Shown: positions 1 through 64,000 of the stretch, piece after piece
Numbering within the stretch: position 1 is the first letter of the stretch
Layout of the letters: each line of letters starts with the position of its first letter
DNA from: Streptomyces sp. HUAS 15-9
Lineage (GTDB): Bacteria > Actinomycetota > Actinomycetes > Streptomycetales > Streptomycetaceae
Assembly: GCF_025642155.1 (NCBI RefSeq)
Contig: NZ_CP106798.1
Span: forward strand, 5,208,001-5,272,000
Direction: 5' to 3'
Length of the DNA: 64,000 bases
Program-made: the position numbers and the translations under genes
The notes under the pieces: generated by a model
What the model saw: only the letters and a program-made list of their open reading frames with translations
Databases searched by the model: none
Told to the model about the DNA's origin: nothing

Positions 1-888
1 ACGCGTATCCCTTGCGAGGTGGAACTGGCGAGTGAGTTCCGCTACCGGGACCCGATCCTCGACTCACGCAGCCTGGTCATCGCCATCTCGCAGTCCGGCG
101 AGACGATGGACACCCTGATGGCCCTCAGGCATGCCCGCGAACAGGGCTCCAAGGTGCTGGCGATCTGCAACACCAACGGTTCGACGATCCCGCGCGAGTC
201 GGACGCGGTGCTGTACACGCACGCCGGGCCGGAGGTCGCGGTCGCCTCGACCAAGGCGTTCCTGACCCAACTGGTCGCCTGCTACCTGGTCGCGCTGTAC
301 CTCGGCCAGGTGCGGGGCACCAAGTGGGGCGACGAGATCGGTGCCGTGATCCGGGACCTGTCGAAGATCTCGTGCGAGGTCGAGCGGGTCCTGGAGACCA
401 TGGAGCCGGTACGCGCGCTGGCCCGCACGCTCGCCACCAAGAACACGGTGCTGTTCCTGGGGCGGCATGTGGGCTACCCGGTGGCCCTGGAGGGTGCCCT
501 CAAGCTCAAGGAACTCGCCTATATGCATGCCGAGGGCTTCGCCGCGGGCGAGCTGAAGCACGGCCCGATCGCGCTGATCGAGGAGGACCTCCCGGTGGTG
601 GTCGTCGTGCCCTCGCCACGCGGCCGGTCCGTCCTCCACGACAAGATCGTCTCCAACATCCAGGAGATCCGCGCCCGGGGCGCACGCACGATCGTGATCG
701 CGGAGGAGGGCGACGAGGCGGTGGTCCCGTACGCGGACCACTTGATCCGGATCCCGGCCACGCCGACGTTGCTCCAGCCGCTGGTGGCCACAGTGCCGTT
801 GCAGGTCTTCGCGTGTGAGCTGGCTACCGCCCGGGGGAACGAAGTGGATCAGCCGCGGAACCTGGCGAAGTCGGTGACGGTGGAGTAG
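1..888 (+). CDS. glmS: Glucosamine-6-phosphate synthase (glutamine-fructose-6-phosphate transaminase), 3' part
   Basis: C-terminal 295 residues of the cytoplasmic enzyme that makes glucosamine-6-phosphate from fructose-6-phosphate and glutamine, the entry to UDP-GlcNAc and peptidoglycan. The gene enters from the left edge already in frame, so the N-terminal glutaminase domain and start lie outside the window. Visible are both sugar-isomerase (SIS) lobes: SQSGET near the start, VASTKAFLTQ, then the second lobe with ALKLKELAYMHAEGF and GELKHGPIAL. The protein ends in the family's conserved tail LAKSVTVE. Its last 40 bases are shared with the end of the converging DUF397 gene. Confidence 0.97.
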   Translation, partial: TRIPCEVELASEFRYRDPILDSRSLVIAISQSGETMDTLMALRHAREQGSKVLAICNTNGSTIPRESDAVLYTHAGPEVAVASTKAFLTQLVACYLVALYLGQVRGTKWGDEIGAVIRDLSKISCEVERVLETMEPVRALARTLATKNTVLFLGRHVGYPVALEGALKLKELAYMHAEGFAAGELKHGPIALIEEDLPVVVVVPSPRGRSVLHDKIVSNIQEIRARGARTIVIAEEGDEAVVPYADHLIRIPATPTLLQPLVATVPLQVFACELATARGNEVDQPRNLAKSVTVE

Positions 889-1064
889 CCGGGGTCTTTC
901 AGGGCTTCTACGAAGGGGGTGAAGGCTCCGGTCGGGAAGGTGAGGGTTGCCCTGGCCGGGGTCTTTGTGTCGCGGACGGCTATGTGGGTGGGGGAGTTGG
1001 CGATTTCTACGCAGTTGTTGCCGTCGTCGGGGCCTGAGTAGGACGACTTCCGCCAGTTGTCCAT
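849..1064 (-). CDS. DUF397 small protein
   Basis: A 71-residue protein opening MDNWRKSSYSGPDDGNNCVE, the signature of the DUF397 family, followed by an IAVRDTK segment. These proteins accompany WhiJ-type XRE regulators in Streptomyces and are thought to act as small partners or antitoxin-like modulators. The ATG at 1064 lies 7 bp after the XRE stop, so the two form an operon. The C-terminus YSTVTDFARFRG is simply the antisense of the conserved glmS tail, meaning this gene borrows its stop and last codons from glmS. The final dozen residues are therefore probably not under selection for this protein. Confidence 0.85.
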   Translation of the reverse strand: MDNWRKSSYSGPDDGNNCVEIANSPTHIAVRDTKTPARATLTFPTGAFTPFVEALKDPGYSTVTDFARFRG

Positions 1065-1071
1065 GGGTGCC

Positions 1072-1908
1072 TCACAGCTCTTTCGCCAGCCGGTTGATGA
1101 AGTCACGCGACCGTTCCAGGTCGAGCGATACGGCTTCCACTTTACGGAAGCGCGTTCGAAATGTGCTGAGCTGTGCTTCGGAGTCGATGAAGGCCGAGCC
1201 ATGGGGCACGTCGCGGACGACTGTGTCCAGTTTGGGCAGGGGGCCACCGAAGTAGGTCATAGTGCTGGCGGCTCTGCCGAAGCCGTCCAGGTCGAAGGGG
1301 ATGACGCGCACGGTGATGCGGTCCGCCTCGGAGAGGTCCAACAGCTTGGTGAGTTGAGCCCGGGAGGCGGCGCGGTCGCTGACCCTGATACGGAGGGCTG
1401 ACTCGTGGATCACCAACTCGTACGGGATGGAGATCTGCTGGCGCCTCATTCGGTGAAGGACGCGCAACTCAAGCTCGTCGTGGGTCAGCTCGGGCACCCT
1501 GGAGGAGAAGACCGCACGGGCGTAGTCCTCCGTCTGCAGAAGGCCCGGCACGTACAGGATCGCAATCTCGTTCAGGAACCTGGCGTGGTGGTCCAGTTCG
1601 GCGAGGTCCAGGAACGACGTGGGAAGCAGGCCTCGGTACTCCTCCCACCAGCCGCGTGTCCGATCGGTGGCCATTGCGACCAAGGCGTCGATGAACTCGT
1701 TGTCCGTGCAGGCGTAGTGGGATGCGAGGCGGCGCAGTCGTTTTTCGCTCACCCCTGAGAGGCCGGACTCGATGTGGCTGATCTGGACGGGGTTCACCCC
1801 GATCATTGCAGCTGCCTGACGGGCACTCAGGCCTGCCGCGTCGCGGAGTCTTCGTAGCTCGACCGCCAGGCGCATCTGACGTGCCGTGGGTTCACGCCTC
1901 GTCGTCAT
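1072..1908 (-). CDS. XRE-family regulator with DUF5753 (WhiJ/Scr1 type)
   Basis: A 278-residue DNA-binding protein. Residues about 20-70 form a helix-turn-helix (LSARQAAAMIGV then PVQISHIESG), and the remainder is the DUF5753 domain typical of Streptomyces WhiJ/Scr1-like regulators (WWEEYRGLLP, IPGLLQTEDYAR-like segment). It is first in an operon with the DUF397 gene and divergent from an ATP-binding protein. This three-gene arrangement recurs many times in Streptomyces genomes, and some copies influence development and antibiotic production. An imperfect inverted repeat in the divergent gap could be its operator. The specific target is unknown. Confidence 0.9.
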   Translation of the reverse strand: MTTRREPTARQMRLAVELRRLRDAAGLSARQAAAMIGVNPVQISHIESGLSGVSEKRLRRLASHYACTDNEFIDALVAMATDRTRGWWEEYRGLLPTSFLDLAELDHHARFLNEIAILYVPGLLQTEDYARAVFSSRVPELTHDELELRVLHRMRRQQISIPYELVIHESALRIRVSDRAASRAQLTKLLDLSEADRITVRVIPFDLDGFGRAASTMTYFGGPLPKLDTVVRDVPHGSAFIDSEAQLSTFRTRFRKVEAVSLDLERSRDFINRLAKEL

Positions 1909-1937
1909 CGACCGCTCCTCCTCGTTCGGGGTCAGAT

Positions 1938-1979
1938 TAGGGGATCGACTTGCCCGACCGAAAGATTAACCCCTACCGT
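1938..1979. promoter_or_regulatory. Divergent regulatory region with TAGGGG/CCCCTA inverted repeat
   Basis: Between the XRE gene and the ATP-binding gene, TAGGGG (1938-1943) is mirrored by CCCCTA (1970-1975). A plausible rightward promoter overlaps it: TTGCCC at 1950-1955 and TACCGT at 1974-1979, 18 bp apart. The symmetry suggests the binding site of the neighbouring XRE regulator, but this is inference from position only. Confidence 0.35.
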
Positions 1980-2092
1980 CAGTGACGCAACGCACACACA
2001 GCGGAAGCGCACCGCTCCGTCCTGCCGTGACGGCTGTGGCAATGCCACCGCCTGCTGTCCGTAGATCCCCATCACCCAAACGGAGTTCACGC

Positions 2093-2515
2093 ATGCCCGA
2101 AACCGCCGAAAAGGAACTGTGGGAGTACTCCCTGTACATCCCGAACGACCCCCGCGCCGTCACCGTCAGCCGCCGTACTCTCCGTCTGATCCTCACCATG
2201 CACGGTCTGATCGGGCTCGTGGACACCGCCGAACTTCTTGCCGCGGAGCTGGTCTCCAATGCCGTACGGCACACGAAGGGGCCCGCCGCGCTCCGGATTC
2301 GCTGGTCGCCACCGGGCGTATTGCGGATCGGGGCGTGGGACACCGACCCGGAGCCACCGGAGCCTCCACAACCGCTAGGCGGCCTCCTCGACTTGGAGGA
2401 CGGTCGTGGTCTGGCCCTCGTACGAGCCTGTGCCGACCTGTGGGGCTGGCAGCCGCTGGCGAGAGGCGGGAACAGGGGCAAAGTCGTGTGGTGCGAACTG
2501 ACCGCGGCGGCCTGA
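2093..2515 (+). CDS. ATP-binding regulatory protein (HATPase_c, anti-sigma-like)
   Basis: A 140-residue GHKL-type ATPase domain of the RsbW/SpoIIAB-like kind. The N-box is AELVSNAVRHT, followed by WDTD and the glycine-rich GRGLALVRACAD segment and a final GKVVWCEL strand. The chosen ATG at 2093 has GGAG at 2082; a GTG at 1982 would add an unconserved 37-residue leader. It completes the DUF397 / XRE / ATP-binding module and is divergent from the XRE gene. Its partner (sigma factor, anti-anti-sigma or the XRE protein) is not visible. Confidence 0.85.
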   Translation: MPETAEKELWEYSLYIPNDPRAVTVSRRTLRLILTMHGLIGLVDTAELLAAELVSNAVRHTKGPAALRIRWSPPGVLRIGAWDTDPEPPEPPQPLGGLLDLEDGRGLALVRACADLWGWQPLARGGNRGKVVWCELTAAA

Positions 2516-2614
2516 TCGTTTTGCCCCACTCGCAAGAGTGAACGACTCCGATCTGCAGAGGGCAATCACAGATGCCTGGGTATCACCCCGGCCGGACAGA
2601 AACTGAGGGAAATC

Positions 2615-2893
2615 ATGTCGTTCGTCAGCTACTTCCCGGGCCGGGGGACGGTCCGTGAAACCGCCTACCTGGAAGGCAAGGCAGAAGGCAGGACCGAGGG
2701 CAAGACCGAGGGCAAGGCTGAGGGCATGGCCGAAGGCGTCCTGCGTGTCCTCGAGGCGCGGAGTGTTCCCGTCTCCGACGACGTACGCGAGCGCATCACC
2801 AGTTGCACCGACCTCGACCGCCTCGACGACTGGCTCGACCGTTCCGTCACGGTCTCGCGTGCCGAGGAACTCTTCGAGCACGAGGCCGGTTAG
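2615..2893 (+). CDS. Short protein resembling the C-terminus of Rpn/PD-(D/E)XK transposase-like proteins
   Basis: A 92-residue product with a repeated EGK(A/T)EG block (residues about 20-42) and the tail VLEARSVPVSDDVRERITSC, then a DRLDDWLDRS helix. This resembles the C-terminal region of longer Rpn-family (recombination-promoting nuclease) proteins, which carry similar EG(R/K)AEG linkers. The nuclease domain is absent, so it is probably a remnant or a naturally short relative. ATG 2615 follows a GAGGGAAAT ribosome site. It sits between the regulatory module and acpS, a zone that looks accessory. Confidence 0.6.
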   Translation: MSFVSYFPGRGTVRETAYLEGKAEGRTEGKTEGKAEGMAEGVLRVLEARSVPVSDDVRERITSCTDLDRLDDWLDRSVTVSRAEELFEHEAG

Positions 2894-2931
2894 GCCGAAC
2901 CGGCTCGCGTGTGCCGCCGTAGAGTGCCCGG

Positions 2932-3303
2932 ATGAGCATCATCGGGGTTGGTATCGACGTGGCCGAGATCGACCGGTTCCGGGCGTCGCTGGACCGTACG
3001 CCCGGGCTGGCCGATCGGCTCTTCGTGGAGAGCGAGTTGTATCTGCCCAGTGGTGAGCGGCGTGGCATCGCCTCGCTCGCGGCGCGTTTCGCGGCGAAGG
3101 AGGCGCTGGCCAAGGCCCTCGGGGCCCCGCCGGGGCTGCACTGGACGGACGCCGAGGTGTATGTCGAGGACAGCGGGCGGCCGCGGCTGCGGGTGAGGGG
3201 GACGGTGGCGGCGCGTGCCGGGGAGCTCGGTGTGCAGTCCTGGCATGTGTCGCTGAGTCACGACGCCGGCGTCGCGTCGGCGGTGGTGGTCGCGGAGGGG
3301 TAG
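2932..3303 (+). CDS. acpS: Holo-[acyl-carrier-protein] synthase
   Basis: A 123-residue AcpS that transfers 4'-phosphopantetheine from CoA to the serine of acyl carrier proteins, required for fatty acid synthesis. The magnesium-binding N-terminal motif [12 protein letters not shown] (Asp in GIDV) and the catalytic [14 protein letters not shown] helix are intact, and the length is normal for the family. It begins 38 bp after the preceding short gene and is followed 60 bp later by the NAD(P)HX repair enzyme, an arrangement common in actinobacteria. Confidence 0.96.
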
Positions 3304-3363
3304 CCCTTGGGGTAGGGGTAGGCCAGTACCGGTCCTGCCGCACAACCGAGGGAGACTCACGGC

Positions 3364-4794
3364 ATGCGTACCGCTTACAGCGTCGAGACGGTCAGGGCCG
3401 CCGAGCGGGAGCTGATGGCCCGGCTCCCCGAGGGTGCGCTTATGCAGCGTGCCGCCGCCGGACTGGCCGCCGCCTGTGCCGACTTGCTCGGGCGGGTCTA
3501 CGGCAGCCGGGTCGTGCTGCTGGTGGGGAGCGGGGACAACGGGGGCGATGCCCTGTACGCCGGGGCCCGGCTCGCCCGGCGTGGGGCCGGGGCGACGGCC
3601 GTACTGCTCGCCCCCGAGCGCGCGCACGGCGGCGGGCTCGCGGCTCTTCGGAAGGCCGGAGGTACGGCCGTACGGGCCGATGTCGCCGAGGGGCTCGTCG
3701 AGCGGGCCGATCTTGTTGTCGACGGGATCGTCGGGATCGGTGGGAAGGGCGGGCTGCGGCCCGAGGCGGCCGCGCTGGCCGCCGCGGCCGAGCGGTCCCG
3801 GGCCGCCGTCGTCGCCGTCGATCTGCCCAGTGGCGTCGAGGCGGACACGGGGGAGGTGCGGGGCGCCGCGGTCCGGGCCGATCTGACGGTGACCTTCGGT
3901 GCGCACAAGCCGGGGCTGCTCATCGATCCGGCGCGGGAGTACGCCGGGTCCGTACGGCTCGTCGACATCGGTCTCGAACTGCCCGCCGAGCCCGAGTTGG
4001 AGGCGTTGCAGCACGCGGACCTGGCCCGGCTGCTGCCGGTGCCCGTGGCGGAGAGCGACAAGTACCGGCGAGGTGTCGTCGGGGTCGCCGCGGGGTCCGC
4101 GCGGTACCCGGGGGCGGCCGTGCTCGCCGTCGCCGGGGCGCTGCGGGGCGGGGCGGGGGCCGTACGGTACGTCGGTCCGGCCGGCGACGCGGTGATCGCC
4201 CGCTTCCCCGAGACACTGGTCTCCGACCGTGGGCCCCACAAGGCGGGGCGGGTGCAGGCCTGGGTCGTCGGGCCGGGGGCCGGGGACGACGCGGCGACCG
4301 TGGCCGAGGTGCTGCGGGAGGACGTGCCCGTGCTGGTCGACGCGGACGGGCTGCGGCTGGCGGACCGGGGCGCGGTGCGTGGACGCACGGCGCCGACGCT
4401 GATGACACCGCACGCGGGGGAGGCCGCGGCGCTGCTCGGCGTCTCGCGCGAGCAGGTCGAGGCGGGGCGGCTGGCGGCGGTGCGGGAGCTGGCCTCGCGA
4501 TACGGCGCGACCGTACTGCTGAAGGGGTCGACGACCGTCGTGGCGGACTCGGGCGGCGGCGCCGTACGGGTGAACGCGACCGGGACGTCCTGGCTCGCCA
4601 CGGCCGGGAGCGGGGACGTGCTGTCCGGGCTGGCGGGCTCGCTGCTCGCGGCCGGGCTCTCGGCGCTGGACGCGGGGAGCGCGGCGGCCTATCTGCACGG
4701 ACTGGCCGGGCGGTACGCGGCGGACGGGGCGCCCGCGGGGGCGCATGACGTGGCGGAGGCGATTCCGGAGGCCTGGCGGGACATCCGGGACTGA
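3364..4794 (+). CDS. nnr: Bifunctional NAD(P)H-hydrate epimerase / ADP-dependent NAD(P)H-hydrate dehydratase
   Basis: A 476-residue fusion that repairs damaged, hydrated NAD(P)H. Residues about 1-215 are the YjeF N-terminal epimerase domain (GSGDNGGDALYAGARLA, DGIVGIGGKGGL, DLPSGVEADTG). Residues about 220-470 are the ribokinase-like dehydratase domain (TPHAGEAAALLG, LLKGSTTVV, and the active-site TAGSGDVLSG). ATG 3364 follows GGGAGACTCACGGC. The gene follows acpS in the same direction, and the domains and length match the bacterial bifunctional form. Confidence 0.96.
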   Translation: MRTAYSVETVRAAERELMARLPEGALMQRAAAGLAAACADLLGRVYGSRVVLLVGSGDNGGDALYAGARLARRGAGATAVLLAPERAHGGGLAALRKAGGTAVRADVAEGLVERADLVVDGIVGIGGKGGLRPEAAALAAAAERSRAAVVAVDLPSGVEADTGEVRGAAVRADLTVTFGAHKPGLLIDPAREYAGSVRLVDIGLELPAEPELEALQHADLARLLPVPVAESDKYRRGVVGVAAGSARYPGAAVLAVAGALRGGAGAVRYVGPAGDAVIARFPETLVSDRGPHKAGRVQAWVVGPGAGDDAATVAEVLREDVPVLVDADGLRLADRGAVRGRTAPTLMTPHAGEAAALLGVSREQVEAGRLAAVRELASRYGATVLLKGSTTVVADSGGGAVRVNATGTSWLATAGSGDVLSGLAGSLLAAGLSALDAGSAAAYLHGLAGRYAADGAPAGAHDVAEAIPEAWRDIRD

Positions 4795-4895
4795 GAGGCC
4801 CCGAACGGCGTCCGGGACCGACTCGGGTCCACCCGTCGGGTGACCTGACCGCGCGGCTCCCCGGATCAGAAGCGGCGACGGGTTTGTCTGATCGC

Positions 4896-5810
4896 ATGAT
4901 CTGCAGACGAACCGAGTTCGGAAGGCGAATCAAATACCGGGGCATCGCCGTGCTGCTCGCGGCGGCAACCGCTCTCCCCGCCGCCGGCACCGCCGCGGCC
5001 GTCCCCTCCGGGTCCCCGGCGCCGGGCGGCCCGGAGACCGAGTTGGTGCCCGGTGTGGCGCCGGGGCCGTCGCAGCCCTGGCAGATCGACACGCCCGACC
5101 AGATGCTGCCGCCGAAGGTGTACCGGCCCACCAAGAGGGAGGACTCCGTCGAGCCGGGGGACGCGGCGAAGGGGGCGTACGACCTCATCGAGTACGTACC
5201 GCTGGGCGATGCCGTCGCCCGGGTGAGCTGCAGCAAGCAGGCCGGGCCCTACCAGCGCCAGGTCGAGCGGTGGCTGAAGCGCAAGGTGGACGGTAAACAG
5301 TCCGCGGCGGACTGCAAGGCCATCCGGGCCTTTCAGAAGAAGTACAAGATCAAGCCCGCGATCGGCTTCGCGGGACCCGTCACCTGGTCCCGGATGATGC
5401 TCATTTCGGCACGTAAGAACCCAAATTCGGCCAAGAAATGCCCTGTACGGACATACCGCGTCGCCTGCGTCGACCTCAGCCGGCAGCTGACCTGGGTGCA
5501 GAAGGGCCGCAAGGTCGTCTTCGGACCGGTGCCCATGCGCAGCGGGCGGGCCGGGGCCCGGACCAGGAGCGGCTGGCACACGGTCTACTGGAAGCACAAG
5601 AACCACTGGTCGACGCTCTACAACCAGCCCATGCCCTATGCCCAGTTCTTCGACGGCGGACAGGCCTTCCACGCCGTCTACGGCAGCATCTACACCACCG
5701 TCGGCTCCTGGGGCTGCGTCAATCTCACACTCCCCGACGCCCGCAAGCTGTGGAACGTGCTGAAGAAGGGCGACCGGGTATACGTGTGGGGCCGTCGACC
5801 GGGCACTTAG
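4896..5810 (+). CDS. Secreted L,D-transpeptidase (YkuD) with peptidoglycan-binding domain
   Basis: About 304 residues. A signal peptide (basic RRTEFGRRIKYR, then a hydrophobic AVLLAAATALPAA, AAA cleavage region) precedes a short peptidoglycan-binding-like segment (RQVERWLKRKVDG, ADCKAIRAFQKKYKI). The C-terminal YkuD domain has the catalytic His in AFHAVYGS and Cys in SWGCVNLT near residue 274. Such enzymes form 3-3 crosslinks in peptidoglycan outside the membrane. ATG 4896 is preferred to a TTG 12 bp upstream. The stop overlaps the first bases of the MITE that follows. Confidence 0.92.
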   Translation: MICRRTEFGRRIKYRGIAVLLAAATALPAAGTAAAVPSGSPAPGGPETELVPGVAPGPSQPWQIDTPDQMLPPKVYRPTKREDSVEPGDAAKGAYDLIEYVPLGDAVARVSCSKQAGPYQRQVERWLKRKVDGKQSAADCKAIRAFQKKYKIKPAIGFAGPVTWSRMMLISARKNPNSAKKCPVRTYRVACVDLSRQLTWVQKGRKVVFGPVPMRSGRAGARTRSGWHTVYWKHKNHWSTLYNQPMPYAQFFDGGQAFHAVYGSIYTTVGSWGCVNLTLPDARKLWNVLKKGDRVYVWGRRPGT

Positions 5811-6101
5811 GGGGTGTCGTTTGGATCATCCCGGCGTCGCGGGGCCTGGTACGCGCTCCCCCAAGCTCTTCGAGCAGGGGGGACCCCCAGCGGCGTTGTC
5901 GTCGGTTGCCGACTCCCCCAAGTTCTCGACTGCGCTCGAACAGGGGGACCCCCATCGCGTCGACGCCCTCCTCCGCCTTGCAGCTGCACGCTCCCCCAAG
6001 CTCTCGACTGCGCTCGAGCAGGGGGGACCCCCATGGCCCCGCTCGGGTCGGCCAGGCCGCACCGTTGGTCACGGCCGGCCTGATCCAAACGACACCCCCT
6101 A
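5808..6101. mobile_element. MITE-like element with perfect 21-bp terminal inverted repeats
   Basis: Bases 5808-5828 (beginning TAGGGGGTGTCGTTTGG) are the exact reverse complement of 6081-6101. The 294 bp between hold no transposase and no credible gene. Both outer ends are TA, within TTAG on the left and CTAG on the right, which fits an IS5/IS630-type TA or YTAR target duplication. The element sits right at the L,D-transpeptidase stop and 50 bp before alr. It carries three hairpin repeats as cargo. Open frames crossing it are accidental. This is the only content of the 340-bp gap between the two genes. Confidence 0.85.
5856..6033. repeat. Three copies of the Streptomyces CTCCCCCAAG...GGGGGACCCCCA palindromic repeat
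   Basis: Copies at 5856-5889, 5913-5954 and 5991-6033 each start CTCCCCCAAG and end with a G-run then ACCCCCA. Within a unit the C-run pairs with the G-run, and CTCGA motifs in between form an inner stem, so each can fold as a hairpin. This sequence is a familiar dispersed intergenic repeat in Streptomyces. Here all three copies are confined to the interior of the MITE-like element. Confidence 0.8.
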
Positions 6102-6150
6102 GGGCCTGCGAGCCGGGGCTGTCACAGGCCTCTGAGACACTGGGGGCGCG

Positions 6151-7337
6151 ATGAGTAAGACAGCACCTGCGCCGACCGCGCCCCTGCGCGCCCGCGCCGA
6201 GATCGACCTGGCCGCCCTGCGGGCCAACGTGCGGACCCTGCGCGCCCTCGCGCCGGGCGCGGCCCTGATGGCCGTCGTCAAGTCCGACGCGTACGGCCAC
6301 GGGGCGGTGCGCTGTGCCCGCGCGGCCGTCGAGGCGGGCGCCACCTGGGTCGGCACGGCCACGCCCGAGGAGGCGCTCGCGCTGCGTGCCGAGGCCGGGC
6401 TGCCGCCGCACGTGCGCGTCATGTGCTGGCTGTGGACACCGGGCGGGCCCTGGCGCGAGGCCATCGAGGCGGACGTGGACGTGTCCCTCAGCGGGATGTG
6501 GGCGCTGCGGGAGGTCACCAGGCGGCCCGCGCCGCCGGTGCGCCCGCGCGCGTGCAGCTCAAGGCCGACACCGGCCTCGGGCGCAACGGCTGCCAGCCGG
6601 GCGCGGACTGGGCCGAACTGGTCGGCGCGGCCCTGAGCGCCGAGCGCGAGGGGCTCGTCCGGATCACCGGGCTGTGGTCCCACTTCGCCTGCGCGGACGA
6701 GCCGGGCCATCCCTCCATCGACGCCCAGCTCACCCTCTTCCGGGAGATGGCGGCGTACGCCGAGGAGCGGGGCGTCCGCCCCGAGGTGCGGCACATCGCC
6801 AACTCCCCGGCCACGCTCACCCTTCCCGAGACCCACTTCGACCTCGTGCGCGCCGGGATCGCCCTGTACGGCGTCTCGCCCAGCCCCGAGATCGGCACCC
6901 CGGGCGACTTCGGACTGCGCCCGGTGATGACGCTGTCGGCGTCGCTGGCGCTGGTGAAGCACGTTCCGGGGGGTCACGGCGTCAGTTACGGGCATCACTA
7001 CATCACCCCGGGCGAGACCACCCTCGGTCTGGTGCCCGTCGGTTACGCGGACGGCATCCCACGGCACGCCTCCGGGTCCGGTCCGGTCCTGGTCGGCGGC
7101 AAGTGGCGTACGGTCGCGGGCCGGGTCGCGATGGACCAGTTCGTGGTCGATCTGGGCGGGGACGAGCCCGAGGTCGGCTCCGAGGCGGTCCTCTTCGGGC
7201 CCGGCGACCGCGGCGAACCCACCGCCGAGGACTGGGCACAGGCCTCGGGCACGATCGCGTACGAAATCGTCACGCGGATCGGAACGCGCGTTCCTCGCGT
7301 CTATATGAACGAGGAACCGGACGGGCAGGACGGGTAA
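6151..7337 (+). CDS. alr: Alanine racemase, reading frame interrupted by a one-base deletion
   Basis: PLP enzyme that makes D-alanine for the cell wall. The first part (ATG 6151) has the PLP lysine in [10 protein letters not shown]. After EVT near 6519 the homology jumps to the next frame and continues with [42 protein letters not shown] and [10 protein letters not shown] to the stop at 7337. Adding one base between 6519 and 6520 (GTCACC|AGGCGG) restores a normal protein of about 395 residues. Alr is usually essential in Streptomyces, so a sequence error is more likely than true loss. It heads the alr-hydrolase-tsaE block. Confidence 0.9.
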
Positions 7338-7473
7338 CCCGCACAGGGGGGCCGGTACGGTGCCACGCCGGATACACCTGTAACAGTGGTGCGCACCCGC
7401 AACATCTGTACGGCAACTGCTACACCCGCATCACCCACCCAGCGAACTGCAGTACGGCGAAGAGGAGCGGTAC

Positions 7474-8727
7474 GTGAGCGAGAGCAGTGCGGAGGCCGTC
7501 GCGGAAGCCGCTGCGGCGGCCGTCGCCTCCGCCACGGGGGCGGCCGGGAGCTGGCGCAGGGCGACCGGCATCGCCGGTACCGCGATAGGTGTGCTCGCCG
7601 CCGGCGCGGCCGCCGGTGTCGCGATCGAGCGGATGACCGTGGGCCGCGGGATGCGCAGGAAGGCCCGGCTGGCCCTGGACTCGGCGGGACCGTACGGCGC
7701 ACTGCGCGGTACCCCAGGCAAGGCGATCGCGGACGACGGCACCGAGCTGTACTACGAGGTCGACGACGTCGAGCCGGAGGGCGGACCGGCGCCACGGCGC
7801 CGCCGGCTCTTCGGCCGCAAGGCGCCCGCCCCGGTCACCGTGGTCTTCAGCCACGGCTACTGCCTCAGCCAGGACTCCTGGCACTTCCAGCGGGCGGCGC
7901 TGCGCGGCGTCGTACGCACCGTGCACTGGGACCAGCGCAGCCACGGGCGGTCCGGGCGGGGCGTGGCCCAGCTGCGGGACGAGGCGCCGGTCACCATCGA
8001 CCAGCTCGGCCGCGACCTCAAGGCCGTCATCGACGCGGCGGTGCCCGACGGGCAGATCGTGCTGGTCGGGCACTCCATGGGCGGCATGACGGTGATGGCG
8101 CTGGCCGCCCAGTACCCGGAGCTGATCCGCGACCGGGTCGTGGCCACCGCCCTCATCGGCACGTCGTCCGGGCGGCTCGGCGAGGTCAACTTCGGGCTGC
8201 CGCTCGCCGGTGTGAACGCGGTGCGCCGGGTGCTGCCCGGAGTGCTGAAGGCGCTCGGCACGCAGGCGGCGCTGGTGGAGAAGGGGCGCCGGGCCACGGC
8301 GGATCTGTTCGCCGGGGTGATCAAGCGGTACTCGTTCGCGTCCCGGGAGGTCGACCCGGCGATCGAGCGGTTCGCCGAGCGGATGATCGAGTCCACGCCG
8401 ATCGACGTGGTCGCCGAGTTCTACCCGGCCTTCACCGACCACGACAAGACCGAGGCCCTGGCCCGGTTCGCGGACATGCCGGTCCTGGTGCTCGCCGGGG
8501 TCCAGGACCTCGTCACGCCCAGTGAGCACAGTGAGGTCATCGCCGATCTGCTGCCCGACGCCGAGCTGGTCCTCGTCCCGGACGCCGGGCATCTGGTCAT
8601 GCTGGAGCACCCGGAAGTGGTCACCGACCGGCTCGCCGACCTGCTCACCCGCGCGGGTGCCGTGCCCGCAGGGGCTACCGTAAGTGGCTATGGAAGCAGC
8701 ACCAGCAGCGCCGCACGACCCGGCTGA
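7474..8727 (+). CDS. Alpha/beta-hydrolase with N-terminal membrane segment
   Basis: A 417-residue protein. An Ala-rich N-terminus with a hydrophobic stretch at about 30-48 (GTAIGVLAAGAAAGVA) is followed by an alpha/beta-hydrolase fold: oxyanion-region VVFSHGYCLS, WDQRSHGRSG, nucleophile elbow GHSMGGMT (Ser about 199), acid region LAGVQDLVTP and catalytic His in DAGHLVML. The substrate is unknown. GTG 7474 follows GAGGAGCGGTAC. Its 3' end overlaps the start of tsaE by about 40 bp, and alr is upstream; a hydrolase between alr and tsaE is a conserved actinobacterial arrangement. Confidence 0.9.
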   Translation: MSESSAEAVAEAAAAAVASATGAAGSWRRATGIAGTAIGVLAAGAAAGVAIERMTVGRGMRRKARLALDSAGPYGALRGTPGKAIADDGTELYYEVDDVEPEGGPAPRRRRLFGRKAPAPVTVVFSHGYCLSQDSWHFQRAALRGVVRTVHWDQRSHGRSGRGVAQLRDEAPVTIDQLGRDLKAVIDAAVPDGQIVLVGHSMGGMTVMALAAQYPELIRDRVVATALIGTSSGRLGEVNFGLPLAGVNAVRRVLPGVLKALGTQAALVEKGRRATADLFAGVIKRYSFASREVDPAIERFAERMIESTPIDVVAEFYPAFTDHDKTEALARFADMPVLVLAGVQDLVTPSEHSEVIADLLPDAELVLVPDAGHLVMLEHPEVVTDRLADLLTRAGAVPAGATVSGYGSSTSSAARPG

Positions 8728-9205
8728 GATTGAGCTGATCATCAACGCTCCCGAGCAGATGCGGGAGTTGGGCCGCCGCCTGGCCAAGCTGCTGCGCTCG
8801 GGCGACCTCGTGATGCTCAGCGGTGAGCTCGGCGCGGGCAAGACGACGCTCACCCGTGGGCTCGGCGAGGGGCTCGGTGTGCGGGGCGCGGTCACCTCAC
8901 CGACCTTCGTGATCGCCCGGGTGCACCCGTCCCTGGGCGACGGGCCGCCGCTCGTCCACGTCGACGCGTACCGGCTGTCGGGCGGTCTGGACGAGATGGA
9001 GGACCTGGACCTCGATGTCTCGCTGCCCGAATCGGTGATCGTCGTGGAGTGGGGCGAGGGCAAGGTCGAGGAGCTGACCGACGACCGGCTCCAGGTGGTG
9101 ATCCACCGGGCCGTCGGCGACACCACGGACGAGGTACGGCAGGTGACGATCACCGGGCTCGGCGAGCGCTGGGCCGACGTGGACCTCTCGGTTCTGTCGG
9201 CCTGA
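8684..9205 (+). CDS. tsaE: tRNA t6A biosynthesis ATPase TsaE
   Basis: A 173-residue P-loop ATPase that drives the TsaBDE complex forming threonylcarbamoyl-adenosine-37 of ANN-decoding tRNAs. The Walker A motif is GELGAGKTTLTRGLG, followed by SPTFVIARVH and HVDAYRL and the VVEWGEG strand, all family signatures. Either GTG 8684 or ATG 8690 could start it; both lie inside the 3' end of the hydrolase gene, implying translational coupling. tsaB, rimI and tsaD follow after a short interruption. Confidence 0.95.
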   Translation: MAMEAAPAAPHDPAEIELIINAPEQMRELGRRLAKLLRSGDLVMLSGELGAGKTTLTRGLGEGLGVRGAVTSPTFVIARVHPSLGDGPPLVHVDAYRLSGGLDEMEDLDLDVSLPESVIVVEWGEGKVEELTDDRLQVVIHRAVGDTTDEVRQVTITGLGERWADVDLSVLSA

Positions 9206-9375
9206 GCGGCTTCGACGCGGTCGCCCCGAGCGGCCCGAGAGGCGACGTCCGCCCGGAGATTCCGACAAGCCGTCGGCAAGATATTGCGTCGGACGTCCTG
9301 GGCGTGTTCACATGGTATCCAGTCCGTGGTTAGGCGTACCTAACTACGCCCGCCCCCGCTCGTCAGGAGGCGTCC

Positions 9376-9543
9376 ATGTCCGCTGCTCAGCCCGGGGCGC
9401 AGCCCCCGCCTCATCCGGTCGCCGGGGTGTCCATGCGCGATCTGCTGGCCTCGTGCGTGGCTGCGGACGCGGTCTCCAAGCCGCCGCGCGAGCCCGAGCC
9501 GCACGCGCCGGAGCCGGCGCGGGAAGAGCGCGCGGCCGCTTAG
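9376..9543 (+). CDS. Conserved-looking 55-residue protein, function unknown
   Basis: ATG 9376 is preceded at the right distance by a strong ribosome site (TCAGGAGG at 9363-9370) and opens 55 codons ending TAG 9543. The product starts MSAAQPGAQPPPHPVAGVS, contains MRDLLASCVAADAVS and ends in a Pro/Glu-rich, Ala-rich tail. Codon use is typical of the neighbours. No domain is recognised. It lies between tsaE and a converging exported-protein gene. A 14-bp palindrome (9330-9343) lies in its upstream region. Confidence 0.65.
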   Translation: MSAAQPGAQPPPHPVAGVSMRDLLASCVAADAVSKPPREPEPHAPEPAREERAAA

Positions 9544-9561
9544 CGCCGTACCTGCTCACGG

Positions 9562-10119
9562 CTAACGGATCACGACGACCCGTACCCCGATCGTCGCGAA
9601 CTTCCACATCTCGTTCCCGTCCGCGCGCCGCTCCCGGATGCCGCCCGTCTTCACGGTCGTGTCGGGATCCGCGGCGGAGGGGTCCACGGCGGCGCTGAAG
9701 CCGATGACCACATCGTCCACGCTGGTGAAGCGCACGACGTGCTCGACGGGGATGCCGTCCGTGCCGGTGACCGCACGCGAGCGGGACATCACCGCATACG
9801 AGCCCGGGAGCGGGTCGACGCTGCCCGGGGTCACCTTGAAGGTGCGGCGCACCTTGCCGTTCTCGGCGACCAGCCACACCCGGTCGTCGTCCACCGAGTA
9901 CACGACACGTTCACCCGTGCCCGAGCCGCCGGGCAGGGCGGTGGGGTGCTTGGTGTCCCGGGGCGCCTTCGTGGCGGCCAGCGCGGGAGAGGAGGTCGAC
10001 GAGGGTCGGCCGGCGAGACCGGCCGGGACGGTGGCCGATGCCTGGTAGGCGAGGAGTCCGACCGTCCCGACGGCCGCCGCGGTGAGCCCGGCCACGATTC
10101 CCGCGCTGGTCCCTGCCAC
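9562..10119 (-). CDS. Exported or membrane-anchored protein, possibly a degenerate L,D-transpeptidase-like domain
   Basis: A 185-residue protein with an N-terminal hydrophobic segment (SAGIVAGLTAAAVGTVGLLAYQ) and a Ser/Thr/Pro-rich linker. The globular part contains RVVYSVDDDRVWLVAENGKVRRTFKV-type strands and ends in GVRVVVIR. The layout (VWLV..G..VR..V.PG, and a final GIRE...W..A.IGVRVVVI) recalls YkuD domains, but no SxGC motif is present, so a transpeptidase role is unsupported. It starts at GTG 10119, reads against the tsa genes, and its stop faces the small gene at 9376. Confidence 0.7.
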   Translation of the reverse strand: MAGTSAGIVAGLTAAAVGTVGLLAYQASATVPAGLAGRPSSTSSPALAATKAPRDTKHPTALPGGSGTGERVVYSVDDDRVWLVAENGKVRRTFKVTPGSVDPLPGSYAVMSRSRAVTGTDGIPVEHVVRFTSVDDVVIGFSAAVDPSAADPDTTVKTGGIRERRADGNEMWKFATIGVRVVVIR

Positions 10120-10232
10120 GTGCGCCCACCTCTGCCTCGCGGTATATGTCGTACTTCGTCCAGACGGTAGCAGTCGGTGACCGCGTCACCGGGGCGGCCG
10201 TGCGAGCGGCGCGGGAGCCGTAGGCTGTTCGC

Positions 10233-10889
10233 GTGCTCTTGCTCGCTCTGGATACCGCCACCCCCGCCGTCACCGTCGCCCTGCACGACGGTGAGGCCGT
10301 CATCGCCTCGTCCAGTCAGGTGGACGCGCGCCGGCACGGCGAGCTGCTGCTGCCGGCCGTCGACCGTGTGCTCGCCGAGTCCGGGCTCAAACTGGACGCC
10401 GTCACCGCGGTCGTCGTCGGCATCGGACCCGGCCCCTACACGGGACTGCGTGTCGGCCTGATGACCGCAGACACCTTCGGGCTCGCGCTCGGCGTCCCCG
10501 TGCACGGTGTGTGCACGCTCGACGGCCTCGCGTACGCCTCCGACATCGAGAAGGGCCCCTTCGTCGTGGCGACCGATGCCCGGCGCAAGGAGGTCTACTG
10601 GGCCGAGTACGCCGACTCGCGCACCCGGCTCACCAATCCGTCGGTCGACCGGCCCGCCGACATCGCCGACCGGGTGGCGGGACTGCCCGCCGTCGGCGCG
10701 GGGGCGCTGCTCTACCCCGATACCTTCCCGAACGTCCACGAGCCCGAGCATGTCTCCGCCGCCGCCCTCGCCTCGCTGGCCGCAGAGAAGCTGGCCGCGG
10801 GCGAGGAACTGCCGGAGCCCCGGCCGCTGTATCTGCGCCGTCCCGATGCCCAAGTCCCCAAGAACTACAAGGTGGTCACCCCCAAGTGA
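10233..10889 (+). CDS. tsaB: tRNA t6A biosynthesis protein TsaB
   Basis: A 218-residue ASKHA-fold protein that scaffolds TsaD in t6A synthesis. It begins LLLALDTATPAVTVAL, and carries the signature VVVGIGPGPYTGLRVG near residues 65-80 plus PVHGVCTLDGLA. GTG 10233 is the start. The stop codon overlaps the GTG of rimI in GTGA, so the two are translationally coupled. Confidence 0.95.
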   Translation: MLLLALDTATPAVTVALHDGEAVIASSSQVDARRHGELLLPAVDRVLAESGLKLDAVTAVVVGIGPGPYTGLRVGLMTADTFGLALGVPVHGVCTLDGLAYASDIEKGPFVVATDARRKEVYWAEYADSRTRLTNPSVDRPADIADRVAGLPAVGAGALLYPDTFPNVHEPEHVSAAALASLAAEKLAAGEELPEPRPLYLRRPDAQVPKNYKVVTPK

Positions 10890-11416
10890 CCGAGCCCCTG
10901 ACCTCCCGACTTCGCGAGATGCGCTGGTGGGACATCGATTCCGTCCTCGAGCTGGAGAAGGACCTCTTCCCCGAGGACGCGTGGTCGCGCGGCATGTTCT
11001 GGTCCGAGCTGGCGCACGCCCGGGGCGCGGAGGCCAGCCGGCGGTACGTCGTCGCCGTCGAGGGCGACCGGATCGTCGGCTACGCGGGCCTGGCCGCCCA
11101 GGGCGACCTCGGCGACATCCAGACCATCGCCGTGGCCCGTGACCACCAGGGCACCGGGCTCGGCGGACTGCTGCTGACCGAGCTGATGCGCGCGGCGACC
11201 GCCTTCGAGTGCGCCGAGGTGATGCTCGAGTGCCGCGTCGACAACGTCCGGGCGCAGAAGCTCTACGAGCGCCACGGCTTCGAGCCCATCGGCTTCCGGC
11301 GCGGCTACTACCAGCCGGGGAACGTCGACGCCCTGGTCATGCGACTGACCACCCGATCCGACAGCGGCTCCGCCGCCGGGTCGACCTCCGTACAAGGAAC
11401 CGAGAGCAATGACTGA
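10886..11416 (+). CDS. rimI: Ribosomal-protein-alanine N-acetyltransferase (RimI)
   Basis: A 176-residue GNAT acetyltransferase. The GTG at 10886 overlaps the tsaB stop. Visible are [16 protein letters not shown] at the N-terminus, the acetyl-CoA-binding motif [13 protein letters not shown], and the C-terminal [22 protein letters not shown] typical of RimI (N-terminal acetylation of ribosomal protein S18 and possibly others). Its end overlaps the tsaD start by 8 bp. The tsaB-rimI-tsaD order is widely conserved in bacteria. Confidence 0.93.
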
Positions 11417-12512
11417 CGAACCGCTGGTCCTGGGGATCGAGACCTCCTGCGACGAGACCGGCGTCGGCATCGTCCGTGGCACCACCCTGCTGGCGGACGC
11501 CGTCGCCTCCAGCGTCGACGAGCACGCCCGCTTCGGCGGGGTGGTGCCGGAGGTGGCGTCCAGAGCGCACCTGGAGGCGATGGTCCCGACCATCGACCGG
11601 GCGCTGAAGGACGCGGGGATCAGCGCGACGGACCTGGACGGCATCGCGGTGACGGCCGGCCCGGGTCTCGCGGGCGCGCTGCTGGTCGGCGTGTCGGCGG
11701 CCAAGGCCTATGCCTACGCCCTCGGCAGGCCCCTCTACGGCGTGAACCACCTCGCCTCCCACATCTGCGTGGACCAGCTGGAACACGGCGCACTGCCTGA
11801 GCCGACGATGGCGCTGCTGGTGAGCGGTGGCCACTCCTCGCTGCTGCTGTCCACGGACATCACCTCCGACGTCCGCCCGATGGGCGCCACCATCGACGAC
11901 GCGGCCGGCGAGGCCTTCGACAAGATCGCCCGTGTGCTGAACCTGGGCTTCCCGGGCGGCCCGGTCATCGACCGGTACGCACGCGAGGGCGACGCGGACG
12001 CGATCGCCTTCCCGCGCGGTCTGACGGGCCCGCGCGACCCGGCGTACGACTTCTCCTTCTCGGGTCTGAAGACGGCCGTGGCCCGCTGGATCGAGGCCAG
12101 GCGGGCGGCGGGTGAGGAGGTCCCGGTGCGTGATGTGGCGGCCTCCTTCCAGGAGGCGGTCGTCGACGTCCTGACCCGCAAGGCGGTGCGCGCCTGCAAG
12201 GACGAGGGCGTGGACCATCTGATGATCGGCGGCGGTGTGGCCGCCAACTCCCGGCTGCGGGTCCTGGCCCAGGAGCGCTGCGAGGCGGCGGGTATCCGGC
12301 TGCGCGTGCCTCGCCCCAAGCTGTGCACGGACAACGGCGCGATGGTGGCCGCGCTGGGCGCGGAGATGGTGGCGCGCGGGCGGGCGGCGTCCGGTTGGGA
12401 CCTGTCCGCGGACTCCTCGCTGCCGGTGACGGACCCGCATGTGCCGGGCACCACCCACGACCACGACCATGTGCACGAGGTCGGCATCGGCAAGGAGAAC
12501 CTCTACTCGTGA
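11409..12512 (+). CDS. tsaD: tRNA t6A threonylcarbamoyltransferase TsaD
   Basis: A 367-residue Kae1/Qri7/TsaD enzyme that transfers the threonylcarbamoyl group to A37 of tRNA. Signatures are [11 protein letters not shown] at the N-terminus, the metal-binding histidines in [34 protein letters not shown], and [13 protein letters not shown] with [10 protein letters not shown]. The tail is rich in His and Asp ([13 protein letters not shown]), an unconserved extension that might bind metal. It overlaps rimI upstream and a small gene downstream. Confidence 0.96.
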
Positions 12513-12766
12513 ACGCCGCACTGATGTGGGAGGCGAGGGCGGCGGAGGGCCGCGGCGAGGATCTCGTGACCTGGGTCCGGTCCCAGGAGCTCCCCCGTTC
12601 CCCACTCCGCCGGGAGACCTTCCGCGCCACCGAGGACCGGGTCCTGGTCATCACGTGGTGGGACGCCCCGCTCGACGCCGACCTCCCCGAACTCCCCGAG
12701 CCCCCGTCCGACTTGGCCTCCCGACCGGTGCACCGGTGGCGGTTCGAGTCGGTGGGGGAGGGGTAG
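12509..12766 (+). CDS. Conserved small protein coupled to tsaD, function unknown
   Basis: An 85-residue product whose GTG start (12509) overlaps the tsaD stop in GTGA, showing translational coupling. It reads [20 protein letters not shown], later [11 protein letters not shown], then a Pro-rich loop and a [11 protein letters not shown] end. The pattern of two strands and a helix would suit a small ferredoxin-like (ABM-type) fold, but no active residues are recognisable. Confidence 0.75.
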
Positions 12767-12814
12767 CCCGCTTCCTGTGGACGACGCGAACCCCGTCGAT
12801 TGCCCGGAGTTGAA

Positions 12815-13255
12815 ATGACTGAGGTCGGCCGCCTTCTGAAGGGCGCGGTCGTCGGGTCCGTCGGCCGGGCCGCGGACATGGGGGTGGTCGAGTTCGCCGG
12901 ACCTGAGGGGCAGGCGCTCGCCGTCCACCTCCAGTGCCCCTTCCGGATCCTGCAGGACGAGAACCTGGTCCTGGGGGCGCGCGACATGACGTACCCGCAG
13001 AAGGGCGAGGGTCCGGACGCGTTCGAGCGGTTCGCGACGGTCTACGACGTCCGGGCCGAGACCCTGAACCAGATGCTCGCCGCGCTGCGCCCGTCGGTCA
13101 CGGCCGTGACGGTCGGCCCGGCGGGTGTCCTCGCCGTGGCCTGGGAGCCCGGGTTCCGTCTGGAGGCATTCCCCGACTGCTCGGGCAGGGTGGAGGCCTG
13201 GCGGGTCCTCGAACGGGGCGGGGAGCACTACGGTTTCCCTCCGGGGCTGGTCTGA
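12815..13255 (+). CDS. Hypothetical protein, 146 residues
   Basis: ATG 12815 is preceded by GGAG at 12806. The protein begins MTEVGRLLKGAVVGSVGRAA and contains ALAVHLQCPFRILQDENLVLGARDMTYP and a Trp-containing AVAWEPGFRLEAFPDCSG segment. No transmembrane segment or known domain is recognised. A 48-bp gap separates it from the previous gene and it ends 12 bp from the stop of the converging glycosidase gene. Confidence 0.75.
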   Translation: MTEVGRLLKGAVVGSVGRAADMGVVEFAGPEGQALAVHLQCPFRILQDENLVLGARDMTYPQKGEGPDAFERFATVYDVRAETLNQMLAALRPSVTAVTVGPAGVLAVAWEPGFRLEAFPDCSGRVEAWRVLERGGEHYGFPPGLV

Positions 13256-13267
13256 GGCGGCGGTCCC

Positions 13268-15568
13268 TCAGTCGCACTCATGTGTCTCGCACCGCAACCG
13301 CCTGCCCGGCCCGAGCACCCGCACCGGTCCCGTGAGTGTCAGGTGCGCCGTGTGCCGTACCTCCGCGCTGGACAACGCCAACCGCAGTTCCAGCGCGCCC
13401 GGTTCGACCACCCGTGAGCCCGAGCGGTCGGTGAAGGCCGAGAGGTCCGTGTGGAAGCGGAAGGTCAGCCGGCGGGACTCGCCGGGGGTCAGGCCCAGTC
13501 GGTGGTAGCCGATCAGGCGTACGTCCGGGCGGGTCACCGATGCCACCGGGTCGTGCAGGTAGAGCTGGACGACCTCCGCGCCGTCGCGGTCGCCGGTGTT
13601 GCGGACCGTGAGGGAGAGGGCGTACGAGCCGTCCGTGCCGATCTCCGGGTCCGTGCCCTCGAAGTCCTCCCACGCGAACGTCGTGTACGAGCGGCCGTGG
13701 CCGAAGGCGTAGAGCGGGGTCGGGTCCAGGTTGCTGACCTCGCCCGCCAGGCCCAGTGGTGGCTGGAGGTACGTCCACGGCTGGCCTCCTGGGACGCGCG
13801 GCACGCTCACCGGGAGCCTTCCCGAGGGGTTGATCCGGCCCGACAGGACGCCCGCCACCGCGGGGCCGCCCTCCTCGCCCGGGAAGAACGCCTGGACCAC
13901 CGCTCCGAGCAGACCGTCCCAGCGGCCCAGTGCGTACGGGCGGCCGGTCAGCAGGACCAGGACGACGGGGACGCCCGTGCCGACCAGCGCGTCCAGGAAA
14001 TCGCCCTGTACTCCCGGGAGTCGGAGGTCCGCCACGTCGCAGCCCTCGCCCGACGTGCCCCGGCCGAACAGCCCGGCCCGGTCGCCCAGGACCGCCACGC
14101 AGACGTCGGCCTCCGACGCCCGAGCCACCGCCTCCTCGAAGCCGGACCGGTCCGGGTCGGACACCCCGCAGCCCTCCGCGAACGTCACCTTGGCGTCCGG
14201 GAGTTCGGTGCGCAGGGAGTCGAGGAGCGTGGGGATGTCCACGCCCGGCGGGACGTCGGGGTGGTGGGTGAGCACGTGGGACGGGAAGGAGTAGCAGCCC
14301 AGCATGGCGAGGGCGTCCGCCGCCCGGGGGCCGACCACCGTGATGCGCGTGCCGGGGGCCAGCGGGAGCAGGCCGTCCGGGTTGTCCAGGAGGACCACGG
14401 ACTCCTCCGCCAGACGGCGGGCCAGGGCGCGGTTCGCCGTCGAGTCCAGGTCGACGGGGCCCGCCGGTTCCGGCTGCCAGTCCTCGTCCAGAAGACCCAG
14501 CTCGCACTTCTGCAGCAGCACCCTGCGGGCCGCGCGGTCCACCAGCGACTCCGGGACCGTTCCGGCGCGTACGGCTGCCACCAGGGGCTTTCCATAGCAC
14601 TTCAGCGTCGGCAGTTCGATGTCGACGCCCGCTTCCAGCGCCCGGTGCGCAGCCTCGGCCGGGCTGCCGGCCACCCTGTGCAGCGTCTCCAGGAAGCCGA
14701 TGCCGAAGTAGTCGGATACCACCGTACCGGTGAATCCCCAGTCATCCCGCAGGAGTTCGGTCAGCAGGCGCGGGTCCGCGGAGGCCGGGACGCCGTCCGT
14801 CTCGTTGTACGCCGCCATCACCGAGCGGGCGCCGCCCTCACGCAGTGCCATCTCGAACGGGGGGAGCGTGACGTCCGCGAACTCCCGCACGCCCGCCCGG
14901 ACGGGGGCCAGGTTGCGGGCGCCCGCCGAGGACGCGTACCCGGCGAAGTGCTTGAGCGTGGCGACGATCCCGGCCGACTCCAGGCCCCGGACGTAGGCCG
15001 TGCCGATCGTGCCGACCAGGTACGGGTCCTCGCCGATCGTCTCCTCCACCCGGCCCCAGCGGGGGTCGCGGACCACGTCCAGGACCGGGGCCAGGCCCTG
15101 GTGGACGCCGACCGAGCGAAGGTCGTGGCCGATGTGCCGGCCCAACTCCTCGACCAGCGGCGGGTCGAAGGTGGCACCCCAGGCCAGCGGCACCGGGTAG
15201 GCCGTCGCGCCCCAGGCCGTGAAGCCCGCCAGACACTCCTCGTGGGCGACCGCGGGGATGCCGAAGCGGCCCGCGGCGGCGATCCGCCGTTGCGCGCGGG
15301 CCAGGGCCTGGGCGCCGAGCGCCGGGTCCACGGGGGCCGTGCCGAATGAGCGGGTCAGCTGGCCGAGGCCGAGGGCGATCAGCTCGGCCCAGTCGTACTC
15401 CGCGGTCATCTCGCGCTGCAGCGGGGCGACTTCCTCGCCGTCCGTGGCCGCGCCCACCCACACGCCGTACAGCTGGGCGGTCTTCTCCTCCAGGGTCATC
15501 CGGGAGAGCAGGTCGGCGACGCGGACGGCGGCGGGCAGGGCGGGGTCGCGCCAAGGAGCGGTGGTCAT
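13268..15568 (-). CDS. Glycoside hydrolase family 3 (beta-xylosidase/beta-glucosidase, BxlA-like)
   Basis: A 766-residue intracellular GH3 enzyme; no signal peptide is seen. It has the (beta/alpha)8 domain with KHFAGYASSAGARNLAP and GARSVMAAYNETDGVPASAD, and the nucleophile Asp in GTVVSDYFGI. The alpha/beta sandwich (GPRAADALAMLGCYSFPSH, DRAGLFGRGTSGEG) and a C-terminal fibronectin-III-like domain follow. It is the last gene of an operon with two permeases and a solute-binding lipoprotein, so it probably hydrolyses the imported oligosaccharide. Length, sequence motifs and context fit BxlA of the xylobiose system better than a GH1 cellobiose system. Specificity is inferred. Confidence 0.92.
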   Translation of the reverse strand: MTTAPWRDPALPAAVRVADLLSRMTLEEKTAQLYGVWVGAATDGEEVAPLQREMTAEYDWAELIALGLGQLTRSFGTAPVDPALGAQALARAQRRIAAAGRFGIPAVAHEECLAGFTAWGATAYPVPLAWGATFDPPLVEELGRHIGHDLRSVGVHQGLAPVLDVVRDPRWGRVEETIGEDPYLVGTIGTAYVRGLESAGIVATLKHFAGYASSAGARNLAPVRAGVREFADVTLPPFEMALREGGARSVMAAYNETDGVPASADPRLLTELLRDDWGFTGTVVSDYFGIGFLETLHRVAGSPAEAAHRALEAGVDIELPTLKCYGKPLVAAVRAGTVPESLVDRAARRVLLQKCELGLLDEDWQPEPAGPVDLDSTANRALARRLAEESVVLLDNPDGLLPLAPGTRITVVGPRAADALAMLGCYSFPSHVLTHHPDVPPGVDIPTLLDSLRTELPDAKVTFAEGCGVSDPDRSGFEEAVARASEADVCVAVLGDRAGLFGRGTSGEGCDVADLRLPGVQGDFLDALVGTGVPVVLVLLTGRPYALGRWDGLLGAVVQAFFPGEEGGPAVAGVLSGRINPSGRLPVSVPRVPGGQPWTYLQPPLGLAGEVSNLDPTPLYAFGHGRSYTTFAWEDFEGTDPEIGTDGSYALSLTVRNTGDRDGAEVVQLYLHDPVASVTRPDVRLIGYHRLGLTPGESRRLTFRFHTDLSAFTDRSGSRVVEPGALELRLALSSAEVRHTAHLTLTGPVRVLGPGRRLRCETHECD

Positions 15569-15593
15569 GAAACTCCCGTCGGGATAGAGGTGA

Positions 15594-16493
15594 TCACTTG
15601 CCGCCCACGCCCATCAGCCCGCCGACCAGCGCGCGGCGCGCGACCAGGTACACGGCGAAGATCGGGACACCGGAGAGGACGACCGAGGCGAGCAGGGCGG
15701 GGATGTTCACGCCGAACTGGCTCACGTAGTTGAACAGGCCGAGGGTCAGCACACGCGGACCGTCGGACTGGGTGAAGATCAGGGGGAAGAGAAAGCCGTT
15801 CCAGGCCTGGAGGGCGGAGTAGATGACGACCGTGCTGATTCCGCCCTTGGCCAGCGGGACGACCAGCTGGAACAGCATGCGGGTGGGTGAGGCGCCGTCC
15901 AGGGCCATCGCCTCGTACAGGTCCTCCGAGATGTCGCGGAGGGTGCCGGTGAGGATCAGCACCGACACCGGCATGGCGAAGGCGGCCGTCGGCAGGACGA
16001 CCGCGAGGAGGCTGTCGTAGAGGTTCAGCTTCGCGATCATCAGGTAGAGGGGGACCACGACGGCCTGCGCGGGGATCGCCACGCCCAGCAGGAACAGCCG
16101 GAAGGCGGAGCCGGACCAGGCGTTTCGGGTGCGTACGGCGACGTGGGCGAGCGGGACGCACAGGACCAGGACGATCGCCACGACCGCCGCCGCCACGATC
16201 GCCGTGTTCGCCAGGAAGTGGCCGAAGCCGTTGTGCAGGACGGTGTTGTAGTTGTCCAGGGTCGGGTCGGCCGGCGGCTTGAGGGCGTTGTTGCCGAGGG
16301 CCTGGTCCTGACGGGTGAGCGAGGCCGAGATCATCGCGTAGATCGGGACGAGTACGACCGCCAGCCAGATGACCGCGCCCAGGCCGGCCAGGGGGTTGGC
16401 GCGTCTGCTCCAGTGCCCGCGGCGGCGCCGGGCGGGCGGCTTCGCGGGCGGCTCGCCGGTCTTCACGGGGCGGGGCAGCGTATCGTGTGACAC
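15594..16493 (-). CDS. Sugar ABC transporter permease, MalG type (BxlG-like)
   Basis: A 299-residue inner-membrane permease with about six membrane segments (for example LAGLGAVIWLAVVLVPIYAMI and AIVAAAVVAIVLVLCVPLA). It has the conserved cytoplasmic EAA loop, EDLYEAMALDGASPTRMLFQLVVPLAKGG, that contacts the ATPase. It starts 4 bp after the upstream permease and is followed 25 bp later by the GH3 gene. No ATPase gene is present, as is usual for Streptomyces CUT1 systems that share the MsiK ATPase. Confidence 0.93.
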   Translation of the reverse strand: MSHDTLPRPVKTGEPPAKPPARRRRGHWSRRANPLAGLGAVIWLAVVLVPIYAMISASLTRQDQALGNNALKPPADPTLDNYNTVLHNGFGHFLANTAIVAAAVVAIVLVLCVPLAHVAVRTRNAWSGSAFRLFLLGVAIPAQAVVVPLYLMIAKLNLYDSLLAVVLPTAAFAMPVSVLILTGTLRDISEDLYEAMALDGASPTRMLFQLVVPLAKGGISTVVIYSALQAWNGFLFPLIFTQSDGPRVLTLGLFNYVSQFGVNIPALLASVVLSGVPIFAVYLVARRALVGGLMGVGGK

Positions 16494-16497
16494 TCCG

Positions 16498-17364
16498 TCA
16501 CATTCCTTCCCGTGCGCTGCGCATGGCGCCGAAGCCGGTCAGCCGCACCATGACCAGGGAGAGCGCCGTGGCCGCCACCACCAGGAAGGACGCGACGGCG
16601 CTCGCGTAGCCGAAGTCGTAGCTCTTGAAGCCCGCCTCGTACATCAGGTACGGCAGGATCGCCGTGTCGGTGCCGGGGCCGCCCTGGGTGAGGATCAGGA
16701 CGGTCTCGAAGTAGGTCAGCGACCCGACGATCATCAGCACGCTCGACGTCGTCGCCGTGTTGCGCAACTGGGGGAGCGTGATCGAGAAGAACCGGCGGTA
16801 GCGGCCGGCGCCGTCGATCGCGGCCGCCTGGTACAGGACGTCGGGGATCTGGCGGGCCCCGCCCTGGTAGATCAGGGTGTGGAAGGGGATGAACTGCCAG
16901 CCGCCGACGAAGACGATCGCGAGGAAGGCACCGCTGGTCGAGCCGAGTGTGTCCTGCTGGATGATGCCGAAGTTGGGGTCGAGCAGGGCGTAGAAGAGCA
17001 GCGAGATCGCCGTCGAGGACAGCAGGAACGGGACGAAGAAGACCGCGGAGAGGATCGCGCGGTTGCGCTGCCGGCCCGCCGCCCACACGCCCAGCAGCAG
17101 GGAGACGACCGTCTGGAAGGCCCAGCTCACCAGCGTCAGCAGGACGGTCACCGTCAGGGACTGGGTCAGGCGGGGGTCGTCGATCAGCTTCCGCCAGTTG
17201 GCGAGGCCGACCGGCTCCGGGTCGCCCAGGCCGTTCCACTGGGTGAAGGAGAGATAGAAGGCCAGGGCCATGGGGGCGACGGCGAAGAAGGTGAAGAACA
17301 GGACACCCGGGAGGGCCCACGCGGCATGCGGGCGTCCTGCCTTCGTGGCGGTACCGGCGCTCAC
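16498..17364 (-). CDS. Sugar ABC transporter permease, MalF type (BxlF-like)
   Basis: A 288-residue CUT1 permease with six predicted membrane spans ([23 protein letters not shown] first) and the EAA loop [27 protein letters not shown]. The GTG start at 17364 overlaps the stop of the binding-protein gene by 4 bp, so translation is coupled. It pairs with the MalG-type permease to form the membrane channel of the same importer. Confidence 0.93.
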
Positions 17365-18689
17365 TTCAGACCCTGGAGCGCCGACACGAACCGGCTGGGC
17401 GAGGACTTACCCACGAACAGTTTGCTGATCTCGGTGAGCATCGGCGTCGAGACGTCCGGATCCACGGCCTGGTCCCAGCTCAGGGTGAAGGCCGGGGCCT
17501 GCCGCACCATCTGGTACTGGAACTTGGCGAACTCGGGGTTCGGCGAGGCGTCGAGCAGCTTCTCCGCGTTCGAGGTGGTCGGGATGTCGCCGTTGGCGAC
17601 CAGGTCCTTGGCGTACGCCCCGGACGCGCAGTCGCGCAGGAAGGCGATCGCCGCGTCCTTGTTGGACGTACGGGCGTTCACGGACCAGTAGTTGGTGGGG
17701 TTTCCGACGACGTTGCGGATGTCGCCGGCGCCGCCCTCGACCTTCGGGAACGCGCACCAGCCCAGGTTCCGCCTGGCGAAGTCGGGGAACTTGCCGAGCT
17801 GCGTCGAGTACTCCCAGGAGCCCATCAGGTGCATCGCCGCCTTGCCCTTGGCGAAGACCGCGGGCGCGCCGCCGTTGACGTACGACACCGAGCTGAAGCC
17901 CTTCCCGAAGGCGCCGTCGTCGATGAGCTGTTTCACGGTCTCGGCTGCCTTCAGCACCGCCGGGTCGCCCCAGCCGGACGGGTCACCGTTCTTGATCTTG
18001 TCGAAGACCTCGGGCCCGCCGATGCGGTCGGTGAGGTACTCCAGCCACATGAGCTCGGGCCAGATGTCGGCGCCGCCGAGCGCGAAGGGGGTGATCCGGG
18101 CCTTCTTCAGCTTGCCGTTGATGTCCAGCAGCTGGTCGAAGGTGGTGGGCGGCTGGAGCTTGTGCTCGGCGAAGACGGCCTTGTTGTAGAAGAGGATCAC
18201 GGGCTGCATGCCGCGCATGGGGATGCCGTAGTTGCGGCCGCCGAGGCCGCCCGCCGCGAGGACCGAGGGCAGAAAGCCGTCCTTGAGGACCGGGTCGGAC
18301 CCGATGGTGCCGGTGAGGTCGACCAGCTGGTTCGCGTCCTTGTACGCCTTGATCGAGCCGCCGCCCCAGTTGAAGAACACATCGGGCGCGTGGGGCGAGC
18401 CCATCGCCGTGCGCAGCTTGGCGGGGTAGTCGGAGCCGGGCACCTTCTCCAGCTTGATCCTGCCGTTCGCCTTCTTCGCGGCTGCCGAGGCATTGAACCG
18501 GCTGATCGCCTTGACCTGCACCTTCGCCGCGTCGTCGCCGTACACGAAGGCGGTGAGCATGCCGCCGGCACCGGATCCGCCGGAGGAGCCGCAGGCCGAG
18601 AGTCCGGCGGTGAGCAAGGTGGTGGCGCCGGCGCCGAGCATCCAGCGCCTGCTGAAGGTACGCCCGCCGTTGGACGTCTGGGACTCCAT
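17361..18689 (-). CDS. Extracellular sugar-binding lipoprotein (BxlE-like)
   Basis: A 442-residue solute-binding protein. The N-terminus has a twin-arginine-like SRRWMLGAG, a hydrophobic core and the lipobox LSAC (Cys lipidation site), then a Gly/Ser linker. The mature part has the type-1 binding-protein fold ([63 protein letters not shown]). It is the first gene of the binding protein-permease-permease-GH3 operon. CGAA-N3-TTCG operators lie immediately upstream. Xylo-oligosaccharide is the likely ligand from context, not proven by sequence. Confidence 0.92.
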
Positions 18690-18705
18690 GACAGCACCTC
18701 TCTTC

Positions 18706-18742
18706 CGAATGTTTCGATTTGGAGAGCGAATGTTCCGGGAAC
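18706..18742. promoter_or_regulatory. Tandem LacI-type operators (CGAA-N3-TTCG)
   Basis: CGAATGTTTCG at 18706-18716 is a perfect inverted repeat with a 3-base spacer. A second copy, CGAATGTTCCG at 18727-18737 (one mismatch), lies 21 bp away, two helical turns on the same face. An overlapping GTTCC-G-GGAAC palindrome spans 18732-18742. They sit between the lipoprotein start and the divergent LacI gene, matching the CGAAA-like operators of BxlR-type repressors. Confidence 0.75.
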
Positions 18743-18796
18743 GTATGGCCAGGCAGGGGCTTCGTCAAGGGGCCGCGCAGGGATACGATCGCGGGC

Positions 18797-19831
18797 ATGA
18801 AGCCTTCGAAGCCCGCAGAAACGCAGACCGCGACACTTGCCGAAATCGCTCGCGAGGCCGGCGTGTCCGCTCCGACTGTTTCGAAGGTCCTCAACGGCCG
18901 CGCCGATGTCGCCCCCGCCACCCGCACCCGGGTCGAGGAACTGCTGCGCGCCTACGGCTACCGGCGCCGCCGGGCCGAGGCTTCCCGCTCGCCCCTGATC
19001 GACCTGGTCTTCCACGAGCTGGAGAGCGCCTGGGCGATGGAGGTCATCCGGGGCGTGGAGAACGTGGCCCGGGACGCCGGCCTGAGCGTCGTGCTGTCGG
19101 AGTCCGCCGGGCGGCTCACCCCCGGCCGGACCTGGGCCGACCAGGTCGCCGCCCGCCGCCCGCACGGGGTGATCCTGGTCCTGTCCGGGCTCGACGAGTC
19201 CCAGCGCGCCCTGCTGACCAGCAGGTCCATCCCGTTCGTGGTGATGGACCCGGCCGGCGACCCGGGCGCCGACGTGCCGTCCATCGGCGCCACCAACTGG
19301 CAGGGCGGCCTCGCCGCCACCCGGCACCTCGTCGACCTCGGCCACACCCGCATCGGCGCCATCAGCGGACCGTCCCGGATGATGTGCAGCCGCGCCCGGG
19401 TCGACGGCTACCGGGCGGCGCTGGAGACAGCCGGGCTGCCCGTCGACCCGGGCCTGATCAGGACCGGGGACTTCCACCACGAGGCGGGCTACCGGCTCGG
19501 CCTGGAACTGCTGCGCCGCCCGGACCGGCCCACCGCCGTGTTCGCGGGCAACGACCTCCAGGCGCTCGGGCTGTACGAGGCCGCCCGCGAGCTGGGGCTG
19601 CGCATTCCGGAGGACCTGAGCGTGGTCGGCTTCGACGATCTGCCGGTGGCCCGCTGGGTGGGCCCGCCGCTGACGACCGTACGGCAGCCGCTCATGGAGA
19701 TGGCCGAGGCGGCGGCCAGGCTGGTGCTCGACCTGGGGCGCGAGGCGGAGTCCTCGACGGCGACCCGGGTGGAGCTGGCGACGAGCCTGGTGGTGCGCGC
19801 GAGTACTGCGGCGCCGGTGGCCGGAAGTTGA
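18797..19831 (+). CDS. LacI-family repressor (BxlR-like)
   Basis: A 344-residue regulator. N-terminal HTH and hinge: TLAEIAREAGVSAPTVSKVLNG then VAPATRTRVEELLRAYGYR. The periplasmic-binding-protein-like effector domain has DLVFHELESAWAMEVIRGVE, HLVDLGHTRIGAISGP and the C-terminal PEDLSVVGFDDLPVARW. ATG 18797 is chosen because the HTH aligns from there. It is divergent from the sugar-uptake operon, with tandem operators between them, and a third operator lies downstream of its stop before the xylanase. It probably represses both units until xylo-oligosaccharide is present. Confidence 0.92.
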   Translation: MKPSKPAETQTATLAEIAREAGVSAPTVSKVLNGRADVAPATRTRVEELLRAYGYRRRRAEASRSPLIDLVFHELESAWAMEVIRGVENVARDAGLSVVLSESAGRLTPGRTWADQVAARRPHGVILVLSGLDESQRALLTSRSIPFVVMDPAGDPGADVPSIGATNWQGGLAATRHLVDLGHTRIGAISGPSRMMCSRARVDGYRAALETAGLPVDPGLIRTGDFHHEAGYRLGLELLRRPDRPTAVFAGNDLQALGLYEAARELGLRIPEDLSVVGFDDLPVARWVGPPLTTVRQPLMEMAEAAARLVLDLGREAESSTATRVELATSLVVRASTAAPVAGS

Positions 19832-19889
19832 CGTATTGACGGGTGGGGCGGGCGCCCCCACACTCCTCCGCAGTCAGTCGGTTGTTCGA

Positions 19890-19902
19890 CCGAAACTTTC
19901 GG
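19890..19902. promoter_or_regulatory. LacI-type operator upstream of the split xylanase gene
   Basis: CCGAAACTTTCGG is a perfect 13-bp inverted repeat (CGAA-ACT-TTCG core, 19891-19901), the same class as the two operators before the sugar-uptake operon. It directly abuts the GGAGG ribosome site and the start codon at 19913. The IS element now separates this control site from almost all of the xylanase coding sequence. Confidence 0.8.
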
Positions 19903-19912
19903 AGGTTCCGCA

Positions 19913-19948
19913 ATGAGAAGAACTCCCGCAACGAGAACGACTCTGAGA
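19913..19948 (+). pseudogene. 5' fragment of GH10 xylanase gene (start and first 12 codons)
   Basis: ATG 19913, seven bases after GGAGG (19901-19905), encodes MRRTPATRTTLR, the basic start of a signal peptide. The frame then runs into the IS and stops at GHLI. Joining base 19948 directly to 21052 (keeping one copy of the duplicated CTGAGA) continues in frame with TGLPLASLVTGLALLL and a typical AHA cleavage site. This is therefore the original start of the downstream xylanase. Confidence 0.85.
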
Positions 19949-21045
19949 GGGCATTTGATCTAGGCGAATTGCCCTTTCTATTCTAGTAAGTCCCTCGCCA
20001 GGTTGGTGTCGTCTCGTCCGTTATGCGCTTGGCGAGGTTGTCGATCGAGGCGACGTGGATCATGGCCTCGGAGCTGGCGGGAAGGGTCTCGTAATCGCGA
20101 GAAAGGCGCCGGTGCAACATAAGCCAACCCAGGCTTCGCTCGACTACCCAGCGTCTTTTGACAACGTGAAAGCCGCGAACTCCGGGGTTTCTGTTGACGA
20201 CTTCGACGTCGATTCCGAGACGTGCGCCGTGCTCGATGACGGCGTTCTTGAAGCCGGTGTCGACCCAGCTCTTGGCGATGGTTGGATACGTCTTCTTGGC
20301 TTGGTCGAGAAGACGTATTCCTACGGCGTTCTCGGAGAGGCTCGCGGCGGTGACAGTCACGGCGAGGATGAGTCCGATCGTATCGGTGAGTATGCCTCGC
20401 TTGCGGCCGACGATCTTCTTGGCGGCGTCCGTTCCCTGGCTGGTCAGGGGCACGTTGGTGGAGGTCTTCACGCTCTGGGTGTCGATGACGGACCCTGTGG
20501 GTTCGGGCTTGCGCCCTTCCTTCACGCGGGCGAGCCCGGTCAGGTCGTAGTTGAGCTGGGCGAGGATTCCCTCATCGCGCCAGGCGGCATAGTAGGCGTA
20601 GACGGTGCCGTAGTTCGGGAAGTCGTGTGGGAGGTATTTCCAGGGGATTCCCGTGCGGTTGATGTAGAGGAGTGCGTTGAATACGTCGCGCAGGTCGACC
20701 TTGGTAAGCTGCCCGGTGGGTCTGCGGTCGAGCCGGGCTTTTCTCCAGGCCGTCAACGTCGGCTCGATTAGGGCCCATCGGGCGTCGGAAAGGTCGCTGG
20801 GGTACGGCTTCCGCTGGCTCACGTTCCAGAGGGATCATGGGTGTGACGGAAGATCGGGTTCCGGTGATCATCGGGCGGTTCCGTGCCATCTCTACGTCAG
20901 ACACGCTTCGAGGATCGAAGCCGAGCGAAACGGGCGGGCAGGTCCGGAAGTCTTGAAGTGATGAAGCGCATTGATCCGCCGAAAGACCTCAAACTGACAC
21001 AGCGACAGAACTCGCATACCGGCATGAGGCATACCTGAACGCCCA
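19949..21045 (-). mobile_element. IS5-family insertion sequence inside the xylanase gene
   Basis: About 1.1 kb. CTGAGA occurs on both sides (19943-19948 and 21046-21051), a 6-bp target duplication. The left end reads GGGCATTTGATCTAGGC inward and the right end, on the other strand, reads GGGCGTTCAGGTATGCC after one extra base, giving imperfect terminal inverted repeats. It carries one IS5-type transposase on the minus strand and about 220 bp of non-coding sequence upstream of it. The exact outer base of the right end is uncertain by one position. Removing the element and one repeat copy rebuilds the xylanase frame exactly. Confidence 0.85.
19983..20822 (-). CDS. IS5-family DDE transposase
   Basis: A 279-residue transposase that looks intact. 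It opens with the IS5-type RKPYPSDLSDARWALIEP and has the first catalytic Asp in GSVIDTQSVKTS, the second in SWVDTGFKN, and the Glu in KRRWVVERSLGWLM with the downstream R and K helix. GTG 20822 is the start. It is the only gene in the IS. An undamaged reading frame suggests a fairly recent insertion. Confidence 0.93.
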   Translation of the reverse strand: MSQRKPYPSDLSDARWALIEPTLTAWRKARLDRRPTGQLTKVDLRDVFNALLYINRTGIPWKYLPHDFPNYGTVYAYYAAWRDEGILAQLNYDLTGLARVKEGRKPEPTGSVIDTQSVKTSTNVPLTSQGTDAAKKIVGRKRGILTDTIGLILAVTVTAASLSENAVGIRLLDQAKKTYPTIAKSWVDTGFKNAVIEHGARLGIDVEVVNRNPGVRGFHVVKRRWVVERSLGWLMLHRRLSRDYETLPASSEAMIHVASIDNLAKRITDETTPTWRGTY

Positions 21046-21051
21046 CTGAGA

Positions 21052-22383
21052 ACCGGCTTACCCCTGGCGTCCCTCGTGACCGGGCTCGCCCTGCTGCTCA
21101 CGGCACCCGCGGCGCACGCCGCCGACACCCCGCTGCGCGATCTCGCCGCCGCCGAGGGCAAGGTCATCGGCACGGCGGTCACCGGCTCCAAGCTCACCGG
21201 TACCTATGGCGACGTAGCCGGGGCGCAGTTCGGCTCGCTCACCCCCGGCAACGCCATGAAGTGGGGCACGGTCGAGCCGGCCCAGGGCTCCTTCAACTGG
21301 GCCGAGGCCGACCAGATCGTCGCCTTCGCGCAGGCCCACCATCAGCAGGTGCGCGGCCACACCCTGGTCTGGCACAGCCAGAACCCGAGCTGGCTGACCA
21401 ACGGCAGCTGGACGTCCGCCCAGCTGAGCGGCCTGCTGCAGAACCACATCAGCACCGAGGTCACCCGCTACAAGGGCAAGGTCGCCGCCTGGGACGTGGT
21501 CAACGAGCCCTTCAACGAGGACGGCACCCACCGCTCGACGCTCTGGTACGACGGCCTCGGCTCCGGCTACATCGCCAGCGCCCTGACCTGGGCGCACGCC
21601 GCCGACCCCGACGCCAAGCTGTACATCAACGACTACAACGTCGAGGGCGTCAACGCGAAGAGCACCGCCCTGTACAACCTGGTCAAGTCCCTGAAGGCGC
21701 AGGGGGTTCCGATCGACGGGGTGGGCCTGCAGGCGCATCTGATCCTCGGCCAGATCCCGGCCACGCTCCAGCAGAACGTCCAGCGCTTCGCCGACCTGGG
21801 CGTGGACGTGGCGATCACCGAGCTGGACGTACGGATGGCGCTGCCTTCGGACAGCACGAAGCTGGCCCAGCAGGCCGCCGACTACAAGTCGGTCGTCGCC
21901 GCCTGCGTGGCCGTGACCCGCTGCGTCAATGTCACCGTGTGGGGCTTCACCGACTCCGACTCCTGGGTGCCGAGCACCTTCCCGGGGTACGGGGCGGCGA
22001 CGCCGTACGACGAGAACTACGCGCCGAAACCGGCGTACTACGGGATCGCCGAGGCCCTCGGCGGCGGCACGACCACACCGCCTCCGACCGGCGCCTGCGC
22101 GGCGACGTACAGCGTGACCAGCCAGTGGAACACCGGGTTCACCGGGCAGGTGCGGATCTCCTGCTCCGGTGCCTCGCTGTCGTCCTGGAAGGCGAGCTGG
22201 ACGTACGGTGCGGGCCAGCGGATCACCCAGGCGTGGAACGCCACCTGTACCCAGTCGGGCGCGGCGGTCTCGTGCGTGAACGCCTCGTACAACGGATCGG
22301 TTCCGGACGGCGGTTCGGTGACGTTCGGATTCAACGCGTCGTGGAGCGGCGGCAATCCGGTGCCCACGGTGACGCTGGGCTGA
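21052..22383 (+). pseudogene. GH10 endo-1,4-beta-xylanase with C-terminal CBM2, separated from its start by an IS
   Basis: About 443 codons without their own start. The region begins with the rest of a signal peptide (LASLVTGLALLLTAPAAHA), then a GH10 barrel with the acid/base Glu in AWDVVNEPFNEDG and the nucleophile Glu in VAITELDVRMAL. A Gly/Thr/Pro linker leads to a family 2 cellulose-binding module (CAATYSVTSQWNTGF, VTFGFNASWSGG). The domains are complete and undecayed. A GTG at 21076 could in principle start a short product, but it lacks a ribosome site and the basic part of the signal peptide. Secretion and regulated expression are probably lost. Confidence 0.88.
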
Positions 22384-22498
22384 GCCACGGCCGGACCCGG
22401 GCTGAGGGGACGCTGAGAAGCCTGAGATTTTCCGCAGAAAACGGCATCTCGCCCCGGAACCTAACAATCCCCTAATAATTCGGACTTACGTTCTTGCC

Positions 22499-23548
22499 GT
22501 GACCGTACACGACGAGAACGGCGACGAGCGCAGACGGTTGGGCCGGCGGTCGAGGGCGCTGAAGGCCGCCGGTCTCACCCTGGCGGGAGTACTGGTGCTC
22601 GGCATCGCCGCCGGAGGCTGGGCCTACTGGCACCTCGACAACAACATCAAGAGCGTCGACATCAACAGCGCGCTCGGCGACGACCGCCCGGCGAGAGCGG
22701 TCGTCACCCCGTCCGCCTCCGCTTCCCCGCTGCCCACCGAGGCCGTGAACATCCTGGTCCTGGGCTCCGACTCGCGCAGCGGCAAGGCGAACAAGGAGCT
22801 CGGCGGCGGCAGCAGCTCGGGCGCCCGCTCCGACACGGCGATGGTCGTGCACATCGACGCGGGCCGTACGGAGGCCACCGTCGTCAGCATCCCCCGCGAC
22901 ACGCTGGTCAGCCGCCCCTCCTGCCCGCTGTCCTCCGGGGGCTTTACGGCGGCGGCCTACAACGCCATGTTCAACAGCGCCTATTCGGTGGGCGGCCCGG
23001 TGTGCGCGGTCAAGACGGTCGAGTCGATCACGGACGTCCGCATGGACCACTACATCGAGATCGACTTCTCGGGCTTCGCGAAGCTGGTGAACGCCCTGGG
23101 TGGAGTCACCGTCACCACCGATGAGGACATCGACGACGACAAGAGCCATCTGCACCTCGCGGCGGGCACCCACCACCTGAACGGCAAGCAGGCCCTGGCG
23201 CTCGCCCGTACCCGGCACGGCATAGGCGACGGCAGCGACCTCGGCCGGATAGGCCTGCAGCAGAAGCTGGTGAAGGCCCTGCTGGAACAGATGGCGGCCA
23301 CCGACCTGCTCACCGACCCCGCCGAGCTGTACCGGGTCGCCGACGCGGTGACCTCCAGCCTGACCACGGACACCGGCCTCGACTCCCTGAAGGAACTGAC
23401 GCGCCTCGGCCAGAGCCTGAAGGGCCTGTCCTCCGACCACGTGAGAACGCTGACGATGCCGGTGGTCACGGCCCCGTCCGACCCCAACCGCGTGGTGGCG
23501 AAGGAACCGGCGGCGAGCGAACTGTGGGACTCCCTGCGGGCGGGCTGA
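22499..23548 (+). CDS. LytR-CpsA-Psr (LCP) family cell-wall polymer ligase
   Basis: A 349-residue membrane-anchored protein. The cytoplasmic N-terminus (RRLGRRSRALK) is followed by one membrane helix (AAGLTLAGVLVLGIAAGGWAYW) and the extracellular LCP domain: VNILVLGSDSRSG, RSDTAMVVHIDA, VVSIPRDTLV, and the HHLNGKQALALARTRHGIGDGSDLGR block with phosphate-binding arginines. LCP enzymes attach teichoic acids or other polymers to peptidoglycan. It has its own gap from the xylanase gene and a GTG start at 22499. Confidence 0.95.
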   Translation: MTVHDENGDERRRLGRRSRALKAAGLTLAGVLVLGIAAGGWAYWHLDNNIKSVDINSALGDDRPARAVVTPSASASPLPTEAVNILVLGSDSRSGKANKELGGGSSSGARSDTAMVVHIDAGRTEATVVSIPRDTLVSRPSCPLSSGGFTAAAYNAMFNSAYSVGGPVCAVKTVESITDVRMDHYIEIDFSGFAKLVNALGGVTVTTDEDIDDDKSHLHLAAGTHHLNGKQALALARTRHGIGDGSDLGRIGLQQKLVKALLEQMAATDLLTDPAELYRVADAVTSSLTTDTGLDSLKELTRLGQSLKGLSSDHVRTLTMPVVTAPSDPNRVVAKEPAASELWDSLRAG

Positions 23549-23622
23549 ATCGCCGTACGACCTGCGGAAACTCCCGAGGAAGCCGGGGCGTGGAAAAAAT
23601 CTCCGGAGAATTTCGGGGTGCG

Positions 23623-23649
23623 TGTCGATTCGGGTGCCTCCCGTTCGAC
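23623..23649 (+). promoter_or_regulatory. Candidate ECF42-type promoter before the DGPF gene
   Basis: TGTCGA (23623-23628) and CGAC (23646-23649) are separated by 17 bp, about 55 bp before the DGPF start codon. This matches my recollection of the motif recognised by ECF42 sigma factors, whose genes typically neighbour DGPF genes, as one does here. Confidence 0.55.
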
Positions 23650-23701
23650 GCATGGGTGAGAGGCGGGGAGAGGCCCCGCCGACCGGACCGAAGGAGCCAC
23701 C

Positions 23702-24058
23702 ATGCCCCGCTATCTGTCGCTCGTGCGGATCGACGAGTCCACCGCCCCCGCCGACGGCCCCAGCCCCGAGCTGATGCAGCGGATGGGCGAGCTGATCGAG
23801 GAGATCACCAAGGCCGGCGTCATGCTCGACACCGCTGGGCTGACCCCCTCCGCCCAGGGCACCCGCGTGCGCTGGGAGGGCGGCGAGCTCTCCGTCACCG
23901 ACGGACCGTTCACCGAGTCCAAGGAGGTCATCGGCGGCTACGCGCTCATGCAGTGCAAGGACAAGGCCGAGGCCCTGGAATGGGCCAAGCGGTTCCTGAA
24001 GGTGCACGAGGCGCACTGGACGGTGACCTGCGAGGTCCGCGAGATCGCCGAGGGCTGA
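23702..24058 (+). CDS. DGPF-domain (YCII-related) protein
   Basis: A 118-residue DGPF/YCII protein (PRYLSLVRIDEST, VTDGPFTESKEVIGGYALMQC, EALEWAKRFLKVHEAHWTVTCEVREI). The DGPF signature TDGPF is present. ATG 23702 follows AAGGAGCCACC. These dimeric ferredoxin-like proteins are the standard genomic partners and targets of ECF42 sigma factors. The sigma gene is 1.6 kb downstream, with a transposon between them. Confidence 0.95.
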   Translation: MPRYLSLVRIDESTAPADGPSPELMQRMGELIEEITKAGVMLDTAGLTPSAQGTRVRWEGGELSVTDGPFTESKEVIGGYALMQCKDKAEALEWAKRFLKVHEAHWTVTCEVREIAEG

Positions 24059-24103
24059 CATTTCTTGGCGTACGGCCGAGCTGGTGGCGTTGCATGGTGG
24101 GCT

Positions 24104-24250
24104 TTGACATCCTCTCCCTCTCTCAGGAAAGGGAGATTCCAACCTGGGTGGGTTGAAGTTCACGGACGCTCGACCGCTGGTTCGGCAGTGTCGTCCCCCC
24201 GGCACGGGCCGAGGGCCCGGGGCGGCTTTCGCCGTCCTGTCCTGCCGCGA
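24104..24250 (-). ncRNA. Probable omega-RNA (TnpB guide RNA) scaffold region
   Basis: TnpB proteins use an RNA made from the 3' end of their gene and the transposon right end, with the guide taken from the flank. Here the tnpB 3' end merges into the right-end hairpin and GGATGTCAA. The adjoining flank AGCCCACCATGCAACG (minus strand, 24088-24103) would be the guide. Extent and expression are inferred from the family only. Confidence 0.4.
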
Positions 24251-25396
24251 CGTTGGTTGCTGCGTTGGTGTCGGCGTTGCAGGTGAAGCCGCAGACGGTG
24301 CAGACGAACTCGGCTTGGCTCTTGCGCGAGTTCTTGTCGATCCATCCGCAAGCGCTGCAACGCAGCGAGGTGTACGGGGCGGGTATGTCCTGGACCCGCC
24401 CCGGGGCCTTGTGCTCGGTACGTTGACGTAGCAGGCCCCAGCCCTGGGCCAAGATCGCCTTGTTCAACCCGGCCTTCTGGCGCACTCGGTTGCCGGGCCG
24501 GTCGACAGTCCCCCTGGCTGACGCAGTCATGTTCTTGATGTTCAGCTTCTCGAACCGGATCAGGTCGTAGTCGCGGGCGAGCATGCCGCTGGTCTTCTCG
24601 CACCAGTCCTTGCGACGGTTCGCCTCACGGGTCTTGAGCTTGCAGACCTTCGCGTACTCCGCCGCCTTCCGCGCACTGCCTTTCGGGGCGCGTGCGGCGC
24701 GGCGCTGATGCTTTCGGATCTGAGCACGTTCCCTGGCCGTGAGCTGAGGGCAGTTCAGCCTTCGGCCGTCCGACAGGGCGGCGGTGACTCAACGCCCCGG
24801 TCGATCCCGATGACCTGTCCCGTTCCCGGTGGGCCGATCGGCGAGGGGATTCGCGCGAAGGCCACGTGCCACTGACCGCTGCGGAATGTGACCCGGAACG
24901 TCTTCGCCGCCGGAAGTTCGGGCCGGGTGAGACGGAAACGCACCCATCCGCGGCCGTGTACCTTGACGTGGGCCCGGCGTCGGTTGAGCTTCTGTACCAC
25001 TACCGAGCGGCCCATGACCTGCTTGCCGGTCTTCGGATTGAGCATCGGCGTGCGGTCGGTGTTGAACTCCGGCACCCGGTCGGTGCCGATGACACGGAAG
25101 CCTTCATGCCGGTGTTTCTTCCGCCATGTCGGCTCGCCGAAGCCCGACGTGAACCTCGCGGCTTTGGCTCGGGCGAAGTCCTGCAACGCCTGCTGCTGCA
25201 CATCGGCGTTTCCGTCCCGCAGCCAATCGTTCTCGGCTCGTGCTTCGGTGAGTTGGCGGCACTGCTCGGCAAAGCCCGGTGCGGGCTTTCTCCCGATCCT
25301 CCAATGAGAGTGCTGCTCAACCGCGAGATTCCAGACGTACCGCGCGTGCGCGCAGTGTTGGAGCATCTGCTGCTCCTGCTGCGGCGTCGGGTACAT
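24123..25396 (-). pseudogene. tnpB: tnpB (RNA-guided nuclease, OrfB_IS605), one-base frameshift
   Basis: The N-terminal part runs from MYPTPQQEQQML to the RuvC-I motif GIDRGVE, where the frame breaks near 24787. Inserting one G (GAG|TCACC to GAGGTCACC) continues with VTAALSDGRRLN and a basic helix into the C-terminal part: RuvC-II Glu in IRFEKLNIKNM, a CSACG...CTVCG zinc finger and RuvC-III Asp in ADTNAATNV. All catalytic residues survive, so the gene is one base from functional. The usual leading MKSRF is represented by KSRFH without an upstream ATG. Confidence 0.85.
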
Positions 25397-25439
25397 GTGA
25401 AATCTCGACTTGGCCCCAATGTAGGGCCATACTCAAAGT

Positions 25440-25643
25440 GTGATCAAGCTCAACCTCCGACTTCCCGAAGATCTCTATGCACAGGCCAAGGTCGCGGCAG
25501 CAGCCGATGACCGATCCCTGAACTCCTGGCTGGTGGCAGTGGTGCGACGCGCGGTTTTCTTGGAGGAGATGCCGAAACGTCCCGCCCGTGACCCGGCCGA
25601 CACTGACAGACCCGACGACTGTGCAGACTCGACCAGGCTCTGA
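25440..25643 (+). CDS. Small ribbon-helix-helix DNA-binding protein
   Basis: A 67-residue product opening MIKLNLRLPEDLYAQAKVA and RSLNSWLVAVVRRAVF, a clear ribbon-helix-helix (Arc/CopG-like) core as found in antitoxins and small repressors. The C-terminal third is charged and disordered. It is divergent from tnpB with a gap of about 40 bp that includes the element's left-end hairpin, so it could be a passenger controlling tnpB or the host gene next to the insertion. No toxin gene is adjacent. Confidence 0.7.
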   Translation: MIKLNLRLPEDLYAQAKVAAAADDRSLNSWLVAVVRRAVFLEEMPKRPARDPADTDRPDDCADSTRL

Positions 25644-25671
25644 AGGGGCGGCACGCCCCGCGGAGAGAACA

Positions 25672-27201
25672 GTGGAACAGCAGCCCACCGAGCAGCCTCC
25701 CGAGCGTCCCGAGCAGCCCCCCGCCTCCCGGGCCATCGAGACCGTCTTCCGGCTGGAGTACCCGCGCGTCATCGCCGGCGTGACCCGTATCGTCCGCGAT
25801 GTCGGTATCGCGGAGGAGCTCGCGCAGGACGCCCTGGTCGCTGCCCTGGAGCAGTGGCCCGGGGACGGTGTGCCCGACAACCCCGGTGCCTGGCTCATGG
25901 CCACCGCACGGCACCGTGCCGTGGACCTGGTCCGGCGCCGCGAGCGCTACGCCCGCAAGCTGGCCGAGATCGGCCGGGACCTGGAGACCACCGCTCCGCC
26001 GCACGAGCCCGCCGATCCGGCGGACATCGACGACGACCTGCTTCGTCTCGTCTTCACCACCTGCCATCCAGTGCTGTCCGCCGAGGCACGGATCGCCCTC
26101 ACCCTGCGTCTGCTGGGCGGTCTGACGACACCGGAGATCGCCCGCGCCTTCCTCGTGCCCGAGCCGACCGTCGCGCAGCGGATCGTGCGCGCGAAGCGCA
26201 CGCTGGCGACGAAGAACGTCGCCTTCGAGGTTCCGTACGGGCCCGACCGCGAGGCCCGTCTCGGCTCCGTGCTCGACGTCATCTATCTGATCTTCAACGA
26301 GGGGTACGCGGCCACGGCCGGGGACGACTGGCTGCGCCCCGCGCTGTGCGAGGACGCCCTGCGCCTGGCCCGTGTCCTGTCCTCCCTCATGCCGAAGGAA
26401 CCGGAGGTCCACGCCCTGACCTCCCTCCTGGAGTTCCAGGCGTCCCGCGCCGCGGCCCGCACCGGCCCCGACGGCGCACCGGTCCTCCTCAAGGACCAGA
26501 ACCGCCGCCGCTGGAACCGCATGCTCATCGCCCGCGGCATCAAGGCCCTCGCCCGCGCGGACGCCACGGCGGTCGGCGCCCCCGGTCCGTACGCCCTCCA
26601 GGCCGCGATCGCCGCCTGCCACGCACACGCGTACTCCTACGAGGAGACCGACTGGACGGCCATCGCGACCCTCTACGGCCTGCTCGCCGCCCGCGCCCCG
26701 TCCCCGGTCGTCGAACTCAACCGCGCGGTCGCCGTGTCCATGGCCGAGGGCCCGGGCCCGGCCCTGGCGATCGTCGACGACCTCGCCGCCGAACCCGCGC
26801 TGCGTGACTACCACCTGCTGCCCAGCGTCCGCGGCGACCTGCTGGCCCGCCTCGGGCGTACGGCGGAGGCGCGCGCCGAGCTCGCGCGGGCCGCCGAGCT
26901 CACCCGCAACGCGCGGGAGCGGGAGCTGCTGGCCGCGCGGGTGAGGAGCTCGACCGGCGGCCATGACCGACACGGCGCTCAGCCGTTCGCGGGCGCCCCG
27001 AGCAGCATCGTCGGGGCGCCCGCGACGCGTGTGAGGAAGACCGTCGCCGAGTTGGGCCCCTGCGGCTTGACCTTCCGCCGCAACTCCTCGGGCTCCACGG
27101 CCGACCCGCGCTTCTTCACGGTCAGCGAGCCGACCTCGCGCTCCCGCAGCAGCGCCTTCAACTTCTTCACACTGAAGTGGAGTTGGTCGGTGATCTCGTA
27201 G
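25672..27201 (+). CDS. ECF42-group RNA polymerase sigma factor with C-terminal extension
   Basis: Sigma2 (VFRLEYPRVIAGVTRIVRD, AEELAQDALVAALEQWP, WLMATARHRAVDLVRRRERY) and sigma4 (LTLRLLGGLTTPEIARAFLV, EPTVAQRIVRAKRTL) are followed by the long helical SigJ/ECF42-type extension (YLIFNEGYAATAGDDWLRPALCEDALRL, VVELNRAVAVSMAEGP). GTG 25672 follows GGAGAG; earlier GTGs would sit in the RHH gene. The last 80 or so codons run antisense over the methyltransferase gene and look random. Inserting one base near 26945 would end the protein at 26965 as ...VEELDRRP. Its target DGPF gene lies across the transposon. Confidence 0.9.
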   Translation: MEQQPTEQPPERPEQPPASRAIETVFRLEYPRVIAGVTRIVRDVGIAEELAQDALVAALEQWPGDGVPDNPGAWLMATARHRAVDLVRRRERYARKLAEIGRDLETTAPPHEPADPADIDDDLLRLVFTTCHPVLSAEARIALTLRLLGGLTTPEIARAFLVPEPTVAQRIVRAKRTLATKNVAFEVPYGPDREARLGSVLDVIYLIFNEGYAATAGDDWLRPALCEDALRLARVLSSLMPKEPEVHALTSLLEFQASRAAARTGPDGAPVLLKDQNRRRWNRMLIARGIKALARADATAVGAPGPYALQAAIAACHAHAYSYEETDWTAIATLYGLLAARAPSPVVELNRAVAVSMAEGPGPALAIVDDLAAEPALRDYHLLPSVRGDLLARLGRTAEARAELARAAELTRNARERELLAARVRSSTGGHDRHGAQPFAGAPSSIVGAPATRVRKTVAELGPCGLTFRRNSSGSTADPRFFTVSEPTSRSRSSAFNFFTLKWSWSVIS

Positions 27202-28214
27202 GCGGACGCGTACGGCGTCGGCCGCAGTTCGTCCGCCGTGACGTACGCGATGGTCGCGTCGACGAGCCCGCCGCCGACCGACTCGGCCACCTCGGCGACC
27301 AGATGCGCCCGGATGACGGCCCCGTCGGGCTCGTACAAGTAGCGCCCCACAGGCCGCACTCGGGGGTCCGGCAGCCCCCGTCCGAGCAGCGACCGCGGCC
27401 CTGGCAGCAGCGTGGCCCGTACGGCGCCGGGCCGGATCCCGGCCCCGAACCACAGCACCGCCTCCTTCACGTCCCCGCCGTCGGAGATCCACTCGGCCTC
27501 GGCGTCGGCCGGGACCGTCTCGTGGGGGATGCCGGGTGCGATCTTCAGCGCGGCGACCCGGGCCGCCGAGGCCGCGCCGACCGCCCACGAGAGCGGCGGG
27601 GAGTACGCCTCCGGATCGAAGATCCGCCCGCCCGTCGCCCGACCACCACCCCTCAACGACGCGCTTCGCGCGGCCCCTCCTGGTCTGCCGCCCCGCCGTG
27701 CCGGGTCGACGAACACGGCGTCGTAGGCGGACGTGTCCACCTCCGTCACGTCCGCCTCGCGCACCTCGATCAGCTCGGCAAGGCCCAGCGCCTCGGCGTT
27801 CGCCCGCGCCACCTCCACCGTCAGCGGATCCCGGTCCACGGCCAGCACCCGGATCCCGGCGCGCGCGAGCGCGAGCGCGTCGCCGCCGATGCCGCAGCAC
27901 AGGTCGGCGACGGAGGTCACCCCCAGATCGCGGAGGCGTCCCGCCCGGTACGCCGCCACGCTCGTCCGTGTGGACTGCTCGACCCCGTTGGGCGTGAAGA
28001 ACATCCGCTCGGCGTCCTCGGCCCCGAACTTCGCCGCCGCCCGCTGCCGCAGCCGGGCCTGGCCGAGGGCCGCCGACACCAGATCCGCCGGGTGCTCGCG
28101 GCGCAGCCGGGTGGCGACGGCGAGTTCGTCGGCGGGGGCCGTGCCGCGGACCTCGTCGAGGAGGGCACGGCCCTCGGGGGTGAGCAGGGAGCGGAAGGGG
28201 AGGAGGTCGTTCAC
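26979..28214 (-). CDS. SAM-dependent methyltransferase with THUMP-like C-terminus
   Basis: A 411-residue cytoplasmic class I methyltransferase. The N-terminal helical part (FRSLLTPEGRALLDEVRG, RRREHPADLVSAALGQARLR) leads to the SAM site VADLCCGIGGDALALARAG, acidic VLAVDRDPLTVEVA, and AVFVDPARRGGR. The C-terminal THUMP-like region (LHFSVKKLKALLREREVGSLTVKKRG) suggests an RNA substrate. GTG 28214 is chosen since upstream sequence is unrelated. It converges on the sigma factor gene and overlaps its extended 3' end. Confidence 0.88.
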   Translation of the reverse strand: MNDLLPFRSLLTPEGRALLDEVRGTAPADELAVATRLRREHPADLVSAALGQARLRQRAAAKFGAEDAERMFFTPNGVEQSTRTSVAAYRAGRLRDLGVTSVADLCCGIGGDALALARAGIRVLAVDRDPLTVEVARANAEALGLAELIEVREADVTEVDTSAYDAVFVDPARRGGRPGGAARSASLRGGGRATGGRIFDPEAYSPPLSWAVGAASAARVAALKIAPGIPHETVPADAEAEWISDGGDVKEAVLWFGAGIRPGAVRATLLPGPRSLLGRGLPDPRVRPVGRYLYEPDGAVIRAHLVAEVAESVGGGLVDATIAYVTADELRPTPYASAYEITDQLHFSVKKLKALLREREVGSLTVKKRGSAVEPEELRRKVKPQGPNSATVFLTRVAGAPTMLLGAPANG

Positions 28215-28304
28215 CGGGTCATTGTGGGCCAGTCGGTGGATGGTGCGCCTCCGGCGGCGGTGCCTGCCCCGGTTCGGGGCCGGGTCCTGCGAGGATCCGG
28301 CACC

Positions 28305-29237
28305 ATGCGAGCAGTCGTACAAAATGACAAAAATAGGGCCCTGAAGAGGGCTGGTCTCCGTGCGGGCGTCGCCGCGCTCGCCGTCGCCGCCGGCGTCTCC
28401 GGCTGTTCGGGGCCGGGCCCGGACAGCGGTGTACGCCCCGCTCCGGGCCAGCAGAGGCTCCAGGCACCCCCCGCACGCGCCCTGGACTCCTACGCCACCC
28501 GGCTGAAGGCCGACCGCGCCGCCCTCGCGGCCGCCGCGCGGCACTGGGACCTGGACCAGGTCCCCCTGATGCCCCCGGCGCCCCCGGCCCGCAAACCGCG
28601 GATCACCGCCCGCGCCGGCTTCGAGGTCGACGGCCAGGAGGAGGAGAAACTGCCGCCGGTCTTCACCACGATCCCCACCAAGCAGAAGGTCGTCTTCCTC
28701 ACCATCGACGACGGCGCCGAGAAGGACCCGGCGTTCCTGCGCATGATGAGCGACCTGAAGGTCCCGTACACCGCCTTCCTCAGCAACTACCTGATCAAGG
28801 ACGACTACGCGTACTTCCGGCAGATGCAGGCCGAGGGCATCACCCTCAACAACCACACCCTCCACCACCCCTATCTGCCCGGTCTGTCCTACGAGGAGCA
28901 GAAGAACGAGATCTGCGGCATGCAGGGCGTGATGGAGAAGTGGTTCGGCAAGGCCCCCACCGTCTTCCGCCCGCCCTACGGCAACTACAACGGCGACACC
29001 CTGCGCGCCGCCAAGTCCTGCGGCATCAAGTACGCGCCGATCTGGGACGAGGAGGTCTTCGTCGACCACTGGGAGTACCGCGAGGACGACAAGAGCCTGC
29101 ACCCCGGCGACATCGTGCTCACCCACTTCCGGGGCCGTGACGACTGGGACGGCACGATGGTCGACGACATGCGCCGTTTCCTGAACAAGGTCACCCGCGA
29201 GGGGTACGCGGTGGCACGCCTGGAGGACTACCTGTGA
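28305..29237 (+). CDS. Polysaccharide deacetylase lipoprotein (NodB domain), active
   Basis: A 310-residue lipoprotein. The signal sequence has hydrophobic AGVAALAVAAG and lipobox VSGC. The NodB domain has motif 1 VFLTIDDGAEKD with both Asp residues, motif 2 NNHTLHHPYL with its metal-binding His pair, motif 3 FRPPYGNYN and a late DIVLTHF with His. It probably removes acetyl groups from a cell-wall or capsule sugar outside the cell. ATG 28305 is the start. The stop overlaps the next gene's GTG, and the next gene is a paralogue. Confidence 0.93.
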   Translation: MRAVVQNDKNRALKRAGLRAGVAALAVAAGVSGCSGPGPDSGVRPAPGQQRLQAPPARALDSYATRLKADRAALAAAARHWDLDQVPLMPPAPPARKPRITARAGFEVDGQEEEKLPPVFTTIPTKQKVVFLTIDDGAEKDPAFLRMMSDLKVPYTAFLSNYLIKDDYAYFRQMQAEGITLNNHTLHHPYLPGLSYEEQKNEICGMQGVMEKWFGKAPTVFRPPYGNYNGDTLRAAKSCGIKYAPIWDEEVFVDHWEYREDDKSLHPGDIVLTHFRGRDDWDGTMVDDMRRFLNKVTREGYAVARLEDYL

Positions 29238-30073
29238 AGCGGCCGAGGGGGCGGCGGCGGTGCCGGGCACTGACGGCGGCCGTGCTCGCCTCGGCCGTCC
29301 TGCTTCCCGTGAGCGGCTGCGCCCAGTCCGTCGACCCCATCGAACGGCTGGGCAAGAAGGCGGCCGCGCGGGTACGGCCGCGCGGTCCCGACGGCGAGCA
29401 GGCGTACCGGCGCTGGGGCCTGGGTTCGCCGCTGGCCCCGGCCCCGACGCCCACGGTGCGTCCCGTGGGGCGGCACACCAAGGGCCGGTCCCTGCCTCCG
29501 GTGGTGGACCGCGTCCGCACCCGTGACCGGGTCGTCTTCCTCACCTACGGCGACGGCGCCGAGAAGGACTCCCGGTTCGCCGACATGGTCCGTGAACTGC
29601 GGCTCCCGGTCAGCGTGTTCCTCACCGACCGCGCCGCCGGACCGGGGTACGCCCGGCTCGCCCGCCTCCAGTCGGCGGGCGCCGGCGTCCAGAACCACAC
29701 CCTCGGCCACACCTCGCTGCGCGGACTGTCGTACGCCGGCCAGCGCGCCGAGATCTGCGGCCAGCAGGACAAGCTCAAGTCCCGCTTCGGCCGGCGCCCC
29801 AGCCTCTTCCGCCCGCCGCACGGCACGTACGACAGGACGACCCTGCGCGCGGCCGACGACTGCGGTGTCTCGGCGGTGGCCCTCTGGCGTGCCGAGACGA
29901 CCGCCGACGGCATCACCTACACCCACGGCCCCGAACACCTCCGCCCGGGCGACATCGTCAACGTGGCCCCGGACGACACCACGGGCCCGACCCTCTGCGA
30001 CCGCACGGCCCGCGTGCTGCGCCGCGCCCAGTCCCGCGGCCTGACGGTGGGCCGCCTGGAGGACTACTTGTGA
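29234..30073 (+). CDS. Polysaccharide deacetylase-like lipoprotein lacking the catalytic Asp
   Basis: A 279-residue paralogue of the preceding gene, coupled to it by a 4-bp overlap (GTGA). It has lipobox PVSGC and the same NodB layout: VFLTYGDGAEKD, NHTLGHTSL, FRPPHGTYD and the shared end GRLEDYL. In motif 1 the first Asp (catalytic base) is Gly, and the late DIVLTH becomes DIVNVA, losing the His. The metal site (second Asp, two His) is retained. It is probably a binding or regulatory pseudoenzyme working with its neighbour. Confidence 0.9.
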   Translation: MKRPRGRRRCRALTAAVLASAVLLPVSGCAQSVDPIERLGKKAAARVRPRGPDGEQAYRRWGLGSPLAPAPTPTVRPVGRHTKGRSLPPVVDRVRTRDRVVFLTYGDGAEKDSRFADMVRELRLPVSVFLTDRAAGPGYARLARLQSAGAGVQNHTLGHTSLRGLSYAGQRAEICGQQDKLKSRFGRRPSLFRPPHGTYDRTTLRAADDCGVSAVALWRAETTADGITYTHGPEHLRPGDIVNVAPDDTTGPTLCDRTARVLRRAQSRGLTVGRLEDYL

Positions 30074-30105
30074 GGCGCCGCTAGCGTTGCGGCCTGACGG
30101 ACTGA

Positions 30106-30246
30106 GTGACGGACTGGGAGATACGCCCCGCATCGACGGCGGACTCCGAGCCGGCGGCGGAACTGCGTGCCGTGGTGCTGAGAGCCGATCTCGAACGGCT
30201 GGGTCGGTACGACGAGCACCGGGTACGGCAGCGACTGCGCGACGGC
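30106..30246 (+). pseudogene. N-terminal remnant of a GNAT acetyltransferase
   Basis: GTG 30106 opens TDWEIRPASTADSEPAAELR and LERLGRYDEHRVRQRLRDGF, the N-terminal strand and helices of a GNAT acetyltransferase. The resemblance ends abruptly after DGF (about 30246), before the acetyl-CoA-binding motif. What follows is low-complexity sequence and a Streptomyces intergenic repeat. It is a truncated gene. Confidence 0.6.
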
Positions 30247-30328
30247 TTCGTCCTGGACACGGAGGACGAGGGCCGCCACCCGCAGGCGACGGCGGCGCTC
30301 AGCCACGACCAGCACGTCCGGCGTTTGA

Positions 30329-30378
30329 GGACGAGGCCGTTCAGGCCGAGGCGAGGGTCTGGGGGTGGCAGCCCCCAG
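30329..30378. repeat. Dispersed Streptomyces repeat with GC hairpin
   Basis: The segment from CGTTTGAGGACGAGGCCG through the hairpin CTGGGGG-N6-CCCCCAG (30359-30378) is a sequence I recognise as commonly dispersed between Streptomyces genes. The 7-bp stem may act as a terminator. It lies in the 380-bp stretch between the acetyltransferase remnant and groES; the rest of that stretch holds the CIRCE elements and promoter listed separately. Confidence 0.6.
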
Positions 30379-30455
30379 GGGGCGGTCACCGCAACACCGG
30401 GCCCGCCGCACAGACGTACGCCGACAGCGGAACCACGGCCGACGCGCCGCAGGCA

Positions 30456-30482
30456 TTGGCACTCCGCTTGACCGAGTGCTAA
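30456..30482. promoter_or_regulatory. CIRCE operator 1 (HrcA site)
   Basis: TTGGCACTC, nine bases, GAGTGCTAA: one mismatch from the canonical CIRCE inverted repeat bound by the heat-shock repressor HrcA. The -35 hexamer of the groES promoter lies inside its spacer, so HrcA binding would block RNA polymerase directly. Confidence 0.95.
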
Positions 30483-30497
30483 TCGCGGTCATAGTCT
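30468..30497 (+). promoter_or_regulatory. groES-groEL promoter
   Basis: TTGACC (30468-30473) and TAGTCT (30492-30497) are 18 bp apart, a good vegetative (HrdB-type) promoter. The -35 is in CIRCE 1, and the start point, about 30504, falls at the beginning of CIRCE 2. The leader to groES is about 125 nt. Confidence 0.75.
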
Positions 30498-30502
30498 CGG
30501 CC

Positions 30503-30529
30503 CTGGCACTCCCCCCTGGAGAGTGCCAA
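30503..30529. promoter_or_regulatory. CIRCE operator 2 (HrcA site)
   Basis: CTGGCACTC, nine bases, GAGTGCCAA. It is a second HrcA operator 47 bp downstream of the first, beginning at the predicted transcription start. Being in the transcript as well, it could also form an mRNA hairpin at the 5' end. Confidence 0.93.
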
Positions 30530-30628
30530 CAACGCGACGGGCAGGTCCGGCACCCGCGACGACGGATCGACCTGGTCGCCACCTCAGACAGTTAACCCCG
30601 TGAGATCTCCGAAGGGGGAGGTCGGATC

Positions 30629-30937
30629 GTGACGACCGCCAGCTCCAAGGTTGCCATCAAGCCGCTCGAGGACCGCATCGTGGTCCAGCCGCTCGACGCC
30701 GAGCAGACCACGGCTTCGGGCCTGGTCATTCCGGACACCGCCAAGGAGAAGCCCCAGGAGGGCGTCGTCCTGGCCGTGGGCCCGGGCCGTATCGAGGACG
30801 GCAAGCGCGTCGAACTCGACGTCAAGGTCGGCGACGTCGTGCTCTACAGCAAGTACGGCGGCACCGAGGTGAAGTACAACGGCGAGGAGTACCTCGTCCT
30901 CTCGGCTCGCGACGTGCTCGCGATCGTCGAGAAGTAA
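30629..30937 (+). CDS. groES: Co-chaperonin GroES
   Basis: A 102-residue GroES that caps the GroEL ring during ATP-driven folding. It has the N-terminal [19 protein letters not shown], the mobile-loop [17 protein letters not shown], and [26 protein letters not shown] 30629 follows AAGGGGGAGG. The gene is transcribed with groEL 122 bp downstream and controlled by HrcA through the two CIRCE sites. Confidence 0.97.
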
Positions 30938-30968
30938 TTCACCCGAAAGCACATTTCGTTGCTTTGAG

Positions 30969-32688
<1,720 letters not shown>

Positions 32689-32703
32689 GCGACACGCTCC
32701 TGA

Positions 32704-32743
32704 GCGAAGGCCCGGCACTCCCCGCGGAGTGCCGGGCCTTCGC
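32704..32743. terminator. Bidirectional terminator between groEL and the converging gene
   Basis: A perfect 18-bp stem (32704-32721 with 32726-32743, loop CCGC), beginning GCGAAGGCCCGGCACTCC. It lies 15 bp after the groEL stop and 5 bp before the stop of the opposite gene, so it can serve both. Confidence 0.9.
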
Positions 32744-32748
32744 GCTGT

Positions 32749-33456
32749 CTACTGTTCCAACTGGTCGAGAGCGCCCAACTGTTGCATCAGCCCCAGCTGG
32801 TCGTGCTGCCACCAGGTCTCGGCGATCTTGCCGTTGTCGCCGAACCGGAACAGCGTCATCCCGGTCATGGCGACCTTCCTGCCGGTGGGCGCGATCCCCA
32901 GGAAGTCGCCCTTGTGCGTGGCGTTCCAGGTCCACCGCGCACAGGCCCGGTCGCCCTGGGCGAGCACGTCCTCGACCGTGAAGGTGAAGTCGAAGGCGTC
33001 CCGCCACATCCGGTACTCGCTGAGGGCGTTGTCCAGCCCGATCGTGTTCTGCGGATTGATCGGATCGTGGCTGTGGATGTCCTCGTCGAGCAGGTCGTTG
33101 AGCGGCGGCAGCTCGCCCGCGGTGGCGAGCGTGTCCAGGAACCGCCGTACGGTGCCCTCGTACAACTGCTCGTCCCGTACGACGTCCAGGTCCGTGAACG
33201 TGGGCATCTCGTCGCACAACGCGACCAACTCCCGGAAGATCCGGCCGGTCTCCGGGAGGTTGGAGTTCCGCATCGCGTCCTCGTACGTCGGGAACTCCAC
33301 CACTTCGACGATGTGCGACGCGTCCGAACGGTCCTTGCCGACCACCGCGTGCGTCGCCGTCCGCCTGCCCCTGGTCTGCTCGACCCAGTCGTCCATCAGC
33401 CGGCTCATCTCGTCCAGCCGGCTGGTCTTGCACTCGATGAGCTGTACGAACGTCAT
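32749..33456 (-). CDS. Two-domain protein: ABM/EthD-like N-terminus plus SnoaL-like C-terminus
   Basis: About 235 residues. The first 100 (TFVQLIECKTSRLDEMSRLM, DASHIVEVVEFPTYEDAM) resemble a ferredoxin-like monooxygenase-type (ABM) domain. The second half is a SnoaL/NTF2-like fold (DEDIHSHDPINPQNTIGLDN, GIAPTGRKVAMTGMTLFRFGDNGKIAETWWQHD) as in ester cyclases. ATG 33456 has GGAGG upstream. Function is not predictable beyond small-molecule binding. It ends against the groEL terminator. Confidence 0.85.
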   Translation of the reverse strand: MTFVQLIECKTSRLDEMSRLMDDWVEQTRGRRTATHAVVGKDRSDASHIVEVVEFPTYEDAMRNSNLPETGRIFRELVALCDEMPTFTDLDVVRDEQLYEGTVRRFLDTLATAGELPPLNDLLDEDIHSHDPINPQNTIGLDNALSEYRMWRDAFDFTFTVEDVLAQGDRACARWTWNATHKGDFLGIAPTGRKVAMTGMTLFRFGDNGKIAETWWQHDQLGLMQQLGALDQLEQ

Positions 33457-33579
33457 GAGGCCACCTCCGGTCCCCCCCGGGTCCGGCTCTGTCACGCCCA
33501 TTTTCCCACCGGAGCGGCACGATGCCCTGCGTTCACGCTCTCTCCTTTGCGGGCCTCGGCTCGCCCGGATCCCCTGGTG

Positions 33580-34179
33580 TCAGACCCCGGTGCGTGCCCC
33601 CGTGACGGCCCGCCGCGCGAACTCCACCACGTGCTCGCGCAGATCCACCTCGGGCGCGGCCGTGCCCAGGATCAGCCGTGCCATCTGCGGCACCGCGTGC
33701 GGCCACACGGCCAGGCCGATCAGGGTCAGCAGCACGGGAGCGACCTCGGCGGGCGCCTCCTCGCCCAGGGCCCGGGGGAGCTCCATGCTCCGCGCGAGCG
33801 CGGCGATCTTGTCCTCGTAATGACGGCGTCGGCTGTCCTCCCCCGGCAGCACCTCGTTGCGGTAGTGCAGGCCCTCCCACAGCAGAAGCCGCACGAGCAC
33901 GGGGTTGTCGCGGTGGAAGTCGTAGACCCGCCCCACGTACTCGGCCGGATCGTCCCCGCCCTGGAGCGGTACGGCCTCGGCGACCTCGTCCAGAGCGCGC
34001 GCCACGACCGCGTCGAAGAGTTTCTGCTTGTTGCCGAAGTAGCCGTAGATGCGCTCCTTGTTGACCCCCGCGCTCGCGGCGATGCGGTCGACGCGCGCGC
34101 CGGCAATTCCGTGAGCTGCGAATTCTTCGTTCGCGGCGGTGAGCAGCCGCTCCTTGGTGTGGCCAGGGTCCCGTGTCAT
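33580..34179 (-). CDS. TetR-family transcriptional regulator
   Basis: A 199-residue repressor. The N-terminal HTH is KERLLTAANEEFAAHGIAGARVDRIAASAGVNKERIYGYFGNKQKLF. The C-terminal ligand and dimer domain includes HRDNPVLVRLLLWEGLHYRN and APVLLTLIGLAVWPHAVPQM, as in many TetR proteins. It is divergent from a small membrane-protein gene, and two 18-bp palindromes lie between them. It likely represses both genes. Confidence 0.93.
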   Translation of the reverse strand: MTRDPGHTKERLLTAANEEFAAHGIAGARVDRIAASAGVNKERIYGYFGNKQKLFDAVVARALDEVAEAVPLQGGDDPAEYVGRVYDFHRDNPVLVRLLLWEGLHYRNEVLPGEDSRRRHYEDKIAALARSMELPRALGEEAPAEVAPVLLTLIGLAVWPHAVPQMARLILGTAAPEVDLREHVVEFARRAVTGARTGV

Positions 34180-34212
34180 GACTGCAGGCTAGGCCGCCAT
34201 GCCCCCGATCGC

Positions 34213-34249
34213 CAACCAACCAGATGGTTGACAACCAACTAGTTGGTTG
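34213..34249. promoter_or_regulatory. Two adjacent 18-bp TetR-type operators
   Basis: CAACCAACTAGTTGGTTG (34232-34249) is a perfect palindrome, and CAACCAACCAGATGGTTG (34213-34230) is an imperfect copy 19 bp away. Both lie between the TetR gene start (34179) and the divergent membrane-protein gene, the usual place for autoregulation. Confidence 0.88.
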
Positions 34250-34290
34250 ATTTAGTCGTCGTACAGACGCCGACCGGATTGGAATCCGTC

Positions 34291-34626
34291 ATGACCACCG
34301 TCGCTCCCCGCCCCGCCACCATTGCCAAGACCGCGGCTGCCGAGACCGTCACCGCCGCGACGGCCGCCGCTCCCCGGACTCCGGTGCGGGCCCGGGCCGT
34401 GTCCCCGGCGGCGCTGCCCTCCATCCACACCCGGTTCCTGTTCACCTGGCTGTCGGTCTTCGCGGCCCTCACCCTCGCGCAGCTCCTGATCGGCCCCTAT
34501 GTCATGGGCTTCCCGGTGCTGCTGCGCAACCTGATCGTCACCGGTGTGGTCGTCCCGGCCGTGGTCTACGCCCTGCTCCCCACGCTCCTGAAGGTGCGTG
34601 CCGCGGTGCTCCGCCACCGCGCGTGA
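34291..34626 (+). CDS. Small integral membrane protein under TetR control
   Basis: About 111 residues. A Thr/Ala-rich cytoplasmic start precedes two membrane helices (FTWLSVFAALTLAQLLIGPY and LIVTGVVVPAVVYALLPTLL) and a short basic tail. ATG 34291 is preferred; a TTG at 34243 would lie inside the operator. No family with known function is recognised. Its divergence from the TetR gene across two operators makes it that regulator's likely target. Confidence 0.75.
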   Translation: MTTVAPRPATIAKTAAAETVTAATAAAPRTPVRARAVSPAALPSIHTRFLFTWLSVFAALTLAQLLIGPYVMGFPVLLRNLIVTGVVVPAVVYALLPTLLKVRAAVLRHRA

Positions 34627-34749
34627 CGCCCGCGCGAGCCGGAGCATGCGCGCCGGACCCGGCAAGCGGCCATGAACTGGAGGCCGGGGTGGGCGTCTTG
34701 GACGAAGAGGGCGTGCTGCATGGACGAAGAGACGGAAGCAGAGATCCTG

Positions 34750-34809
34750 CCTACTGAGGCCCGTACTTGCCTACTGGGGCCCGTGCTCGCTTACTGGGGC
34801 CCGTACTTG
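34750..34809. repeat. Three tandem 20-bp repeats spanning the SDR gene stop
   Basis: Units at 34750-34769, 34770-34789 and 34790-34809 follow (C/T)TACTGGGGCCCGT(A/G)CT(T/C)G with one or two changes each. The third contains the final codons and stop of the oxidoreductase gene; the other two lie just after the stop. This looks like slippage duplication of the gene's own end. Confidence 0.85.
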
Positions 34810-35564
34810 CGACCCGTCTTCGAGGTGATCCCGCCGAGCAGTGCCCGGGGTGTGACCTTCACGAGTCCCATCAGCGTCTTGTAGCGCGGGTCCGGAATGG
34901 ACAGCGACTTCCCGCGCGCCAGATCGGCCAGCGCCGCCGTGACCAGCTTGTCCGCGTCCAGCCACATCCAGCCCGGGATGTTGTCCGTGCCCATGCCGGC
35001 CCGCTCGTGGAACTCCGTGCGCACGAAGCCGGGGCACAGCGCCATCAGCCGTACGCCGCTGCCGGCCAGGTCCTTCGCCGCACCCTGCGTGAACTGCACG
35101 ACCCACGCCTTGGACGCCCCGTACGTGCCCCGCGGGACGAACGCGGCCACCGACGCGACGTTCACCACCCCACCGCGCCCGCGCTCGCGCATCGCCTCCG
35201 CGGCCGCCGAGGTCAGCCGCAGCACCGCCTCGCAGTGCACCTTGAGCATCCTCAGCTCGTCGGCCATCGACACATCGAGATAGCGGCCCTTGTTGCCGAA
35301 GCCCGCGTTGTTGACCAGCAGGTCGACGGGGTTCCTGCGGTCGGCCAGGCGCGCGGCGACCGTTTCGATGCCGGCGTCCTCGGCCAGGTCGGCCGTCAGC
35401 ACCTCGGCCTCGATGCCGTGCCGGTCGTGCAGCTCGGTCGCCTGTTCGTGCAGCCGTTTGGTGTCCCGTGCCACCAGGACGAGGTTGTGCCCGTCAGCCG
35501 CCAGCCGCCGCGCGAACGCGGCACCGATTCCCGCGGTCGATCCCGTAATCAGAGCCGTTGTCAT
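34791..35564 (-). CDS. Short-chain dehydrogenase/reductase
   Basis: A 257-residue SDR. The cofactor motif is TGSTAGIGAAFA, with NNAG in LLVNNAGFGN, the catalytic Ser in VNVASVAAF and the YGASK Tyr-Lys pair; an Arg in LVARD suggests NADP(H). The C-terminal part carries LARGKSLSIPDPRYKTL. Substrate is unknown. Its 3' end is part of the tandem 20-bp repeat. It stands alone, followed upstream by the MOSC gene. Confidence 0.92.
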   Translation of the reverse strand: MTTALITGSTAGIGAAFARRLAADGHNLVLVARDTKRLHEQATELHDRHGIEAEVLTADLAEDAGIETVAARLADRRNPVDLLVNNAGFGNKGRYLDVSMADELRMLKVHCEAVLRLTSAAAEAMRERGRGGVVNVASVAAFVPRGTYGASKAWVVQFTQGAAKDLAGSGVRLMALCPGFVRTEFHERAGMGTDNIPGWMWLDADKLVTAALADLARGKSLSIPDPRYKTLMGLVKVTPRALLGGITSKTGRKYGPQ

Positions 35565-35614
35565 GGCCCAAGAGTAGTTACCCGGGCTGAAGGAGTCCGT
35601 GTCGTGACGGCGGC

Positions 35615-36307
35615 TCAGGGCTCGTGCCGAAGCCCGTACTTGCCGGGGTACTTCGCCACGTACTTCCGCGCTTCCTCAAGTGCCTCCGGATGCAGGGCCG
35701 TACCCGCGGCGAGCACGCGCGGCAGCAGCTCCCGCCGGGTCGTCTCCGCACGGAACTGCAGCGCCACCGTCACGTCGTGGTCCGGCCGGTGCACGATCTC
35801 CACCCGGTCGCCCGCCCGGATCCCGCCCGGCTCGATCACCCGGAGGTAGGCACCCGGCGCACCCTTCTGCGTGAACCGCTTCACCCACCCCCGCTCGCCC
35901 AGATGGGCCTGGAAGGTGCGGCAGGGTATGCGTCCGCAGGTCACCTCCAGCACGAGCGCCGGGCCGATCCGCCAGCGCTCGCCGATCAGGGCGCCGGACA
36001 CGTCCAGGCCCTCGGTCGTGAGGTTCTCGCCGAAGGCGCCGTTGGCGAGCGTGCGCCCCAGCTCCCGCTCCCAGTCGTCGAGGTCCTCGCGCGCGAACGC
36101 GTACACCGCCTGGTCGTCGCCGCCGTGGTGGCGCAGGTCGCACACCGAGTCCCCGGCGAGTCCGCTCCCGGCCGTGTTTTTGGGGCCGGGTGCCGCCACC
36201 TGCACCGGCCCGTCGACGGGCCGCTTGTCGATGCCGGTCAGGCCCTCGGGCTGGTCCGTGTACTCCGCGGCCCGCGCGTGGCCCAGGTTCACCGAGAGAA
36301 GCCTCAT
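35615..36307 (-). CDS. MOSC-domain protein (YiiM-like)
   Basis: A 230-residue MOSC protein. It has VNLGHARAAEY, AGDSVCDLRHHGGDDQAVYAFAREDLD, FGENLTTEGLDVSG, RIGPALVLEVTCGRIPCRTF with the conserved Cys, and the C-terminal RPDHDVTVALQFRAETTRR. MOSC proteins handle sulfur bound to molybdenum cofactor or reduce N-hydroxylated compounds. ATG 36307 is the start. Divergent from the LysR regulator. Confidence 0.9.
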   Translation of the reverse strand: MRLLSVNLGHARAAEYTDQPEGLTGIDKRPVDGPVQVAAPGPKNTAGSGLAGDSVCDLRHHGGDDQAVYAFAREDLDDWERELGRTLANGAFGENLTTEGLDVSGALIGERWRIGPALVLEVTCGRIPCRTFQAHLGERGWVKRFTQKGAPGAYLRVIEPGGIRAGDRVEIVHRPDHDVTVALQFRAETTRRELLPRVLAAGTALHPEALEEARKYVAKYPGKYGLRHEP

Positions 36308-36374
36308 GGCCACACGGTAAGGGAGCGACCTCAAAGCGTCGACGCATTATTGGGCGCGAAACCCAAGGGTGACT

Positions 36375-36380
36375 TATGAT
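36375..36380 (+). promoter_or_regulatory. -10 element placing transcription start at the LysR GTG (leaderless)
   Basis: TATGAT at 36375-36380 is a near-perfect -10. Six bases later is the GTG at 36387, so the mRNA would start at or next to the codon. No correctly spaced ribosome site exists for this start, which supports leaderless translation. The -35 is weak (TTGGGC at 36350). Confidence 0.5.
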
Positions 36381-36386
36381 CGGAGG

Positions 36387-37286
36387 GTGATCGAGGCCCG
36401 TCATCTCCGCGTCCTGCGCGCCGTCGCCGGCACCGGCTCCTTCTCGGCGGCGGGGCGCGAGCTCGGCTGCACCCAGCCCGCCATCAGCCAGCAGATGAAG
36501 TCCCTGGAGGCCTCGGTCGGCACCCCGCTGCTGGTCCGCAGTGGTCGCGAGATGCGGCTGACCCAGGCGGGCGAGGCACTCGTCCGGCATGCCTCCGGGA
36601 TCCTCGCCGGACTCACGGCCGCCGAGGAGGAGGTCGCCGCGATCGCCGGCCTGCGCGCGGGCCGGGTCCGGCTGGTCTCCTTCCCCAGCGGCAGCTCCAC
36701 CCTCGTCCCCACCGCCCTCGCCGCCCTGCGCGCCGCGCACCCCGGCACCCGGGTCTCCCTGGAGGAGGCGGAGCCCCCCAGGTCCGTGGAGCTGCTGCGC
36801 GAGGGCGACTGCGACGTGGCGCTCGCCTTCCGGTACGAGGGCGCGGCGGGTGCCGAGGAGTGGGACGACCTCGTGGTGCGGCCGCTGCTGACGGACCGGC
36901 TGGTCGGCCTGGTGCCCGAACGGCACCGTCTCGCGCGCGCGGAGTCCGTCGCGATCGGCGAGCTCGCCGGGGAACCCTGGATCGCGGGCTGTCCGCGCTG
37001 CCGCGGTCAGCTGGTGGAGGTCTGCGAGGGCGCGGGCTTCACGCCTCGTATCGACTTCGCCACCGACGACTACCCGGCGGTGGTCGGCCTGGTGGGCGCG
37101 GGTCTCGGCGTCGCCGTCCTGCCTCAGCTGGCGATCGAGTCCGTACGTCCCAGGGGCGCGCGGACGGTGGTGCTGGAACCGGCGGTGCGGCGGGAGATCG
37201 TCGCCCTCACTCTGCCCGATCTGGCCCAGGTGCCGGCGGTCGCGGCGACGCTGGAGCAGCTGGCGGGGGCGGCCCGCAGACAGTGA
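36387..37286 (+). CDS. LysR-family transcriptional regulator
   Basis: A 299-residue LTTR. The N-terminal winged HTH (EARHLRVLRAVAGTGSFSAAGRELGCTQPAISQQMKSLE) is followed by the coinducer-binding domain (RVRLVSFPSGSSTLVPTALAALR, GDCDVALAFRYEG, VGLVGAGLGVAVLPQLA). GTG 36387 is chosen by homology and by a -10 element just upstream. It is divergent from the MOSC gene, a possible target, and converges on whiD. Confidence 0.92.
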   Translation: MIEARHLRVLRAVAGTGSFSAAGRELGCTQPAISQQMKSLEASVGTPLLVRSGREMRLTQAGEALVRHASGILAGLTAAEEEVAAIAGLRAGRVRLVSFPSGSSTLVPTALAALRAAHPGTRVSLEEAEPPRSVELLREGDCDVALAFRYEGAAGAEEWDDLVVRPLLTDRLVGLVPERHRLARAESVAIGELAGEPWIAGCPRCRGQLVEVCEGAGFTPRIDFATDDYPAVVGLVGAGLGVAVLPQLAIESVRPRGARTVVLEPAVRREIVALTLPDLAQVPAVAATLEQLAGAARRQ

Positions 37287-37314
37287 AGTCGCGGGCACGT
37301 GTGCGCGTGGAAAA

Positions 37315-37340
37315 CGAGGGCAGGCGTACGCATGCCCTCG
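37315..37340. terminator. Hairpin between LysR gene and whiD (converging)
   Basis: CGAGGGCA (37315-37322) pairs with TGCCCTCG (37333-37340) around a 10-base loop, midway between the two stops. Confidence 0.6.
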
Positions 37341-37375
37341 TGCGGTGATGTGTCGCTCTTTGAAAAAACGTTCCT

Positions 37376-37705
37376 TCAGTCGTGCGAGGCGGCGTCCGCG
37401 TTGGACGTGGAAGCCGACACCAGCCGGTTTCTCGCCCGCCCCATGAGCTCTTCGCGCTCGTCCTCGGTCAGGCCGCCCCACACGCCGTACGGCTCGCGCA
37501 CGGCCAACGCGTGCGCCGCGCACTCCGCGCGGACCGGGCACCTCATGCAGACCTCCTTCGCCGAGTTCTCTCGAGCGCTCCGAGCCGCCCCGCGCTCACC
37601 TTCCGGATGGAAGAAGAGCGAACTGTCGACCCCACGGCAGGCAGCCAGGAGCTGCCAGTCCCACAGGTCCGCGTTCGGTCCGGGAAGGCGGGAGAAATCT
37701 GCCAT
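37376..37705 (-). CDS. whiD: WhiB-like sporulation regulator WhiD
   Basis: A 109-residue iron-sulfur regulator. It begins MADFSRLPGPNADLWDWQLL and has the four cluster cysteines (ACRG, then CMRCPVRAEC) and the GVWGG turn followed by a basic ERE(E)LMGRARNRL tail. Sequence and position beside bldM identify WhiD, which binds the region 4 of the principal sigma factor and is needed for spore maturation; it is orthologous to mycobacterial WhiB3. ATG 37705 matches the known N-terminus. Confidence 0.95.
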   Translation of the reverse strand: MADFSRLPGPNADLWDWQLLAACRGVDSSLFFHPEGERGAARSARENSAKEVCMRCPVRAECAAHALAVREPYGVWGGLTEDEREELMGRARNRLVSASTSNADAASHD

Positions 37706-38086
37706 TACGTGACCCCTTGTAGCCGTTCTGGGCGGATACGGTGCCAACGACCGTACATCTCCGGTCTAAGGAGATGAAAATATGACTCATTGCGAATCTA
37801 GCCCCAGACACCGTGAAACGGGAAGAAAATGGGCTAAACGGGGCATAGGTTGTGATGAAAAGTTGAGGGTCTGTCGGGCATGTCTGCCCCGTGTCCGCCC
37901 CCTCACGTAGAGTGCCGAAGATGACAGGCAGCCCCGTAACTCTTTCGAGTGACCGTCGTTGAGAGTGCGGAGGCGGTTGAAAACACAAGAGCTCGGGCAG
38001 GCGTCCGAGACGGTCGACCGCACAGGTGACGATTCCGTACCAGCCTGGAGGCACAAGGTGACGCGCATCAGCTGCGGAGGGCGGCC
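37706..38086. other. whiD-bldM divergent regulatory region (381 bp)
   Basis: Relatively AT-rich for this genome and without a credible gene. It holds the BldN-type bldM promoter near 37935-37962 and presumably whiD promoters near its left end. A 42-codon frame at 37782-37910 with an AAGGAGATG site is present but has non-Streptomyces codon use. Confidence 0.7.
37935..37962 (+). promoter_or_regulatory. bldM promoter of BldN-sigma type
   Basis: CGTAAC (37935-37940), 16 bp, CGTTGA (37957-37962) matches exactly the consensus for the ECF sigma factor BldN, which is known to drive bldM p1. The expected start near 37969 leaves a leader of about 118 nt before bldM. Confidence 0.9.
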
Positions 38087-38698
38087 ATGACATCCGTCCT
38101 CGTCTGCGACGACTCCCCGCTTGCCCGAGAGGCGCTCCGCCGCGCGGTCGCGACCGTGCCCGGCGTCGAGCGCGTGACGACGGCGGCCAACGGCGAGGAA
38201 GTCCTCCGCCGCTGGGGCGCCGACCGCTCGGACCTGATTCTGATGGACGTACGCATGCCCGGACTGGGCGGCGTCGAGACCGTGCGCCGGCTGCTGTCCG
38301 CGGACCCCGGCGCGCGCATCATCATGCTCACCGTCGCCGAGGACCTCGACGGCGTGGCCCTCGCGGTCGCCGCCGGCGCCCGGGGCTATCTGCACAAGGA
38401 CGCCTCACGCGCCGAGCTGCGCGCCACGGTGACGCAGGCCCTCGCCGACCCGACCTGGCGGCTCGCTCCGCGCCGGCTGCGCTCGGCCGAGATGGGCGCC
38501 GCGCCCACCCTCACCGCGCGCGAGATCCAGGTGCTGGAGGGCATGAGTCACGGCCGCTCCAACGCCGAGATCGGCCGGGAGCTGTTCCTCTCCGAGGACA
38601 CGGTGAAGACCCACGCCCGACGCCTGTTCAAGAAGCTCGGCGCCTCGGACCGTGCGCACGCGGTGGCGCTCGGTTTCCGGTGGGGACTGGTCCGGTAG
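38087..38698 (+). CDS. bldM: Atypical response regulator BldM
   Basis: A 203-residue developmental regulator needed for aerial growth, and with WhiI for sporulation genes. The receiver domain has SVLVCDDSPLAREALRR and LILMDVRMPGLGG with the canonical phospho-acceptor Asp position near 54; in Streptomyces coelicolor this Asp is known to be dispensable. The LuxR-type HTH is LTAREIQVLEGMSHGRSNAEIGRELFLSEDTVKTHARRLFKKL. ATG follows CGGAGGGCGGCC. Expressed from the BldN promoter upstream. Confidence 0.96.
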   Translation: MTSVLVCDDSPLAREALRRAVATVPGVERVTTAANGEEVLRRWGADRSDLILMDVRMPGLGGVETVRRLLSADPGARIIMLTVAEDLDGVALAVAAGARGYLHKDASRAELRATVTQALADPTWRLAPRRLRSAEMGAAPTLTAREIQVLEGMSHGRSNAEIGRELFLSEDTVKTHARRLFKKLGASDRAHAVALGFRWGLVR

Positions 38699-38737
38699 GA
38701 GAGTGAACGGTAGCGGGGGTGCGGACGGTCCGGGGCT

Positions 38738-38763
38738 CCCCGCCTGCCACCTGGCGGGCGGGG
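38738..38763 (+). terminator. Hairpin after bldM
   Basis: CCCCGCCTGCC (from 38738) pairs with GGCGGGCGGGG (to 38763), including one wobble, with a very small loop. It is 40 bp after the bldM stop and before the sigma factor gene. Confidence 0.55.
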
Positions 38764-38865
38764 CCGACCGGGTGCCCGCTGCTCGTTTCGCCGCGGATGA
38801 CGCATCCTTGAGGTGTGGAGTCTCTCGGGGACGAGTCGTTCGAGCGGAAGGGGAGGGCGCAGGGG

Positions 38866-39543
38866 ATGAGTTCCGGCGCACCTGCTCATAACGCTTCAGT
38901 GCACAACCACGGGCACGATGCGACGGACCGGACGGCCGCAAGGCACCATGGACCGATGCGCGACGACGAGGCGGGCACGGCCCACGGGGTGATCGGTGCC
39001 CTGGTGCATCGCGCCGTCGACGGGGACGAGCAGGCCACGCACGACCTGCTCGCCCATGTCCACCCCCTGGCCCTGCGCTACTGCCGCACCCGGCTGTCCC
39101 GGCTTCCCGGTGACGCCCGGCACTTCGTCGAGGACCTCGCACAGGAAGTCTGCGTCGCGGTCCTGCTCGCCCTGCCCCGCTACAGAGACACGGGCCGCCC
39201 CTTCGAGGCGTTCGTCTTCGCCATCGCCTCGCACAAGGTCGCCGACCTGCAGCGCGCCGCGATGCGCCACCCCGGTTCCACGGCCATTCCCTCGGACGAG
39301 ATGCCGGAGCGCCCGGACGACTCCCTGGGCCCCGAGGAGCGCGCGCTGCTCAGCAGCGATGCCGAGTGGGCCAAGAAACTGCTGGCCAACCTTCCGGAGA
39401 ACCAGCGCGAACTGCTGCTGCTGAGGATCGCCGTGGGGTTGACCGCGGAGGAGACGGGTCAGATGTTGGGAATGTCACCCGGAGCGGTACGGGTGGCCCA
39501 GCACCGGGCGCTGAGCAGACTGCGGGCGCTTGCCGAGCAGTAA
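38866..39543 (+). CDS. ECF-type sigma factor, SigD/ShbA-like
   Basis: About 225 residues with ATG 38866 (GGAGGG at 38852); the conserved part begins around MRDDE at 38956. Sigma2: [62 protein letters not shown]. Sigma4: [45 protein letters not shown]. The place between bldM and guaB corresponds to mycobacterial sigD near guaB2 and, as I recall, to Streptomyces ShbA, which transcribes the principal sigma gene hrdB. The orthology is inferred. Confidence 0.9.
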
Positions 39544-39613
39544 CCCCTGTGCAGTAAGCCCCTTCTTTGAACAGGCGGGCCGTCCGTTCCGTACGAACAC
39601 ACGAAGCCCGAAG

Positions 39614-41203
<1,590 letters not shown>

Positions 41204-41247
41204 CGCACGCGCGCGTGGAGCGGATTTTCCGCGGCTGAGACGTCGAA

Positions 41248-41280
41248 GAGGGCGGCCCCGGAGCTTTCGGGGCCGCCCTC
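41248..41280 (+). terminator. guaB terminator
   Basis: A perfect 13-bp stem, GAGGGCGGCCCCG (41248-41260) with CGGGGCCGCCCTC (41268-41280), loop of 7 bases, 45 bp after the guaB stop. Confidence 0.85.
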
Positions 41281-41359
41281 GCCGTACCTCCGCGGGAGCG
41301 GTGCCCTGCCCGTCGGCGATACTGGAAGACGCTGAACGCATCAGGGAAAGGCCACCATC

Positions 41360-42484
41360 GTGACTGAGATCGAGATCGGGCGCGGCAAGCGCGGCCGCCG
41401 GGCGTACGCCTTCGACGACATCGCCGTCGTCCCCAGCCGCCGTACGCGGGACCCGAAGGAGGTCTCGATCGCCTGGCAGATCGACGCCTACCGCTTCGAG
41501 CTGCCCTTCCTGGCCGCCCCCATGGACTCGGTCGTCTCCCCGGCCACCGCGATCCGCATCGGCGAGCTCGGCGGCCTGGGCGTGCTGAACCTCGAGGGCC
41601 TGTGGACGCGGTACGAGGACCCGCAGCCCCTGCTGGACGAGATCGCCGAGTTGCCGGCCGAGGCCGCGACCCGCCGTCTCCAGGACATCTACGCGGCTCC
41701 CATCAAGGAGGAGCTGATCGGCGCGCGCATCAAGGAGGTGCGCGACTCCGGCGTGGTCACGGCGGCCGCGCTCTCCCCGCAGCGCACGGCGCAGTTCTCC
41801 AAGGCGGTCGTGGATGCGGGCGTCGACATCTTCGTCATCCGCGGTACGACGGTCTCCGCGGAGCACGTGTCGTCCTCGCACGAGCCGCTGAACCTGAAGC
41901 AGTTCATCTACGAGCTCGACGTCCCGGTGATCGTGGGCGGCTGCGCCACCTACACCGCGGCCCTGCACCTGATGCGCACCGGCGCGGCCGGCGTCCTGGT
42001 GGGCTTCGGCGGCGGCGCCGCGCACACCACGCGCAACGTGCTGGGCATCCAGGTCCCGATGGCCACCGCCGTCGCCGATGTCGCCGCGGCCCGCCGCGAC
42101 TACATGGACGAGTCCGGCGGCCGCTATGTGCATGTGATCGCGGACGGCGGCGTCGGCTGGTCCGGCGACCTCCCGAAGGCGATCGCCTGCGGCGCCGACT
42201 CCGTCATGATGGGCTCCCCGCTGGCCCGCGCCACGGACGCGCCCGGCAAGGGCCACCACTGGGGCATGGAGGCGGTCAACGAGGAACTGCCGCGCGGCAA
42301 GAAGGTCGACCTGGGCACCGTCGGCACCATCGAGGAGATCCTCACCGGCCCGTCCCACAGCCCCGACGGCTCGATGAACTTCTTCGGCGCCCTGCGCCGC
42401 GCCATGGCCACCACCGGCTACAGCGAGCTCAAGGAGTTCCAGCGGGTCGAGGTGACGGTGGCGGACTCGCAGCACAGGCGGTAG
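41360..42484 (+). CDS. guaB3: IMP dehydrogenase-family protein GuaB3 (CBS-less)
   Basis: A 374-residue paralogue of guaB without CBS domains. It has EIGRGKRGRRAYAFDDIAVVPS, AAPMDSVVSPATAIRIGELG, then EHVSSSHEPLNLKQFIYELDVPVIVGGCATY in place of the classical GSIC catalytic loop, and SVMMGSPLARATDAPGKG. This actinobacterial branch (mycobacterial GuaB3) lacks demonstrated IMPDH activity in most hosts; a GMP-reductase-like activity has been proposed. GTG 41360 start. It follows the guaB terminator, so it is probably transcribed on its own. Confidence 0.93.
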   Translation: MTEIEIGRGKRGRRAYAFDDIAVVPSRRTRDPKEVSIAWQIDAYRFELPFLAAPMDSVVSPATAIRIGELGGLGVLNLEGLWTRYEDPQPLLDEIAELPAEAATRRLQDIYAAPIKEELIGARIKEVRDSGVVTAAALSPQRTAQFSKAVVDAGVDIFVIRGTTVSAEHVSSSHEPLNLKQFIYELDVPVIVGGCATYTAALHLMRTGAAGVLVGFGGGAAHTTRNVLGIQVPMATAVADVAAARRDYMDESGGRYVHVIADGGVGWSGDLPKAIACGADSVMMGSPLARATDAPGKGHHWGMEAVNEELPRGKKVDLGTVGTIEEILTGPSHSPDGSMNFFGALRRAMATTGYSELKEFQRVEVTVADSQHRR

Positions 42485-42499
42485 TCCGTACGACGTGAG

Positions 42500-42534
42500 G
42501 GGGCCGGTCGCCTGGTGAGGTGACCGGCCCCTTT
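42500..42534 (+). terminator. guaB3 terminator
   Basis: A 14-bp stem (42500-42513 with 42518-42531, one wobble, loop GGTG) followed by TTT, 15 bp after the guaB3 stop. Confidence 0.85.
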
Positions 42535-42773
42535 CGCATGCCCGAGCGGGCCCGCGGGGGCGCGTGGGGTGGTGTGGGGGCGTGCGGTTGCCTTCGGGGC
42601 GAATACGGGCTGGTGAGCGGGGCCGAGGGCGATAACGTCCGTGTCGGCGCCCCAGGTTCCTGGAGCGCCCCCTTCCAAGGACATGGTTCCGGGCCCCAGC
42701 TCCTCGGGGCCCGGCCCGATTTCCGACGGACCGTTCACCGGGCTACTGGGCGGTGTCGTGGAAGGGGGCGCCC

Positions 42774-42869
42774 ATGGGTCGTCACCGCAAGCCCACCCGC
42801 TGGGACCGGATCCGTCTGTGGACGGTCAAGTGCCGGAGGAGGTGGATCTTGCGGATTTTCGGATGGTGA
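42774..42869 (+). CDS. Possible 31-residue basic peptide upstream of the structured repeats
   Basis: ATG 42774, after GAAGGGGGCG, opens MGRHRKPTRWDRIRLW and ends FGW at TGA 42869, exactly where the first structured repeat begins. The product is strongly basic and Trp-rich. No homologue is known to me. The overlap of its stop with the repeat could mean a leader-peptide arrangement, or coincidence. Confidence 0.3.
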   Translation: MGRHRKPTRWDRIRLWTVKCRRRWILRIFGW

Positions 42870-43057
42870 GCGGCCGCCCCCATGAGACCTAGGGGCGGAC
42901 ACTCCGTGCTCCATCCAGGAGCCTGCCGCAGTGCCCTCTGCGGTGGGCTCCACCTTTTGCGTCGGACGGTGAGCGGCCGCCCCCACGGTAACTAGGGGCG
43001 GACACTCCGTGCTCCATCCAGGAGCCTGCCGCAGTACCCGCTGCGGTGGGCTCCACC
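42865..43057 (+). repeat. Two tandem 90-bp structured repeats, possible non-coding RNA
   Basis: Copies at 42865-42954 and 42968-43057 (period 103 bp) are about 90% identical. Each folds into hairpin A (CCGCCCC with GGGGCGG, 11-base loop) and hairpin B (a 14-bp stem GGAGCCTGCCGCAG with its partner, counting two G-U pairs, 6-base loop), joined by an identical linker ACACTCCGTGCTCC. The differences between the copies fall mainly in the two loops and the spacer, while the stems are preserved. That suggests an RNA or DNA structure under selection. Strand is not proven. Confidence 0.7.
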
Positions 43058-43145
43058 TGCCTCAAGGTACCGGCGGGTGATCCCCCACGCCACCAACCCG
43101 GCGGCTCCGCACCTCACGCGCCCCCGTGCGCAACCCGTGCGCCGG

Positions 43146-43691
43146 TCAGGCCGCGGCCTTCCTCGCGCCCGAGAACGCGGCCCATGCGGCGATCGCGAGG
43201 AACACGAAGGTCAGCGGGTCGGCGTCGGCCTTCCAGGCTTCCTGGACGACGTCGAAGTGCTGGAAGAACACCTCGTTGAAGCTCCGTCCGAAGGTGTCGG
43301 CGATGATCATGGCGTCGCCGACCAGCTGGCCGATGTAGACGGAGCCCAGCGCGAGGACGGGGCTGACGACGGCCAGCGCGGGGTTGCGGCCGCCGAGCTT
43401 GCCGGCCGCCACGCCGATGACGAAGCCGACGCCGACCGCCGCCCAGCCGATCTCGTGCTTGGTGAGACCGATGACGAGGCCGTAGATCCCGGCGGCGACC
43501 ACGGCGGCGCCGAGGGCCGCGACCAGGCCGAGTGCGATGTTGTCCTTGCTCGGCGCGGGCGGCGCCGGGGGCGGCGGTACGGCGCCCGGCTGCGCGGCGT
43601 ACGGGTTGGCGCCCGGCTGCTGGGCGTACGGGTTGGCGTCGGCCGGGCCGGGCTGGGGCTGCGGCTGAGGCGGCGGAACTGACTGGCTCAT
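43146..43691 (-). CDS. Membrane protein with Pro-rich N-terminus
   Basis: A 181-residue protein. The first 45 residues are rich in Pro, Gln and Ala with two (A)NPYA(Q/A)QPGA repeats. Three hydrophobic segments follow (ALGLVAALGAAVVAAGIYGL, IGWAAVGVGFVIGVAAGKLG, ALAVVSPVLALGSVYIGQLV), and then a soluble helical part ending in a fourth (LTFVFLAIAAWAAFSG). ATG 43691 is the start. Its function is unknown; the conserved position after guaB3 is typical of Streptomyces. Confidence 0.85.
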   Translation of the reverse strand: MSQSVPPPQPQPQPGPADANPYAQQPGANPYAAQPGAVPPPPAPPAPSKDNIALGLVAALGAAVVAAGIYGLVIGLTKHEIGWAAVGVGFVIGVAAGKLGGRNPALAVVSPVLALGSVYIGQLVGDAMIIADTFGRSFNEVFFQHFDVVQEAWKADADPLTFVFLAIAAWAAFSGARKAAA

Positions 43692-43841
43692 GACAGAGAT
43701 CCCCCCACGGGACACGAAAAACCGACCGGGCATGCCGGTTGGAGAACTGGATGGCAGAGCGGTGATGCGCACGCACACGTGTGCGGCGAACGTGGTGGAG
43801 ATTAACAGGCCCCACCGACAACGCCCCCGCGGTTTTCCCGC

Positions 43842-45050
43842 TCAGAGCCGGTGCGCGGCCCCGGTCGGCGTGGCTCCCCGCGTGTCGAGGAGCAGCTGCG
43901 CCTTCACCGTCAGGCCCTGGAGGTCGTACGTCCGGTGCTGCTGGAGCAGGATCGTCAGGTCGGCGTCGGCGGCGGCCTCGTACAGGGAGTCCGCGCGCGG
44001 GACCGGACGGTCCAGGACACTCCAGGACGGCACGAGCGGGTCGTGGTAGCTGACGGAGGCGCCCAGTTCCATCAGCCGGACCGCGATCTCATGGGCGGGT
44101 GTGCCCTGCTGGTCGGCGAGGTCGGCCTTGTAGGTGATGCCGAGCAGCAGCACGCGCGCGCCGCGGGCCGACTTCCCGTGCTCGTTGAGGAGGGCCGCGG
44201 CGCGTTGGACGACGTACCGGGGCATCCCGCTGTTGACCTGCTGGGCCAGCTCCACCATGCGCAGCGTGCGTCCCGGGTGCCCCGTCAGGTCCTGCGGGAC
44301 GCCGTGGCCGCCGACGCCGGGACCCGGCCGGAAGGCCTGGAAACCGAACGGCTTGGTCTCGGCGCAGCGGATGACGTCCCACAGATCGACACCCAAGTCA
44401 TTGCACAGGACGGCCATTTCGTTGACGAGCGCGATGTTGACGTGCCGGAAGTTGCTCTCCAGGAGCTGCACCGTCTCCGCCTCACGCGGTCCACGCGCGC
44501 GTACGACCTTGTCGGTGAGCCGTGAGTAGAAGGCGGCCGCCGACTCGGTGCAGGCGGGGGTGAGGCCCCCGATGACCTTGGGGGTGTTGGCCGGGGCGAA
44601 GTCGCGGTTGCCGGGGTCGACACGGCTCGGCGCGTAGGCGAGGTGGAAGTCGCGGCCCGCACGCAGTCCCGAGCCCTCCTCCAGCAGGGGCCGCAGGAAT
44701 TCCTCGGTCGTGCCCGGTTGCACGGGCGACTCCAGGATCACGGTGGTGTGCGGGCGCAGCCGCTCGGCCAGGGTGCGGGCGGCCGCCTCCACCTGGCCCA
44801 GGTCGAGCCCGCCGTCCGCACCCCGTGGGGTCGGCGCGCAGATCACCGCGGTGCGCACCCGGCCCAGCCCCGCCGGGTCGCTGGCCTGCCGGAAGCCCCC
44901 CGAGAGCATCCGGCGCAGTTCGGCGGGGCTGAGCGGGCCGGCCTCGGGCCCGGTGGCGTATCCGAGCGTGGGGATTCCGGCGGCCACCGCGGCCTGGGCG
45001 AGGGGCAGGCCGTAGGGACCGAGTCCGATGACGGCGAGGTCTGCGGGCAT
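43842..45050 (-). CDS. UDP-glucose/GDP-mannose dehydrogenase-family protein lacking the catalytic Cys
   Basis: A 402-residue nucleotide-sugar dehydrogenase homologue: NAD-binding LAVIGLGPYGLPLAQAA, ESPVQPGTTEEFL, YAPSRVDPGNRD, LLESNFRHVNIALVNE, and C-terminal LGITYKADLADQQGTPAHEI. The usual active-site GGHC(I/F)P is GGHGVPQD, so Cys is Gly, and the Lys of the E(L)xKLLEN helix is Gln. It should not complete the two-step oxidation to a uronic acid by the standard thiohemiacetal route. ATG 45050. Upstream is the glpD promoter region, divergent. Confidence 0.88.
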   Translation of the reverse strand: MPADLAVIGLGPYGLPLAQAAVAAGIPTLGYATGPEAGPLSPAELRRMLSGGFRQASDPAGLGRVRTAVICAPTPRGADGGLDLGQVEAAARTLAERLRPHTTVILESPVQPGTTEEFLRPLLEEGSGLRAGRDFHLAYAPSRVDPGNRDFAPANTPKVIGGLTPACTESAAAFYSRLTDKVVRARGPREAETVQLLESNFRHVNIALVNEMAVLCNDLGVDLWDVIRCAETKPFGFQAFRPGPGVGGHGVPQDLTGHPGRTLRMVELAQQVNSGMPRYVVQRAAALLNEHGKSARGARVLLLGITYKADLADQQGTPAHEIAVRLMELGASVSYHDPLVPSWSVLDRPVPRADSLYEAAADADLTILLQQHRTYDLQGLTVKAQLLLDTRGATPTGAAHRL

Positions 45051-45329
45051 GGGGTGGGCCGTCCTTCCCAGTAACCGAAGCGGGACAGGTGCGCAAGCCC
45101 GGTGGACAGGACGGGCGAGCGCAATGTCAGACTAGGAGTAAATATGACCCTTATGCGGGATTGTTTCCCTGTGTCTTCCGGGGGTTCCGCGTCTGTTGTC
45201 CACAGGCTGGGGGCGAGTGGTGGCTGAAGTCGGGCATCCCGGTCAGAATTTGGGCAGGAGGAGACGGACCGGGCTTCGCCCACCGGGTGCGGCCGACGCG
45301 ACCGATGTGATCGACAGCGGGAGGCAGCG

Positions 45330-47036
45330 GTGAGGACAGCGACACTGGGGCCGGCACAGCGCGCCGAGTCACTGGCGGCCATGGCCGAGCGTGAGCTGGA
45401 CGTACTGGTCGTGGGCGGTGGAGTCGTCGGCTCCGGCACCGCGCTGGACGCGGTGACCCGCGGTCTGTCCACGGGACTGGTCGAGGCCCGTGACTGGGCG
45501 TCGGGCACGTCCAGCAGGTCCAGCAAGCTGATCCACGGCGGCCTGCGCTATCTGGAGATGCTCGACTTCGCCCTGGTCCGCGAGGCACTGAAGGAACGCG
45601 GACTGCTGCTGGAGCGGCTCGCCCCCCACCTGGTCAAGCCCGTGCCGTTCCTGTACCCGCTCCAGCACAAGGGCTGGGAGCGTCTGTACGCCGGATCGGG
45701 CGTCGCGCTCTACGACACCATGTCGATGGCCCGAGGTCACGGCCGCGGCCTGCCGATGCACCGCCACCTGAGCCGCCGTCACGCCCTGCGCGTCGCCCCC
45801 GCCCTGCGCAAGGACGCCCTGGTCGGCGCACTGCAGTACTACGACGCGCAGATGGACGACGCCCGCTATGTGGCGACGCTGGTGCGCACGGCGGTGTCGT
45901 ACGGCGCGAAGGCGGCCAACCGCGCGCGCGTGACCGCCTTCCTGCGCGAGGGTGAACGGGTCGTCGGAGCCCGGGTGCAGGACGTGGAGGGCGGCGGCGA
46001 GTACGAGATCCGCGCCAAGCAGATCGTCAACGCCACCGGCGTGTGGACCGACGACACCCAGGCGATGGTGGGCGAGCGGGGACAGTTCCACGTCCGCGCC
46101 TCCAAGGGCATCCACCTGGTCGTGCCCAAGGACCGCATCCACTCCACGAGCGGTCTGATCCTGCGCACCGAGAAGTCCGTCCTGTTCGTCATCCCGTGGG
46201 GCCGCCACTGGATCGTCGGTACCACCGACACCGACTGGGACCTCGACAAGGCGCACCCCGCCGCGTCCAGCGCCGACATCGACTACCTGCTGGAACACGT
46301 CAACTCGGCCCTCGCGGTGCCGCTCTCGCGCGACGACGTCCAGGGTGTCTACGCCGGACTGCGCCCGCTGCTGGCGGGCGAGTCCGACGCCACGAGCAAG
46401 CTGTCGCGCGAGCACACCGTGGCGCATCCGGCGCCGGGGCTGGTGGTCGTCGCGGGCGGCAAGTACACGACGTACCGGGTCATGGCCAAGGACGCTGTCG
46501 ACGAGGCGGTGCACGGTCTCGACATGCGGGTCGCCGAATGCGTCACCGAGGACATTCCGCTGCTGGGCGCCGAGGGCTACCGGGCGCTGTGGAACGCGCG
46601 GGCGCGGATCGCCGCGCGCACCGGGCTGCACGTCGTGCGGGTGGAGCACCTGCTGAACCGGTACGGCTCGATGGCGGAGGAGGTCCTCGACCTCATCGCC
46701 GCCGACCCCTCCCTGGGCGAACCGCTGCAGGCGGCCGACGACTATCTGCGCGCCGAGGTCGTCTACGCGGCGTCGCACGAGGGCGCCCGGCACCTGGACG
46801 ACGTGCTGACCCGCCGCACCCGCATCTCCATCGAGACCTTCGACCGGGGCACCCGCAGTGCCCGCGAGGCCGCAGAGCTCATGGCGCCCGTTCTCGGCTG
46901 GGACAAGGACCAGATCGGGCGCGAGGTGGAGCACTACGAGAAGCGGGTGGAGGCCGAGCGGGAGTCGCAGCTCCAGCCGGACGACCAGACGGCGGACGCG
47001 GCGCGGCTGGGGGCGCCGGACATCGTTCCGCTCTGA
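45330..47036 (+). CDS. glpD: Glycerol-3-phosphate dehydrogenase (FAD-dependent, aerobic)
   Basis: A 568-residue membrane-associated flavoprotein oxidising glycerol-3-phosphate to dihydroxyacetone phosphate and passing electrons to quinone. The FAD motif is VLVVGGGVVGSGTALDAVTRG, followed by SSRSSKLIHGGLRYLE, VNATGVWTDD, PWGRHWIVGTTDTDW and the C-terminal DAO_C domain. GTG 45330 follows GGGAGGCAGCG. It stands between a divergent dehydrogenase homologue and the kinase cluster. Confidence 0.96.
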   Translation: MRTATLGPAQRAESLAAMAERELDVLVVGGGVVGSGTALDAVTRGLSTGLVEARDWASGTSSRSSKLIHGGLRYLEMLDFALVREALKERGLLLERLAPHLVKPVPFLYPLQHKGWERLYAGSGVALYDTMSMARGHGRGLPMHRHLSRRHALRVAPALRKDALVGALQYYDAQMDDARYVATLVRTAVSYGAKAANRARVTAFLREGERVVGARVQDVEGGGEYEIRAKQIVNATGVWTDDTQAMVGERGQFHVRASKGIHLVVPKDRIHSTSGLILRTEKSVLFVIPWGRHWIVGTTDTDWDLDKAHPAASSADIDYLLEHVNSALAVPLSRDDVQGVYAGLRPLLAGESDATSKLSREHTVAHPAPGLVVVAGGKYTTYRVMAKDAVDEAVHGLDMRVAECVTEDIPLLGAEGYRALWNARARIAARTGLHVVRVEHLLNRYGSMAEEVLDLIAADPSLGEPLQAADDYLRAEVVYAASHEGARHLDDVLTRRTRISIETFDRGTRSAREAAELMAPVLGWDKDQIGREVEHYEKRVEAERESQLQPDDQTADAARLGAPDIVPL

Positions 47037-47110
47037 GCCGGCCCGGCGACTATCACCTATCACTCGAACGAGTGCCACGAGGCGGGATCTTCGTTCGGAA
47101 CCCGCTCGTT

Positions 47111-48172
47111 CTACCGGGTGCGGGGGCAGAACTCGGCCGCGAGCAGCGCGGGTTCGAGGTTCGGGTTCGCCATCGTGTCCGTGTTCACGCGGAAGGTGAG
47201 GACACGGCGTCCGTCGACGGTGGCCGCGGTGCGCACATAGCTGCCGGAGATACGGCCGTTGTGTCCCCACACCGTGGTGCCGCACGGGAGCTTCGTCGGG
47301 AATATCCCCGAACCGTACGAGCCGTGTGCGGTGCGGGTGTTGAGCATCTCGCGCAGCAGGCGCGGGGGCAGTAGCTCGCCGTCCAGCAGGGCCGCGTAGA
47401 AGCGGTCCAGGTCGTCGAGCGTGGTCACCAGCTCGCCCGCCGCGCCGGCCACGCGCGGGTCGAGATCGGTGACGTCGGACCCGTTCGCCGTGTGGGCGCG
47501 GCCGTGCGGGGAGGGGAGTGTGGTGCGGGATCCGGGAAAGGAGGTGCCCGTCAGACCCAGGGGAGCGATGATGCGCCGCTCGGCCTCGGCGGCGTAGGAG
47601 TGGCCGGTGACCTGTCGGACGACCATGCCGAGCAGGACGTAGTTGGTGCTGGAGTAGGAGAAGCGGCCCGAACGGGCCGGAGGGAGGGTGAGTGCGATGG
47701 TCACGGCCTGAAGCGGGGTCAGGGGGACGGTGCCTCTGGTGACCGCGGTGAAGTCGGCGAGACCGCTGGTGTGGGTGAGCAGTGCACGCAGGGTGATGCG
47801 CCGTCCGTCGGCGTGTGCTCCGCGCACCACGCCCGGCAGATACCGCTCAACGGTGTCGGACAGGGACAGCCGGTGTTCGGCGGCGAGTTGCAGGACGACC
47901 GTGGCGACGAAGGTCTTGGTGATGCTGCCGGCCCGGAAGTGGTCCGCGCGGGCGATGTCCCGGCCCGCCTGCGCGTAGTGGGAGGAGGGCGCGTCGCCGG
48001 AGCCGTCCTCGTCGCGGGACAGCAGGGCCGCGGCGGGTGCCCTGCCCCGGGTGACGAACAGCGGGAGGATCGCGTCGGCCGCCTCGGCCCGGGTCGCGGT
48101 ACAGACCACGAGAGGGCCGACGAGGAGGGCCAGGGACGCCGATATGGCCGACAGTGTCCGAAGTGGCGGCAT
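47111..48172 (-). CDS. Secreted serine hydrolase (beta-lactamase/DD-peptidase S12 family)
   Basis: A 353-residue exported protein. Its signal peptide is ISASLALLVGPLVVCTATRAEAA. The S12 fold has the nucleophile SxxK in AGSITKTFVA, LLTHTSGLAD, and the HxG box WGHNGRISG. The Tyr motif reads YSSTNYVLLG, with Ser where Asn is usual in YxN. ATG 48172 has GGAGACGAG upstream. It is probably a D-Ala-D-Ala carboxypeptidase or esterase acting on the wall. Divergent from the first kinase gene. Confidence 0.9.
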   Translation of the reverse strand: MPPLRTLSAISASLALLVGPLVVCTATRAEAADAILPLFVTRGRAPAAALLSRDEDGSGDAPSSHYAQAGRDIARADHFRAGSITKTFVATVVLQLAAEHRLSLSDTVERYLPGVVRGAHADGRRITLRALLTHTSGLADFTAVTRGTVPLTPLQAVTIALTLPPARSGRFSYSSTNYVLLGMVVRQVTGHSYAAEAERRIIAPLGLTGTSFPGSRTTLPSPHGRAHTANGSDVTDLDPRVAGAAGELVTTLDDLDRFYAALLDGELLPPRLLREMLNTRTAHGSYGSGIFPTKLPCGTTVWGHNGRISGSYVRTAATVDGRRVLTFRVNTDTMANPNLEPALLAAEFCPRTR

Positions 48173-48343
48173 CTCGTCTCCTCCCTTGTCGTGGCCATCA
48201 TCCACCGGAGCCGGAATGCTTGCTTCAATGAGTCCCCAGGTACGTGGGACCGTCGACGGGGTGACCGGCACCCTGGGGCATTGACCACTTGTCGGGTGAG
48301 GGACAATGGAGGCTCTGTCAGGGCGGGTTGCATGAGGGGACGC

Positions 48344-50413
48344 ATGTCGGAGGCGGAGCGGGCGGGGACATCTCGTCAGGACACTCGTCAGGACAAGAGC
48401 GAGCGTCTTCTCGCCGGGCGGTACCGGCTGGGAGATGTGCTCGGCCGCGGCGGCATGGGCACGGTGTGGCGCGCCGAGGACGAGACCCTCGGCCGGACGG
48501 TCGCCGTCAAGGAACTGCGGTTCCCCTCGAACATCGACGAGGAGGAGAAGCGGCGCCTGATCACGCGCACCCTGCGCGAGGCCAAGGCGATCGCCCGGAT
48601 CCGCAACAACAGCGCGGTGACGGTCTTCGACGTGGTCGAGGAGGACGACCGGCCCTGGATCGTGATGGAGCTCGTCGAGGGCAAGTCCCTTGCCGAGGTA
48701 GTCCGGGAGGACGGCCTCCTGGAGCCCAGGCGTGCGGCCGAGGTCGGGCTCGCGATCCTCGACGTGCTGCGTTCCGCGCACCGCGAGGGCATCCTGCACC
48801 GTGACGTGAAGCCGTCCAATGTGCTGATCGCCGAGGACGGCCGGGTCGTGCTCACCGACTTCGGCATCGCGCAGGTCGAGGGCGACCCGTCCATCACCTC
48901 CACCGGCATGCTCGTCGGCGCCCCCTCCTACATCTCCCCGGAGCGGGCCCGGGGGCACAAGCCGGGACCGGCGGCGGACCTGTGGTCGCTGGGCGGCCTG
49001 CTGTACGCGTCGGTCGAGGGCGTGCCGCCCTATGACAAGGGGTCGGCGATCGCGACGCTGACCGCGGTGATGACCGAGCCGCTGGAGGAGCCCAAGAACG
49101 CGGGCCCGCTCAGGGACGTCATCTACGGTCTGCTCACCAAGGACCCGGCCAAGCGCCTCGACGACGCAGGCGCGCGGGCCCTGCTCAACATGGTGCTCAA
49201 CCCGCCCGAGCCGGAGGCGATGGACGCGACGAGAGTCGTTCCGCTACCGGCCCAGCCCTCGGGCTCCGAGGGCAAGCGGGGCGAGGAGGCCGGGGAGAAG
49301 CTGCGCGGGGCGCTGCGTTCGGTGCGCAAGGCTGCCGGGGCGGCCACGTCGGCGGCCGCGGCACGGACGAAGAACAGCGGCGAGGGCGAGGGCGAGGGCG
49401 CGAACGCGTCGGGAGCCGCGGGGGCTTCGGCGCCCGGGAAGGCCGGGGGTGCCGGTTCCGCGGCGGCGGGTAAGGCGGGCAACAAGAGCGCGGGCGTCGC
49501 GGGTTCGGGCTCCGCGGGGTCGGTCTCGACGCCGGGCGCGGGGTCGGATGCCCGGGAGCGGGGTGCGCAGGGCGTCAATCCTACCGGTGGCAAGCAGAGT
49601 TCGGGGTGGCCCGTGGTGCCGCCGCCGGACCTGCCGCCGCGGCCGGTGCCCAGGGCGCCGCTCACCGACGTGGTGCCCAGGCGCACGCTGGTGATCATCG
49701 CGGTGGTGGTCGCGCTCGCGATCATCGGCACCGTGCTGGTGCTCATGTTCCCCGACGGTGACGGCGACAGCGGCTCCAAGGGGGCCAAGAGCGGCGGGGG
49801 TTCCAAGGTCACGGCGAGCGCCGACACCAAGAAGGACACGAAGGACAAGGACGACGGCACCCGCGCCGACGGCGACAGCTCGAACTCCGCGACGGCGGGG
49901 AACGCGACCACGGCCACGCCGAGCGGCGTCGGCTCCGCCGACTCCTCCGGCTCGGGCGGTTCCAAGGACGGCGGGAGCGCGCCGGTCGTCTCCACCCGCA
50001 AGAGCGGCCAGGGGTACTCGATAGGGCTGCCCAAGGGGTGGTCGTACCGGACCACCGACAGGGCCGGTGACCGTTACACAGGGCCGGACGGGCAGAAGCT
50101 GCTCGTCGCTTGGACAAGTACGCCCAAGAACGACCCGGTTGCGGACTGGAAGAAACAGGAGGGTGCCATGGTGCGTGCCCAGTACCAGAGGATCCGTATA
50201 GAGAAGGTCGACTACCGCGGCTGGAACACGGCCGACTGGGAGTTCACCTACGTCGAAGGTGGCACGAAGTTCCGCACCATAGACCGCGGGTTCGTGGTCA
50301 ACGGCCACCTCGGCTATGCGCTGATGTACACCGCGAAGGCCTCGACGTGGGGCGACGAGACGCGCAAGGACACCTGGAAGACGCTCACGGGGTCCTTCCG
50401 ACCCAAGTCCTGA
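48344..50413 (+). CDS. Ser/Thr protein kinase 1 of the cluster (PknB type, transmembrane)
   Basis: About 689 residues. The kinase domain (about 25-290) has the Gly loop LGRGGMGTVW, VAVKE lysine, HRDVKPSN catalytic loop, DFGIAQVEGD and APSYISPERARG. A long Ala/Gly/Ser-rich linker and Pro-rich PPPDLPPRPVPR precede one membrane helix (RTLVIIAVVVALAIIGTVLVL). The extracellular end has an acid/Ser-rich stalk and a small domain (GYSIGLPKGWSYRTTDRAG...GRSFRPKS-like). ATG 48344 is one of two close starts (also 48332). It leads the six-kinase array. Confidence 0.93.
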   Translation: MSEAERAGTSRQDTRQDKSERLLAGRYRLGDVLGRGGMGTVWRAEDETLGRTVAVKELRFPSNIDEEEKRRLITRTLREAKAIARIRNNSAVTVFDVVEEDDRPWIVMELVEGKSLAEVVREDGLLEPRRAAEVGLAILDVLRSAHREGILHRDVKPSNVLIAEDGRVVLTDFGIAQVEGDPSITSTGMLVGAPSYISPERARGHKPGPAADLWSLGGLLYASVEGVPPYDKGSAIATLTAVMTEPLEEPKNAGPLRDVIYGLLTKDPAKRLDDAGARALLNMVLNPPEPEAMDATRVVPLPAQPSGSEGKRGEEAGEKLRGALRSVRKAAGAATSAAAARTKNSGEGEGEGANASGAAGASAPGKAGGAGSAAAGKAGNKSAGVAGSGSAGSVSTPGAGSDARERGAQGVNPTGGKQSSGWPVVPPPDLPPRPVPRAPLTDVVPRRTLVIIAVVVALAIIGTVLVLMFPDGDGDSGSKGAKSGGGSKVTASADTKKDTKDKDDGTRADGDSSNSATAGNATTATPSGVGSADSSGSGGSKDGGSAPVVSTRKSGQGYSIGLPKGWSYRTTDRAGDRYTGPDGQKLLVAWTSTPKNDPVADWKKQEGAMVRAQYQRIRIEKVDYRGWNTADWEFTYVEGGTKFRTIDRGFVVNGHLGYALMYTAKASTWGDETRKDTWKTLTGSFRPKS

Positions 50414-50584
50414 GCCGAGCGGGCCCCGGGAGTCGGTTCGCGGCGGGAGAATCTCTCATCCCTCAATGTGAATTGCCAACGGCACGTATCGTGAGTGGTT
50501 GCGGACCGTACGCATCCAGCTGTGTGCGCGCAACGGGCCGCAAGGCGAACGGATTTGACCGACCGGGCGGCCGGGGGAGGCAAC

Positions 50585-53346
50585 GTGGACGACTATGCGG
50601 GTCGGGTGCTCGCCGACCGCTACCGCCTGCCGCTGCCGCCCTCCGACGAGTACGAACTCACCGAGACCCGGGCCTTCGACACCTACAGCGGGCAGGAAGT
50701 CCTGGTACGGCAGGTGCCGTTGCCGGAGGTCGTCGAGGCGGAGGTGCTCGACGCGGACGGGCTGCCCGACGGTTTCACCGCGCGTGACCGTGCGTCACGG
50801 CGCCCGCCGACCGCGCGGGCGGCCACGCGCGGCCCACCGACCCGGCCGTGCGGCGCGCCCTGGAGGCCGCGCAGGCCGCGGCCGGCATCCCCGACCATCC
50901 GCGGCTCGACCAGGTCTTCGACGTGTTCGCCGAGGGCGGTTCGCTGTGGATAGTGAGCGAGTTGGTGTCCGCGCGCCCGCTGGCCGCGCTGCTGGCCGAG
51001 AAGCCGCTGACGCCGTACCGGGCGGCCGAGGTCGCCTCCGACGTCCTGATGGCGCTGCGGGTGCTGCACGCCCATGGCTGGGTGCACCGCAACATCACCG
51101 CCCGCACGGTCCTCGTCTGCGACGACGGCCGCGTGATGCTGACCGGCCTCGCGGTCGGCGCGGCGGAGGAGGCACTGTGCGGGTACGACCCGGTGCCGGT
51201 CCAGGAGGGTTTTCCGGCAGGGCAGGCGGAGCCGACGGGCGGCGCGGCGGCCGGACCCGCCGGAGGTGGCGGGCGTGGCGCCGGTGGTCCGGGTGCTTTT
51301 GCCGGTGCCCCCGGCCCCGGTGAGGTCGATCCCGAGGCGGCTCGGCGTGCCGCGATCCAGGCGCGGGCGGCCGGAGGGCTGCCCGAGACCGGGGCGGACG
51401 GTCCCGGCGCGGGCGGAGCTTTCGGAGAGCCCGCACGCCGGGCGTTGGAGAGCGGCGGGGACATCCGCGCGGCGCGGGCCGGGGCGATCGCCGCGTACCG
51501 CGCGGGCGCGCGGGCTGCCGCCCGGGTGCAGGAGGCCCAGAACGGGCGGGCCGCGCTGCCCGGGGCCCGTCAGCCCGCCGAGGGCGACACCGGCACAGCC
51601 TCCCAGGCCAATGGGGCGGCCCAGCCGCCGTACACCGCCGGGCAGGGCGAGGAGCAGAACCACCGCACCCACACGATGCCTCCCGGCCAGATCGCCGACC
51701 CCTACGGCGTCCACGCCGCCCCCTGGCACGGCGCAGTTCCCCGCACCACCCCCGGCGACGCAACCCCGGCGGTGGAGGGCGGACATCGGCCATCGGCCCT
51801 TCCTCCGGCCGAATCCGAGCCGGGAAGCCCCCTGGGAAGCCCCCCTGCCCCCGGGGCCGGTCAGGGCTCGGGCCCTGCCCCCGCCCTGGACGCCGACGGG
51901 CTGATTCCCGCGCCCGTACTTCCGCCGCAGCGGGGCCGTGTCCCCGGTTCCCGCCTCGGCACAGGCGGCGGTGTCCCGGCGCCCGCCGCCGACCCGGACG
52001 GACCGCCCCTCCCGGCCCCCGCCACCACCGACACACCGCGCCCACCTGCCCGCTGGGACGAACCGGCGGCCGCGGCTCCGCCCCGGCGTGGACCGGCCAC
52101 CGCGCTCGCGGCCGAGCGGGCCCGGCAGGTGCGGATGACCGTCGTGGGGCCGGTCACCGAGCGATGGGCGCCGGAGCAGGCCGGTCCGGTGCACGAGAAC
52201 TGGCAGCTGGCGGCGCCCATCGGGCCCGCGACCGACCTGTGGGCGCTCGGGGCGCTGCTCTTCCGGGCCGTACAGGGGCACGCTCCGTATCCGGAGGAGT
52301 CGACGGCCGAGCTGGTGCAACTCGTGTGCGCGGAACCGCCCGCCTTCGCGGAGGAGTGCGGGCCGCTCAGGCCGGTCGTCGAGTCGCTGCTGCGCCAGGA
52401 CCCCACCGAGCGCCTGGACTTCGAGGAACTGCGCGGCTGGCTGCGGTCCCTGGTGCGGTCCGCGCCCGAGCCCGAGGCCGGCGCGCACGTCGTCGCCGCC
52501 CCGCCCGTCGATCCGAGCCGGCTGCCGATCGTGCGGCGGCGCGGCGAGCTGGTGCGCAGGCGGCGCGCCGGGCTGCCCGCGACCAGCCCGCACGGGCGGC
52601 ACAAGCGGGCCAAGCAGGAGTCCGGGTCCCCGCGCCGACTCGGCCGCACCCTCCTCCTGCTGATCCTGCTCCTGCTGGCCGGTGCGGTCGCCTACGCCAT
52701 GCTCTTCATGCCGAAGGCCGACAGCAGCGACGCGGCGAGCGGTGACCGCACGGGATCCGCCGGTCAGGCGAGCCAGGCGCCCGCGCCCAGCGACAAGCCG
52801 ACGAACGGGCAGAGCGCGGGGACGCCGAGCGGCCCGTCGGCCTCCGAGTCGGCCCCCTCCACCGAGACCCAGACCACCACCGACCCGGACGTCGCCGACG
52901 GCTTCACCCTGCGCAAGGACCCCGAGGGCTTCCAGGTCGCCGTGGCCAAGGGCTGGGACCGCACGCCCAAGAACGGGCTGGGACAGGTGGTGTACGCGCA
53001 CGGGGACTTCGAGCTCATCGTCGTACCGGGGCGGGACCGGGCTGCCAAGTACGGCAGTGATCCGATGACCTACCAGCGGGAGAAGGAGAACGAGCTCCAG
53101 CCCTACCGCGACTCCAGCTGGGCCACGGCCACCGGCCTCAGGACCATCCAGGTGGGCGACCGGACCATGGCGGAGGGGCAGTTCACCTGGACCGACGACC
53201 AGGGGCGCGACCTGTTCGTCCGCAACATCGCCATTCTCGTCGGCGGCCGCTACCACGTGGTGCAGGTCCGCGGTCCGGAGGCGCAACGGGACGAGGTGAC
53301 GCGGCTGTACGAGCAGGCTTCGGCGACGTACAAGTACACCGGCTGA
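50585..53346 (+). CDS. Kinase-like protein 2 of the cluster: pseudokinase, frame broken by one base
   Basis: The frame from GTG 50585 (DDYAGRVLADRYRLPLPPSDEYEL) is interrupted near 50830. Adding one C (ACGCGC|GGCCC) joins it to RRALEAAQAAAGIPDHPRLDQVF and the long downstream frame, about 920 residues in total. It lacks the Gly loop and Lys, HRD is HRN (VHRNITARTV), and DFG is LTG. It is therefore a pseudokinase by design. A very long Pro/Ala/Gly linker interrupts the fold before LWALGALLFRAVQGHAPY, then a membrane helix (LLLLILLLLAGAVAYAMLF) and an outer domain (FTLRKDPEGFQVAVAKGWDR). Confidence 0.85.
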
Positions 53347-53480
53347 ACCGTTCTGCGCTTTGGTTCCCTCATTTCACCAGAAGCGAAAACCGTCACAGTG
53401 CGGTTTCCTTGGGACCCCGCTTGTTCCATGCGGGCAGGCCGGTCCTTAGTCTGACCCTGTCAAGAGCATTGCGGGGCAAC

Positions 53481-55256
53481 GTGAATCAGATGCAGGGCCT
53501 GCTCATCGCGGGCCGCTACCGGCTTGCCGAATCCATCGGCAGCGGCGGCATGGGCCGGGTGTGGCGCGCCCACGACGAGGTGCTGCACAGGGCGGTCGCC
53601 ATCAAGGAGTTGACCGCCGCACTCTACGTCTCGGAGAGTGACCAGGCCGTCCTGCTCGCCCGCACCCGGGCCGAGGCCCGCGCGGCCGCGCGCATCAACC
53701 ACTCCGCCGTCGTCACCGTGCACGACGTTCTCGAACACGACGGCCGCCCGTGGATCGTGATGGAGCTGGTCGAGGGCAACTCGCTGGCCGACGCGGTCAA
53801 GGAGCAGGGGCGGCTGGAGCCGCGCGAGGCCGCGCGCATCGGACTGTGGGTGCTGCGGGCGCTGCGCGCCGCGCACTCCGCCGGCGTTCTGCACCGCGAC
53901 GTCAAGCCCGGCAATGTGCTGCTCGGCCAGGACGGCCGGGTCCTGCTCACCGACTTCGGCATCGCCCAGATCGAGGGCGACACCACCATCACCCGTACGG
54001 GAGAGGTCGTCGGCTCGGTCGACTACCTCGCCCCGGAGCGGGTACGCGGCCACGACCCGGGCCCGTCCTCCGACCTGTGGGCGCTGGGCGCCACGCTGTA
54101 CACGGCGGTGGAGGGCCGCTCGCCGTTCCGCCGCACCTCGCCGCTGAGCACGATGCAGGCGGTCGTCGAGGAGGAGGCGGCCGACCTCCAGTACGGCGGC
54201 CCGCTCGGGCCCGTCATCACCGCCCTGCTCCGCAAGGATCCGGCCGAGCGGCCGGGTGCGGAGGAGACGGAGCAGATGCTCGCCGAGGCGGCGGAGGGCC
54301 GGCGGCCGAACTCGGCGCAGGTGTACGTGCCGACGCAGCACGACGGTTCACGTTCCGGCTCATGGGGTGAGTACGGGTCCGGCGCGGGGCCGCAGCACGG
54401 ATCCGGCACGGGGTCGCCGTACGGGTCCGGAGTCGGATCGCCGTACGGATCGGGAGCCGGGTCGCCGTACGGGTCCGGTGCGGGATCGCCGCACGGATCA
54501 GGGACGTCACCCCAGTACGGGCCGGGCACGGCCACTCCCGGCTTCGGGCCTACCGGGCCGACGGCGATCGACTCGGCTGCCACGCCCGTCCCGGCGGCGG
54601 CCCCCGCCCGCCCCCGGCGCCGCCTCCGTACGCTCGCCCTCGTCGTCGCCTTCGCCGCCGTGCTCGGCGCCGGGGCCGCCGTGGCGTACCAGCAGTTCGG
54701 CTCGGAGCGGGACACGGGTACCCACGCGTCCGAGACCACGCCGGCGCCGGCGGACACGGCCACCGGCACCCCGGGCCCCGACGGCGCCATCTGGACGACG
54801 CGCAAGGACCCGTGGGGCTTCGAGCTCTCCCTGCCGAAGAACTGGAAGCGCACGGTGTACGAGGTCAAGGGCGACCTCAGACAGGTCGACTACACGCCCG
54901 ACAACGGCCTGCACTTCCTCCGCATCGCCATCGACACCTCACCGGACTTCGCCGACCCGTACCGACACCAGCAGGACCTGGAACAGCAGCTCCAGCGGCT
55001 GGTCGGCTACAAGCGGGTGACCCTGGAGGAGACCACCTACCGCGACCGCAAGGCCTCGCTGTGGGAGTACACCTGGGACGCGCTGAAGAAGGACCCGCCG
55101 CACGTGGCCGGGCCGCGCCGCGCGATCGACGAGTCGTACATCTCCCGCGAGGGAGTGGAGTACGCGATCTACATGTCCTCCCCCGCGGAGGACTGGGACA
55201 CGGCGAGCAAGCAGTTCAAGTGGGTGCTGCAGAGCTGGCAGCCCGACGCGTCCTGA
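53481..55256 (+). CDS. Ser/Thr protein kinase 3 of the cluster (PknB type, transmembrane)
   Basis: About 591 residues from GTG 53481. The kinase domain has IGSGGMGRVW, VAIKE, HRDVKPGN, DFGIAQIEGDTTITRTGEVVGSVDYLAPERVRG. Then comes a low-complexity linker with repeated SPYGSG(A/V)G units (about 54380-54530), a membrane helix (RTLALVVAFAAVLGAGAAVAY), and an outer domain related to those of kinases 1, 2, 4 and 5 (WTTRKDPWGFELSLPKNWKR). All catalytic residues are present. Confidence 0.93.
   Translation: MNQMQGLLIAGRYRLAESIGSGGMGRVWRAHDEVLHRAVAIKELTAALYVSESDQAVLLARTRAEARAAARINHSAVVTVHDVLEHDGRPWIVMELVEGNSLADAVKEQGRLEPREAARIGLWVLRALRAAHSAGVLHRDVKPGNVLLGQDGRVLLTDFGIAQIEGDTTITRTGEVVGSVDYLAPERVRGHDPGPSSDLWALGATLYTAVEGRSPFRRTSPLSTMQAVVEEEAADLQYGGPLGPVITALLRKDPAERPGAEETEQMLAEAAEGRRPNSAQVYVPTQHDGSRSGSWGEYGSGAGPQHGSGTGSPYGSGVGSPYGSGAGSPYGSGAGSPHGSGTSPQYGPGTATPGFGPTGPTAIDSAATPVPAAAPARPRRRLRTLALVVAFAAVLGAGAAVAYQQFGSERDTGTHASETTPAPADTATGTPGPDGAIWTTRKDPWGFELSLPKNWKRTVYEVKGDLRQVDYTPDNGLHFLRIAIDTSPDFADPYRHQQDLEQQLQRLVGYKRVTLEETTYRDRKASLWEYTWDALKKDPPHVAGPRRAIDESYISREGVEYAIYMSSPAEDWDTASKQFKWVLQSWQPDAS
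54364..54533 (+). repeat. Repeats coding Gly/Ser/Pro-rich linker in kinase 3
   Basis: About six imperfect units of GG(A/G)TC(C/G)GG...TCGCCGTACGG encode SPYGSGxG-like 8-9 residue repeats between the kinase domain and membrane helix. They form a flexible, Tyr-containing cytoplasmic tether. Confidence 0.75.
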
Positions 55257-55265
55257 CCGGCTTGG

Positions 55266-55296
55266 CCGGACGGCGACCCGGAGCGGAGCCGTCCGG
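55266..55296 (+). terminator. Hairpin between kinase 3 and kinase 4 genes
   Basis: CCGGACGGC (55266-55274) pairs with GCCGTCCGG (55288-55296), loop of 13 bases, between the kinase 3 stop and kinase 4 start. It could separate or attenuate transcription. Confidence 0.5.
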
Positions 55297-55302
55297 TGCG
55301 GC

Positions 55303-56976
55303 ATGATGGGGCCCATGGGGACCGAGGGGGACGACTTCCGTGTGATTGCGGGCCGTTACCGTCTGGAGGCCCGCATCGGGCGCGGCGGGATGGGTGTCGT
55401 ATGGCGGGCGACCGACCAGCTGCTGGGCCGGCAGGTGGCGGTCAAGGAGCTCGCCCAGGACGACTCCCTCTCGGAGGACGACGCCCGACGGGACCGTGAC
55501 CGCACCCTCCGCGAGGCCCGCGCGGTGGCCCAGTTGCGCCACTCGCACATCATCGTGGTGCACGACGTCGTCGAGGACGACGAGCGGCCGTACATCGTCA
55601 TGGAGCTGATCGACGGCGGATCGCTCGCCGACCGCATCTCGGCGCACGGACCGGTCGACGCCGCCGAGGCCGCCCGGATCGGCATCGACCTGCTGAGCGC
55701 GCTGCGCACCGCGCACGAGGCCGGGGTACTGCACCGGGACATCAAGCCCGCGAACGTCCTGGTCGAGTCCGGCACCGACCGGGTCGTCCTCACCGACTTC
55801 GGTATCGCCCAGGTCGCGGGCGCCACCACCCTCACCGAGACCGGTTCCTTCGTGGGCTCGCCCGAGTACACCGCGCCCGAGCGGATGTCCGGGGTGAGGA
55901 CCGGGCCGGAGTCCGACCTGTGGTCGCTCGGCGCGCTGCTGTGCACGGTGCTGAGCGGCGAATCGCCGTTCCGGCGCGACTCGCTCGGCGGCATCCTGCA
56001 CGCCGTCGTCGCCGCCGAGATCCGCCCGCCCGCGCAGGCCGAGCCGCTGCTGCCCGTCGTACAGGGGCTGCTGGAGCGCGATCCGGACCGGCGGCTGGAC
56101 GCGGCGGAGGCGGAGCGGATGCTGCGGGCGTTCCTGGAGACGGGGCGTACGCCCGCGAGCACGTCCGGCAAGAGCCGTACGCCCAGGCTCGGCTCGGGCC
56201 GCACACCGAGACCGCAGGTCCCCTACACGCCGACCCAGCGCGATGTGCCCCGCCCGGAGCCGACGCCGCCCGGGGCGGATCCGCAGGCCAGGCAGTCCAC
56301 GCGGGGCGTGCTGCTGGCGGCGCTGCTCGTCGCCGCGATGGCGGGGGCGGGCGTGTCCGCGGCGGCCCTGCTGATGAAGGGGGGCGGCGGGGACGGCGGC
56401 GGTGTGCCGACGAGTTCGGCGTCGCACACGTCCGCGACCGCCCCGACGCCTTCCGCGGTCACCCCCACGGTCACCGTGACCGGCTCCCCGTCCGGCAGCG
56501 CGTCCCTGTCCCCCAGCGCGGCCGACACCCGTACGGCGCCCTCGGGTTACCGCATCGCCGAGGACCCGGGCGGGTTCTCCGTCGCCGTACCCGAGGGGTT
56601 CACGCGCAAGCCGCAGGGCGAGCGCATCTTCTACATGTCGCCGGGGGAGACCTTCCGCCTCGGCATCAAGGTGTCCGACCCCGAAACGGGCGGCCCGTCG
56701 GCCGTGATGCACCGGGCGGCCGCCGAGGGCCCGAGCACGAACCCCGGCTACCACGACGGCCGGGTCACCCGGACCACGCACAACGGACACCCCGCCGCAC
56801 TCTGGGAGTTCAGCTGGAACGGCTTCAGCGCGGCGGAGGGGCCCCGGCACACCTACGACCTGTGCTGGGAGGAGGCCGGGCAGTTGTACGACGTGTGGGT
56901 GTCGGCGCCGGTCGGCAAGGTGCGGGAGGCGCGGGAGTACTTCGACGTCGCGGTGGACACGTTCGTACGGTCCTGA
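55303..56976 (+). CDS. Ser/Thr protein kinase 4 of the cluster (PknB type, transmembrane)
   Basis: About 557 residues. The kinase domain has IGRGGMGVVW, VAVKE, HRDIKPAN, DFGIAQVAGATTLTETGSFVGSPEYTAPERM. A basic linker leads to a membrane helix (GVLLAALLVAAMAGAGVSAAALLM), a Thr/Ser/Pro-rich stalk and an outer domain (YRIAEDPGGFSVAVPEGFTR). Starts at 55303, 55306 or 55315 are all possible, and no clear ribosome site is seen. The cluster matches the S. coelicolor SCO4775-4779 multi-kinase locus, members of which are reported to act on spore-wall synthesis; which gene corresponds to which is not resolved here. Confidence 0.93.
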   Translation: MMGPMGTEGDDFRVIAGRYRLEARIGRGGMGVVWRATDQLLGRQVAVKELAQDDSLSEDDARRDRDRTLREARAVAQLRHSHIIVVHDVVEDDERPYIVMELIDGGSLADRISAHGPVDAAEAARIGIDLLSALRTAHEAGVLHRDIKPANVLVESGTDRVVLTDFGIAQVAGATTLTETGSFVGSPEYTAPERMSGVRTGPESDLWSLGALLCTVLSGESPFRRDSLGGILHAVVAAEIRPPAQAEPLLPVVQGLLERDPDRRLDAAEAERMLRAFLETGRTPASTSGKSRTPRLGSGRTPRPQVPYTPTQRDVPRPEPTPPGADPQARQSTRGVLLAALLVAAMAGAGVSAAALLMKGGGGDGGGVPTSSASHTSATAPTPSAVTPTVTVTGSPSGSASLSPSAADTRTAPSGYRIAEDPGGFSVAVPEGFTRKPQGERIFYMSPGETFRLGIKVSDPETGGPSAVMHRAAAEGPSTNPGYHDGRVTRTTHNGHPAALWEFSWNGFSAAEGPRHTYDLCWEEAGQLYDVWVSAPVGKVREAREYFDVAVDTFVRS

Positions 56977-57067
56977 AACGGCCGGGAACGGGATATTCCC
57001 GGCAGCCTGGGTCACGGGTCTGTGACCGGTTTGCGTCAGCTGTGGAAGCGCCGGCGCGTGGCGCGAT

Positions 57068-58666
57068 ATGGATGGAGCCATGAGAGGCAACGGGGGAGCC
57101 CGCCAAGAGGCCGATGAGCCGACGAGTTTCGGTCTGCAACCGCCGAACCCGCCCGCGCACCTGCCCCACCCGGGCAATCCGTACGCGGAGCGGCTGATCG
57201 CCGGTCGGTACCGGCTGCTCGCCAAGCTGGGCCATGGCGGAATGGGCACGGTGTGGCGGGCCAAGGACGAGACGGTGGACCGCGAGGTCGCGGTGAAGGA
57301 GCCGCGCGTACCGGACCATCTTCCCGAGCGTGAACGTGCCAACGCCTATGAGCGAATGCGCCGCGAGGCACGTGCGGCGGCCCGGCTGGACCATCCGGCG
57401 GTGGTGAATGTCCATGACGTGGCGATCGTGGACGGCAAGCCGTGGATCGTCATGGAACTGGTCCACGGGCGGTCGCTCGGCGACGCCCTCCAGGAGGGCA
57501 CCCTCGACGCGCGCGAGGCGGCCCGGATCGGTCTGCAGGTGCTCGGCGCGCTGGAGGCGGCGCACGCGGCGGGCGTGCTGCACCGCGACGTCAAGCCGGA
57601 CAACGTACTGCTCGGCCGGCACGACCGGGTCGTCCTCACCGACTTCGGCATCGCGCAGATCGAGGGCGAGACGAACCTGACGGACACGGGCGGCTTCGTG
57701 GGCTCGCCCGAGTACATCGCGCCGGAGCGGGTGCTGGGGCAGCGGCCCGGCCCGGCGAGCGACCTGTGGTCACTGGGCGTGGTCCTGTACGCGGCAACGG
57801 AAGGTGTCTCGCCCTTCCGGCGCAGCAACACCCCCGCCACCCTCCAGTCCGTCCTCAACGCCACGCCCGCGCCGCCCGCCTCCGCGCGGGGCCCGCTGGC
57901 CGAGGCCATCAACGGGCTCCTCCAGAAGGACCCGGCACACCGCCCGGACGCGGCCCGGATCCGCGCCCTGCTGGAGACGGCCGCGAACCCGTCCGCCCCG
58001 GAGCCCACCCGGGTCGTGCAGGTCACCGGGCCCGTCGCGCCTTCCCGCCGGCTCGGCCGCAAGGCGTGGCTCGGCGTCGGCGCGCTGGTCGTCGCGGCGG
58101 CGGTGGCCGGGTACCTGGTGCTCGCGGATCCCTTCGCGGGGCCGCTCCCCGACGGCTGGAAGAAGGCCGCGAGTCCCCGGCTGGGCGTGACGGTGGCGTT
58201 CCCCGACACGTACAAGGCGGGTCACCCGGCCAAGAACGACTCCGAGAAGGACTGGGTCACCTACACCGACGAGAGCGGCGCGATCTGGATCGAACTGCAT
58301 CTGTCCAGGAAGTCCGACGACACCCTCCACGAGATCAAGAATTCCGCGCCGGCCCAGATGTACGCCGACAACGAGAAGTTCAAGAGTGACGGCATGTACA
58401 CCGTTGGCATGCCCAAGGGGCCGAAGACGCACGTCGACGGTGACGCCAAGTACCACGGCAGGCAGGCGGCGATGAACACCGTCGTCTACACGACCGACGA
58501 CAGCCAGAACCCGCGCCCGCGTGAACTGCAGATCTTCTACTACCGGACCAAGGCCGGGGACATGTACGAGCTCACCATCAGCTACCCGGGCAGGGGCGAC
58601 TTCACCGCCCGGGGCCGGGAGGTGGCGAAGACGGCGATCGCGAACCTGGGGGTCGACCGGCTCTGA
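57068..58666 (+). CDS. Ser/Thr protein kinase 5 of the cluster (PknB type, transmembrane)
   Basis: About 532 residues (ATG 57068, or 57080). A 45-residue Pro-rich lead precedes the kinase domain: LGHGGMGTVW, VAVKE, HRDVKPDN, DFGIAQIEGETNLTDTGGFVGSPEYIAPERV. Then comes a membrane helix (LGVGALVVAAAVAGYLVLA) and an outer domain related to its neighbours' (PLPDGWKKAASPRLGVTVAFPDTY, ending GREVAKTAIANLGVDRL). All catalytic residues are intact. Confidence 0.93.
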   Translation: MDGAMRGNGGARQEADEPTSFGLQPPNPPAHLPHPGNPYAERLIAGRYRLLAKLGHGGMGTVWRAKDETVDREVAVKEPRVPDHLPERERANAYERMRREARAAARLDHPAVVNVHDVAIVDGKPWIVMELVHGRSLGDALQEGTLDAREAARIGLQVLGALEAAHAAGVLHRDVKPDNVLLGRHDRVVLTDFGIAQIEGETNLTDTGGFVGSPEYIAPERVLGQRPGPASDLWSLGVVLYAATEGVSPFRRSNTPATLQSVLNATPAPPASARGPLAEAINGLLQKDPAHRPDAARIRALLETAANPSAPEPTRVVQVTGPVAPSRRLGRKAWLGVGALVVAAAVAGYLVLADPFAGPLPDGWKKAASPRLGVTVAFPDTYKAGHPAKNDSEKDWVTYTDESGAIWIELHLSRKSDDTLHEIKNSAPAQMYADNEKFKSDGMYTVGMPKGPKTHVDGDAKYHGRQAAMNTVVYTTDDSQNPRPRELQIFYYRTKAGDMYELTISYPGRGDFTARGREVAKTAIANLGVDRL

Positions 58667-58786
58667 CCGCGGCGGGGCCTCGACAGTGCTCGAACGGGCT
58701 GTGGGCGAGCGGGAGTTGGTGGTCCCCACGCGGCCGTCTGACCGCCCGCTTCGACAAGAGCGCGGTACGCACGGTACTCATGAGGC

Positions 58787-59713
58787 ATGAGCGAAGACGG
58801 CGAACATGCGCCCGACGGACGCGAATCCGACGGGTTTCTGCTCGGCGGACGCTACCGGCTGATCGAGCGCATCGGCTCCGGCACGACGGGCACCGTGTGG
58901 CGGGCGCGCGACGAGGCGGGGGAACGGGACGTCGCCGTCAAGGAGTTCCGGCTCACCGGTGACCCGGAGGACGAGGACCACCGGCGGGGCGTCCACCGGC
59001 TGCACCACGAGGCGCGGGCCGCCTCCCGCGTCGACCACCCCGCAGCCCTCGCCATCCACGAGGTCGTGGTCGAGGACGGACTTCCCTGGATCGTCATGGA
59101 GTTGGTCCAGGGGGAGTCGCTCCGCACGGCCCTCGAACGCGGGCCCCTCGACCCCGCCGAGGCCGCCCGCGTCGGGCTCGCCGTGCTCGGCGCCCTGCGT
59201 GCCGCGCACGCCGTCGGCATCGTGCACCGTGACGTCAAGCCGGAGAACGTCCTCCTCGAATCCGGCACCGACCGCGTGGTCCTCACCGACTTCGGCATCG
59301 GCCACGGCCCCATCCCCGGCGACTCCCTCGGCTTCGTCGCCCCGGAGCAGTTGTCGGGGCGTGGCGCCGGGCCCGCCTCCGACCTCTGGTCCCTCGGCGC
59401 ACTGCTCCACGCCGCGGTGGACCACGAGCACGAGCGCGCCGGATCGCTCTCGGCACTGCTCGCGCGGCTCCGGGCTCAGGCACCGGAGGAGCGGCCGGGA
59501 GCGGAGGAGGTGGCGGCGGTACTGGAGGTCATCGCCGGGGCGCCCTCGCCGACGCCGGCACCCGGGGTCGTACCCGAGCCGGAGCCGGAGCCCAAGCCGG
59601 AGTCCCTGCGCATACCGGCCCCCGTACCCGCGCCCGGAATGACACCCCCGCCCCGGCGCCCCCTCCTCACCGCCCTCGGCCTGCTCCTTCCCAAAAAACC
59701 GGGGACGGACTGA
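58787..59713 (+). CDS. Ser/Thr protein kinase 6 of the cluster, short and soluble
   Basis: A 308-residue kinase. The domain has IGSGTTGTVW (Gly loop), VAVKE, HRDVKPEN, DFGIGHGPIPGDSLGFVAPEQL; the activation loop is clearly shorter than in its neighbours and lacks their Thr-Thr-x-Thr stretch. After the kinase domain there is only a Pro/Glu-rich tail (PEPEPEPKPESLRIPAP) and no membrane helix or outer domain. It may therefore act in the cytoplasm or be phosphorylated by the others. ATG 58787. Confidence 0.9.
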   Translation: MSEDGEHAPDGRESDGFLLGGRYRLIERIGSGTTGTVWRARDEAGERDVAVKEFRLTGDPEDEDHRRGVHRLHHEARAASRVDHPAALAIHEVVVEDGLPWIVMELVQGESLRTALERGPLDPAEAARVGLAVLGALRAAHAVGIVHRDVKPENVLLESGTDRVVLTDFGIGHGPIPGDSLGFVAPEQLSGRGAGPASDLWSLGALLHAAVDHEHERAGSLSALLARLRAQAPEERPGAEEVAAVLEVIAGAPSPTPAPGVVPEPEPEPKPESLRIPAPVPAPGMTPPPRRPLLTALGLLLPKKPGTD

Positions 59714-59850
59714 ATCACCGGACGACCGTCGCCGCACAACCCCTGATCAGCGCATTTGCTGCCAGTGGTCACTGGCGGCATGTGAGCAGTCCGTGAATCC
59801 CCGTTACCGGCGGGTACCCAAAGTTTCCACTCCGGCATACCCTGCGCGTC

Positions 59851-61476
59851 ATGACGGACTCGCAGGCCCCGGAACAGGCCACGGAAATCACTGGCACGAA
59901 TCCCCTCGCCCCCGCCCCCGCGGGCGCCCGTACCGCCGCCGACGTGGTCACCCCGGAGCTGGTCGCCCAGCTCACCAAGGGCGTGGTCGGCTCCGGCCGT
60001 ACCGCCAACCACACGCCCTTCACCGGCGAGAAGCTGGCCGATCTGCCCGAGTCCACCCCTGAGGACGTGGCCAAGGCCTTCGAGGCCGCCCGCGCCGCCC
60101 AGACCGTCTGGGCCCAGCGGCCGGTACGCGAGCGCGCGGCCGTCCTGCTGCGCTTTCACGACCTGATCCTCGAGCGGCAGGCGGAGGTGCTCGACCTCAT
60201 CCAGCTGGAGACCGGCAAGGCCCGCCTCCACGCCCACGAGGAGGTCCAGGCCGTCGCCCTCGCCTCCCGGCACTACGGCCGCAAGGCGCCCGCCTACCTG
60301 GGGCCGAAGCGGCACACCGGTGCCATGCCGACCCTGACGAAGGTGACCGAGCTGCGCCACCCGCGCGGTGTCGTCGGCCAGATCGCCCCCTGGAACTACC
60401 CCCTCGAACTCTCCGTCGGCGATGCCCTGCCCGCCTTCGTCGCGGGCAACGCCGTCGTCATGAAGCCCGACACCGAGACCTGCCTGACGGCCCTGTGGGC
60501 CCGGGATCTGCTGATCGAGGCCGGCCTGCCCGCCGATGTCTTCCAGGTCGTGCTCGGCGAGGGCCCGGTCGTCGGCCCGGAGGTGGTCAAGCACGCCGAC
60601 TACGTCTCCTTCACCGGCTCCACCCGCACCGGGCGCGAGGTCGCTCAGAGTGCCGCCGCCCGCCTGGTCGGGGTCTCCCTCGAACTCGGCGGCAAGAACG
60701 CCATGCTGGTCCTGGAGGACGCCGACATCGAGAAGGCGGCCGCCGGAGCGGTCCGCGCCTGCTTCGCCTCCGCCGGCCAGCTCTGCATCTCCATCGAGCG
60801 GCTCTACGTCCACGAGTCGATCGCCGACGCCTTCCTGGAGCGCTTCGCCGCCCGTACGAAGGCCATGCGGCTCGGCAGGTCGCTGGCCTACGGCGCCGAC
60901 ATGGGCTCGCTGGTCGGCGAGCGGCAGCTGGAGACCGTCAAGCGGCATGTCGAGGAGGCCGTCGCCAAGGGCGCCAGGCTGGTCGCCGGCGGCGTCGCCC
61001 GCCCCGACATCGGCCCGTACTTCTTCGAGCCGACCATCCTCGACGGCGTCGAGACCCCGATGGCCGTGTGCGCTGAGGAGACCTTCGGCCCGGTCGTCTC
61101 CATCTACCGCTTCAAGACCGACGACGAGGCGGTCGAGGCGGCCAACTCGACGCCGTACGGCCTCAATTCCTCGGTCTGGACGAAGGACGGCCGGCGCGGC
61201 CGCGAGGTCGCCTCCCGGCTGCGGACCGGCACCGTGAACGTCAACGAGGGCTATGCCCCGGCCTACGGCAGCGTCCAGTCGCCGATGGGCGGCATGAAGG
61301 ACTCCGGCCTCGGCCGCCGACACGGCTCCGAGGGCATCCTCAAGTACACCGAGGCCCAGACCGTCGCCCAGCAGCGGCTGCTGCCGATGGCTCCGTCGCT
61401 GGGCATGGACGACGAGAAGTACGCGCGGTTCATGAGCCGGAGCCTCCGGCTGATGAAGGCGTTCCGCTTCCGCTAG
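59851..61476 (+). CDS. Succinate-semialdehyde dehydrogenase-type aldehyde dehydrogenase
   Basis: A 541-residue ALDH superfamily enzyme. It has QIAPWNYPLELSVGDALPAFVAGNAVVMKPD, the catalytic Glu in SLELGGKNAMLVLEDAD, the nucleophile Cys in FASAGQLCISIERLYV, and EETFGPVVSIYRF. The SSADH assignment (4-aminobutyrate or related aldehyde oxidation with NADP) rests on the actinobacterial GabD2-like sequence and position. ATG 59851. Confidence 0.88.
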   Translation: MTDSQAPEQATEITGTNPLAPAPAGARTAADVVTPELVAQLTKGVVGSGRTANHTPFTGEKLADLPESTPEDVAKAFEAARAAQTVWAQRPVRERAAVLLRFHDLILERQAEVLDLIQLETGKARLHAHEEVQAVALASRHYGRKAPAYLGPKRHTGAMPTLTKVTELRHPRGVVGQIAPWNYPLELSVGDALPAFVAGNAVVMKPDTETCLTALWARDLLIEAGLPADVFQVVLGEGPVVGPEVVKHADYVSFTGSTRTGREVAQSAAARLVGVSLELGGKNAMLVLEDADIEKAAAGAVRACFASAGQLCISIERLYVHESIADAFLERFAARTKAMRLGRSLAYGADMGSLVGERQLETVKRHVEEAVAKGARLVAGGVARPDIGPYFFEPTILDGVETPMAVCAEETFGPVVSIYRFKTDDEAVEAANSTPYGLNSSVWTKDGRRGREVASRLRTGTVNVNEGYAPAYGSVQSPMGGMKDSGLGRRHGSEGILKYTEAQTVAQQRLLPMAPSLGMDDEKYARFMSRSLRLMKAFRFR

Positions 61477-61540
61477 ACAGAACCCCGTTCCCACAGAACC
61501 CCGTTCCCACAGAACCCCGATCTCACAGAACCCGTTCTCG
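61477..61540. repeat. Four tandem 16-bp repeats before the GMC oxidoreductase
   Basis: Units of ACAGAACCCCGTTCCC start at 61477, 61493, 61509 and 61525. The first two are identical and the last two diverged. They occupy the short gap between the aldehyde dehydrogenase and oxidoreductase genes, just before the ribosome site. Confidence 0.9.
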
Positions 61541-61556
61541 ACGAGGAGAGCAGCAC

Positions 61557-63359
61557 GTGTCGCAGGAGAAGTCTGTCCAGACCCGGGACGAGGACGGGTA
61601 CGACTATGACGTCATCGTCGTGGGATCGGGGTTCGGCGGGTCCGTGACCGCCCTTCGCCTGACCGAGAAGGGCTACCGCGTCGGCGTCCTGGAGGCCGGC
61701 CGCCGCTTCACCCGCGACACCCTCCCGAAGAACTCGTGGGACCTGAAGAACTACCTCTGGGCCCCCAGGCTCGGCATGTACGGCATCCAGCGCATCCATC
61801 TGCTGGGCAATGTGATGGTGCTGGCGGGCGCCGGAGTGGGCGGCGGCTCGCTCAACTACGCCAACACCCTCTACGTACCGCCGAAGGCCTTCTTCGACGA
61901 CCCGCAGTGGCGGGACATCACCGACTGGCAGGAGGAGCTGAAGCCGTACTACGACCAGGCGCGGCGCATGCTCGGCGTACGGATCAACCCGACCATGACC
62001 CCCTCCGACGTGCACCTGAAGGCGGCGGCGCAGCGGATGGGGGTCGGCGACACCTTCCACATGGCGCCGGTCGGGGTGTTCTTCGGGGACGGCGACGACG
62101 CCGACGGAAAGTCGCGGACGCGGCCGGGTCAGGAGGTCGCCGACCCGTACTTCGGCGGGGTGGGCCCGTCCCGCAAGGCCTGCACCGAGTGCGGCGAGTG
62201 CATGACCGGCTGCCGGCACGGCGCGAAGAACACCCTCAACGAGAACTACCTGCACCTCGCCGAGAAGGCGGGCGCGGCGGTCCACCCCATGACGACGGTC
62301 GTGTCCGTCACCGACGACTCCCGGGGCGGATACGCGGTCACGACCCTGCCGACGGACGAGAAGAAGAAGGGCAAGGGGCGCACCTTCACCGCGCGACGGG
62401 TCGTCATCGCGGCCGGCACCTACGGCACCCAGACGCTGCTGCACCGCATGAAGGCGAACGGACAGCTGCCCCACCTCTCCGGCCGGCTGGGCGATCTGAC
62501 CCGCACCAACTCCGAGGCGCTGGTGGGCGCGCAGACCGACGACCGGCGCTACCGCAAGCTGCACGGCACGAAGGCCGACTTCACCCGGGGCGTGGCGATC
62601 ACCTCCTCGATCCATCCGGACGAGGACACGCACATCGAGCCGGTCCGCTACGGCAAGGGCTCCAACGCGATGGGCGGCATGTCGATCCTCCAGGTCCCGT
62701 ACGCCGAGGGCTCCTCGCGTGTCCTGGGCTGGCTGGCGAACGCGGCACGCCACCCGCTGCTGGTCGCCCGCTCCCTGTCCAACCGCCGCTGGTCGGAGCG
62801 GACCATCATCGGCCTGGTGATGCAGTCGCTGGACAACTCCCTGACGACGTATCTGAAGCCGAACGGCGTCGGCAAGGGCCTGCTCACCGCCCGCCAGGGC
62901 CATGGCGCGCCCAACCCGAAGCAGATCAGGGCGGCCTCGGAGGCGGCCTCCGCGCTGGCCACGGAGATCAACGGCTTCGCGGGCAGCAACGTCGGCGAGC
63001 TGATGGGCACCCCGCTGACCGCGCACTTCCTCGGCGGCTGTCCGATCGGCGCCTCACCCGAGACCGGTGTGATCGACCCGTACCACCGGCTGTACGGCCA
63101 CCCTGGAATATCGGTGGTCGACGGCGCGGCGGTGTCGGCGAACCTGGGCGTCAACCCGTCGCTGACGATCACCGCACAGGCCGAGCGGGCGATGTCGTAC
63201 TGGCCCAACAAGGGCGAGGCGGACCCGCGTCCGGCGCAGGGTGTGGCGTACGAACGTCTGAAGCCGGTGGAGCCGGCGAACCCGGTGGTCCCGGCGGACG
63301 CGTTCGGCGCACTGCGGCTGCCGTTCCTGGGGATGCCGACGGTACCGCCGAAGGAGTAG
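61557..63359 (+). CDS. GMC-family oxidoreductase, ChoD-like
   Basis: A 600-residue flavoprotein. It has the FAD motif VIVVGSGFGGSVTALRLTEKG, GAGVGGGSLNYANTLY, and the C-terminal GVIDPYHRLYGHPGISVVDGAAV and NPSLTITAQAERAMSYW. Around residue 207 is CTECGECMTGC, with spacing C-x2-C-x2-C-x3-C as in 4Fe-4S sites, in a segment (RHGAKNTL) conserved in this subfamily. It is the counterpart in gene order of mycobacterial choD; cholesterol as substrate is not established. GTG 61557 follows CGAGGAGAGCAGCAC. Confidence 0.9.
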   Translation: MSQEKSVQTRDEDGYDYDVIVVGSGFGGSVTALRLTEKGYRVGVLEAGRRFTRDTLPKNSWDLKNYLWAPRLGMYGIQRIHLLGNVMVLAGAGVGGGSLNYANTLYVPPKAFFDDPQWRDITDWQEELKPYYDQARRMLGVRINPTMTPSDVHLKAAAQRMGVGDTFHMAPVGVFFGDGDDADGKSRTRPGQEVADPYFGGVGPSRKACTECGECMTGCRHGAKNTLNENYLHLAEKAGAAVHPMTTVVSVTDDSRGGYAVTTLPTDEKKKGKGRTFTARRVVIAAGTYGTQTLLHRMKANGQLPHLSGRLGDLTRTNSEALVGAQTDDRRYRKLHGTKADFTRGVAITSSIHPDEDTHIEPVRYGKGSNAMGGMSILQVPYAEGSSRVLGWLANAARHPLLVARSLSNRRWSERTIIGLVMQSLDNSLTTYLKPNGVGKGLLTARQGHGAPNPKQIRAASEAASALATEINGFAGSNVGELMGTPLTAHFLGGCPIGASPETGVIDPYHRLYGHPGISVVDGAAVSANLGVNPSLTITAQAERAMSYWPNKGEADPRPAQGVAYERLKPVEPANPVVPADAFGALRLPFLGMPTVPPKE

Positions 63360-63374
63360 CCCACAGAGAAAAAA

Positions 63375-63406
63375 GGGACCTGCGCCCCCCTCCGAGCGCA
63401 GGTCCC
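63375..63406. terminator. Bidirectional terminator between GMC gene and surface-protein gene
   Basis: GGGACCTGCGC (63375-63385) pairs perfectly with GCGCAGGTCCC (63396-63406). An A-run precedes it (a U-run for the opposite strand) and a T-rich tract follows, so both converging genes can use it. Confidence 0.9.
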
Positions 63407-63451
63407 TCTCTTGTCTTGTCCGTCCCCACCGGCTACGCGCCGGCGGATCGG

Positions 63452-64000
63452 TTACGCGCCGGCCGCGGTCTTCCGGCGGCGCACCACGAACACCGCGCCC
63501 GCACCGGCGACGACGGCGACACCGCCGACGAGGCCGAGCACCGGCAGCGCGGAGCTGGAGCCGGTCTCGGCGAGGTTGCCGGTCGGCAGGTCGGTGACGT
63601 CACCCTGCGGCTTCTTCGGCGAGTCCTTGCTGCCGTTGTCGCTCGGGGTGGCGTCGCCCGGGGCGGGGTTCGAGGAGCCGGCCTTCAGGACCTCGAAGTC
63701 GTACTGGGCCCAGCCCTCGGCGATGCAGTCCTGGCCCTTGACGTTGTCGAGGTAGGCGCCGGAGCCGAAGGAGTAGGCGTCACCGGCGGGGGCCTTGGCG
63801 TCGATGCTGACGCGCAGGTCGATCGACTGGCTCGCGCCGGACTTCAGCTTCTCCACGTAGAAGAAGTAGTCGCCGGCCCAGTCGTCGCTGCCGATGCGGT
63901 CCCAGGAGCCGTCCTCGGGGTTCTTGAACTCCAGGTCGACGTACGGGCTGAGGTACTTCGACTCGTCGAGCTCGTAGTTCTCGACCTCGGCGTAGAAGGC
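63452..64000 (-). CDS. Sortase-anchored surface protein (LAETG), 3' part
   Basis: The last 182 residues of a protein whose gene continues beyond the right edge in frame. It has an extracellular beta-rich domain (DDWAGDYFFYVEKLKSG, SIDLRVSIDAKAPAG, GWAQYDFEVL), a Ser/Pro/Asp linker, then the sorting signal LAETG, a hydrophobic helix (LPVLGLVGGVAVVAGAGAVFVV) and RRRK. LAXTG is the preferred motif of Streptomyces sortase E. Comparable proteins include chaplin-like and other cell-surface proteins, but this one is not a chaplin. Confidence 0.9.
   Translation of the reverse strand, partial: AFYAEVENYELDESKYLSPYVDLEFKNPEDGSWDRIGSDDWAGDYFFYVEKLKSGASQSIDLRVSIDAKAPAGDAYSFGSGAYLDNVKGQDCIAEGWAQYDFEVLKAGSSNPAPGDATPSDNGSKDSPKKPQGDVTDLPTGNLAETGSSSALPVLGLVGGVAVVAGAGAVFVVRRRKTAAGA

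Follow-up and report, generated by a model that had tools for sequence, protein, structure and literature searches.

The question raised by this locus is whether a Streptomyces strain whose xylanase gene has been entered by an insertion sequence can still secrete the enzyme. The window, a stretch of 64,000 nucleotides, corresponds to positions 5208001-5272000 of the main contig of Streptomyces sp. HUAS 15-9 (genome 9.6 Mb, 3 contigs, completeness rated 100%). From the sequence and its ORFs, a gene for a GH10 xylanase with a CBM2 module runs from an ATG at 19913-19915 to a stop codon ending at 22383, with codon 12 broken by the IS. A GGAGG ribosome-binding site (19901-19905, plus strand) precedes the ATG, and the 20 bases 5' of this start form a duplex of -10.7 kcal/mol with the 16S tail. 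The 5' piece of the gene (19913-19946, plus strand) contains 11 complete codons and the first base of the twelfth; it translates as MRRTPATRTTLRGHLI and then meets a TAG at 19961-19963 inside the IS, giving 16 codons in total. The remainder (21050-22383, plus strand) is in phase and encodes the rest of the signal peptide, the GH10 and CBM2 domains and the stop. Both domains score over their Pfam cut-offs (PF00331, 386.7 bits; PF00553, 92.5 bits), and residues E152 and E257 of the GH10 fragment, in fragment numbering, are invariant in six aligned sequences; we take these to be the catalytic glutamates. A preliminary description of this DNA had placed the operator, ribosome site, start, IS and in-phase remainder at these positions and had called the transposase and the xylanase domains intact, and both points are borne out, the former on re-reading of the sequence and the latter by the 279-aa transposase ORF with its NF033580 match and by the two Pfam domains.

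The element is an IS5-family member of 1100 bp (19947-21046, minus strand), delimited by comparison of its genome copies and their flanks. Its ends are GAGGGC and GCCCAC, and its terminal repeats, GAGGGCATT and GTGGGCGTT, are imperfect (7 of 9 bases equal). The intact transposase gene (279 aa; 19983-20822, minus strand) matches PF13340 and PF01609 and scores 171.8 bits against the IS-family HMM NF033580, for which the cut-off is 110. Nine full-length, near-identical copies are present in the genome, the xylanase copy included; their alignment has eight variable columns, and the xylanase copy equals the copy L002 at all eight. Matching TNA flanks (TGA or TCA) surround 8 of the 9 copies; of 84 ways to arrange the middle bases, 1 reaches this result. 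The exception, L005 (TTA/TGA), has a right flank identical to that of L008, a pattern as after recombination. The HMM score, the nine copies and the TNA flanks together indicate that the insertion is not a chance resemblance.

At the xylanase, the target-site duplication is the TGA at 19944-19946 on the left and at 21047-21049 on the right, as seen from the comparison of flanks. The site had been read earlier as flanked by CTGAGA direct repeats. Those letters do stand on both sides and the junction is unchanged, but the true duplication is of 3 bp, not 6: the left C and the right GA belong to the host, and their counterparts on the opposite sides are part of the ends of the element. Given the flanks of the nine copies and the TGA flanks of ISScl1, an IS5-like element of Streptomyces clavuligerus pSCL2 whose name is that of the record annotation, CTGAGA amounts to a 3-bp duplication plus three chance letters. 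The element is a candidate member of the IS5 subgroup with TNA duplications, the IS1031/ISL2-like one. When 392 genomes of the genus were searched, this one counted and at most two candidates scored in each, the best near-full copy elsewhere was in the genome G184 (92% identical, 1056 of 1103 bases), which also has a shorter piece with 94% identity over 677 bases.

Several peculiarities of these elements were observed in passing. Alignment columns 759-764 (about 20705-20707 of the window) show six variants among the nine otherwise near-identical copies; the transposase frame is shifted in L004 and L005, and L006 has three extra bases. This spot reflects either real hypervariability or a sequencing or polishing error. 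The copy L006 (C1:4221822-4222917) seems to split a second gene, since long frames end and begin at the edges of the IS; by eye, the gene would encode a secreted beta-propeller-like protein with repeats of the cell-wall-binding type. The right flanks of L005, L008 and L009 begin with GAGGTCGTTTT, which itself resembles an IS5-type end. Close to the GAGGTCGTTTT flanks, at C1:5923538-5927166 and C1:9222516-9227615, there are related pieces with 67-70% identity, which suggests nested or adjacent IS elements in these surroundings. Elsewhere in the window, a TnpB-like gene of the IS200/IS605 type (24123-25396, minus strand) lies in two ORFs, one matching the N-terminal HTH_OrfB and the other the C-terminal Cas12f1-like TNB.

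Relatives show what the gene looks like when uninterrupted. Our sample consisted of the best 80 of 221 confirmed xylanase loci, 78 from Streptomyces and two from entries named "Actinobacteria bacterium". The operator CGAAACTTTCG is found exactly, within 300 bp upstream of the xylanase, in all 80 loci; a LacI homologue (87.6-96.1% identity) is likewise found in 80 of 80, and 76 of them have the LCP gene on the downstream side. A script recognised an ATG start accompanied by an SD-like stretch in 75 of the 80; in the other five (L056, L090, L097, L107 and L119), a GTG start is needed or the start escaped the rule of the script. Three strains, NPDC050625, NPDC001406 and NPDC001435 (P0002-P0004), have proteins that are 95% identical and 455 aa long, the length expected of the IS-free gene. 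When they are aligned with the right piece, exactly 12 residues are left over at the N-terminus, as many as the left piece supplies, and their first four residues are those of the left piece. The uninterrupted allele supposed at the outset is thus what relatives carry, with the IS at 0 of 80 loci and these three proteins of full length. A further protein, P0005 (JGI, 96%), is called at 435 aa and starts at the residue of GTG 21076, which may be a gene-calling choice only. As a separate observation, P0001 (ENA data) is a xylanase of 649 aa in which most of the catalytic domain is repeated in tandem.

One rival account holds that the gene still works: a transcript that crosses the IS or starts inside it would be translated from GTG 21076 or from a rarer start, and the shortened hydrophobic start would still serve for export. 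We consider this improbable. The right-hand frame starts within the IS and stays open over 451 codons to the stop at 22383, and GTG 21076 is the first common in-phase start after the element; its product would keep the hydrophobic core and the cleavage motif of the signal peptide but would have no positively charged n-region. The preliminary description had allowed for an independent start before 21076, and no good ribosome site is found at GTG 21076, where pairing with the 16S tail is -2.4 kcal/mol against a background mean of -4.85 (sd 2.78) for the 20 bases before codons of the xylanase gene. Some rarer in-phase starts, such as CTG 21046 (-5.6) and ATC 21166 (-7.7), have average pairing, close to this background, and they speak for a working gene, as does the short P0005 call if it is more than a choice of the gene caller. 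Against it, the transposase is transcribed in the opposite direction. A scan of 19800-21150 for sigma-70 promoters returned no site, but chance alone would give 0.1, which makes the scan powerless either way; on the sequence, re-initiation or a promoter carried by the IS is conceivable. Since the remainder has neither a good ribosome site nor a charged signal-peptide start, we infer that no secreted GH10 enzyme is made.

Two further accounts can be weighed against a lasting loss. Precise excision of the IS between the CTGAGA copies in some cells would restore the enzyme and make the insertion a reversible switch; CTGAGA does occur to the left and to the right, and the two sides agree in reading phase. 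However, the duplication proper is of 3 bp, no locus among the 80 relatives has the IS at this site, and precise excision of IS5-like elements is generally very rare. Such a switch is very unlikely, and the escape by precise excision that the first reading had left to the strain is unsupported; the six-base repeat is partly coincidence. The other account is an assembly artefact in which a repeated element was misplaced at the xylanase site. Nine near-identical copies could have invited such an error, and the odd variation at one spot of the element could be a polishing error, but the TGA matches on both sides of the IS, the regulator and xylanase adjoin in relatives, and the assembly is of 3 contigs and rated complete. 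We regard misplacement, too, as highly improbable.

With a view to dating the event, the gene was compared for decay with the DNA of the 80 relatives' loci, the nearest strains (P0002-P0004) being represented as proteins only. The xylanase has 3 private substitutions (mean in the relatives, 2.54), a number that 35 of the 80 relatives equal or exceed; two of the three (columns at least 95% conserved) are equalled or exceeded in number by 14 of 80. The nearest-neighbour dN/dS is 0.156; the median for the 80 relatives is 0.159. Private substitutions and dN/dS thus show no decay in the sequence. On its own branch, with L053 as sister and L061 as outgroup, nonsynonymous and synonymous changes number 16:28 against 6:30 in the sister (p = 0.077); counts vary in the other 17 triplets shown. 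This triplet leans away from a recent event. The insertion had been held to be recent, and the near-identical IS copies and the open frame are consistent with that, but no date can be derived and the one triplet leans the other way.

The genes that would serve the enzyme appear to be in place. Upstream lies a LacI-family regulator gene (18719-19831, plus strand; Pfam LacI and Peripla_BP_3, with homologues), BxlR-like by context, whose true start is probably downstream of the listed TTG. On the other side of it, on the minus strand, a sugar-binding lipoprotein gene (17361-18689; SBP_bac_1) matches PDB 3vxb, which we take to be BxlE, with E 9.1e-238. It is followed by two permease-like ORFs (16498-17364 and 15594-16493; together 15594-17364, minus strand), presumably BxlF and BxlG by gene order, and by a BxlA-like GH3 beta-xylosidase/alpha-L-arabinosidase gene (13268-15568, minus strand; NF052329, 1152.5 bits, cut-off 1050). 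The 3vxb match and the GH3 assignment agree with the earlier view that uptake of xylo-oligosaccharides is kept. Within the upstream DNA covered (at most 4 kb, and less at some loci), 20 of the 80 relatives show a BxlE homologue. What stays constant is therefore the pair of regulator and xylanase, not the whole cluster.

The operator CGAAACTTTCG (19891-19901), a palindrome, begins 22 bp before the ATG and is identified by its sequence, its conservation and PMC4743123, which gives it as the binding site of BxlR, a xylobiose-responsive repressor of S. thermoviolaceus, and relates it to S. lividans xylan genes. According to PMC12772271, BxlR of SirexAA-E is believed to control a GH10 and a GH11 by way of a similar motif, CGAANNTTTCG. 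With CGAAACTTTCG present before it, the xylanase gene would be a member of a BxlR regulon, for which binding by the regulator and release by xylobiose are predicted. In the window, CGAAANTTTCG has 1 match (shuffled sequences give 0.01 on average), and in the genome it occurs at five places, the xylanase site among them. One of these, CGAAAATTTCG at C1:4030920-4030930 (L152), was observed 155 bp upstream of where a gene presumably starts that encodes a sugar-ABC ATPase of the UgpC/MalK/SugC type, which we assume to be MsiK-like; this gene may possibly share the regulon of the xylanase. At the remaining three places, inspection of nearby ORFs revealed no link to xylan genes.

Among the recognised endoxylanase families, the interrupted gene is the one GH10 of its own genome, and neither a GH11 nor a GH8 was found there. 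The genotype of an importer without an endoxylanase is judged by these three families, which leaves room for others with side activity on xylan, e.g. GH5. There is also one GH30 (C1:6181745), whose best solved match, 5ngk (E 1.8e-68), is labelled a glucosylceramidase, with weaker matches to AcXbh30A (7n6h, E 3.6e-30), presumably a xylan-acting GH30, and to a GH30 xylanase (7ncx, E 6e-23). By these matches, action of the GH30 on xylan is possible, but is not the first guess; because its specificity is uncertain, growth on xylan is still conceivable. Also noticed was a GH43-like gene whose start resembles a signal peptide (L151; C1:820992-821892, minus strand); it is matched in two frames, with profile positions 1-80 and 80-288 in separate pieces, and it is either frameshifted or mis-sequenced.

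Neither GH10 nor GH11 was found in 7 of 24 same-genus relatives, so the lack of both is not rare by itself. The four of these 24 with a close binding protein (78-87%; G003, G014, G017 and G024) all have GH10 and GH11. Another, G008, has neither, yet carries a BxlE-like protein (E <= 1e-100, 52%). In this small sample, it is unusual to have retained the importer but neither GH10 nor GH11. That the interrupted gene is the only GH10 and that GH11 is absent could not have been known to the preliminary description, and both facts add to the reading of a loss.

Insertion of an IS5-family member into codon 12 has very probably abolished the function of the GH10 xylanase, as judged from the sequence, and the claim that the secreted enzyme is lost stands as the most likely outcome. 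A member of an IS5-family population that had multiplied in the genome would have transposed into codon 12, duplicating TGA, and translation from the native ATG would stop after 16 codons, within the IS. The mechanism is ordinary in kind and cleanly documented. The strain would itself cut little or no xylan, and since the regulator, operator, binding protein and xylosidase remain, xylo-oligosaccharides freed by others should be usable. The predicted phenotype is scant or no clearing of xylan, with growth on xylobiose. It is tempting, though doubtful, to go further and see in the strain a natural xylan freeloader, in which a spreading IS took the only recognised endoxylanase while uptake was kept and neighbours' fragments are eaten, the GH43 gene at C1:820992-821892 being frameshifted too unless that is a sequencing error.

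The locus offers a clean and testable natural knockout of the only recognised GH10/GH11-type xylanase, with the uptake and regulatory half retained, in which one can ask whether loss of secreted enzymes precedes loss of importers. There is a practical caution as well: a gene caller could report here a "xylanase" of 435 aa that is probably not made.

No IS-interrupted Streptomyces xylanase was found among the titles and abstract openings listed from the open-licence literature. Three known systems come closest. ISScl1 is 82.6% identical to the xylanase IS over 90% of the latter, about 17% diverged. The two are alike in their GAGGGC start, their TGA flanks and a single transposase gene that has the same orientation with respect to the ends; they differ in that the terminal 10 bases are perfectly inverted in ISScl1, but imperfectly so here. 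With the BxlR/bxlEFGA regulon, as presented in PMC4743123 and PMC12772271, the locus shares CGAAACTTTCG, the LacI regulator, the BxlE-type protein, the GH3 xylosidase and the GH10 enzyme; unlike in that regulon, the xylanase here adjoins the regulator and is interrupted. SirexAA-E has both a GH10 and a GH11 enzyme believed to be controlled by BxlR (PMC12772271); in the present genome there is neither an intact GH10 nor a GH11. For the loss itself, the nearest parallel comes from cultures of Thermobacillus xylanilyticus (PMC8922903). There, the change is a population shift in culture, whereas here it is an IS insertion read in the sequence of one genome; common to both is the loss of the secreted xylanase, a shared good that in those cultures was lost by cheating.
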